DNA of 36,949 bases from Chloroflexota bacterium. GTDB taxonomy: Bacteria; Chloroflexota; Dehalococcoidia; Lucifugimonadales; UBA3495. Where the stretch lies: assembly GCA_002710215.1 (NCBI GenBank), contig PAJQ01000001.1, forward strand, positions 1 through 36,949, written 5' to 3'. Shown piece after piece: positions 1-36,949 of the stretch. The position numbers and the translations under genes are program-made. Numbering within the stretch: position 1 is the stretch's first letter; every line of letters begins with the position of its first letter. The notes below the pieces were generated by a model that made no database searches, had not been told where the DNA came from, and worked only from the letters and a program-made list of their open reading frames with translations.

Positions 1-330
1 TCCGCTGGTTAGATCGGTAAAGGGCAGGAAGAACTCGCCGTCATCTTTATCTCGATAAACTGTCAGCGTGGCTGCCTCTCCGTCAACATGGGAAGAAATC
101 ATTCCCCAACGAACGTAGGGCTTGGAAACTCCGGTGCTGGTGGCCATCTCGATGGTTTCTTTTTCCTCGTCGTTCAGCTCATCGATGGTTAAAGCAAACT
201 GCAAGGCTGAGTTTTCCGGATAGTAGGCCAGCCCGGAGAACCGGCCCTGTTGCTCCGGAGTAAGGGGGGCATCGGGGTCCTGGCCGAAATAGCGGTCTTT
301 GCCTTCCCGGAATTCTGAGAGTTCGGACAT
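1..330 (-). CDS. DUF1684 family protein, C-terminus cut by window edge
   Basis: This reading frame stays open from an ATG at 330 to the left edge of the window, giving 110 residues without a stop. The start is supported by AAGGAA a few bases upstream. The pattern matches my memory of the DUF1684 family: an early FREGKDRYF stretch, then RFSGLAYYPEN, then a beta-rich part ending VYRDKDDGEFFLPFTDLTSG. Full members continue with a Gly/Arg-rich segment and an Asn-rich, Cys-containing C-terminus, which would lie outside this window. The function of DUF1684 is unknown. There is no signal peptide or membrane segment in the visible part. It is transcribed away from the plus-strand pair at 626-1469. 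Confidence 0.72.
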   Translation of the reverse strand, partial: MSELSEFREGKDRYFGQDPDAPLTPEQQGRFSGLAYYPENSALQFALTIDELNDEEKETIEMATSTGVSKPYVRWGMISSHVDGEAATLTVYRDKDDGEFFLPFTDLTSG

Positions 331-516
331 GAGTTCCTTCTGCGAACGATTTGGCGGTTGGTTAACGGCAGTTCTTTACCCAAAGACCATGTTGAGACTC
401 ACGGGTATACACGGACTGCCGGCATTGATCTCAATCGATTGGATGCCTTCCACTGGCAGGAGATGCGGCCACTTGAGGTTAATCCTGGACATCCCAAAGG
501 GCGTCACCCGGCGGTG

Positions 517-522
517 TATAAT
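517..522 (+). promoter_or_regulatory. Probable -10 box for the 626-1469 gene pair
   Basis: TATAAT lies about 105 bases before the first plus-strand gene. I see no good -35 hexamer at the right distance, so this rests on the -10 box alone. The rest of the 331-625 gap holds no convincing gene. Two small hairpins occur after the box: ACGGG-AACC-CCCGT at 547-560 and GGGG-AAA-CCCC just before the ribosome binding site. Confidence 0.4.
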
Positions 523-625
523 ATGGCCTCTACAACAAGTCTAAGAAACGGGAACCCCCGTAACAAATAACCGCACTCAGATTCGGATTCGGGCTATGGG
601 GAAACCCCGTGGAATTGGAGAGGCA

Positions 626-979
626 ATGCCGATCATACAACGCCCATACGTCCCTCCCGAAGACCAGGTGCCCCAGGAGGAGAGCTATACGAACCCCGGA
701 GACACCCAGTCAGGTGAAGCTTCCTCCGGAGATCCGATAACTTTCTACAGCGACTCCATGCACATCTTCAGCGGCCTATACTCAGCGGTCCTTTTCTTCG
801 GGGAGCAGATGGAAGAGAGGGAGCCTATCCTGCGGGCTCGTATCAAGGTTAGTCCTCAGATGCTGAAGGCTATCGCTCTGCTCACCACCAAACATGTTCG
901 TGAGTACGAAGAGGCCGTCGGTCCCATCACTCTGCCCGATCAGGTTTACTCCGCCTGGGACTTGGGGACGGAGGAGTAA
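626..979 (+). CDS. DUF3467-like protein
   Basis: A 117-residue protein. An in-frame ATG exists at 596, but the ATG at 626 is chosen because GGAGAGG sits just before it. The N-terminal 45 residues are Pro/Glu-rich and look disordered. From about residue 46 the sequence reads as a compact domain: a short strand region (DPITFYSDSMHIFSGLYSAV), then RARIKVSPQMLKAIALLTTK and VREYEEAVGPITLP. The order 'SDS-x-G, R-I-x-x-SP-x-x-x-K, x-Y-E-x-x-x-G-x-I' matches my memory of DUF3467, small bacterial and archaeal proteins of unknown role. One base separates its stop from the next gene's start, so the two are very likely co-translated. Confidence 0.62.
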   Translation: MPIIQRPYVPPEDQVPQEESYTNPGDTQSGEASSGDPITFYSDSMHIFSGLYSAVLFFGEQMEEREPILRARIKVSPQMLKAIALLTTKHVREYEEAVGPITLPDQVYSAWDLGTEE

Positions 980-980
980 C

Positions 981-1469
981 ATGGAGGACGGGGACCGAAC
1001 GCTGGGGGAAGACTTCGCTATTCCGGTGGAGATTCAACCGGGCGTCGATCACGCGGAGCCGGCCGATTGGCCCTGGAGAAATGTAGGGACCAGCTTGCCC
1101 AACCGGGCGACCTTTCACCTAACCCACAGCGACGTTAGCCGCATCATCGTGGACGTGCTTCGGCCCTCGGATTCCCCGCCGGACGGTCAGTTCGTGTTAG
1201 CCGAGGAAGTCCCGATTATCATCATGGACAGCCTGGACAAGTATTGGGCCGCGGAGTCCCGTGTCCAGCTACCCCTTCATGGTGTGCGGGTGCCCGTGGA
1301 GGGCGACACCATCGCCGAGGCCAAGAAGGCTCTGGCGGCGGATCTGGCGGCCCAACTGAGGCTTCTGCTACTGCTGGCTTCTTCCCACAAGGTGCTGGCG
1401 CCCCAATTGCAGGAAAATCTGGCTTTTCTCCGGTCGATCATGACCACGGCGCCAGGGAATCAGGCTTAG
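981..1469 (+). CDS. Hypothetical protein, partner of the DUF3467-like gene
   Basis: A 162-residue protein whose ATG at 981 has GGAGG six bases upstream and lies one base after the previous stop. An upstream ATG at 894 is in frame but sits inside the DUF3467-like gene, so it is not used. I do not recognise the family. The first half is Pro-rich with beta-like stretches. Residues about 80-140 read LPLHGVRVPVEGDTIAEAKK, followed by a Leu-rich helix, which faintly recalls the HicB-type 'G-x-x-x-x-G-D-T-x-x-E-A' strand-to-helix turn. The last part is a Leu-rich amphipathic helix pair. No signal peptide or membrane segment is seen. A toxin-antitoxin or regulatory role would be speculation. Confidence 0.6.
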   Translation: MEDGDRTLGEDFAIPVEIQPGVDHAEPADWPWRNVGTSLPNRATFHLTHSDVSRIIVDVLRPSDSPPDGQFVLAEEVPIIIMDSLDKYWAAESRVQLPLHGVRVPVEGDTIAEAKKALAADLAAQLRLLLLLASSHKVLAPQLQENLAFLRSIMTTAPGNQA

Positions 1470-1516
1470 CGCCTATGCAGAGTTCGCGGCGGGAACAGGC
1501 CCGTCTGAGCCGTGCT

Positions 1517-3220
1517 TTACGTAATCTCCGGCATCGCTTGCAGGGTGGCAACGACCTCACCGGCCGGCACCAGGCTGGAAGTTTCGTCAAGGCGCTGTTT
1601 GAACTCGACCACGCCGGCCTTCACGTTGCGGGGGCTGACCACTAGGCGAACCGGCAATCCTAGAAGGTCGACGTCGTTCAGCTTGACTCCCGCAGTCTGG
1701 TCGGTGCGGTCGTCGTAGAGCACTTCGATCCCTTGGTCTTTTAGCTCCTGATACAACCTTTCCGCCTCTTCAGTAACCTGTTCGTCCGCCAGATTCAAGC
1801 CCACCAGGTGAACTTGATAGGGCGCGATGGGAGCCGGGAACATTATCCCTTTGTCATCGTGATTCTGCTCTATTGCCGCAGCCAGCAATCTACCCACGCC
1901 GATCCCGTAGCACCCCATGATTATGGGTTGATGCTGTCCTTCCCGGTCCAAGTAATTCGCGCCCAGAGCTTCGCTGAAGAAAGTCCCCAACTTGAAGATG
2001 TGGCCCACCTCGACGCCTCTGACTGCCTCCAGGGGCTGGCCGCAGTTGGGACAGCCCTGACCCGGCCTGGCCAAGGCGATGTCGGTCAGGATGTCCACCT
2101 GGAAGTCTCTGGGATAGTTCGCGCCGCGCAGGTGGGTGTCCGGCTTGTTGCCGCCCACCACGAAGTTGTTGCCGCGGGTGATGGACAAGTCGCCGACGCG
2201 TTTGATGTCGTGGATTCCGATGGCCGAAGCGGAACCGGCCACCAACCCGGCTTTGGCGACTTCTTGGTCGTCGGCCAGGCGCAGGTCGCTGGCGCGAAGG
2301 GCGTTTTTCAGCTTTATATCGTTGACTTCCAAGTCGCCGCGAATGGTTACGAAGACCACCTCTCCATCGGCCATGTAGAAGACAGCCTTGAAGGTCTTTT
2401 CGTCGGAGATATTCAAATACTGGGCCAGGCCGTCAATGGTCTTTACGCCGGGGGTGCTGACTGCTTCCAAAGATTCTTCGTCCTCGGCGGGCAACTCGTG
2501 ATAAACGCCGGACGCCTTCTCGGCGTTGGCGGTGTAACCACAGGCAGGACAGGTAATGACCGTGTCTTCTCCGGTCGGGGTGGCCAAAATGAACTCGTGA
2601 GAGTCTTTGCCGCCGATGGCTCCGCTGTCGGCCTCGGCCATCAACACCGGCAGGCCGCACCGGCGGTAGATGTTCTTGTAGGCCTGAGCCATGGCCTGGT
2701 AACTATCATCCAGGCTTTCTTCGTCGGCGTTAAAGCTGTAAGCGTCCTTCATCGCGAACTCACGCACCCTGACCAGCCCGGCGCGGGGACGAGGTTCGTC
2801 TCTGAACTTGGTCTGTATTTGATAAAGAATCACCGGGAGATCGCGGTAGCTTTGAACGTTGGCCTTGACGATGCCGGTAACCACCTCTTCATGGGTGGGC
2901 GCCAAAACCATGGGCCGGCCTCGGCGGTCCTCCAAGGAAAACAGGTTGTCGCCAAAGGCAGCACCTCTTCCCGTTTGTTCCCACAACTCTAACGGCTGGA
3001 GGGCTGGCATCAGGAGTTCTTGCCCTCCTGCCCGGTCCATCTCCTCGCGGATGATATTTTCGATCTTGCGCAGAGACTTGTAGGCAAGAGGTAGACTGGC
3101 GTAAATGCCGGCGGCCACCTGATAGATCAGGCCGGCCCGCAGCATCAGGCGATGGCTGGCCGTTTCCGCTTCAGGAGGGTCGTCTCTGAGGCTCTTAGTG
3201 ACTAGTTGGGTAACCTTCAT
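1517..3220 (-). CDS. proS: Prolyl-tRNA synthetase (bacterial type)
   Basis: Charges tRNA-Pro with proline in the cytoplasm. The 567-residue length fits the bacterial type with an inserted editing domain. Class II motif 1 covers about residues 38-75. Motif 2 is TKFRDEPRPRAGLVRVREF at 137-155, with the ATP-contacting arginines. Motif 3 is GIGVGRLLAA near residue 440. The region between motifs 2 and 3 (about 220-400) is the size expected of the INS editing domain. The C-terminal anticodon-binding domain has VLYDDRTDQTAGVKLNDVDL. The open frame extends 60 codons upstream, but the start at 3220 is chosen because it forms an ATGA overlap with the ispG stop and begins with the family-typical MKVTQLVTKSLRDDP. 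It is the last gene of the rpsB operon. Confidence 0.97.
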   Translation of the reverse strand: MKVTQLVTKSLRDDPPEAETASHRLMLRAGLIYQVAAGIYASLPLAYKSLRKIENIIREEMDRAGGQELLMPALQPLELWEQTGRGAAFGDNLFSLEDRRGRPMVLAPTHEEVVTGIVKANVQSYRDLPVILYQIQTKFRDEPRPRAGLVRVREFAMKDAYSFNADEESLDDSYQAMAQAYKNIYRRCGLPVLMAEADSGAIGGKDSHEFILATPTGEDTVITCPACGYTANAEKASGVYHELPAEDEESLEAVSTPGVKTIDGLAQYLNISDEKTFKAVFYMADGEVVFVTIRGDLEVNDIKLKNALRASDLRLADDQEVAKAGLVAGSASAIGIHDIKRVGDLSITRGNNFVVGGNKPDTHLRGANYPRDFQVDILTDIALARPGQGCPNCGQPLEAVRGVEVGHIFKLGTFFSEALGANYLDREGQHQPIIMGCYGIGVGRLLAAAIEQNHDDKGIMFPAPIAPYQVHLVGLNLADEQVTEEAERLYQELKDQGIEVLYDDRTDQTAGVKLNDVDLLGLPVRLVVSPRNVKAGVVEFKQRLDETSSLVPAGEVVATLQAMPEIT

Positions 3221-4365
3221 GACCCGTCGGAACCAACGGCTGCCGGAGTATTCTCCACCTCTTCCATCAGGGCCGTCAGCATGTCTTCCTCGGCTACCAC
3301 CTTGACCTTCACACCCTTGCGGAAAATAATGGCTCTCCCCGCCCCGGCGGCGATGCCCACATCGGCGTCCTTGGCTTCTCCCGGACCGTTTACCTCGCAA
3401 CCCATCACGGCAACGGTAACTTCCTTTTTGCTGGCTTTTAGCAGATCGTCAACCTGATTGGCCAGCTTTACCACGTCTACGTCCGCCCGTCCGCAACTGG
3501 GGCAGGCGACTAGAACCGCTCCCTTGCGCCGCATGTTCAGGGACTTGAGTATCTCGAATCCGGCGAAGACTTCGTCTTTGGAGTCGCCGGCCAACGACAC
3601 CCGTATGGTGTCGCCGATCCCTTGGTACAACAACATCCCCAGCCCCACGGAGGACCGGATGGAGCCAGCCTGGACCGTGCCTGCCTCGGTGATTCCCAAG
3701 TGCAACGGGTATGGCACCATTTCGGCCAGGTTGGTGTACGCTTCGACCGTTGTTGGCACGTCGAAAGCCTTCAAAGAAATCTTTATCTGGTCGAAATCCT
3801 GCTCTTCCAGGAGGCTGATCTCCCACAAGGCCGTGGCGACCATATGATCGACGACGCTGTATTCCCCTTCCTGGGCTTTGCCGGCCTTCGGCAACTTGTT
3901 CACCAAGTCCATGTGCCGGGAGAAGCCTCGGGTGCGGCCTATGCCGCCCACCGGGGGTAAGCTGCCGAAATTCACTCCGATACGGATGGGGATGTTGCTC
4001 TCTTTGGCGGCCTGCACCACTTGGCGCACCTGGGCTTCGTCACGAAGGTTGCCGGGGTTTAGGCGCAAACAGTCGACGCCGCCCTTGACGCACTCCAAGG
4101 CAAGTTGGTAGTGAAAGTGGATGTCGGCGACCAGGGGGATATGGATCTGCTTCTTGATCTCTGCGATGGCTTGGGCTGCTTCCATGTCCGGCACGGCGCT
4201 GCGGATAATCTCGCAGCCCACCTCTTCCAGTTCATGGATCTGGCGTACGGTGGCGGCCACGTCCCGGGTGTCCGTTTTGGTCATGGATTGTACGGTTACG
4301 TCGGCTCCGCCGCCAACTTTGACGCCACCGATGGTAACCGGTTTGGTGACTCGGCGTTTGTTCAT
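3217..4365 (-). CDS. ispG: 4-hydroxy-3-methylbut-2-enyl diphosphate synthase
   Basis: Converts methylerythritol cyclodiphosphate to HMBPP, the next-to-last step of the MEP isoprenoid pathway. The 382-residue protein has the N-terminal TIM-barrel (VTVQSMTKTDT near 24-33, RLNPGN at 101-106, GVNFGSLPP at 130-138). The C-terminal iron-sulfur part has C288, C291 and C323 plus E330 in MGCEVNGPGE, the known three-Cys-one-Glu ligand set for the [4Fe-4S] cluster. ATG has AGGA five bases upstream. Its stop overlaps the proS start by four bases. With dxr and uppS in the same operon it ties isoprenoid synthesis to the translation genes. Upstream, 193 bases separate it from rseP; I see no clear gene or promoter there. 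Confidence 0.97.
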   Translation of the reverse strand: MNKRRVTKPVTIGGVKVGGGADVTVQSMTKTDTRDVAATVRQIHELEEVGCEIIRSAVPDMEAAQAIAEIKKQIHIPLVADIHFHYQLALECVKGGVDCLRLNPGNLRDEAQVRQVVQAAKESNIPIRIGVNFGSLPPVGGIGRTRGFSRHMDLVNKLPKAGKAQEGEYSVVDHMVATALWEISLLEEQDFDQIKISLKAFDVPTTVEAYTNLAEMVPYPLHLGITEAGTVQAGSIRSSVGLGMLLYQGIGDTIRVSLAGDSKDEVFAGFEILKSLNMRRKGAVLVACPSCGRADVDVVKLANQVDDLLKASKKEVTVAVMGCEVNGPGEAKDADVGIAAGAGRAIIFRKGVKVKVVAEEDMLTALMEEVENTPAAVGSDGS

Positions 4366-4558
4366 TGGGGATCCTATTAAAGCCTCATAAAGAGGGAAAT
4401 ATTCGCGTATTCCGAAGGTTTTGAATCGGTATTGCTCGCGCGGTGGTGACTAATTGTGTCAGGGTTATGGCATTGGGAACCGGAATCATGGCACGGGGAC
4501 AATGTTACACGAAAGGGGGAAGCGGTGCCAGGGTATAGCTGCGGGAGCCCGAACGGGT

Positions 4559-5923
4559 TCAGCCCAAAAAGCTCTGGCCCTGGATGAGGCGATTGATGTC
4601 GTTGGCGCTGATCAAGATGATGAAGCCGATCAGAACTACAAAGCCGACGAGATGCACCAATCCCTCTTTATCCGGGGGCACACGCTTACCGCGCCGGAGC
4701 CACTCGAGGATTACGAAGACCAATCGTCCGCCGTCCAACATGGGGATGGGTAGAATGTTCAGAATGGCCAAGTTAATGCTGAGCAAGATGGTGATCGCCA
4801 TCCAGCCTTGCAGTCCGCCCTCTTTGGTGAATTCACCCGCTATCTGGGCGATGCCGATGGGTCCAGAAAGCTGGGGGGAAGAGCCGCTGGAGAATGCGCC
4901 GAAGATGCCCTGTTTCACCAATCTCAGCAATTCCCAGGTGTTGACGAAGCTATTTCCGAAGGCTGTCCACGGGGCCTGAGAACGTTTCTCGATGTGGGGG
5001 TTGTCCAACCGGGTGGCGATCCCTACCATCCACCGCCCTTCCTCTCCAACGAACTCGGGCTTCACGTTAATGACCTGTTGCCTGCCTCCCCGGAAAACCA
5101 GCCACTCCATGGACGCGCCGCCGTTCAGATTGATATACCGGATAAGATCCCCGGCGTTTTCTATCGGGCGTCCATCGGAACTCAATATGATGTCGTGCTG
5201 TTCGATTCCAGCCGACTGGGCAGGAGAAGCCTCGTTGACCTCGTCAACCACCACCTGGCCAAGTTCGATAGCCTGGGGCAGCATCAGCAGGACGGTGAAA
5301 AAAGCGATGGGTAGAATGGCGTTCATCAACGGCCCCGCCACCAGCACCAGGAAGCGAGTACCAACACCCTTGCCAGCAAGACTGCGGGGCACGGCCGGGT
5401 TGCTCTCCCCGGCCAGGCGCACAAATCCCCCCAAAGGGGCCCAGTTCATGGTATAAAGCATGTCCGCCAGCACGATGGAGCCGTTCTCCACGGCGCGGAT
5501 CTTACCTTCGTGCTTCAGCAGTTCGTCCGAATCTGATACGACTTCGGGTTCAACGGGGGCATGAACCTCATCGGACTTTCCTTTACCGCTCAGTTTGGCC
5601 ACCAAGCTCTTGGCTGCGGGAGGTAATTCGATCACCCGGGCCACGAGATTTCCTTGGGCATCTTCACCCGATGAGACTTTTACCAGGCTGCCAAGCTGTA
5701 GATCGGACGCGCCGTTCAAGTTTATGAAGCGGGTGTCCGGGGAGATTAAGACCCGGGTCTTGCCGGTGTAAAGGGTGTATGCCCTAGGAGGAAAGCCGAC
5801 GCCGAATTCTAGAACCTTGACTCCCAGTTTGCGGGCGGTGGCGTAGTGGCCAAATTCATGGACCACCACCAACACCACCAGCATGGGAACCATAGCGCCA
5901 ATCGCTATTAAAAAGGATTCCAT
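4559..5923 (-). CDS. rseP: RseP-like site-2 membrane zinc protease with large insertion
   Basis: An M50-family intramembrane metalloprotease; relatives cut membrane-bound anti-sigma factors or other single-pass proteins. The zinc motif HEFGH is at residues 22-26 in the first membrane segment. A PDZ domain covers about 225-290 (SAGIEQHDIILSSDGRPI). The second active-site segment is NILPIPMLDGGRLVF near 395-410, with the third-ligand Asp in LDGG. At least three more membrane segments follow the usual pattern. It is odd in having about 100 residues between GFPPR (44-47) and MNWAPLGGFVRLAGE (159-173), where ordinary members have only a short loop. The insertion is polar, with a Lys/Ser/Glu-rich stretch at about 105-140. 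The gene sits between dxr and ispG. Confidence 0.93.
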   Translation of the reverse strand: MESFLIAIGAMVPMLVVLVVVHEFGHYATARKLGVKVLEFGVGFPPRAYTLYTGKTRVLISPDTRFINLNGASDLQLGSLVKVSSGEDAQGNLVARVIELPPAAKSLVAKLSGKGKSDEVHAPVEPEVVSDSDELLKHEGKIRAVENGSIVLADMLYTMNWAPLGGFVRLAGESNPAVPRSLAGKGVGTRFLVLVAGPLMNAILPIAFFTVLLMLPQAIELGQVVVDEVNEASPAQSAGIEQHDIILSSDGRPIENAGDLIRYINLNGGASMEWLVFRGGRQQVINVKPEFVGEEGRWMVGIATRLDNPHIEKRSQAPWTAFGNSFVNTWELLRLVKQGIFGAFSSGSSPQLSGPIGIAQIAGEFTKEGGLQGWMAITILLSINLAILNILPIPMLDGGRLVFVILEWLRRGKRVPPDKEGLVHLVGFVVLIGFIILISANDINRLIQGQSFLG

Positions 5924-5952
5924 CCAGCCCCTCAGCCCTTACTTTTCAAATA

Positions 5953-7071
5953 CTAACCGGCGGCAATCTCGCTGGCCAACGCCGTGGCCCAACGATCGGC
6001 ATCCAGCACCTCTTCGGCGTCACGGCCCTCTGACGGATCATGCTGGGCGAGCACCTGCTCCACCACTTGATATATTCCGGTAAACGGTATTTTGCCTTCT
6101 AAGAACGCGTTCACGGCAATCTCATCCGCCGCGCTAAGTACCGCCGGGAAGGTGCCGCCGCGCCGAGCTGCCTCCACGGCCAAACCGAAACACGGGTAGC
6201 GATCCATATCAAGGGGCTCAAATGTCAGCGAATGGGCTATGCTTGTATCCAATTTGGGAATCATCTCATTAGAGAAACGCTGAGGATAAAAGAGAGCGTA
6301 TTGGATGGGCAACCGCATGTCAGGCGGTCCTAATTGGGCTTTTACAGAACCGTCGGCGAACTCCACCATGGAATGAATCGTGCTCTGAGGATGCACCACT
6401 ACTTCTATCCTATCCCAGGGCACGCCAAATAACCAGTGCGTCTCAATGACTTCGAAGGCTTTGTTCATCAAGGTCGCCGAATCAATGGTGATCTTACGGC
6501 CCATCTGCCAGGTGGGGTGCTTCAGCGCTTTTTCCGGGGTTACATGGGCTAGTTCTTCCAGGGGAGTTGTCCGAAAAGGGCCGCCCGATGCTGTAATCAT
6601 CAACCGTTGGATGGGGTTTTCCTCTCCTCGAAGGCATTGCCAGATGGCGCTGGGTTCGCTGTCCACGGGCAGAACTACGCCACCGTATTTCTTCTCGTAG
6701 TCTTTGATGATGGAGCCGGCCATAACGATGGGCTCTTTGTTGGAAAGAGCCACCGCTTTGCCGTGCTTCAGGGCGCTAAGGGTTGGGAGCAACCCCACAC
6801 TGCCCATGGTTGCCACCATCACCTGGTCCACATGCTCTAGGGCGACCATATCTACCATGGGAGTGAATGAGACGCCATCGGGCAACGAGTCCAGCGGTTT
6901 GATGCAACAAACGTGGCTTGGATTAAACTCCGCTATCTGCTGTTGCAACAGGTCTAGATTGTTGCCTGCGGCCAGGCCAACAACGTCAAATTCGCCTGGA
7001 AATGCCCGCACAATGTCCAGGGTTTGTCTGCCGATGGAGCCGGTGGAACCGAGTATTACTATCTTCTTCAT
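5953..7071 (-). CDS. dxr: 1-deoxy-D-xylulose 5-phosphate reductoisomerase
   Basis: Makes methylerythritol 4-phosphate from deoxyxylulose phosphate using NADPH and a divalent metal, the committed MEP-pathway step. The 372-residue length is normal. The NADPH-binding loop GSTGSIG is at 8-14. ALSNKEPIVMAG and PVDSEPSAIWQCL supply the metal and substrate contacts; many relatives have His where this has Pro in SEPS. ITASGGPFR, HPTWQMGRKITIDSATLMNK and HPQSTIHSMVEFADGSVKAQ are the other conserved blocks. The start overlaps the cdsA stop by four bases, and a 29-base gap leads to rseP. Confidence 0.97.
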   Translation of the reverse strand: MKKIVILGSTGSIGRQTLDIVRAFPGEFDVVGLAAGNNLDLLQQQIAEFNPSHVCCIKPLDSLPDGVSFTPMVDMVALEHVDQVMVATMGSVGLLPTLSALKHGKAVALSNKEPIVMAGSIIKDYEKKYGGVVLPVDSEPSAIWQCLRGEENPIQRLMITASGGPFRTTPLEELAHVTPEKALKHPTWQMGRKITIDSATLMNKAFEVIETHWLFGVPWDRIEVVVHPQSTIHSMVEFADGSVKAQLGPPDMRLPIQYALFYPQRFSNEMIPKLDTSIAHSLTFEPLDMDRYPCFGLAVEAARRGGTFPAVLSAADEIAVNAFLEGKIPFTGIYQVVEQVLAQHDPSEGRDAEEVLDADRWATALASEIAAG

Positions 7072-7889
7072 GGAGTAAACACCGTGGCAACAAGATAGTA
7101 CACCGCAGGCACCGATATCACAATGCTATCCAGCCGGTCCAGGATCCCGCCATGGCCTGGGAAAAGATTGCCGGCATCTTTCACGCCGGCGATCCGCTTC
7201 AGCTTGGATTCCAGCAGGTCGCCCCATTGGGAGGCCACGCCCACAGTCGCGCCGACCACGCCCACCTGCCACAGCGCGATTCTCAGGTCAAAAATCGCCC
7301 CCAAGACCAGGGCTGCCGCCACCGCAAAAACGAATCCTCCGGCGCTCCCTTCCCACGTTTTGCCGGGACTGACATTGGGCGCCAGGGGCCTACGGCCCAA
7401 CAACCTTCCCGTGAAATATGCGCCGGAGTCGGTGGCGAATGTTACAAGTACGGCGAAGAGCAGCCAATCGCGGCCCAGTGATCCGCCTCCATCCAAATCC
7501 CGTAGCGCCAAGCTATGGCCTAACAGAAACCCAATGTAGATCGGACCGCCCAGAAGATATATGACGGCCGTTAGGCGCCGGCGGGCGGAATGGAAGGCAA
7601 TCATCCATAGCAAAGCTACGAAGACTCCGGACACCCAGATGCCGCCGGAAACAATCAGAAAGTTGAGCGCGCCTGATGCGGTGCTGGCGCCCACCACTAG
7701 AGCGGTGGTCCATATCATCCCTAAGGCTATGGGCAGCGGTCCAGTCTCGGGGGGCAGTAGCCGGTAGAACTCGCGGATACTCAACGCCGCAGCCAAGATC
7801 ACCAAGACCGCTAGGGCAAGGCCGCCCCACCAAACGAGAATCAGCAGGATAGGAGTCCCCACTAGGGCTGTTAGAACCCGCGGGAGCAA
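7068..7889 (-). CDS. cdsA: Phosphatidate cytidylyltransferase (CDP-diglyceride synthase)
   Basis: Forms CDP-diacylglycerol from phosphatidic acid and CTP in the cytoplasmic membrane, supplying phospholipid synthesis. The 273-residue protein is mostly membrane segments. The C-terminal signature is present: LKRIAGVKDAGNLFPGHGG followed by ILDRLDS. The start is TTG at 7889, preceded by GAGG about eight bases upstream and three bases after the uppS stop; no ATG is close enough to compete. This gives the usual N-terminus 'MLPRVLTALVG'. Its stop overlaps the dxr start by four bases, so translation is probably coupled. Confidence 0.95.
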   Translation of the reverse strand: MLPRVLTALVGTPILLILVWWGGLALAVLVILAAALSIREFYRLLPPETGPLPIALGMIWTTALVVGASTASGALNFLIVSGGIWVSGVFVALLWMIAFHSARRRLTAVIYLLGGPIYIGFLLGHSLALRDLDGGGSLGRDWLLFAVLVTFATDSGAYFTGRLLGRRPLAPNVSPGKTWEGSAGGFVFAVAAALVLGAIFDLRIALWQVGVVGATVGVASQWGDLLESKLKRIAGVKDAGNLFPGHGGILDRLDSIVISVPAVYYLVATVFTP

Positions 7890-7892
7890 TCG

Positions 7893-8636
7893 TTATTCCT
7901 CGGGGTCCACTCTGCCGAAACGCCGTTGACGGCTGCTATACGCCTCTAGGACTTGCTCTAGCTCATCAGAATCCAGATCAGGCCAGAGAGTGGGGGTATG
8001 GAAGTATTCGCTGTAGGCGGACTGCCACAGCAGGAAATTGCTGATCCGCATCTCACCACCGGTGCGGATTATCAGGTCGGGGTCGGGAGAGTGGCCGGTA
8101 AACAGGTACTTACGAAATAGCGCTTCATCCACCTGATCCTCGGGTACGCCGTCTCGTATGATTTTCCGCACCGCCGCTAATATCTCGTCGCGTCCACCGT
8201 AATCAAAAGCCACGTTCAGGGTTATGCCGCTATTGTTTCGGGTCAAGCCCTCCGCATGGGCTACTTCTTCTTGCAGTTGGGGACTGAGACGGTCTTGCTT
8301 GCCGATGTGGACGATGCGCACGTTGTTTTCGTGGAGGGCCTCGGTCTGAACCCGCAAGGCGTATTGTAGAATCTCCAGAATTCCTGCGACTTCCTCTTCG
8401 GGACGATTCCAATTCTCCGTTGAGAATGCGTAGAGGGTAACGTACTCCACGCCCTTGCCGGACAGAGTCTTAAGAATCCTCTGGATGCAATCCACGCCGA
8501 CACGGTGTCCATCCAAACGGGGTAGCCCCCGTTTCTGGGCCCATCTGCCGTTGCCGTCCATGATAATAGCTACATGTACAGGTACTTTCGCCTGCCCATG
8601 TGAGCTTTTTTGAGAGGATGCGGCCTTAGTTTGCAT
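7893..8636 (-). CDS. uppS: Undecaprenyl diphosphate synthase (cis-prenyltransferase)
   Basis: Adds isoprene units in cis to farnesyl diphosphate, making the lipid carrier for cell-envelope sugars. The 247-residue protein has HVAIIMDGNGRWAQKRG with the catalytic Asp at 27, then GHRVGV, the TLYAFSTENWNRP block, and near the C-terminus PDLIIRTGGEMRISNFLLWQ and the Tyr/Glu region SAYSEYFHTPTLWPD. All key features of the family are intact. The first 20 residues are a polar extension rich in Ser, Gln and Lys. Three bases separate it from frr upstream and from cdsA downstream. Confidence 0.96.
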   Translation of the reverse strand: MQTKAASSQKSSHGQAKVPVHVAIIMDGNGRWAQKRGLPRLDGHRVGVDCIQRILKTLSGKGVEYVTLYAFSTENWNRPEEEVAGILEILQYALRVQTEALHENNVRIVHIGKQDRLSPQLQEEVAHAEGLTRNNSGITLNVAFDYGGRDEILAAVRKIIRDGVPEDQVDEALFRKYLFTGHSPDPDLIIRTGGEMRISNFLLWQSAYSEYFHTPTLWPDLDSDELEQVLEAYSSRQRRFGRVDPEE

Positions 8637-8639
8637 CGG

Positions 8640-9973
<1,334 letters not shown>

Positions 9974-10477
9974 TTATTCCCCCAGCGCTAATCGGCTGAA
10001 TCTCACAACCCGGACGTTCTCGCCAACCTTGGCCGCCATCTCTTGAACGATATCCGCCACCGAGTTTGAGTTCCCTTTGATGAACGGTTGTTTTAACAAG
10101 CACACCTGGGCCGCCGGCCGGTCGTCGTCATCTTCCTTATCGCTTTCATCAAGGTAGGCAGGCGCCATGGCGGCCACCTGCATGGCGATGTCATGGGCTA
10201 AGGATTGGAATTCGGGAGTTCGGGCAACAAAATCGGTTTCGCAGCCCAACTCAATTATCGCTCCAACCCGCCCACCGGTGTGGACGTATGCTTGGACCAC
10301 TCCCTGATTGGTTTCACGGTCAGACCGTTTGGCTGCTTGAGCGAAGCCTTTATCCCTTAAGGATTCGGCCGCTTTGTCCATATCCCCTTGAGTCTGTTCC
10401 AGGGCTTGCTTGCATTCCATGACTCCGGCCCCGGTTTGGGTGCGCAGGGCTCGGATTTGATCGACGCTGACCACCAA
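9974..10477 (-). CDS. tsf: Elongation factor Ts, short form
   Basis: Nucleotide exchange factor for EF-Tu. At 167 residues it is the short form, as in some Chloroflexota and other lineages, rather than the roughly 280-residue E. coli type. The N-terminal UBA-like domain has IRALRTQTGAGVMECKQALE and GDMDKAAESLRDKG. The core has IIELGCETDFVARTPEF with the TDFV motif that contacts EF-Tu. The start is TTG at 10477 or GTG one codon later; AGGAGG lies five bases before the TTG and eight before the GTG, so the sequence does not decide between them. A 118-base gap with a hairpin separates it from rpsB. Confidence 0.96.
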   Translation of the reverse strand: MVVSVDQIRALRTQTGAGVMECKQALEQTQGDMDKAAESLRDKGFAQAAKRSDRETNQGVVQAYVHTGGRVGAIIELGCETDFVARTPEFQSLAHDIAMQVAAMAPAYLDESDKEDDDDRPAAQVCLLKQPFIKGNSNSVADIVQEMAAKVGENVRVVRFSRLALGE

Positions 10478-10538
10478 GTATGCCTCCTATTTTTTCAAAG
10501 GGAAACTATGCCGTGCGATTTGAACCGGTTCAGCACTG

Positions 10539-10558
10539 CCGGTGTAAGACACCGCCGG
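10539..10558 (-). promoter_or_regulatory. Hairpin in the rpsB-tsf gap
   Basis: CCGGTGT and ACACCGCCGG pair around a three-base loop with one bulged C, giving about ten paired bases. It lies between the rpsB stop and the tsf ribosome binding site. There is no T-run directly after it on the minus strand, so it is not a classic terminator. It may be an RNA-processing site or a partial attenuator, as rpsB-tsf spacers often hold such hairpins. Confidence 0.35.
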
Positions 10559-10595
10559 TAGTCAGAGCCAGCGGTCCCTCAAAGGGCAGCTTTAA

Positions 10596-11603
10596 TTACG
10601 AGCCTGACGACGAAGAGGCAGGCTCGGTCGCCTCTGGTTCGGAAGGCGCCGGCTCATCAACAACCGTGCGTTCCAAAGATGCGATCTCGCGCCCCTCCGA
10701 ATCCATTGCCGGTATCTCGGCTTCCTCTCCGAATAGTTCAGAAGTTACCGGGTCCGACCCTTCCGTCATTTCTACTTCATCGTCTTCAGTCAGTTGCAGT
10801 TCTTCCCGCCGGGCCTGTTCCAGCAGAGCCGCTTCTTCCTGTTCCGCCAAGAGCATGGCTTCTCTCTGAGCCGCGCCTTCCAGAGCCGCGGAGGCCATTC
10901 TGCCCGCGATCAATCGGATGGACCGGACGGCGTCATCATTGCCGGGGATAGAGTGGGTCACTTTGTCCGGGTCGCAGTCCGTGTCCACGATGGCGAAGAT
11001 CTGGATTCCCATGCGGCGAGCTTCAGCGATACATATGTCTTCTTTGCCGATGTCGATGACGAACAACGCCTTAGGCAGTTCGTTCATCTCCCGCATGCCT
11101 AGGAAATACTTTTCCAGCCTATTCAGTGTGTCCCGTAGTTTTACGCCTTCTTTTTTGGGGAGCACCCGGAAGTAACCGGCGTCCCTCTTTTGCTGCAGGT
11201 CGATCATGTGATTGATCCGCCCGCGAATGGTCTGGAAATTGGTCAGAGTTCCACCCAGCCAACGCTGGTTCACGTACCACATACCACAACGTTCGGCTTC
11301 GCTCTCGACGACTTCCTGAGCTTGCCGCTTGGTGCCCACAAATAGAATCTTGCCACCGTCGGCCACAACTTGGACCATTGCCCGGTAGGCCTCGTTAATC
11401 AGCCCCAGCGTCTGCTGTAGGTCGATTATGTGGATGCCGTTGCGTTGGGTGAAGATGTACCGCTTCATCTGCGGGTTCCACCTTCGGGTCTGGTGTCCGA
11501 AGTGAACGCCCGCCTCTAAGAGGGACTTCATCGTGATCGGTGCATTCGGTTCCCTGGGGGGAGCTGGACGCTCTTCTGTCGGAACCTCTGGAGCCTGTAC
11601 CAT
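10596..11603 (-). CDS. rpsB: 30S ribosomal protein S2 with extended termini
   Basis: Binds the small ribosomal subunit near the head-body junction and helps S1 to associate. The conserved core runs from about residue 24: [20 protein letters not shown], then [74 protein letters not shown] and [14 protein letters not shown]. At 335 residues it exceeds the usual 230-260. About 23 Pro/Glu-rich residues precede the core, and some 85 acidic, Ser/Pro/Glu-rich residues follow it. The ATG at 11603 has AAAGGTAGG about four bases upstream, so the N-terminal extension seems real. First gene of the operon. Confidence 0.97.
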
Positions 11604-11779
11604 AAAACCTACCTTTCTAGATTAATTACCCTTTTATCTTCCAACCCAGCCTGTGGACGATTCCCAACCAACGCCGTTGGCGTCCCTGAAAACCGTTATA
11701 ACTGCCAAAGCCGTACTCGAGATGCGTCAGCCACGGCACGTAACAAACACTGGCTACCGGGCAAGCCGTGACTTGGAAG
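11604..11779 (-). promoter_or_regulatory. Leader of the rpsB operon
   Basis: About 170 bases lie between the promoter and the rpsB start with no convincing gene; a 73-codon open frame here has no family resemblance. A small hairpin, ACGCC-GTT-GGCGT, sits at 11671-11683. Long leaders of ribosomal protein operons often bind the encoded protein for autoregulation, so an S2-responsive leader is possible. I cannot match it to a known leader family. Confidence 0.35.
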
Positions 11780-11808
11780 AGTATATCACAGGCGCAAATG
11801 CCGGGCAA
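11780..11808 (-). promoter_or_regulatory. Sigma-70-type promoter of the rpsB operon
   Basis: On the minus strand TTGCCC (11803-11808) and TATACT (11780-11785) are separated by exactly 17 bases. Transcription would start near 11773, about 170 bases before rpsB. The -35 hexamer lies partly inside the left arm of the inverted repeat at 11795-11840. This is the best promoter match in the left third of the window. Confidence 0.75.
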
Positions 11809-11840
11809 TGATAAAATGCGCCATCGCAACCCGGCATTTG
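11795..11840. repeat. 11-bp perfect inverted repeat over the rpsB promoter
   Basis: CAAATGCCGGG at 11795-11805 and CCCGGCATTTG at 11830-11840 are exact complements around a 24-base loop. It overlaps the -35 region of the rpsB operon promoter and lies about 34 bases downstream of the zincin-like gene's stop. It could end transcription from that gene, but no T-run follows the stem. It could also be an operator. Confidence 0.7.
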
Positions 11841-11873
11841 ACTTCAAATCCCGAAGGTTGGAACCTGATCTTC

Positions 11874-12242
11874 CTAGCCGTAGCCCAGCCGGTGCAGGTC
11901 TTCTTCGTCCATCCCGATGCAGTGGCCAATCTCATGCCACAAAGTTATCTTGATTTCCCGCTCCGCTTGCTCCCGGGAAGAACAACTACGCAATATAGGC
12001 TGCCGGTAGATCGTGATTTTATCTGGGAGGGAGAGACCGGAACCTTCCCTTTCCGGCAAGGGCACCCCGCTGTACAACCCAAAGAGGGTCCCTGGCTCTT
12101 CCAGCAACTCCAAGTCTTCCTTTCGCGGCCACTCTTCCACCACGATATCCATGTTGGTGATGGCCTGTATCATCTCGGCCGGAACCTGACGGTACGCCTG
12201 GCGCACCAACCGGATGAACTCGCGGCGCGAAATGTTGATCAA
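11874..12242 (-). CDS. Zincin-like metallopeptidase, small (PF06262-like)
   Basis: A 122-residue protein with the zinc-protease signature HEIGHCIGMDEEDL: H103, E104 and H107, then Gly 110 and an acidic residue (D112 or E113) for a third ligand. This size and the 'HE-x-x-H-x-x-G-x-x-D/E' ending match the minimal zincin family PF06262 (formerly DUF1025), whose substrates are unknown. The N-terminal half has EFIRLVRQAYRQVPAEMIQA and DIVVEEWP, also typical. No signal peptide is seen, so it should be cytoplasmic. It overlaps the end of nfo by four bases and is probably co-translated with it. Confidence 0.82.
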   Translation of the reverse strand: MINISRREFIRLVRQAYRQVPAEMIQAITNMDIVVEEWPRKEDLELLEEPGTLFGLYSGVPLPEREGSGLSLPDKITIYRQPILRSCSSREQAEREIKITLWHEIGHCIGMDEEDLHRLGYG

Positions 12243-13108
12243 CTTCCCATACCGGGGCCCAATCCCGCCTGCTGACGAATCGATTTCAAGATGTCTATGT
12301 TCTGTTGGTCGGGACCTTTCCCCTCGAATCCGGGTACCTCCAAAAGGAAGGGAACTTCCCGGAAGGCTGGGTGCCCCATTATCGTGGCGAAGCCGGACTC
12401 GCCGATAAATCCTTCGCCGATGTTGTCATGCCGGTCTACTCCGGAGCCACAGGGCCGCTTGGAGTCATTGGCATGGATGACCAGGAGATTGGAGACCCCG
12501 ATGGTATCCTCAAACTCTCTGATCATGGCCTCGATACCTTCGGTAGAAGCCAGATCGTAACCCGCCGCGAAGCTGTGCTGGGTGTCTAGACAGACCTTTA
12601 GCCGCGGACTGTTCACCCCTTCTATGATGCGGCCCAATTCCTCAAATTTGGCGCCGATGTGCTGGCCCATTCCCGCCATATTTTCCACTGCCAGGTAGGG
12701 ACCGTCTGGCGAATCTTCCAGCACCCTTTGAATAGCCGCCACGGATTGGGCTAGAACAGCTTCATAACCCGCCCCTTTGTGGCTGCCAGGATGGAAGACG
12801 ACACCTTGGGCCCCGATCTCCGCGGCAAGATTCATGTAATTGACCAGGGATTGGACCCCCCGTTCCAGGTGGGCTTCGTCGGCAGTTCCCAAGTTGATTA
12901 GATAGATGGCATGTAGGAAGACGGAGTCTATTCCCGCATCGGCCGCCTGACTTCGAAAAGACTCTTTCTCCGGTTCGGGTATCGGCTTGAAGGCCCAACC
13001 TTGGGGTGAAGAGCCGAATATCTGGATGGCCTCGCAGCCAATCTCCGCGGCTCGTGCGATGGACTTGCTTATTCCCCCAGCGGTGGAGACGTGGGCGCCG
13101 ATTTTCAT
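12239..13108 (-). CDS. nfo: Endonuclease IV (AP endonuclease)
   Basis: Cuts DNA 5' to abasic sites in base excision repair, using three zinc ions. The 289-residue TIM-barrel protein begins MKIGAHVSTAGGISKSI. Zinc-binding blocks are visible in order: VFHPGSHKG, YLAVENMAGMG, KVCLDTQHSFAAGYDL, LLVIHANDSKRPCGSGVDRH with HDNIGEGFIG, and a final LEVPG. ATG has AGAGGAG about seven bases upstream. The zincin-like gene begins inside its last codons. The start lies 150 bases from the divergent alcohol dehydrogenase, in a gap holding a repeat. Confidence 0.96.
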   Translation of the reverse strand: MKIGAHVSTAGGISKSIARAAEIGCEAIQIFGSSPQGWAFKPIPEPEKESFRSQAADAGIDSVFLHAIYLINLGTADEAHLERGVQSLVNYMNLAAEIGAQGVVFHPGSHKGAGYEAVLAQSVAAIQRVLEDSPDGPYLAVENMAGMGQHIGAKFEELGRIIEGVNSPRLKVCLDTQHSFAAGYDLASTEGIEAMIREFEDTIGVSNLLVIHANDSKRPCGSGVDRHDNIGEGFIGESGFATIMGHPAFREVPFLLEVPGFEGKGPDQQNIDILKSIRQQAGLGPGMGS

Positions 13109-13121
13109 CTGAGACTCCTCT

Positions 13122-13196
13122 TAGCTATCAGCGCTCAGCTATCAGGCATTAGAAGTTCGTTTGACCGCTGATCGCCGATGGCTGAAAGCTGACCGC
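13122..13196. repeat. Imperfect inverted repeat of AGCTATCAGC-type units
   Basis: The left part (13122-13145) has two copies of a unit like AGCTATCAG. The right part (13168-13196) has diverged copies in the opposite direction (CTGATCGCCGATGGCTGAAA and neighbours). Similar short, hairpin-forming units are scattered through many bacterial genomes. It fills the gap between nfo and the divergent dehydrogenase. Confidence 0.55.
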
Positions 13197-13219
13197 TCAA
13201 ATTATACGCCAGCGCCGGA

Positions 13220-13248
13220 TTGGCGGCGCAACCTCTCAAGGATATAAT
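13220..13248 (+). promoter_or_regulatory. Promoter giving an almost leaderless mRNA
   Basis: TTGGCG (13220-13225), a 17-base spacer and TATAAT (13243-13248). The expected start of transcription, about 13255, is within a few bases of the dehydrogenase ATG at 13257. No good ribosome binding site lies before that ATG, which fits a leaderless message. Confidence 0.65.
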
Positions 13249-13256
13249 CCAACCCC

Positions 13257-14291
13257 ATGATGCTTGCGTTGTTCCTGGAAAAACCCGGCAGGCCGCCGGT
13301 CCTGGCAGTGAAAGAAACTCCTATCCCGTCCCCTGGACCGGGAGAGGTACTGGTGGAGGTGGCGGCGTGCGGATTTTGCCACCATGACCTGCTGGTGATG
13401 GCCGGCGTGCTGCGGCGCGGGGTTAAGCCAGGAGTGATTCTAGGCCACGAGATATCGGGAATCGTGGCCCAAGTTGGCGAAGGGACTAGGCTGGTCGAAA
13501 AAGGCGACCGGGTTGTTAGCCTACTGACCAACGCCTGCGGCCAGTGCGAACGCTGTCTGAGCGGCAGGGAGCACCGGTGTCTCCACGGCGAAGGTATCGG
13601 CCACGGCCGTGACGGTGGCTTCGCCGAGTATGTGGTGCTGAGCGAGTTCAGCCTGGTAAAAATATCCGAGTCTATCGATCTGACTGACGCGGCCCTACTA
13701 GCTTGTCCCATGGGTGTGGCGTTACAAGCAGTTCAGCATGTCGCGGAGGCCGGTCCCGGCAAAACCACCGTAGTCACCGGGGCCGGAGGCGGTTTGGGCA
13801 TCCATGCTTTGCAGATGGCTGCCGCGCTGGGGAGCCGGGTATTAGCCGTGACCACCTCGCCGGATAAGTTGGGTCAATTCGCGCCGCTGGGCGCCGAGGA
13901 AGTGCTCCACACGGACGAGTTGGATTTTAGCGAGATGGTCTTGGCGCTGACCGAAGATTTGGGCGCCGAGGTAGTAATAGATACGGTAGGCTCTGTCCTA
14001 TTTCCGTCTTCCTGGCGCAGCCTGGCCCAATTCGGACGCCTGGTTTTATTGGGGGAAGTCGCCGGCAAACCGGTGGAGCTGAGTCTGGCCGAGATAATCT
14101 TTCGGGACGCTCAGGTCTTGGGGTCATCGGGCGTTTCCCGATCGGTGATCGAACGGGTCGCGGATATGGTTTCCCAGGGACTAGTAAAGCCGGTGGTTGG
14201 AGGGTCCATGCCTCTGGAAGAGGCGGCAAACGCATTCGATATGCTGTCCGGCAGAAGGGTTTTAGGGCGGCTGGTGCTTACCGCCCGATAA
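13257..14291 (+). CDS. Zinc-dependent alcohol dehydrogenase (MDR family)
   Basis: A 344-residue medium-chain dehydrogenase, likely NAD(P)-dependent and acting on an alcohol; the substrate is unknown. The catalytic zinc ligands are C41 in CGFCHHD and H64-E65 in LGHEISG. The structural zinc site is C94, C97, C100 and C108. The Rossmann motif is VVTGAGGGLGIHALQMA around residues 173-189. The substitution 'GFCHHD' for the common 'GVCHTD' is within family range. Two ATG codons in a row could serve as start. Its 3' end overlaps the 3' end of secF on the other strand by 14 bases. Confidence 0.9.
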   Translation: MMLALFLEKPGRPPVLAVKETPIPSPGPGEVLVEVAACGFCHHDLLVMAGVLRRGVKPGVILGHEISGIVAQVGEGTRLVEKGDRVVSLLTNACGQCERCLSGREHRCLHGEGIGHGRDGGFAEYVVLSEFSLVKISESIDLTDAALLACPMGVALQAVQHVAEAGPGKTTVVTGAGGGLGIHALQMAAALGSRVLAVTTSPDKLGQFAPLGAEEVLHTDELDFSEMVLALTEDLGAEVVIDTVGSVLFPSSWRSLAQFGRLVLLGEVAGKPVELSLAEIIFRDAQVLGSSGVSRSVIERVADMVSQGLVKPVVGGSMPLEEAANAFDMLSGRRVLGRLVLTAR

Positions 14292-15270
14292 GGCTCATCA
14301 GCGTCGTCGTTGTGGCCGATGTGGCCCGCCTGCCCCGTCCTATCAGTTTGCCGAGTTCGCCCCGGTCCCAAATCACGATGAACTGGCTGGCGATAAATAT
14401 GGAACTGTAGGTTCCGGCCACGGCGCCGATGGCCACCACCAATAACAGCCCCCGGATACTGGGGCCGCCCATCAACAGCAGGGCCAGCAGCACAAACAGG
14501 GTGGTGAAGCTGGTGTTCAGCGACCGCCCCACGGTGTCCATGATGCTCATGTTGACCAACGAAGCCAGAGCCCGGTCAGGAAACCGAATGGTGTTCTCCC
14601 GGATCCGGTCAAACACAACGATCGTGTCGTTCACGCTGTAACCGGCAACGATGAGCACTCCCACAATGAACATGGAGTTTACCTCCATGTTCAAGACCTT
14701 GCCCAAAATGGAGAACACGCCGATCACGATTGCCACATCGTGGACAAGGGCCAATATGGCGGCCACACCGTACCGGTAGGACTTGGGAACGCGGCGGAAG
14801 GCGTACCAGATATACAGCAGAATGAAGACCGAAGCCGCCAGCATCGCATAGAATGCGTTTATTACGGTCTCACTAGCGATGATGGGCGACACCGAATCGA
14901 ATTTTACTTGATCCCTCACCAATCCGAAGGAATCTTCCAGGTCTTGCTCGAGAAGTTCCCTTTCCGACGGAAGATCGCCCACCGGTTCCGCCAGAAGCTT
15001 GGTGCGGATGAAAAAGGAACGCTCCCCGGTTCTTTGAATCAGCGCCTCGCCGTGTCCAAGTACGTTCATGCGTGCTAGGATCTGTTGCTCACTAACCGGT
15101 GAAGCGAAGCTAACTTGCAATACCGACCCGCTGGTGAAGTCGATGCCAGGGTTTAAACCCGAATGACCAGAGGCCCAACCGGGAGGGACGATCAAAGAGA
15201 TCAGACCCGGCAGGATAATCAGCGCCGAAATCAGGAAGTACCAGCCTCTCTTGCCAACGATGTCAATCAA
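14278..15270 (-). CDS. secF: Protein translocase subunit SecF
   Basis: With SecD it uses the proton gradient to help pull proteins through SecYEG. The 330-residue protein starts with a membrane segment (GWYFLISALIILPGLISLIV), then the periplasmic P4-type domain with NPGIDFTSGSVLQVSF, then five membrane segments. Conserved features are the GVAAILALVHDVAIVIG segment, GYSVNDTIVVFDRIRE and the SLNTSFTTLFVLLALLLMGG segment. It follows secD by two bases. Its last codons overlap the end of the convergent dehydrogenase. Confidence 0.96.
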   Translation of the reverse strand: MIDIVGKRGWYFLISALIILPGLISLIVPPGWASGHSGLNPGIDFTSGSVLQVSFASPVSEQQILARMNVLGHGEALIQRTGERSFFIRTKLLAEPVGDLPSERELLEQDLEDSFGLVRDQVKFDSVSPIIASETVINAFYAMLAASVFILLYIWYAFRRVPKSYRYGVAAILALVHDVAIVIGVFSILGKVLNMEVNSMFIVGVLIVAGYSVNDTIVVFDRIRENTIRFPDRALASLVNMSIMDTVGRSLNTSFTTLFVLLALLLMGGPSIRGLLLVVAIGAVAGTYSSIFIASQFIVIWDRGELGKLIGRGRRATSATTTTLMSLIGR

Positions 15271-15272
15271 TA

Positions 15273-17120
15273 TTAGCTCCCACCGACCGAGGCGTCTCCG
15301 GCACGGCGCAGACCCTCTGGAGTGAACAAATTTATCCGGCGGCCCAGGCCTATCCAGGCTAGGAGTTGTAGAAGATTCCGGCTGACCACCACCGCCGTGA
15401 ACATACTAGCCATGACGCCTACGGCGAGACTGATAGCGAATCCGGTGATCAGCCCGCCTCCCAACCGGTCGCCAAACCAAATGAGTACCAAACAGGTGAT
15501 AAGGGTGGACACGTTGCCGTCCCGGATGGCCGGCCAGGCGCGGTTGAACCCCACTTCCATGGACGAGGCCAGGGTGCGGCCGATGCGCACTTCCTCTTTC
15601 ATCCGCTCGAATATCAGGACGTTGGCGTCAACCGCCATGCCTATGGACAGGATGAAACCGCCGATGTGAGAGAGGGTGAGGGTTATTGGGAACATCTTGA
15701 ATATCGCCAAGACTATGAGCGAATAGACCACCAGAGAGATCGCGGCGACTACACCAGCCATGCGGTAGTAGGCCACCATAAACACCATCACCAGACCCAA
15801 GCCAATCATCCCGGCGATCAAGCTTTTCTTTAAAGATGCCGACCCCAGAAGAGCGTCTACGTCGCTTTCTTGAATAATCTTCAATGGTACCGGAAGCGCG
15901 CCGGATTCCAGTTGGATAGAGTTTTTCCTGGCTTCTTCTCTCGTGAAATTGCCGGTAATCTCGCTACGGCCGTCCCTTATCCAAGCCCGGGAAACCGGAG
16001 CCAATAGCACTTCGTCGTCCAATAAAATCGCGATTCGCTTGGTCTCCACACCGGCGATGCGTCTGGTTAGGTCGGAAAAGATATCGCTGCCCCGGTTGTT
16101 GAACTGGATGGATATCGCCCACCCTACCCCGGTCCTTGAATCTACTACTACATCAGCCCGCTCTAAGTCGTCTCCCGTAAGGCCTATATCGGCGTCCTCG
16201 AAATCAAGGCAGAACTGGTCCGAACAAGTGCGCTCTTTGAATTCCAACTGGGCGGTTTCCCCGATGAGGGCTTTGGCTTCGTCGATGCCGCTGACTACTT
16301 GGAATGAGTCGATCTTGACGCCTAACTGATCCCCCAGAGCCTGTAGCAGTTCGGACTTTTTCGCCGAACTTAACGTGTTCGTCTTGAGCTTGAACCTACG
16401 GTTATCTTCTTGGTCCAAGGAATTGAACCGCAGTTCAATCCGGGCCAAAACCGACAACAGGTCTTCCCTTTCAACCGGCTCGCTGAAGGTGATGCGGGTG
16501 ATTGAGCCGGTGGCTCCAGGCAACTGAACGATTATTCGGTCGTCGCCGATCGTTTGGATGATTGGCTCCTCCGTGCCAAAAGCGTTAACCCGGCGGTTTA
16601 TGATATCCAGCACACCTTCCATCTGATCCGGGGTGGGAGCGGGAGTCTCGATAGCCTGGAAGGTCTGCAAGCTGTCAAATTTCTCCTTCAGGCCCTTCTC
16701 CAAACGGTCCCGAGTTTCGGCGTCCAGATCGTCAGACCTTATTCCAAAGACGTTGTTCCCCTTCGGTTTAACCGACACAGGGATCTGTAATTCGTTCGCG
16801 GCGTCGGTGATCTGTCTCGCGGTTAATTCTTCCCCGAAAACCACTTCGACTCGGGTGGCGGTATCCGCTTGGTATACCAGATGCCCACCGCCTCGCAGGT
16901 CAAGGCCCAGCTTCAACCCAAGCGGACCAGAGCCGCCTCGGTCTAATTGAGAAAAACCGGGAATATTTATGCTGACTTCTCGAAAAGCCAGGGAAGCAAC
17001 CGAAACCGCGAGGATCAACAGAACCAGGAACGATAGGCGGATGCTCCTTTCCCTCGACGACGAAGGAAATAGCATCCACAGAATCGAGCCGAAAAATCCC
17101 CCTATCCACCTTCCCAGCAA
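15273..17120 (-). CDS. secD: Protein translocase subunit SecD
   Basis: Partner of SecF in late protein export. The 615-residue protein has an N-terminal membrane segment (SIRLSFLVLLILAVSVASLA), then LGLKLGLDLRGGGHLVYQAD, a large external P1-type domain with DIINRRVNAFGTEEPIIQTI and IIVQLPGA, and a C-terminal six-segment bundle ending with ANVLIFERMKEEVRIG. The start is TTG at 17120, with GGAGG seven bases upstream and three bases after the cca stop. The N-terminal cytoplasmic stub of about 27 residues is longer than usual. Confidence 0.96.
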   Translation of the reverse strand: MLGRWIGGFFGSILWMLFPSSSRERSIRLSFLVLLILAVSVASLAFREVSINIPGFSQLDRGGSGPLGLKLGLDLRGGGHLVYQADTATRVEVVFGEELTARQITDAANELQIPVSVKPKGNNVFGIRSDDLDAETRDRLEKGLKEKFDSLQTFQAIETPAPTPDQMEGVLDIINRRVNAFGTEEPIIQTIGDDRIIVQLPGATGSITRITFSEPVEREDLLSVLARIELRFNSLDQEDNRRFKLKTNTLSSAKKSELLQALGDQLGVKIDSFQVVSGIDEAKALIGETAQLEFKERTCSDQFCLDFEDADIGLTGDDLERADVVVDSRTGVGWAISIQFNNRGSDIFSDLTRRIAGVETKRIAILLDDEVLLAPVSRAWIRDGRSEITGNFTREEARKNSIQLESGALPVPLKIIQESDVDALLGSASLKKSLIAGMIGLGLVMVFMVAYYRMAGVVAAISLVVYSLIVLAIFKMFPITLTLSHIGGFILSIGMAVDANVLIFERMKEEVRIGRTLASSMEVGFNRAWPAIRDGNVSTLITCLVLIWFGDRLGGGLITGFAISLAVGVMASMFTAVVVSRNLLQLLAWIGLGRRINLFTPEGLRRAGDASVGGS

Positions 17121-17123
17121 GGG

Positions 17124-18668
17124 CTAACCTCCGGCCGACTCATCGTCGTTAGAATTTCTAACTTTCTCCAGGGCCTTCGAGGCCAAAAAAAACGCATCAT
17201 CACGGGTCGCCAGTTCTCCAATGTCCTGAGCCTCTTCTATCTGGGCTAACAGGTTGCCGATCAACGGTCCAGGCTTCAGATGGAAACGCTCCATCAAGTC
17301 GAGGCCTGTGACCAGCCGTTCTTTTTGGGCGGCAAGCTCCGGCTGGGCGCCCAATTCCAAGATGTGTGCCACCATTCTAGCATGGAACGACCAAGCATCT
17401 GTATCTAGTTCCGGCCCTTTTGCTGCCAAATGGTCCGCCATCCACAGGAAAAGGGTGTCTATGGCAACGTCCCCCAAGTCGCGAAAGTACCGGTATACGG
17501 CCCGGGCCGTGGCCAGTTCCACGCCTTGTTGCATGGTGGCTGGCCGCAGGTGTTCTTCCACCATCTTGCATACGGCAGCGACGCCTCTTGTGCTCATGTG
17601 CAGATGGGTCAGCCGGGTCTCAGCCATCGCGGCCCCCAATTCCGGGTGGCCCGGAAATCTGGTGCGTCCGGTTTCGTCCATATGCTTCGTTTGAGGCTTT
17701 GCCACGTCATGCAGCAGGGCGGCCAATTTTAGGATTGTTCGCCGGGTATGGCCGTCGCTGATCACTTGACTGAAGTATTCTTCCCTCCCCTGTGGCCAAG
17801 GTAGGAGCGTATATATCGGCGAATTTTGGTGCCCTTTGGTCACCAGTTCCGCGAATTCCACCGCATGCAGGGAATGGTCCCACACGTCCCAATAATGTTC
17901 CTTAGGCTGATCAACTCCCTTGGCATCGGCCAGTTCCGGAATAATGCGGCAGAGCAGATCTAGGTGGTCCAACACCTGAAGATATCCCCGGGCTCCGTCC
18001 ATCGACAGTATTCCCAGAAATTCGTTGCGAATACGGTCTCCGGACACCCTGGAGACCATTGGAGCCGCCTCGGTTACCATGCGCACCGTTTCCGGTTCCA
18101 ACCGGAAGCGGAGCCGGGCCGCCAGATGCACCGTTCTAAGGAGCCGCCCCGGGTCATCTTGGAATACGTGCGTGTTAACTGCCCGGATGCACTTTTGCGC
18201 CAGATCCCGGCGCCCATTGAAGGGGTCCAGGACCTTTTCCACGAGTTCAGGCGAGTCTATGGATGACCAATCCTGAAATGGAAGGGCCATGGCGTCGATG
18301 GTGAAGTCTCTTCGGGCTAGGTCCTCCTCAACGCTTCCGGAGTATCCCCAAAGATCAATGGTCCAGTCTTTCGTCGTTTCTTCTTCAGGAGATTCAGGGT
18401 CCAGACTCGATATGACTACCCGGGCAGCTCCGAAGGCGGCGCCTAAAGGTACGAAGGTTCCCCCTAGAAATTTGGCTAGTTCCCGTCCGATCTTCTGAGC
18501 GTCTCCCGGCAAGGCGATGTCCACGTCCTGTGCGGGCGTGGCCGACCGCAACGTGTCCCTCAGGTAGCCTCCTACCAAAACAACACCCCTCTCTTGAGCA
18601 GCGAAAAACCCGCTCAATCTTTGGAGCATCGCGGAATGAGTCACCGGTGATTCATCAAAATTAGTCAT
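17124..18668 (-). CDS. cca: CCA tRNA nucleotidyltransferase / poly(A) polymerase family with HD domain
   Basis: Adds or repairs the 3' CCA of tRNAs, or acts as a poly(A) polymerase; the sequence alone does not separate the two. The 514-residue protein has the class II nucleotidyltransferase head VVLVGGYLRDTLR with the catalytic DVDIAL, then RRDFTIDAMALPF, and DDPGRLLRTVHLAARLRF. A C-terminal HD domain has LAALLHDVAKPQTKH and later TRLTHLHMS and EEHLRPATM. The domain order matches bacterial Cca/PcnB-HD proteins. It lies between def (179-base gap) and secD (3-base gap). The one tRNA gene in this window has CCA encoded. Confidence 0.9.
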   Translation of the reverse strand: MTNFDESPVTHSAMLQRLSGFFAAQERGVVLVGGYLRDTLRSATPAQDVDIALPGDAQKIGRELAKFLGGTFVPLGAAFGAARVVISSLDPESPEEETTKDWTIDLWGYSGSVEEDLARRDFTIDAMALPFQDWSSIDSPELVEKVLDPFNGRRDLAQKCIRAVNTHVFQDDPGRLLRTVHLAARLRFRLEPETVRMVTEAAPMVSRVSGDRIRNEFLGILSMDGARGYLQVLDHLDLLCRIIPELADAKGVDQPKEHYWDVWDHSLHAVEFAELVTKGHQNSPIYTLLPWPQGREEYFSQVISDGHTRRTILKLAALLHDVAKPQTKHMDETGRTRFPGHPELGAAMAETRLTHLHMSTRGVAAVCKMVEEHLRPATMQQGVELATARAVYRYFRDLGDVAIDTLFLWMADHLAAKGPELDTDAWSFHARMVAHILELGAQPELAAQKERLVTGLDLMERFHLKPGPLIGNLLAQIEEAQDIGELATRDDAFFLASKALEKVRNSNDDESAGG

Positions 18669-18847
18669 AGAATTTGGGTGTATCTAGCAGGCGATAGATG
18701 GGAGCGATTCGGCGGCGGCGCGTAGATGGAATCAACGGCCCCGGACGGGTTGTCCAGACGGCGAACCGCCTAAAAGCTGGGAAATCGCCGGGATGCCGAT
18801 CCACCGGCCCCAAATATTCGGCAAGACCAGGAATCAACGCGTCTTGT

Positions 18848-19417
18848 TTACTCTGGCTGTTCCCCCGTTTCTTGATCTTCGGCGGGCGTTCCCGGACTGG
18901 ATCCGGACTCTTCGCCCGATTCCTCCTCTTCTTCCTCTTCTCCCCCCTGGGGTATCTTCCACAGGTCGTCGGGGGTGACCAAGTGGTCGATATACAGGCT
19001 TCCTTGCAGATGGCCGGTTTCGTGCTCCAAGGCTTGAGCCAGTAGCCCGTCGGCCTTGATGCGGATTATTTTCCCATCTAGGCCGATAGCTCGGGCCCGG
19101 ACGCTCACCGAGCGCTTGACCAAACCACGATATCCAGGAATGCTCAGGCAGCCTTCCACCACTTCCCTTTCTCCTTCCTGCCTGACGATCTCGGGATTGA
19201 TGAGCACCAACGCCTCTTCCCAGTCGGGTAATTGAATCACCGCCACTTTTTGAAGGGACCCGATCTGGTTGGCGGCCAGCCCTACCCCCAACTCTGCGTG
19301 CATAGTCTCTATCATGTCATCGGTGAACTTCTTCATGTTCGCCGGAACCTTCCCGACTTTCCTGGCCTGCCGCCGTAAAATCGGGTCCGGTAAAATTCGC
19401 ATGGTCAGGACCGACAC
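18848..19417 (-). CDS. def: Peptide deformylase with altered HExxH and acidic tail
   Basis: Removes the formyl group from new protein N-termini. The 189-residue sequence has motif 1 GVGLAANQ (44-51), motif 2 EGCLS with zinc ligand C90, and motif 3 HETGH (132-136) with H132, E133 and H136. Most deformylases have HE-x-D-H; Gly replaces the Asp here, but the metal ligands and the catalytic Glu are kept. After residue 158 comes a run of Glu followed by a Ser/Pro/Glu tail, longer than usual. The start is GTG at 19417 with AGGAG seven bases upstream; an ATG at 19402 is possible. First gene of def-cca-secD-secF. Confidence 0.93.
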   Translation of the reverse strand: MSVLTMRILPDPILRRQARKVGKVPANMKKFTDDMIETMHAELGVGLAANQIGSLQKVAVIQLPDWEEALVLINPEIVRQEGEREVVEGCLSIPGYRGLVKRSVSVRARAIGLDGKIIRIKADGLLAQALEHETGHLQGSLYIDHLVTPDDLWKIPQGGEEEEEEESGEESGSSPGTPAEDQETGEQPE

Positions 19418-19485
19418 TGTTGTCTCCTCTCACTTGCTTGTTTGGATTATTACGCGATCAAGACGGCTTTATCAATCAGTATCCG

Positions 19486-19515
19486 ATTATATCCAAGGGT
19501 CTTTGCGGGTGTAAA
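19486..19515 (-). promoter_or_regulatory. Sigma-70-type promoter of def-cca-secDF
   Basis: On the minus strand TTTACA (19510-19515), an 18-base spacer and TATAAT (19486-19491). Transcription would start near 19479, about 60 bases before def. The -35 hexamer lies just past the priA stop. Confidence 0.7.
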
Positions 19516-19521
19516 GATTAG

Positions 19522-22011
19522 CTAGAGGACATGGACCGGGTCTACGTCCACCGTGGTTCCCTGCGGAAAGCTGGTTCCTTCAAGAAACCGCTGTAAATCG
19601 GGCCCTCTGAGCACCAGATGCCACCGGAAGCGGCCGCGGAGACGGGAAGGCATACCGGGCGCCGGGCCAACAATCTCGATACCGGTTAGACCTTGAGCGT
19701 AGGCTTTCTGCCGCAGCAATCCGGCGGCGGCCGTGGCGTTGCGCTGGCAGACGCCCTCGCTGGGGTTTTGAAAAACCAGATGCGCCAAACTGTTGAAAGG
19801 AGGATTGCCTAACTGCCGGCGAAAGGCGATCTCTTGCTCGTAAAGGGACACGTAGTCCTGCTTTGCCGCCGCAGTGATGGCGTAGTGTTCGGGGTTGTAT
19901 GTCTGGATGAATACCCTTCCCGGCGCTTGACCACGTCCCGCCCGGCCGGCCACCTGGCACAGAAGACCAAACGACCTTTCGGCGGACCGAAAATCGGGTA
20001 GATGTAGGCCAACGTCGGCCAAGATAACTCCCACCAAGGTTACGTTGGCTACGTCTAATCCTTTGGCCACGACCTGTGTGCCCACCAGGACTTGAATCTC
20101 GCCGGACTGGAATCCGCGCATCGTTTCGCCGGGGTCAAGTCCGCTACGGGCAGTGTCCGAGTCCCACCGTTGGACTCGGACCCCCGGCAACAACGCGGTA
20201 ACCTCGTCCACCACCCGCTGAGTCCCGATTCCCAGTTGACGTATGTGGGAACTGCCGCACTCCCTGCACTGCCGAGGGACCCGGCTCCGGCGATTACACC
20301 GGTGGCACATCAACCGTGGTTCGGTTGATGGGGCTGCTGACGAGTCTGCGGATGTGCCCATCGAGTGATACGCGAGGGGGACCGAACAGCGGCTACAATT
20401 TACGACTTTTCCGCAGTCCCGGCACTGGACGATGGGGGCGCTGCCCCGGCGATTCAGGAACAAGATCGCCTGTTGTCCCTTGCGAACGCATTCCCGGAGA
20501 CTGTGCGCCAGGCCTCGGCTGAATATGCCGCGATTACCGTCCCGCAACTCCTGGCGCATATCCTTAATCTCAACCCGCGCCAATTCCGCCGGGCGGCCTG
20601 GAGACTCCTCGCCGATCCGGTGGGGTAACTCCAGAAGTTGGTGACGCCTGGACTGGGCGTCACGGGCGTAGTAGTAGGTCTCCACATCCGGGGTGGCGCT
20701 GCCCAACACCACCACCGCTCCGGTGAGTCGGGATAGTTCTGCCGCAGCGGTCCTGGCGTGGTACCGAGGTTGAGCCTCTTCTTGCTTGTAGGTCCATTCG
20801 TGCTCTTCATCCAGCACGATCAGCCCAAGCCGGGGCACCGGCGCAAAAAGTGCGCTGCGGGGGCCCACCACCACGTCGTATTCGCCCGACTGAATCTTCC
20901 ACCACTGGTCGAATTTCTGCCTCGGTGTCAAACGGCTGTGAAGAAGGGCCACCCTCCCCGGAAACCGGGAGCCAACCCGGTCCAACGTCTGAGGCGTGAG
21001 CGAGATTTCCGGCACCAGGAATATGGCTTGTTGACCCCGGTCCACCACATTCTGAATCGCTTGTAGGTATACCTCGGTCTTGCCGCTGCCGGTGACTCCA
21101 TGCAGAAGAAAACTGCGAGGGGACCGGGCCGGGTCGTCTAGGGCCTGCGTGATGCAGGCCAGCGCGTTCGCTTGCGCCGGAGTCAATATCAATCTCGAGC
21201 CGGGTTGAGACCGCTCAACCTGGGCGGCGGGAGTTGACTCTGTTCTGATCCACTCCAGCCCCGCCAGGCCTTTCTCCACCAATGCGTTCCCCACGCCCCA
21301 GCCGAACTCCTTGTTGGCCAGCGATATTGGGTAACCCCCTTGGGCCGACCGGACCGCTTGCAATAGATTCGATTGCCGCTGAGGTAGCCCGTCGGGTGTT
21401 TCTGGCCATTCCCGTTGGGCATCAGGCTTTCCGATGGCGAACAGGTTGCAGGAATGGCGGGGGGAAAGGCCCGGCGCGGGCAGGTCCACCCTGCGGGACA
21501 ACAAACCTTTGTCGATGAGGCGGGCCAGCTCCCGCCCGCCGCCTTGGCCCAGCGATTTAACAAAGTCCGCCTCTTTCACGCGAGATTCACCCGTTAGTGA
21601 TAGCAGCGCCTCCCGGGTCTGAGGACGCAGGGACTCCAGGCTTTCATCTCCCACGTTTCTTGGGAATTCGGCGGCAAATACTTGAGAGCGCACCTGGCTC
21701 TCGAAGCCGGGCGGCAGCATTAGAGAGACGGCGCTGAAGAGAGAGCAGAGGTAATATTCGCTCAGCCAGCGGGCCAATTCCATGTGGACCTCGTCCACCA
21801 GAGGGCTGGGCTCTATGGGCGCCAGGATATCCCGGGTTTCTTCTACCTGGGAGGTTGCCGCCAATTCGGTCACGATTCCCTGAGTGAGGCGGCTACCGAA
21901 GGGGACCCACACCATCTGGCCGGGCTCAAGCGAGTATCGAGCAGGGATGCTGTAGGAGAAAGTCCTTGAGTGGCCGACCGGGGCATCGACCGCGACTTCC
22001 GCGTATCTCAT
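19522..22011 (-). CDS. priA: Primosomal protein N' (PriA helicase)
   Basis: Restarts stalled replication forks as a 3'-5' DNA helicase. The 829-residue protein starts with the DNA-binding domain (MRYAEVAVDAPVGHSRTFSY). The helicase core has Walker A GVTGSGKT at 305-312, the Walker B box DEEH at 401-404, VVLGSATPDVETYY, and the C-terminal motifs FLNRRGS, ILVGTQVVAKGLDV and CQVAGRAGRG. Two zinc sites lie between about 545 and 605, with CRDCGKVVNCSRC and CHRCNRRSRVPRQCRECG. All are intact. It follows rplS after about 100 bases. Confidence 0.96.
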   Translation of the reverse strand: MRYAEVAVDAPVGHSRTFSYSIPARYSLEPGQMVWVPFGSRLTQGIVTELAATSQVEETRDILAPIEPSPLVDEVHMELARWLSEYYLCSLFSAVSLMLPPGFESQVRSQVFAAEFPRNVGDESLESLRPQTREALLSLTGESRVKEADFVKSLGQGGGRELARLIDKGLLSRRVDLPAPGLSPRHSCNLFAIGKPDAQREWPETPDGLPQRQSNLLQAVRSAQGGYPISLANKEFGWGVGNALVEKGLAGLEWIRTESTPAAQVERSQPGSRLILTPAQANALACITQALDDPARSPRSFLLHGVTGSGKTEVYLQAIQNVVDRGQQAIFLVPEISLTPQTLDRVGSRFPGRVALLHSRLTPRQKFDQWWKIQSGEYDVVVGPRSALFAPVPRLGLIVLDEEHEWTYKQEEAQPRYHARTAAAELSRLTGAVVVLGSATPDVETYYYARDAQSRRHQLLELPHRIGEESPGRPAELARVEIKDMRQELRDGNRGIFSRGLAHSLRECVRKGQQAILFLNRRGSAPIVQCRDCGKVVNCSRCSVPLAYHSMGTSADSSAAPSTEPRLMCHRCNRRSRVPRQCRECGSSHIRQLGIGTQRVVDEVTALLPGVRVQRWDSDTARSGLDPGETMRGFQSGEIQVLVGTQVVAKGLDVANVTLVGVILADVGLHLPDFRSAERSFGLLCQVAGRAGRGQAPGRVFIQTYNPEHYAITAAAKQDYVSLYEQEIAFRRQLGNPPFNSLAHLVFQNPSEGVCQRNATAAAGLLRQKAYAQGLTGIEIVGPAPGMPSRLRGRFRWHLVLRGPDLQRFLEGTSFPQGTTVDVDPVHVL

Positions 22012-22052
22012 GCCAAAAAACTATCCGGAAGATTTAAGAGACCTGGATGGAC

Positions 22053-22080
22053 ACGGCGCCCATCCTGAAGAAAGCGCCGT
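22053..22080 (-). promoter_or_regulatory. Hairpin between rplS and priA
   Basis: ACGGCGC at 22053-22059 and GCGCCGT at 22074-22080 form a seven-base stem with a 14-base loop, 33 bases after rplS. No T-run follows on the minus strand, so I do not call it a terminator; it may be a weak pause or processing site. Confidence 0.4.
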
Positions 22081-22112
22081 AGGCCGAAGACAGAATACCG
22101 GGCCGGGCCTGT

Positions 22113-22493
22113 TTATTCCTGAGTGGTTGCCTGGGTCCGCGCCCGTCGGGGCAAAGTCTTCTCTTTGATTCGGGCCGCTCTTCCCTGGAGACCGCGCAGG
22201 TAGTACAGCTTGGCCCGCCTTACGCTGCCTCGCCGGGTTACTTCCAAGGATTCGATCAGCGGGGAAAAGATGGGAAAGATTCGCTCGATGCCTATACCGG
22301 CGGAGATTCTTCGAACGGTGAAGTTGGCGGCTGGGCCTTTCCCGTTCGCCAGACGGATGACAACCCCCTGGAATGCTTGGATACGTTCACGGTCCCCTTC
22401 CCGAATGCGGAAGTTGACTCGTACCGTATCACCAGGACCAAAGGCCGGAATATTGGGGTTGGCGTCGGCTTTTACTATCTGAGCAGGTTCCAT
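22113..22493 (-). CDS. rplS: 50S ribosomal protein L19
   Basis: A large-subunit protein at the interface with the small subunit. The 126-residue sequence has [33 protein letters not shown] and [20 protein letters not shown], then [20 protein letters not shown] and a basic C-terminus ([12 protein letters not shown]), all typical of L19. The usual N-terminal helix is shortened and replaced by [15 protein letters not shown]. No strong ribosome binding site is visible. A small GC hairpin, CCCCG-CTC-CGGGG at 22529-22541, lies in its leader. Confidence 0.97.
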
Positions 22494-22816
22494 GAAATAT
22501 ATCGCCTACGTTAAGATTCGTTTTAGGGCCCCGCTCCGGGGAGTTCGAGTTACTAGAATATCATAATACCGGGTTGTTTGGTAAGCGGCGTGGAGGCGGG
22601 TTTTAGCGTCTGATCGGCTCAATGATTTCCCTCTGGGTTATATCCCCGCAACGGAATTTAACGTCCGTCCCAAAGAATTTATGTTGCCGAGGTTACAGGC
22701 AAAAGGTATGTTTCTAAATGTTCGCAGACATCGGAGTAAATCGGGCGGGCAGATGCCGCATCTAAATGACGTAACGTGGAAATTGGAATCCTAATTTGTC
22801 TTCTGGAGTGCCCTAG
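22494..22816. other. Gene-free divergent gap between rplS and the DUF3179 gene
   Basis: I see no gene in these 323 bases. The left part holds the rplS leader with the hairpin at 22529-22541. A possible minus-strand promoter (TTACCA, 16 bases, GATATT) lies near 22555-22585 but is weak. The right part holds the plus-strand promoter candidate at 22684-22712. Confidence 0.6.
22684..22712 (+). promoter_or_regulatory. Possible promoter of the DUF3179 lipoprotein gene
   Basis: TTGCCG (22684-22689), a 17-base spacer and TATGTT (22707-22712), about 100 bases before the ATG at 22817. The hexamers are partial matches, so confidence is moderate. Confidence 0.45.
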
Positions 22817-23278
22817 ATGAAGTTGAAGCGCAACTGGACGTTGGGAATCATGTCCACCGTCTTAGTCTTGATATTGGCCGCCTGCGGTGGGGATAGCACC
22901 CCAACTTCCCCTCCTGCGTCCCAAGCAAACCCGGTTTCCCCCACGGTGGCCGCGCAACCGGCAACCTCGGCTCCTACTGATGCTCCTGAGGCCACGCTTG
23001 CATCGGAGGCTACGGTAACGGCAACCGCCACGAACGCGCCACCTGCCGAAGTCGCCAGCAAGGCTCCCCCTGAAGGGAAGGGCGTCGTGCGGCAGGATTC
23101 TGTAGCCGAGGGAAGCAATGTGAACGGCCCACTGGTCGTGGCTGACCCGGGGTTTCGCCAGGAGTTGAGGTCTTCGGGCATAAGGACCGGTGGTTGGGAG
23201 ACGGACTTCAGCTTCCACACGGTACCCTTCGACTCCATACTGTCCGGTGGGCCGCCCCGGGACGGCATTCCCCCATAG
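22817..23278 (+). CDS. DUF3179 lipoprotein, N-terminal part before a frameshift
   Basis: A 153-codon frame starting with a lipoprotein signal: MKLKRN, a hydrophobic core, and LILAAC with the lipidated Cys at 23. A low-complexity Pro/Ala/Thr/Ser linker follows (about 25-85), as in exported lipoproteins. The last part, GGWETDFSFHTVPFDSILSG then GPPRDGIPP, is the start of a DUF3179 domain. The frame stops at 23276-23278, just after a run of five C (23270-23274). The expected continuation, IDNPTFVEIKDADEWLEAL, is present at once in the next frame. Together with 23194-24216 it would encode about 466 residues. DUF3179 has no established function. Confidence 0.85.
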   Translation: MKLKRNWTLGIMSTVLVLILAACGGDSTPTSPPASQANPVSPTVAAQPATSAPTDAPEATLASEATVTATATNAPPAEVASKAPPEGKGVVRQDSVAEGSNVNGPLVVADPGFRQELRSSGIRTGGWETDFSFHTVPFDSILSGGPPRDGIPP

Positions 23279-24216
23279 ACAACCCTACATTCGTCGAGAT
23301 CAAAGATGCTGACGAGTGGCTGGAAGCCCTGGAACCGGTCATATCCTTTGAGCTGAACGGCGACGCCAGGGCCTATCCTCTGCAGATCCTGATGTGGCAT
23401 GAGATTGTGAACGACACGGTAGGCGGCACACCGGTGTCGGTGACCTTCTGTCCCCTATGCAACTCGGCTATCGTCTGCGACCGAAATTTTAACGATCTTG
23501 TACTCACTTTCGGTACTTCGGGCATGCTGCGCAACAGCGACCTCATCATGTGGGACCGGCAGACCGAAACCTGGTGGCAGCAGCTGACCGGTGAGGGGAT
23601 AATCGGGCAATTGGCCGGACACAAGCTGACCTTCATCCCGGCTCAAATCATCTCCTGGCAGGACTTCAAGTCAGCCAACCCGGCAGGCCAGGTGCTCTCT
23701 CGTGATACGGGGTTGGGCCGCCGTTACGGTCAAAATCCCTATGCCGGATACGACCGGGTCGATAACCCGCCCTTCTTGTTCGACGGGGTTACTGATGGCC
23801 GATTGCTGCCCAAAGAGCGGGTAGTGACAGTCACCATAGGCGACGTTGAGGCCGCATTCCCCTTCTCGGTACTGGCTAAGGAGGGAACGGTCAACTACAA
23901 CGTCGGCGGTACGGATCTTGCCGGCTTCTTCAAACCCGGCACCCGTTCCGCCCTAGACTCAGGTAATATCGCCGATTCGAACAAGATTGGGGCGGCCGGG
24001 CTCTTTGAGGCCACCTTGGATGGAACCAAGCACACCTTCAAAAACGAAGGCGACAAGATTGTGGACAGCGAGACCGGCAGCGTTTGGAGTATCCAAGGTG
24101 AGGCCGTCGAGGGCCCCTTGTCCGGAAAGAAGCTGACACCGGTGGTCCACACCAACTCGTTCTGGTTCGCTGTCGCCGCCTTCAAACCCGAAACCAAGAT
24201 ATACCAAGGCAAATAG
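23194..24216 (+). CDS. DUF3179 domain, C-terminal part after the frameshift
   Basis: The first 27 codons of this frame (23194-23274) are an out-of-frame reading of the upstream half; the real sequence begins with IDNPTFVEIKDADEWLEALE at 23275. The domain is complete from there: NGDARAYPLQILMWHEIVND, VSVTFCPLCNSAIVCDR with the CxxC pair, FGTSGMLRNSDLIMWDR, TWWQQLTGEG, VLSRDTGLGRRYG, and near the end VVHTNSFWFAVAAFKPET. These are the blocks I know from DUF3179 proteins, which are usually exported or membrane-anchored. Without its signal half this fragment would stay in the cytoplasm. Inserting one C in the C-run restores a single protein. Confidence 0.85.
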   Translation: MGDGLQLPHGTLRLHTVRWAAPGRHSPIDNPTFVEIKDADEWLEALEPVISFELNGDARAYPLQILMWHEIVNDTVGGTPVSVTFCPLCNSAIVCDRNFNDLVLTFGTSGMLRNSDLIMWDRQTETWWQQLTGEGIIGQLAGHKLTFIPAQIISWQDFKSANPAGQVLSRDTGLGRRYGQNPYAGYDRVDNPPFLFDGVTDGRLLPKERVVTVTIGDVEAAFPFSVLAKEGTVNYNVGGTDLAGFFKPGTRSALDSGNIADSNKIGAAGLFEATLDGTKHTFKNEGDKIVDSETGSVWSIQGEAVEGPLSGKKLTPVVHTNSFWFAVAAFKPETKIYQGK

Positions 24217-24230
24217 CGAGCCTCGTAATC

Positions 24231-24292
24231 CCTTCCCCCTTGACGGGGGAAGGTTAGAGCCTGCCCTGAGCCCAGTCGAAGGGATGGGGGTG
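24231..24292. repeat. Hairpin repeat, copy 1 (between convergent genes)
   Basis: CCTTCCCCC-TTGAC-GGGGGAAGG forms a nine-base stem at 24231-24253, followed by the element with CCTGCCCTGAGCCCAGTCGA. A near-identical copy lies in reverse orientation at 26897-26953. It sits between the convergent DUF3179 and luciferase-like genes and could stop transcription from both sides. Elements of this type are widespread in bacteria. Confidence 0.8.
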
Positions 24293-24320
24293 CTGCTCCC
24301 GGCATCAGATATGCCTTGTA

Positions 24321-25319
24321 CTAAGCCGACCTCCCCAACCCAGGAAATATGACATCCCTAAACGCCCGCACCTCCGGGTAGGGCATATCGTACCCGCTGG
24401 CCACCGTATGCGAGGGAAAGATAAACACGTGGTCAACCCCGGCTTCCTCCTCCGCCCGCTGGAGCCTGCTCAAACATTCTTGGGGTGAGCCGAACAAGCC
24501 GAAGGCATCGCAGATCTGACGGGCCAGGCCGTCGCCGATCTGGTCGGGTTGAACGTCGTCAGGAAGGTCGATACCCGCTTCTCTCAGCCAATGCAGGTTG
24601 GCCCTGCTGGGGTAGGTTAGGAAGGGTAATCCAGGGCGCAGCCAGCGTTGGGGCCAGCGAAAAGCCTCCAAGCCCTCTTCATCCAATGCCATGGGGGTGA
24701 TAAATATCGTGTGGAAGTTTTCCAGAGTACGTCCAGCCCTTGCCGCTCCCGCTTCGAGACGCTCTCTGGCTGCGGCGATGGCCTGAGGGTGTAGCCCTAC
24801 CAGCAGGAGCGCGCCGTCGGCAACCTCTCCGGCCAGTTCCACCATTCTGGGACCGGCAGCGGTCATGTAAACCGGCGTCGGCGGACTACTGGTGTTTCTC
24901 AGCCTCGTTTCAGTCCCGTTGAAGGTCACAGTTTCACCGGCCAGCAGGCTCCGAATCGTCAATATAGTCCGGCGCATCGTTTCCACCGAGGCTCGGGGAC
25001 GGCCGATGTTGCCAACCGACAGGAAGCCAGGTGCGATGCTCAACCGAATCCTTCCCGGCGCCAACTCCTCCAGAGTGTGGCTCAACGACGCCAACACGCT
25101 GGGATGGCGAGTGACCGGGTTTGACGTGGCCGGATACAGATTCAGCGTCGAAGTACGTTCCGCCGCCAAAGCCAGAGTCAGGTACACGTCCCTTCCACTG
25201 TGCTGATGGTCGTGGACCCCCACGCCGTCGAACCCGGCGTCTTCGCAACCGGCAATGAAATCGGCAGTCTCCTTCACCGGAAGGCCGACCGGAACGCGGA
25301 TGTCGACTTGTACAGGCAT
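24321..25319 (-). CDS. Luciferase-like (LLM) F420/flavin-dependent oxidoreductase
   Basis: A 332-residue TIM-barrel protein of the bacterial luciferase / methylene-tetrahydromethanopterin reductase-like superfamily. Typical blocks are ETADFIAGCEDAGFDGVGVH at the start, LALAAERTSTLNLYPATSNP and HPSVLASLSHTLEELAPGRI, then RLSIAPGFLSVGNIGRPRAS, PTPVYMTAAGPRMVELAGEV and ADGALLLVGLHPQAI. The end GVDHVFIFPSHTVASG fits the family's last strand. The cofactor could be F420 or FMN; the order of these blocks resembles F420-type members. The substrate is not predictable. There is no signal peptide. Confidence 0.88.
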   Translation of the reverse strand: MPVQVDIRVPVGLPVKETADFIAGCEDAGFDGVGVHDHQHSGRDVYLTLALAAERTSTLNLYPATSNPVTRHPSVLASLSHTLEELAPGRIRLSIAPGFLSVGNIGRPRASVETMRRTILTIRSLLAGETVTFNGTETRLRNTSSPPTPVYMTAAGPRMVELAGEVADGALLLVGLHPQAIAAARERLEAGAARAGRTLENFHTIFITPMALDEEGLEAFRWPQRWLRPGLPFLTYPSRANLHWLREAGIDLPDDVQPDQIGDGLARQICDAFGLFGSPQECLSRLQRAEEEAGVDHVFIFPSHTVASGYDMPYPEVRAFRDVIFPGLGRSA

Positions 25320-25358
25320 TTGCCTTCCCTTAACTCCGGTTAATTACCGGGCGTTTTA

Positions 25359-25389
25359 TTGCGAATCTTAATACAGTGCCGAGTATAAT
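25359..25389 (+). promoter_or_regulatory. Possible promoter of the 25504 gene
   Basis: TTGCGA (25359-25364) and TATAAT (25384-25389) with a 19-base spacer, longer than ideal. The -10 box is perfect. It precedes the gene by about 115 bases. Confidence 0.4.
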
Positions 25390-25503
25390 CCGCCAGGCCA
25401 CCAGCACCCAACCGGTCTTCCAATTTGATTGACTTTGAGGGCGTTGGAGGAATTAAATAAGACCCTTCCCAATTAAGTATGCCCTACACCGATGGAGGCA
25501 GCC

Positions 25504-26343
25504 ATGGTCAGTAGCCAGACAGACTTATTAATCCAAACTGTGAATAACGAAGCGAACCGTTTGGGCGACTTTCTGACCGGCCTTGACCAGCAGATGTGGT
25601 CCCGTGACAGCGCCTGCGAAGGTTGGGTTATCGGCGACGTGGTCGCTCACCTGGCGGGGGGAGCCGCCACTTGGGCCAACTCCATAACCCGGGCAGTGGC
25701 TGGAGACTCAGGTCCGCCAGAGGGGCAGGATTTTATGGCCCCCGGCCAGCGCGGCTCCGAAACCATCGGCCAAGCCGCCCGGGATTCCCATCAACAGGTT
25801 GGAATGGGGTTGATGGAGAATTTCCGCACCGGATACGCAGGCTTGGCTCAGGTACTAGCCGGCCTCAAGGCCGATGATTGGGACAAACCCTGCTTCCACC
25901 GCCGCGGCCCCATGCCGATCGTAGATTTTGTGTCCCTTAGGCTCCAAGAGCTGGCGATTCATGGCTGGGACATCCGCTCCGGCCTGGATCAAAATGCGAC
26001 TGTGTCTGAGGAAGCATTGCCGGTGCTGGCGGGGCGGGTGCCCCGGTGGCTGGGCTTCGCCTTCGTGTCCGGCCTAGACCTGCCTACCCCAGTTAGGTAT
26101 CGTTTCGACATTGCGAGTCCCGTGGCGGTCCAGGAAGATGTGGTGGTCAACCGCGACACATTCTCCATCCAACCTTCCGGCCGAGGCATCGCCGATGTCA
26201 CTTTCCGGGGCAACACCGGCAACTACATCCTTCTGATTTACGGCCGGTTGGCCCCCAGTCATGGTGTTGCCACCGGCCGTCTAATCATCGAAGGGTCGCA
26301 GAAAGAGGCGGAAAACTTCACCGCCTGGTTCAAAGGATTCTAG
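25504..26343 (+). CDS. DinB / maleylpyruvate isomerase-like protein (TIGR03083-like)
   Basis: A 279-residue protein. An ATG at 25492 is in frame, but the start at 25504 has GGAGG five bases upstream, so it is preferred. The N-terminal four-helix domain has GWVIGDVVAHLAGG with H49 and LRLQELAIHGWDIR with E149 and H153, the three metal-ligand positions of mycothiol-dependent maleylpyruvate isomerase. The C-terminal part (about 190-279) reads like the small SCP2-like domain often attached. Known enzymes of the family use mycothiol or another low-molecular-weight thiol. Chloroflexota are not known mycothiol makers, so a different thiol or substrate is likely. Confidence 0.82.
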   Translation: MVSSQTDLLIQTVNNEANRLGDFLTGLDQQMWSRDSACEGWVIGDVVAHLAGGAATWANSITRAVAGDSGPPEGQDFMAPGQRGSETIGQAARDSHQQVGMGLMENFRTGYAGLAQVLAGLKADDWDKPCFHRRGPMPIVDFVSLRLQELAIHGWDIRSGLDQNATVSEEALPVLAGRVPRWLGFAFVSGLDLPTPVRYRFDIASPVAVQEDVVVNRDTFSIQPSGRGIADVTFRGNTGNYILLIYGRLAPSHGVATGRLIIEGSQKEAENFTAWFKGF

Positions 26344-26344
26344 A

Positions 26345-26416
26345 AATCACCGCAGAGGTCACAGAGATAGCAGGTCAAAACATTATCAACTCGGCGCTCT
26401 CCGCGTCCCTGTGGTG
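26345..26416. repeat. CACCGCAGAGG-type imperfect inverted repeat
   Basis: TCACCGCAGAGGTCACAGAG near 26346 and its diverged complement CTCTCCGCGTCCCTGTGGTG near 26396 flank about 30 bases. This pattern is a common interspersed element in many bacterial genomes. It fills the gap between two convergent genes and may act as a bidirectional transcription stop. Confidence 0.6.
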
Positions 26417-26434
26417 AATTCGTCCTCCGCCTCT

Positions 26435-26827
26435 TCAGCCGATAACCGCGATGGCCTCCACCTCCACCACCAACTCCGGGTCGGCCAGGCCGGCCACTAT
26501 CACGGTGGTGCTGGTGGGGCGCCCCTCCGGCGGCTGTGCGATCGCCCGGCCCGCCCGCACCCCGGCCATGTTCTCCCTGCCCACCACGTAGGTATTTGTC
26601 TTGACGATGTCGGCCAGCGTTCCTCCGGCGGCCTTGACCGCCGCTTCCAGGTTCGCCCACGCCTGAATCGTCTGGGCTTCGGCGTTGCCGACGTGGATGG
26701 GCTTTCCATTCACATCACGGGAAAGCTGCCCGGCGATGTAGACGGTGTTCCCCACCTTGACCACGTGGTGGTAGATGTTGTTAGGTGGAGTTCCCAATTC
26801 CGGAGGATCGATAAATTCCTTCTGCAT
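26435..26827 (-). CDS. Rid family (YjgF/YER057c/UK114) protein
   Basis: A 130-residue protein of the chorismate-mutase-like trimer fold. Members such as RidA hydrolyse reactive enamine/imine intermediates. Blocks seen are VKVGNTVYIAGQLSRDVNG, EAQTIQAWANLEAAVKAAGG, DIVKTNTYVVG and the end VEVEAIAVIG. A further in-frame ATG lies ten codons upstream, but the start at 26827 has AGGAGG seven to eight bases before it. The Arg that RidA uses (in 'ARS-x-V' before the last strands) is not present; this protein has RPTSTTVIV, with Ser/Thr at that place. It may belong to a non-RidA subgroup with another role. Confidence 0.85.
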   Translation of the reverse strand: MQKEFIDPPELGTPPNNIYHHVVKVGNTVYIAGQLSRDVNGKPIHVGNAEAQTIQAWANLEAAVKAAGGTLADIVKTNTYVVGRENMAGVRAGRAIAQPPEGRPTSTTVIVAGLADPELVVEVEAIAVIG

Positions 26828-26896
26828 TTCAAGTACCTCCTGATAGTTTTGAGTCATAGATTCCGCTGTTTACCACTGTAATTGTGTGCGGCCAGT

Positions 26897-26998
26897 CACC
26901 CCCATCCCTTCGACTGGGCTCAGGGCAGGCTCTAGCCTTCCCCCATCGAGGGGAAATGGATTTGTCCTCGCCCCCTTTACGGGGAGAGTTAGAGAGGG
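26897..26998. repeat. Hairpin repeats, copy 2 (reverse) plus a second element
   Basis: 26897-26953 is a reverse-complement copy of the element at 24235-24292, differing at only a few positions. Right after it, 26968-26995 holds a related hairpin element (CTCGCCCCCTTTACGGGGAG). No gene is present from 26858 to 27070; a weak open frame through here reads 'ACPEPSRRD', the usual translation of this repeat, and is not a gene. Confidence 0.8.
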
Positions 26999-27070
26999 GC
27001 TTGGCTGTGAGATCAACGCAGGCAAGCCAGCCGGCGCTGGCCAATGGGTAGTTTATGAAATTGGGGCCGT

Positions 27071-28645
27071 CTAGGTAGAAGAGCGGCCCCGCCGCAGCCC
27101 TCGTCCCGGTAAAGCGCCGGTGTTTTCACCTTGGTCGATGACCACCCGGCCGTTGACGATCACGTAGTCTATACCCACTGGGTAGTGCTTGGGGTCCTCC
27201 TTGGTGGCGTGGGTTTTGACCGTGTCGGGATTGAACAGCACGATGTCGGCCTTGAATCCGTCCCGCAGCAGCCCCCGGTCGGGTATGCCCAGCCGCTGGG
27301 CCGGGAACGAGGTCATCTTACGGATGGCTTCAGGAAGCGATAGATGCTTCTCCGCGCGCACGAACTCGGCCAGCACTATGGGAAAACAACCGTAGGTCCT
27401 GGGGTTGGGGTACTCGCCAAATAGGATGGCGTCGCTGGCAATCATGCCCATGGGGTGGGAAACGAAGGCCCACAGAGTGTGGGGGTTGGTCCCTAGACCC
27501 ACGGTTGATATACCCAGGTTCTCCTCCATCAGCAAGTCGAACAGAGCGTCCTCCGGGTCCTGGTTCCGCATTTCAGCTATGTCGGTGATCAACCGGCCGT
27601 CGTATTGCCGGTTCTGGGGCTGGGTGAAGTTGGTGAGCCAGTTGTTCTCCAGGCGGTCTCTGGAGATTTCCCGTTTCATCCTGGCCCGGTCGTCCGCATC
27701 CTGCAGCGCCGCCATCAGCCGTTCCGGTCCGCCGTCCTTGGCCCAGTGGGGCAGCCCGATGGCCACCATTGTGCCTGAATAAGGGTAGGTATAGCAATCG
27801 AACGTAACGTCCAACCCCTCGTCCCGGGCGTTCTCCACCAGACCGATGTAGTCCAGATGGCTTCCCACTCCTTGGGCGCTCTGGCGGTAGTGGGTCAAGT
27901 GGATCGGGCAGCCGCTGCGCCTGCCGATCTCCACCGCTTCCTCCCAGGGCGCCATCAACCCCTGAGACCGGAGGCTGGCCCTGGTGTGGGTGTGATAGAT
28001 GCCTCCCAGTGAGGCCGCTACCTGGGATAGGGCCGACAGCTCGGCGGTGTCCGCATAGGAGCCGGGTGGATAGTCCAGGCCGGTGGACAGCCCATATGCC
28101 CCCTCTTCCATGGCCTCTCGGACGACCGACTTCATGTCTTCCAACTCGGCGGCCGTGGCGGGCCGGTCGTTCCAGCCCACCGACCATATGCGCACCGGGG
28201 AGTTGCCCAAGATATAGGCCATGTTGATCGCGACCGTTCCGTCGTACTTGCCCAGCAGGTCGGCGACGGTCAGCCAGTCGGCGGGCATGGGCGGATAGCC
28301 GTTCAGGCCCGAGTCCAGCCAGATGTACCGGTGCAACTCTTCCTGAGTTTTGAATGGGGCGTGGGAGATGCCGTCAATGCCCACCAACTCGGTCGTCACT
28401 CCCTGGCGCACCTTGGGATCGTGGTGCGGCTCTCCCAGAATGGTCAGCCCGGCGTGGGAATGGACGTCGACAAAACCCGGACAAACCACGTACCCCGTGG
28501 CATCGATGACCCGGCCCGCCTCCAGGTGAGAAACGTCCCCCCGATGAATGGTGACCGAGTCGCCCGTAACCAGCAAGGCAGCGTAAAATCCGGGACTGCC
28601 GCTGCCGTCTATTACTAGACCGTTTTTGATGATGAGGTCTGGCAT
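27071..28645 (-). CDS. D-aminoacylase-like amidohydrolase
   Basis: A 524-residue amidohydrolase of the N-acyl-D-amino-acid deacylase type. The open frame extends upstream, but ATG at 28645 has AGGAG about six bases before it and gives the family start MPDLIIKNGLVIDGSGSPGF. Metal motif 1 is VDVHSHAGL with H62 and H64. Further ligands are H220 (HTHTR) and H249/H252 (IHLTHY). Near the end, MGMIASDAILFGEYP supplies the conserved Asp. Known D-aminoacylases have Cys in 'GNCG-x-S'; here the same place reads GIDGIS, with D91. Substrates could be N-acyl-D-amino acids or other amides. It is divergent from the Rieske gene. Confidence 0.87.
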   Translation of the reverse strand: MPDLIIKNGLVIDGSGSPGFYAALLVTGDSVTIHRGDVSHLEAGRVIDATGYVVCPGFVDVHSHAGLTILGEPHHDPKVRQGVTTELVGIDGISHAPFKTQEELHRYIWLDSGLNGYPPMPADWLTVADLLGKYDGTVAINMAYILGNSPVRIWSVGWNDRPATAAELEDMKSVVREAMEEGAYGLSTGLDYPPGSYADTAELSALSQVAASLGGIYHTHTRASLRSQGLMAPWEEAVEIGRRSGCPIHLTHYRQSAQGVGSHLDYIGLVENARDEGLDVTFDCYTYPYSGTMVAIGLPHWAKDGGPERLMAALQDADDRARMKREISRDRLENNWLTNFTQPQNRQYDGRLITDIAEMRNQDPEDALFDLLMEENLGISTVGLGTNPHTLWAFVSHPMGMIASDAILFGEYPNPRTYGCFPIVLAEFVRAEKHLSLPEAIRKMTSFPAQRLGIPDRGLLRDGFKADIVLFNPDTVKTHATKEDPKHYPVGIDYVIVNGRVVIDQGENTGALPGRGLRRGRSST

Positions 28646-28734
28646 CGCATTCTCCTGAGTGTTGGCCGGGAGTGTCCCCCGCTTTATATCACTGCAACGC
28701 CCTACCAGCAACCACAGATTTTCCGCCAAACAAG

Positions 28735-28763
28735 TTTTGCCGGAGGCGCGTTCGGGGTATACT
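28735..28763 (+). promoter_or_regulatory. Promoter of the Rieske oxygenase gene
   Basis: TATACT at 28758-28763 is a strong -10 box. Possible -35 hexamers are TTTTGC (17-base spacer), TTTGCC (16) or TTGCCG (15). The expected RNA start is near 28770, about 33 bases before the GTG start. It lies in the divergent gap between the amidohydrolase and the oxygenase. Confidence 0.55.
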
Positions 28764-28802
28764 AGTCTCCGGAATCCTGGAAACATCCCCAGGAGGTGCG
28801 CC

Positions 28803-30071
28803 GTGATTGCCGACGTTAGTAATCTGGTGGATGGAGACCGTGGGCTGGTTAGCCGGCGGATATTCATCGAACAAGACATCTACCAGCAAGAGTTGGAGCG
28901 AATCTTCGCCCGGTGCTGGCTGTTCCTTTGCCATGAAAGCCAGATACCCAAACCCGGCGACTTCTTCAGCACCTATATGGGCGAGGACCCGGTGTTGGTG
29001 ATGCGGGACACGGGGGGCAAGGTCAACGCTTTCCTCAACATTTGCCGCCATCGGGGCAACCGCCTTTGCCGGGCTGACTCAGGTAACGCCTCCTCTTTCA
29101 GTTGCGCATATCACGGCTGGACCTACGGCAACGACGGTGGTCTGATGGCGGTTCCCAACGAGCGGGACGCTTATTACGGGGAGCTTGACCAGAGTCAGTG
29201 GAATCTGGTTCCGGTGGCCCAACTGGACAGCTACAAAGGATTGATCTTCGCCACATTCGACTCTGACGCGCCTTCCCTTCGGGACTACTTGGGCGAGATG
29301 GCCTGGTACCTGGACTGCTTCTTCGACCGCCGCGAGGGCGGGGTAGAGGTTGTGGGGGGAGTTCAAAAGTGGACGGTCCCCGCCAACTGGAAGCTGCCTG
29401 CGGAGAACTTTGCCGGCGATGCCTATCACACCGCTTGGAGCCATCTTTCGGCCATCAGAACCGGGTTCGCCGGCGATTTCCGGGTGCGGCCATCTACCCA
29501 GGGCGCTGTCCTCTCTCCGGGGAATGGACACTGTATCATCGCCCTGGGGCCCGAAGACGTGGCCGCGCCTCCGGAACCGGATATATTGGAGTACGAGAAA
29601 CAGGTCCGCGCCGAGGTGGAGCAACGTCTGGGTGAGCGCACCAGCCGGGTCAATCCCATCGTGGGCACCATGTTCCCCAACTTCTCCATGCTGCGGGCCG
29701 CCTCCTACACCTTTCGGGTTTGGCATCCCAAGGGGCCGGAGAAAACCGAGGTGTGGGCCTGGGTATTCGCCGATAAAGCGGCTCCGGACCATATCAAACA
29801 ACAATTGAGACTGGCCAGCATTCGGGGCTTCGGTCCATCGGGTACCTTTGAGCAGGACGACATGGACAATTGGCAGGAATGCACTCAGACGTCTCGGGGC
29901 GTGGTTTCCCGAAGATTCGAATTGAATATGCAGATGGGCCTGGGCCACGAAAGTTTTGACGAAGAACTGCAGGCTTGGACCAGCGATTTCCGGCTGAGCG
30001 AAGCGAACCATCGCCGTTTTTACGGCCGGTGGGCGCAGGTCATGGGCGCTGACAGCTGGCAGGGACTTTAG
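28803..30071 (+). CDS. Rieske non-heme iron oxygenase, alpha subunit
   Basis: A 422-residue oxygenase that would hydroxylate an organic compound using electrons passed through its [2Fe-2S] cluster. The Rieske ligands are C81-x-H83 and C101-x-x-H104, in CRHRGNRLCR and CAYHGWTYG. The catalytic domain has NWKLPAENFAGDAYHTAWSH, where D206, H209 and H214 are the expected bridging Asp and iron His pair. Start: the open frame begins at 28659, but GTG at 28803 has AGGAGG six bases upstream and the promoter at 28735-28763. No beta subunit, ferredoxin or reductase gene is nearby, so its electron donor is elsewhere. Substrate unknown. Confidence 0.93.
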   Translation: MIADVSNLVDGDRGLVSRRIFIEQDIYQQELERIFARCWLFLCHESQIPKPGDFFSTYMGEDPVLVMRDTGGKVNAFLNICRHRGNRLCRADSGNASSFSCAYHGWTYGNDGGLMAVPNERDAYYGELDQSQWNLVPVAQLDSYKGLIFATFDSDAPSLRDYLGEMAWYLDCFFDRREGGVEVVGGVQKWTVPANWKLPAENFAGDAYHTAWSHLSAIRTGFAGDFRVRPSTQGAVLSPGNGHCIIALGPEDVAAPPEPDILEYEKQVRAEVEQRLGERTSRVNPIVGTMFPNFSMLRAASYTFRVWHPKGPEKTEVWAWVFADKAAPDHIKQQLRLASIRGFGPSGTFEQDDMDNWQECTQTSRGVVSRRFELNMQMGLGHESFDEELQAWTSDFRLSEANHRRFYGRWAQVMGADSWQGL

Positions 30072-30114
30072 ATTCTAGGTCGGCTTAAACGAGGCACGAG
30101 GTTAGAATGCTCAT

Positions 30115-30414
30115 ATGGTAACTACGCACGTCTACATCGAACCTCGACCCGAATCTCAGCTCGTCGACGGGCGAATAGGTGTGAATCCGGCTGATGTAGC
30201 CAAAGCCCCCAAGCTGAGTCAGCCTTTGGCCTGGGCGCTTGCCCACATCTGGGCGTTAATACGGGGAGACGCGATTCTGGCGGCGGTAGGCAACCCAGTG
30301 CTGGCGTTTCACGACTGGATCTCCGACCCACCCATGACGGAGCGAGACCGTACTAAGCACTACATCGTTGAGACCCGGAAAGCCAGCAAAAAACGCCGCT
30401 TGGCGGGTCGTTAG
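30115..30414 (+). CDS. Small hypothetical protein
   Basis: A 99-residue frame I do not recognise. It has a central region QPLAWALAHIWALIRGDAIL that is moderately hydrophobic but not a clear membrane segment, followed by a charged, basic C-terminus (RKASKKRRLAGR). TAGAAT at 30103-30108 ends six bases before the ATG, where a -10 box for a leaderless message would lie; there is no good ribosome binding site. It sits 43 bases after the Rieske gene on the same strand. It could be read through from there. Confidence 0.45.
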   Translation: MVTTHVYIEPRPESQLVDGRIGVNPADVAKAPKLSQPLAWALAHIWALIRGDAILAAVGNPVLAFHDWISDPPMTERDRTKHYIVETRKASKKRRLAGR

Positions 30415-30466
30415 AGACTCTTCCTGGTTGATCGCCTGCCCCACTCCCCCGGCGCGCCCTACCTGT

Positions 30467-31624
30467 TTACCCCGAACTGTACCTCCGGTAGTAGCGCACC
30501 GCATTGTCCCAGAACAGCTTCTTCTTCGCGCTTTCCGGAATGCCGTCCCACGCCATCACCGTGTCGACCGATATGGGAAACCAACTCTCGCCGTGGGGGT
30601 AGTCGGACGCGTACATCAGGATGTCTTCTCCCAAGATGTCTATGACGCTCTTGGTGACCTCTTGGCCTTCCGACATCTCGATGCTCTGGAAATACCGCCC
30701 GCTGGACACATACTCGCTGGGAGTTTGCGCTAGTTTTGGGAGAGCCGATGGAATCGATATCTGGTGTTCGTCCAGCCGCTTTACCCAGAAGGGTAGCCAA
30801 CCGTGTCCCGCTTCCAGCACTCCCACCCTCAAGTCCGGGTAACGATCCATCACACCAGACCCGACGATGGAGGCCATGTTGCGCATGCCGCACCAAGGGT
30901 GGGCGGCCGAACGTTGCAGCCAGAGGTTGTCCCAGGTGTCCAGTCCCCCTGGCGCGTAGGGCGGGGCCACGGTAAAAGTGTGCAGCAATATCGAAAGGTC
31001 GTTCTGGGCGGCGGCGGCCCAGATGGGCTCCAGGTCCGGATGGTCCAGGGGCGTGCCGTAAGGGGCGTAAACAAAAACCGCCATTGGCCAGCGGGATTTC
31101 CCCCACCGGTCGATCTCCGAAACGGCGGCCTCCACGTCCCGGGCGGAGCACAGGATGACCCCGGTGAGCCGGTCGCTAAAAGGCCGGCAGTAGTCCTCCA
31201 TCCAACGGTGATACGCCTCATAGAACGAATTTTCCAGAGCCGTGTCCGGTTGGGAGGTCCAGACGCCGAACCAGCCCGATGGTAGCAGCAGGTTTACGTC
31301 CACGCCTTCCAGGTCCATGTCCTTGATGCGCTCGGCGGGGTCGTCCTCCAGCAACGGGTTGGGCGGCTGCCGGTGCTGGGCGGTGAACCCGGTCATATAC
31401 TCGCTGGCGTCGGACTCCCGGGCTTCCGGTTCACCCAAACGGCGAGCGTATTTACGGGTGTTGAAGTTGTAAGTCGAGTGGCCCGTCTTGTCGTTCTTCC
31501 GCAGAAACCCTTCAAACTCCTTGAGCCTGTCCAGGTCCCCGGCGCTCATGTACCGCTCAAGAATGTCAGCCTGGGGACCGACGTGAGTGTCCGAATCGAA
31601 TATCTTGTAGCCGTTCTTTGCCAT
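30467..31624 (-). CDS. Amidohydrolase-2 family enzyme (ACMSD-like)
   Basis: A 385-residue TIM-barrel metal enzyme of the decarboxylase/hydrolase group that includes aminocarboxymuconate-semialdehyde and gamma-resorcylate decarboxylases. Metal motif 1 is FDSDTHVGP (D12, H14). Later conserved parts are ILLHTFTVAPP with a His ligand, LEAGHGWLPFWVKRLDEH and MYASDYPHGE with the Asp before Tyr-Pro-His. ATG at 31624 has AGAGGG a few bases upstream. The substrate is unknown; the family often acts on ring-cleavage or aromatic-acid products, which would fit a Rieske oxygenase next door on the other strand. Confidence 0.88.
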   Translation of the reverse strand: MAKNGYKIFDSDTHVGPQADILERYMSAGDLDRLKEFEGFLRKNDKTGHSTYNFNTRKYARRLGEPEARESDASEYMTGFTAQHRQPPNPLLEDDPAERIKDMDLEGVDVNLLLPSGWFGVWTSQPDTALENSFYEAYHRWMEDYCRPFSDRLTGVILCSARDVEAAVSEIDRWGKSRWPMAVFVYAPYGTPLDHPDLEPIWAAAAQNDLSILLHTFTVAPPYAPGGLDTWDNLWLQRSAAHPWCGMRNMASIVGSGVMDRYPDLRVGVLEAGHGWLPFWVKRLDEHQISIPSALPKLAQTPSEYVSSGRYFQSIEMSEGQEVTKSVIDILGEDILMYASDYPHGESWFPISVDTVMAWDGIPESAKKKLFWDNAVRYYRRYSSG

Positions 31625-31733
31625 GGTTCACCCTCTTGTTGAGATTCTCAAGCCGTCGTTACATCCTGATGTTCGGGAAACCGTGGGGTTGCCTGCTCGT
31701 TGTTTTACTGTGAGTAAAGGACCGAGAGGCGAT

Positions 31734-32684
31734 TTACTTTCGCCCAGCCGACCGATGGTATTTTTCGAGAGCCTCGGCGGAGAAGTATTTCTCTTCCAGT
31801 TCTCGTTGCTTGGCCACTTCCGCGCCGCCAATCTTCAACTGGCCGCTGACGTAAGGGTTGTCTTTGTGGGCCTCCCGGAAATCCTGATAGGCGATGCTGC
31901 CTCTTTCCATGAAATCTTTGATGTAATCGTACAGCGCCACGTAGGTCACCAGGTGGGTGGGCTGGGGTACCCAGGCGATATTGACGCCCAGGTCCAGTAG
32001 CTCGTCGTTGGTCAAAGGCGAGTTCATGAAGCCCTGCATTATCGAGAATGGGCCCTCCACCGCCTCCCTGGCCCCACGGACCTCGTCAACCACTCTGGGA
32101 GCCGTGAACTGCACCCAGTCGACCCCGCCGATCTCTTTGTAGGCCTTCATCCGGTCCAGGGCCTCGGCGTAGCCGCCGTTGGCGGCCTCTCCGGTATAGC
32201 ACTGGGCAATGACCACAAAGTTGGGGTCCAGCTCCCGCTTGCGCTCCACGGCCGCCTGATACCTGGCCAGGACCACTTCCAAGGACTCAACCTCCATGCC
32301 CGCCGTGCCGGTGCCCCGCTTCCCTTCGATGGGCTGGTCGTCGATGCGGACGCCGGCGACGCCCTCTTTGATGCAGTCCTCCACCATGCGCCGTACCGCC
32401 ATCACGCCGCCGTGGCCGGTGTCGCCGTCTAGAATGACTGGGAAACTCACGGCCCGGGCGATCCAGCCCGCGATCAAGATACACTCGCTGAGGGTGGCGG
32501 TCCCCACGTCCTCCAGACCGGTGTAGGAGCCGACTACACCGCTGGTGCCGACGAATCCGGCTTCCGCCCCAGCGGCTTCCATAACCCGGGCCAGGGCGGC
32601 GCTGGGTGGGTGCATCACGCTGAGCACCCGGTCTTTCCGCCGTATCAACTCTTGCAGCTTGGCGGTGGCTTCTTGGTAGGGCAT
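31734..32684 (-). CDS. Isocitrate lyase / PEP mutase superfamily protein
   Basis: A 316-residue TIM-barrel protein of the family that breaks or makes C-C or C-P bonds next to a carboxylate. The Mg-binding region is VILDGDTGHGG with D86 and D88. The next conserved block, IDDQPIEGKRGTGTAGM (114-130), is where methylisocitrate lyases have 'EDQ-x-x-PKRCGH'. The catalytic Cys is missing here, so it is not an ordinary isocitrate or methylisocitrate lyase. Other members without the Cys include PEP mutase and oxaloacetate hydrolase types. The C-terminal helix region is about 50 residues, Glu/Lys-rich. ATG is preceded by AAGAGG at about 11 bases. Confidence 0.85.
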   Translation of the reverse strand: MPYQEATAKLQELIRRKDRVLSVMHPPSAALARVMEAAGAEAGFVGTSGVVGSYTGLEDVGTATLSECILIAGWIARAVSFPVILDGDTGHGGVMAVRRMVEDCIKEGVAGVRIDDQPIEGKRGTGTAGMEVESLEVVLARYQAAVERKRELDPNFVVIAQCYTGEAANGGYAEALDRMKAYKEIGGVDWVQFTAPRVVDEVRGAREAVEGPFSIMQGFMNSPLTNDELLDLGVNIAWVPQPTHLVTYVALYDYIKDFMERGSIAYQDFREAHKDNPYVSGQLKIGGAEVAKQRELEEKYFSAEALEKYHRSAGRK

Positions 32685-32735
32685 GATTCGGCCAACCTCT
32701 TGTTAGGTTAGGAGTCTATTCGAATTCCAGTCAGG

Positions 32736-32766
32736 GTAGTTCGCCCAGCTCACCACGAACGGGGAC
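32736..32766. repeat. Degenerate GTTCGTGGTGAGC-type repeat
   Basis: On the minus strand this reads CCGTTCGTGGTGAGCTGGGC then GAACTAC. It resembles a widespread bacterial element of the form 'GTTCGTGGTGAGC..GTCGAACCAC', with the second arm decayed. It lies in the 121-base gap between two minus-strand genes. Confidence 0.45.
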
Positions 32767-32805
32767 AATCGTTCTCTCTGAGCCTGCTGACGGGGGGTGA
32801 GGGCC

Positions 32806-33948
32806 CTACCAAAGCTCCTGGGATGCCAGACGCGCGCCTTCCACCATGGACGCCAGTTTGGCCCAAGCGACCCTGGTTTCCACCTTTCTTCCCCAGGCTG
32901 ACGTCCCGAAACCGCAGTCATTGCCCACCATCACGTTCTCCCGGCCGACGATGTTGGCGTAGCGCACGATCCGTTCCGCCACCAATTCCGGATGCTCTAT
33001 GAAGTTGGTGGTGGTGTCCAGCACGCCGGGGATGATGACCTTGCCTTCGGGAAGCTTGACCTCCTCCCAGATTTTCCATTCGTGGGCGTGGCGGGGGTTC
33101 GCGCCCTCGAAGGATAAACCCATGGGGCTGGCCTTGAGCACGATGTTGACGATGGACTTGAGGGGAATGTCGTAGTGGTGGGGACCTTCAGTGTTGCCCC
33201 AGCAGAGATGCATCCGCATACGGTCCGCTGGGATTCCTTGCAACGCGTAGTTGATGACCTCCACGTGCAACTCGACGATCTTGACGAACTCGTCTTCCGA
33301 AAGATGAGAGAACTGGGACACTCGGGTCATGGCCAGGTCGGGACAGTCTATCTGCAGCAGCAGGCCCGAGTCGGCGATGGCCTTATATTCGTCCTTCATC
33401 ACGTCGGCCAGGGCGTAGAGATATGCTTCCTCGGTGGGGTAGAAATCGTTGGGCAGGAAATTCGCTATGACTCCCGGGGAAGCCGAAGTCATGAAGAACT
33501 CTTCCGCCTGGGCCTGGTCCGCCGCGGTCTTCAACCGGTCGATGTCCCTTTGGACCGCCGGCCAGTCACTCCAGGCGATGGGCCCGGTGCAGGCCGGTTG
33601 GGGGATGTTCCTGGAGGATGGACGTTGCTGCACGGCGAACTCGGGAAAGTCTTCATCGTCCAGCCGGGGCCGCGACCGGATCAGCTGTTCACCATCGAAG
33701 CCGGTCAACCGTTCTTTGACGTAGGTTGCGTACTGGGCCCGTCCCTGTTCGCCGTCGTTGACGACGTCTATTCCTATGTCTACCTGATGCCTGGCTACCT
33801 CAGCCACGGCCTTCTCCGATTCGGCCGTAAATACCTTCTGGTCCAGCTCCAGTTGGTCTTGCTGGGTTCGTAGCAGGTCCTGCATGACCTCGGACCGGGG
33901 CAGGCTGCCCGTGTGGGTGGTCAGGATTCTAGATGTGCTGGTTTTCAT
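32806..33948 (-). CDS. MetE C-terminal-like methyltransferase (cobalamin-independent methionine synthase family)
   Basis: A 380-residue protein equal to the catalytic C-terminal half of MetE, without the N-terminal half. It starts RILTTHTGSLPRSEVMQDLL, and has VDIGIDVVNDGEQGRAQYAT, PTEEAYLYALADVMKDEYKA, DRMRMHLCWGNTEGPHHYDI with the zinc His and Cys, and VGNDCGFGTSAWGR with the third zinc ligand Cys. The start at 33948 gives the family-typical N-terminus; GAGGG lies about eight bases upstream. Such stand-alone proteins transfer methyl or alkyl groups to or from thiols and are not always methionine synthases. The same fold includes epoxyalkane:CoM transferase. Confidence 0.88.
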   Translation of the reverse strand: MKTSTSRILTTHTGSLPRSEVMQDLLRTQQDQLELDQKVFTAESEKAVAEVARHQVDIGIDVVNDGEQGRAQYATYVKERLTGFDGEQLIRSRPRLDDEDFPEFAVQQRPSSRNIPQPACTGPIAWSDWPAVQRDIDRLKTAADQAQAEEFFMTSASPGVIANFLPNDFYPTEEAYLYALADVMKDEYKAIADSGLLLQIDCPDLAMTRVSQFSHLSEDEFVKIVELHVEVINYALQGIPADRMRMHLCWGNTEGPHHYDIPLKSIVNIVLKASPMGLSFEGANPRHAHEWKIWEEVKLPEGKVIIPGVLDTTTNFIEHPELVAERIVRYANIVGRENVMVGNDCGFGTSAWGRKVETRVAWAKLASMVEGARLASQELW

Positions 33949-34043
33949 TGCGGCTACCCTCTTTCGCAGGCGTTTGCCGGAGACGCTTGACGATGCTATC
34001 AACATATGTCGCACCTAGTCAAATAGCTCGTAGCTGGCAGCGA

Positions 34044-34073
34044 TTGCCCGATAGGGCATGTCTTTGCTACACT
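34044..34073 (+). promoter_or_regulatory. Promoter of the NIPSNAP gene
   Basis: TTGCCC (34044-34049), an 18-base spacer and TACACT (34068-34073). Transcription would start near 34080, about 70 bases before the ATG. The -35 box lies in a small palindrome (GCCCGATAGGGC). Confidence 0.5.
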
Positions 34074-34149
34074 ATGCCCACTCCTGGGGATTGGGATTAC
34101 CAGCGGTCGCGGTGAAGGGGAGCAGACTCAAAGCGGAGAAGGAGATTCC

Positions 34150-34764
34150 ATGATTTACGAAGTCCGTACCTACGATTTGAAACCAGGCACCGTGGCCCAG
34201 TTTGAGGAAGCCTTTGGAGAAGCCTTGCCCTACCGGCAAGAGTATTCGCCGTTGGCCGCCTTCTGGCACGTGGACATTGGCCCACTGAACCAGGTGATTC
34301 ACGTGTGGCCCTACGACAGCCTGGATGACCGGGAGCGCATTCGAGCCGAGGCGTCCAAAGACACTCACTGGCCGCCCCCCAACAACGGCGCCATCTTGAA
34401 CATGAACTCGGAGATTTGGTCTCCCGCCCCCTTCATGCGTCCCATGGGTGGCGACCAAAAGCTGGGCGATATCTACGAGATGCGTATCTACACCTATGAA
34501 CCCGGTTCCATAGCCGAGCTTATCCGCAAGTGGACCGATGCCATCCCCTACCGGGAGGAGTTTTCGCCTCTGGCCGCCGGCATGTCCACCGAGCTGGGCG
34601 GGCTGAACCGGTGGATGCACATCTGGCCATACAAAGACTTGGACGACCGGGAACGCGTCCGCAAGGAAGCCGCCACGTCACCCCATTGGCCATCGGGCGC
34701 ACCGGGCAGGGTCAGGCAGGAAAATAAGATAATGATTCCCGCCTCCTTCTCACCCATGCACTAG
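34150..34764 (+). CDS. NIPSNAP family protein with two domains
   Basis: A 204-residue protein made of two similar dimeric alpha-beta barrel units. The first, about 1-95, starts MIYEVRTYDLKPGTVAQFEE and has WPYDSLDDRERIRAEAS. The second, about 108-204, starts IYEMRIYTYEPGSIAELIRK and has WPYKDLDDRERVRKEA. The two are clearly duplicates. NIPSNAP proteins bind small ligands or have unknown enzymatic roles. AAGGAG lies five bases before the ATG. It is divergent from the MetE-like gene and ends before a strong bidirectional terminator. Confidence 0.9.
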   Translation: MIYEVRTYDLKPGTVAQFEEAFGEALPYRQEYSPLAAFWHVDIGPLNQVIHVWPYDSLDDRERIRAEASKDTHWPPPNNGAILNMNSEIWSPAPFMRPMGGDQKLGDIYEMRIYTYEPGSIAELIRKWTDAIPYREEFSPLAAGMSTELGGLNRWMHIWPYKDLDDRERVRKEAATSPHWPSGAPGRVRQENKIMIPASFSPMH

Positions 34765-34840
34765 GCCGCCGCTTCCCGCGGCGCTTAGCGCGGGGAAACC
34801 AGCGGTGGGGGTTGATCAGCAGACAATCGGTGCCATAGAA

Positions 34841-34870
34841 AAGGCCCCCAGGACACGTCCTGGGGGCCTT
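34841..34870. terminator. Strong bidirectional hairpin terminator
   Basis: AAGGCCCCCAGGA (34841-34853) and TCCTGGGGGCCTT (34858-34870) form a perfect 13-base stem with loop CACG. It lies between the convergent NIPSNAP and substrate-binding genes. On the minus strand the stem is followed by a T-rich stretch (TTTTCT, counting the stem's end), and on the plus strand by a looser T-rich stretch. Confidence 0.85.
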
Positions 34871-34879
34871 CTGGTTATA

Positions 34880-34908
34880 TTACCAACGGTCCGGTGAGCG
34901 GTTGGTAA
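34880..34908. terminator. Second hairpin next to the terminator
   Basis: TTACCAAC and GTTGGTAA pair around 13 bases, just after the stop of the substrate-binding gene (minus strand). No T-run follows directly, so it may protect the mRNA 3' end rather than stop transcription. Confidence 0.45.
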
Positions 34909-34916
34909 TAACTCCG

Positions 34917-35858
34917 CTAGTCGCTGCTGGCTGCCAGATCGTGGGCCGCGCTCTGTCTCTCCCCGTCGATCAAATCTTCGGCGCCGGTTTGGCCGTCCAG
35001 CATGTTCCAGCCCAGCATCCACTGGTAAGTCCTCTGCAATTCTTCCTCGGGTATGGGGGCAGGTTCCACCACCTGGAGGCGGCTTGGGCTCAGATCGTCC
35101 ACGGTCAGGGCGGCTACGTCTGGGTCCGACTTGTAGTAGTCGATGAAGTATTGTAGATACTTCCGCTTGTCGGCCTTGATACGCTCGACAGCTTTGTTTA
35201 CCGCCCGGCTGAACGCGGCATAGGTTTCCGCGTCGACTCCGGGCGTAGCCACCTCGGTGCCGTGGAATGGAGACATCACGATGATCCTGCACCCCGCCTT
35301 CTCGGCCACCGTTATGTATGGCTCGGTCAGCGTCGTGGCGACAATTTCACCTTTCATCAAAGATCGGAATCGGGCGCCTGAGCCGGTGGGCGCCAGGCAG
35401 GTTTTGATGAGGTCCCGTGGTAAGAACCCCTCAAGCATCAACAGGCACAAATAGTGGGTGCCGGCGAAGTAGGGAATCCCGATGAGCTTGTTGGCCAGTT
35501 GCTGCGGTGTGTACACGTCAGACGATGGAGCAACTACCAGGGCCCCGTAGGCCACGATGGACCGTCTTCCCAGCTGCCGTCCCTGGACATCGCTGTCCTG
35601 CACCCGGCGGTAGTTTCCCCACTCGCAGGCGTTGTACATGCCCGCCTGACCGGTTTCAAAGGTGCTGGCATGACTCATGAAGGGGCTGACCAAGTCGGGA
35701 TTGGTAACGTTGGTGTCGGTGCCTGTGGGGGCGTTTTGGCCGCGCTCCTTGAACTCCACGTCCAGACCCTCCGCCTCGAAAAGCCCCTCGTGAAATGCCA
35801 CCAACTCCGGGAGTCCCTGGAAGGGGGCCGTTGTTTCCAACAAAAGTTTCGTTCCCAT
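34917..35858 (-). CDS. NMT1/THI5-like substrate-binding-fold protein without signal peptide
   Basis: A 313-residue protein with the two-lobed periplasmic-binding fold of the SsuA/TauA/THI5 group: ETTAPFQGLPELVAFHEGLF, then FEAEGLDVEFKERG, DVYTPQQLANKLIGIPYFAG and ALTVDDLSPSRLQ. It begins MGTKLLLETTAP, with no signal peptide or lipobox, and no ATPase or permease gene is nearby. It may therefore be cytoplasmic: a sensor, a binding protein, or an enzyme of this fold such as 4,5-dihydroxyphthalate decarboxylase. The His/Cys-rich motif of yeast THI5 is absent. The ribosome binding site is weak (GGCGGATG). Confidence 0.78.
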   Translation of the reverse strand: MGTKLLLETTAPFQGLPELVAFHEGLFEAEGLDVEFKERGQNAPTGTDTNVTNPDLVSPFMSHASTFETGQAGMYNACEWGNYRRVQDSDVQGRQLGRRSIVAYGALVVAPSSDVYTPQQLANKLIGIPYFAGTHYLCLLMLEGFLPRDLIKTCLAPTGSGARFRSLMKGEIVATTLTEPYITVAEKAGCRIIVMSPFHGTEVATPGVDAETYAAFSRAVNKAVERIKADKRKYLQYFIDYYKSDPDVAALTVDDLSPSRLQVVEPAPIPEEELQRTYQWMLGWNMLDGQTGAEDLIDGERQSAAHDLAASSD

Positions 35859-36229
35859 AGTTCACATCCGCCTTTGAACAAGATTAGGTTGCGACCTACA
35901 TACCCCTGCCGGAATCGGTTCAGGTAACTGTCCGCTAGTGGAGCTTCCGGCGAATTCGCAATAATAATAACACGGGAAGAGGCGAATGAGGGATGTTCCC
36001 CGGGTCGATTGAGCTAAGCGGCAATCGCTTGCCGAGGTCATGTTGAGGCATGGGGTAAAATACAACTCGTAGGGCGCTCCGTGGATACTCTGGTTGACTA
36101 GTTCTTCCAAGTGAGTCCGGTAGCAGGACCACGGGACTTTGATACTCACACCGCGCCGTTCAGTGGTACAGTTTCGCTCCGCCCTGCTGGTACAATTTCT
36201 CTCCGCCCTTGACAGACCTCCGATCGGAA
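35859..36229. other. Gene-free stretch between the binding-protein gene and tRNA terminator
   Basis: I see no gene here. A 150-codon minus-strand open frame runs through it, but it starts inside the tRNA gene and has no family resemblance. The stretch holds the upstream region of the binding-protein gene and the tandem repeat at 36165-36212. Confidence 0.6.
36165..36212. repeat. Tandem pair of 24-bp repeats
   Basis: GGTACAGTTTCGCTCCGCCC plus TGCT (36165-36188) is directly followed by GGTACAATTTCTCTCCGCCC plus TTGA (36189-36212). The first 20 positions differ at two places. It lies between the tRNA terminator and the gene-free stretch; its role is unknown. Confidence 0.75.
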
Positions 36230-36275
36230 AGAAAGAACCGTCGAGATGAGACCAATCATCTCGACGGTTCTTTCT
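36230..36275 (-). terminator. Terminator of the tRNA-Val gene
   Basis: The two 20-base arms (36230-36249 and 36256-36275) are perfect complements around loop GACCAA. On the minus strand the stem ends in T-rich sequence (TTCTTTCTTTCC), as expected for an intrinsic terminator 12 bases after the tRNA. Confidence 0.88.
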
Positions 36276-36287
36276 ACGGTTCGTAAG

Positions 36288-36364
36288 TGGTGGGCGGTAG
36301 TGGACTCGAACCACTGACCTCTTGCGTGTCGAGCAAGTACTCTAACCAACTGAGCTAACCGCCC
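36288..36364 (-). tRNA. tRNA-Val(GAC), CCA encoded
   Basis: The minus strand folds fully as a tRNA: acceptor GGGCGGT/ACCGCCC, D-arm GCTC/GAGT with GG in the loop, anticodon stem CTTGC/GCAAG, variable loop AGGTC, T-arm AGTGG-TTCGAGT-CCACT, discriminator A and encoded CCA. The anticodon loop is TCGACAC, placing GAC at 34-36. A35, C36 and A73 fit valine identity. It is odd that position 33 is C, not the almost universal T. The promoter TTGACG-17-TAGACT lies just upstream and a strong terminator just downstream. Confidence 0.95.
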
Positions 36365-36373
36365 CTCAATCGC

Positions 36374-36402
36374 AGTCTATCAAGCGCCTAATAGGGCGTC
36401 AA
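36374..36402 (-). promoter_or_regulatory. Promoter of the tRNA-Val gene
   Basis: On the minus strand TTGACG (36397-36402), a 17-base spacer and TAGACT (36374-36379). Transcription would start about three bases before the tRNA 5' end. Close to consensus. Confidence 0.75.
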
Positions 36403-36420
36403 GGCGGCATACGCTCCGTC

Positions 36421-36450
36421 TTGTGTGAACGCGAGCTGTCGGCCTATAAT
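36421..36450 (+). promoter_or_regulatory. Promoter of the 36526 gene
   Basis: TTGTGT (36421-36426), an 18-base spacer and TATAAT (36445-36450), about 75 bases before the ATG. It is back-to-back with the tRNA promoter. Confidence 0.65.
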
Positions 36451-36525
36451 CTCCCCGCGGCTCCGATAGCCGGCTGCTATTGGACCGAGATCCGCACCTT
36501 ATTTGGAGAAGGAGCTTATTAGGCT

Positions 36526-36837
36526 ATGGCTGACTATCTTTACGTTGTACAAATGGACATTCCCGCCGACAAAGAGGCAGATTTCAACCGCATATATGAC
36601 ACCCAGCACGTGCCCAACATAATAACCGTTCCGGGCGTCAGCGGGTGTACCCGTTTCAAGTTGGAGTCTGCCGATGTGGACGGGGTACCCACGTACCTTG
36701 CTCTTTATGAGATTGATTCTCCGGATATTCCCCAGTCCGCTGCCTGGGTTGCTGAGTCGGATAAAGGAGATTGGGCAAGTCAGATCCGCCCCCACACTTC
36801 CAACCGCACCCACTTGATCTTCAAAAAGGTCGGCTAG
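36526..36837 (+). CDS. Small dimeric alpha-beta barrel-type protein
   Basis: A 103-residue protein. MADYLYVVQMDIPADKEADF, then NRIYDTQHVPNIITVPGVSG and CTRFKLESADVDGVPTYLAL make the strand-helix-strand order of the ferredoxin-like dimeric barrel (ABM/EthD-like). The 'DTQHVPNIITVPGVSG' part, with a His before a PGV turn, is common in such proteins, some of which are monooxygenases or ligand-binding proteins. The exact family is not clear to me. AAGGAG lies about 11 bases before the ATG, a little far. It has its own promoter at 36421-36450. Confidence 0.78.
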   Translation: MADYLYVVQMDIPADKEADFNRIYDTQHVPNIITVPGVSGCTRFKLESADVDGVPTYLALYEIDSPDIPQSAAWVAESDKGDWASQIRPHTSNRTHLIFKKVG

Positions 36838-36863
36838 CGGCGTCGAATTCCAGCTGCCCCGAA

Positions 36864-36872
36864 TGGTATACT
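36864..36872 (+). promoter_or_regulatory. Extended -10 promoter at the right edge
   Basis: TGGTATACT is an extended -10 (TG, one base, TATACT). It follows the last gene by about 27 bases and would drive something beyond the window. After it AACGGGGA (36899-36906) and TCCCCGTT (36934-36941) are complements, so the RNA would begin with a long-loop hairpin. No gene is seen in the last 110 bases. Confidence 0.5.
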
Positions 36873-36949
36873 AACCCGGCTCGTGGATCGTCTCACAGAA
36901 CGGGGAGACTTCCACGCTAACGGTCGTCCGGTATCCCCGTTAGAAGTAG

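Follow-up and report, generated by a model that had tools for sequence, protein, structure and literature searches.

Position 33 of a tRNA is taught to be an invariant uridine, on which the turn of the anticodon depends, and the tRNA-Val(GAC) gene of a Chloroflexota contig (PAJQ01000001.1; the whole stretch of 36,949 nucleotides analysed here is called the window) carries a cytidine instead. Does such a gene encode a working valine tRNA, and is its C33 confined to one lineage or a recurrent form of this isoacceptor? ARAGORN and Rfam agree on a single tRNA in the window, a valine tRNA with anticodon GAC (Table 1), whose score of 67.3 bits against RF00005 (cut-off 29 bits) is that of a full cloverleaf. 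Valyl-tRNA synthetase identity is set by A35, C36 and A73, as known from E. coli, and the gene has all three together with the GAC anticodon, as a bacterial elongator tRNA-Val(GAC) should; the U33 that also belongs to this class is replaced by C33. On the minus strand the loop reads TCGACAC inside a perfect 5-bp stem (CTTGC/GCAAG), with position 33 falling on a G of the plus strand, and the C33 named in the first-pass annotation is thereby confirmed by the sequence and by the ARAGORN run. The minimum-energy fold is the same in structure and energy whether residue 33 is C or U, and an alternative fold arising from C33 was rejected on these grounds. The codons concerned, GUC and GUU, account for 317 of 704 valine codons in a mechanical count over 23 long open reading frames of the window.

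Table 1. Coordinates of the tRNA-Val(GAC) gene, its parts and its flanks in the window, and of one C33 gene from another family of the same order.
Feature	Position	Strand	Basis
tRNA-Val(GAC) gene, CCA encoded	36288..36364	-	ARAGORN and Rfam RF00005
Anticodon loop U32 C33 G34 A35 C36 A37 C38	36326..36332	-	Sequence and ARAGORN
C33 replacing U33	36331..36331	-	Sequence; kept in 43 of 45 family genes
Anticodon stem 27-31 (CTTGC)	36333..36337	-	Complementary to GCAAG at 36321-36325; no variation in 19 family genes
Anticodon stem 39-43 (GCAAG)	36321..36325	-	Invariant in 19 family genes
Sigma-70-like promoter TTGACG-17-TAGACT (predicted)	36374..36402	-	Scan for the consensus: 9 of 12 positions agree (chance expectation 0.2)
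Perfect 20-bp hairpin (inverted repeat) after the tRNA gene, where the transcript may end	36230..36275	-	Sequence
tRNA-Val(GAC) of G079, C33, CTGCG/CGCAG stem, U38	L243 1092-1168		

The stems, CCA end, promoter and terminator of the gene had been described as perfect. This stands for the anticodon stem and the CCA, and a predicted promoter, imperfect in three of its twelve consensus positions, ends 9 bases upstream of the gene; it does not stand for the terminator, as the hairpin that follows the gene lacks a clean T tract and received no terminator score in the terminator scan. The inverted repeat, which directly follows the tRNA in the window, also occurs in L036, from the same-genus genome. 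There, too, the tRNA adjoins a small open reading frame of 103 aa (window 36526-36837, plus strand), which is divergent from the tRNA and matches Pfam DUF4286 weakly, below the cut-off.

Within the family, one matching gene was found in 45 of 50 genomes, and C33 is present, in single copy, in 43 of these 45, which excludes a chance occurrence. T33, the finding in relatives that would have spoken against C33, is limited to two of them, G008 and G021. A search of 40 related genomes returned the identical 77 nucleotides in five genomes of other species, one from the same genus (G001) and four from other genera (G005, G010, G017 and G019); the same-genus copy has no changes and lies within a 732-bp block of 91% identity. 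The same search yielded 19 family genes with the same anticodon arm. Across these 19 the arm is invariant, and three substitutions in the acceptor stem and the T stem come with compensating ones at the paired position (columns 6/68, 50/66 and 51/65). We therefore take the gene to be a functional tRNA under selection, in agreement with the earlier view that it is not decayed, and a tRNA pseudogene was rejected.

The remaining tRNAs of the lineage keep the usual base. G054, a closed relative (one contig, 99% complete), encodes 46 tRNAs, 45 of them with T33; the exception is its Val(GAC), which has C33, is the only GAC tRNA of that genome and is accompanied by Val(UAC) and Val(CAC). A second, normal GAC gene, which the first-pass annotation had suggested looking for, is thus absent from this closed genome, and a lineage-wide loss of U33 was rejected. 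The window's own genome, a draft of 86% completeness in 76 contigs, gives the same picture: 32 distinct tRNAs were found in it, of which 31 have T33, and tRNA-Val(GAC) is the exception. On contigs C18 and C53 of this draft (G000) lie two near-identical Pro(TGG)-Arg(CCG) tRNA pairs (L014/L021 and L012/L022) that differ by one base, in tRNA-Pro, and may be a duplication or a trace of strain mixture.

Among the matches listed, those from elsewhere in the order and class have TTGACAT (T33) on a CTGCG or similar stem. The exception among them is G079, from another family of the same order, in which C33 (TCGACAT) occurs with the ancestral CTGCG stem and the other changes are missing; this gene is a possible intermediate or a separate gain of C33. 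A phylum sample of 201 genomes contained a non-T33 gene in five, namely the window gene and four genes in three families. The arms of these four are different, from which we infer that C33 arose several times within the phylum. The CTTGC...ACGCAAG arm of the window gene (36321-36337) is the Val(UAC) or Val(CAC) arm in some related families (L054, L058 and L060), and a sister valine tRNA is a possible template from which the new arm was copied.

C33 extends well beyond the Chloroflexota. Scanning a species-level genome collection for the C33 pattern gave at least 118 further tRNA-Val(GAC) genes with C33, and ARAGORN called all 118 of the matches listed tRNA-Val(GAC); chance pattern matches were thus rejected, as was, by the scan itself, an oddity private to the family. 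By the taxon given for each record, the matches listed come from Planctomycetota, Bacteroidota, Actinomycetota, Spirochaetota, Bacillota, Pseudomonadota, Aquificales, Chlamydiae, Patescibacteria and others. The rarity of C33 implied by the first-pass annotation does not hold for this isoacceptor, and U33 is not a defining base of Val(GAC), since so many other genes of this type have C33. The frequency varies between phyla: about half of the Val(GAC) genes in a sample of 129 Planctomycetota genomes have C33 (72, with 62 T33 genes), compared with 4 of 104 in Bacteroidota, and C33 is rare in Pseudomonadota, where it occurs in at most 3 of 299 genomes, a count that includes the centre and one doubtful match. 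Wherever the anticodon of another tRNA on the C33 loci could be read, position 33 is T (51 of 51, among the matches listed), the sister tRNA-Val(UAC) keeps U33 almost always, and as a control, non-T33 Val(UAC) matches appeared in at most two of the same 129 Planctomycetota genomes. Of 41 such genomes with C33, 39 have only C33 pattern matches, and two add a T33 match. Collectively, at the level of gene sequences, the tRNA-Val(GAC) with C33 that recurs in many unrelated bacteria gives the impression of an ordinary tRNA in a functional, tuned version.

C33 is coupled to base 38. In Planctomycetota, A38 is found in 51 of 72 C33 genes versus 1 of 62 T33 genes, and after collapsing identical sequences in 36 of 55 versus 1 of 38 (p about 2e-10); in Bacteroidota the figures are 3 of 4 versus 0 of 100, all of these counts ignoring shared ancestry apart from the collapsing of identical sequences in Planctomycetota. 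C33 is tied to particular stem ends as well (Planctomycetota). The commonest 32/38 pairs in the 118 listed global genes are U32 with A38 (56) followed by U32 with C38 (40), and the window gene has the latter pair, U32 and C38, not A38.

How might such a loop work? A cytidine at position 33 loses only the N3-H contact. With this bond of U33 alone lost, the loop would still turn, as the 2'-OH of residue 33 bonds N7 of residue 35 if that residue is a purine (PMC5372741), and the bond can remain here because residue 35 is A35. The weaker turn would be balanced, or used, within an alternative tuning of the loop comprising U32, C33, A38 or C38 and new stem pairs, and this tuning would set ribosome binding of the GAC anticodon. 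The 32-38 pair is reported to tune A-site affinity for each anticodon, and a base pair at 32-38 to lower it (PMC11194099), so that the effect of A38 may be a further weakening instead of compensation. In a yeast tRNA-Gln the U33C change caused a growth phenotype that was connected by the authors with impaired decoding or charging (PMC3664417), and this counts against a working C33. Decoding of GUC and GUU with a changed loop, one of the options of the first-pass annotation, is nevertheless the most likely role of the gene as judged from its sequence, and we consider it probable that it is the single working tRNA for these codons in the lineage and that C33, with the changes at position 38 and in the stem, gives the anticodon loop an alternative tuning. 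For the wider proposition, that the U-turn base of Val(GAC) is free to switch and that C33, gained many times together with changes of base 38 and the stem, has been selected as another means of setting codon binding, we see the case as evenly poised.

The main rival to a tuned loop is relaxed constraint. Val(UAC) can also read GUU and GUC in many bacteria, and all four valine codons in enteric bacteria; because Val(UAC) can share its codons, Val(GAC) would tolerate a weaker loop, and C33 would be near-neutral drift. A Val(UAC) is indeed present alongside in the closed genome, and drift would give just such a scatter of C33 over phyla with separate arms, but it accords poorly with an anticodon arm that is invariant in 19 family genes and with the ties of C33 to A38 and to particular stem ends. 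Nor has it touched the other four-box tRNAs with G34 in G054 (Ala GGC, Pro GGG, Arg GCG, Gly GCC, Leu GAG and Thr GGT), all of which have T33, and we regard relaxed constraint as possible though rather doubtful. Alternatively, editing of C33 to U33 or heavy modification of the transcript might leave a normal mature loop. C-to-U editing of tRNAs exists in other systems and genome data alone are compatible with it here, but the enzyme would have to recur in many phyla for one isoacceptor, and editing does not predict the A38 preference of C33 genes; given this coupling and the scattered recurrence, we hold it to be very unlikely. A mistake in sequencing or assembly, or a gene copy in decay, which the draft state of the window's genome might suggest and of which the first-pass annotation had considered the former, has a negligible probability, error being rejected by identical or near-identical C33 genes in independent relatives (43 family genomes, including one-contig assemblies) and decay by the compensated stem changes.

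If the wider proposition on Val(GAC) holds, the "invariant" U33 would become an anticodon-dependent rule. One isoacceptor with C33 in many genomes and U33 in close relatives offers a ready test of the need for U33, and the same set of genomes tests the trade-off among loop bases 32, 33 and 38. In the open-access literature, which is what the search covered, we found no description of C33 in bacterial Val(GAC), and its novelty is provisional. Saks and Conery reportedly described an anticodon-dependent conservation in 2007.

Several tRNAs depart from U33 in other settings. Eukaryotic initiator tRNA-Met carries C33 (PMC9023262) and resembles the window tRNA in combining it with a purine, A35, yet it is an initiator that enters the P site and not a bacterial elongator. 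The tRNA-Cys(GCA) of Sulfolobales is an elongator in which a single clade has kept C33 (PMC7668247); it is archaeal, differs in amino acid and anticodon, and has C35 rather than a purine. Candida tRNA-Ser(CAG), with G33 or C33 (PMC8645108), is likewise a working tRNA with a base other than U33, but it is tied to codon reassignment and leucylation, and there is no sign of either for the window tRNA. Bacterial tRNA-ProX, with A33, is a natural bacterial tRNA without U33 (PMC11415595); it is a dual-identity, mistranslating tRNA with A34, whereas identity and anticodon of the window tRNA agree. Assignment to this type, which combines A33 and A34 with a Pro body and a foreign anticodon, was rejected, as the window gene has C33 and G34 and a body that matches its Val relatives. 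In G008 and G021, the members of the same family with T33, the body of the gene is close to that of the window C33 gene, and with the canonical bacterial tRNA-Val(GAC) with U33 the window tRNA shares body, anticodon, A37 and CCA, the difference lying in the arm, which reads CTTGC-TCGACAC-GCAAG in the window and CTGCG-TTGACAT-CGCAG in the canonical U33 form.
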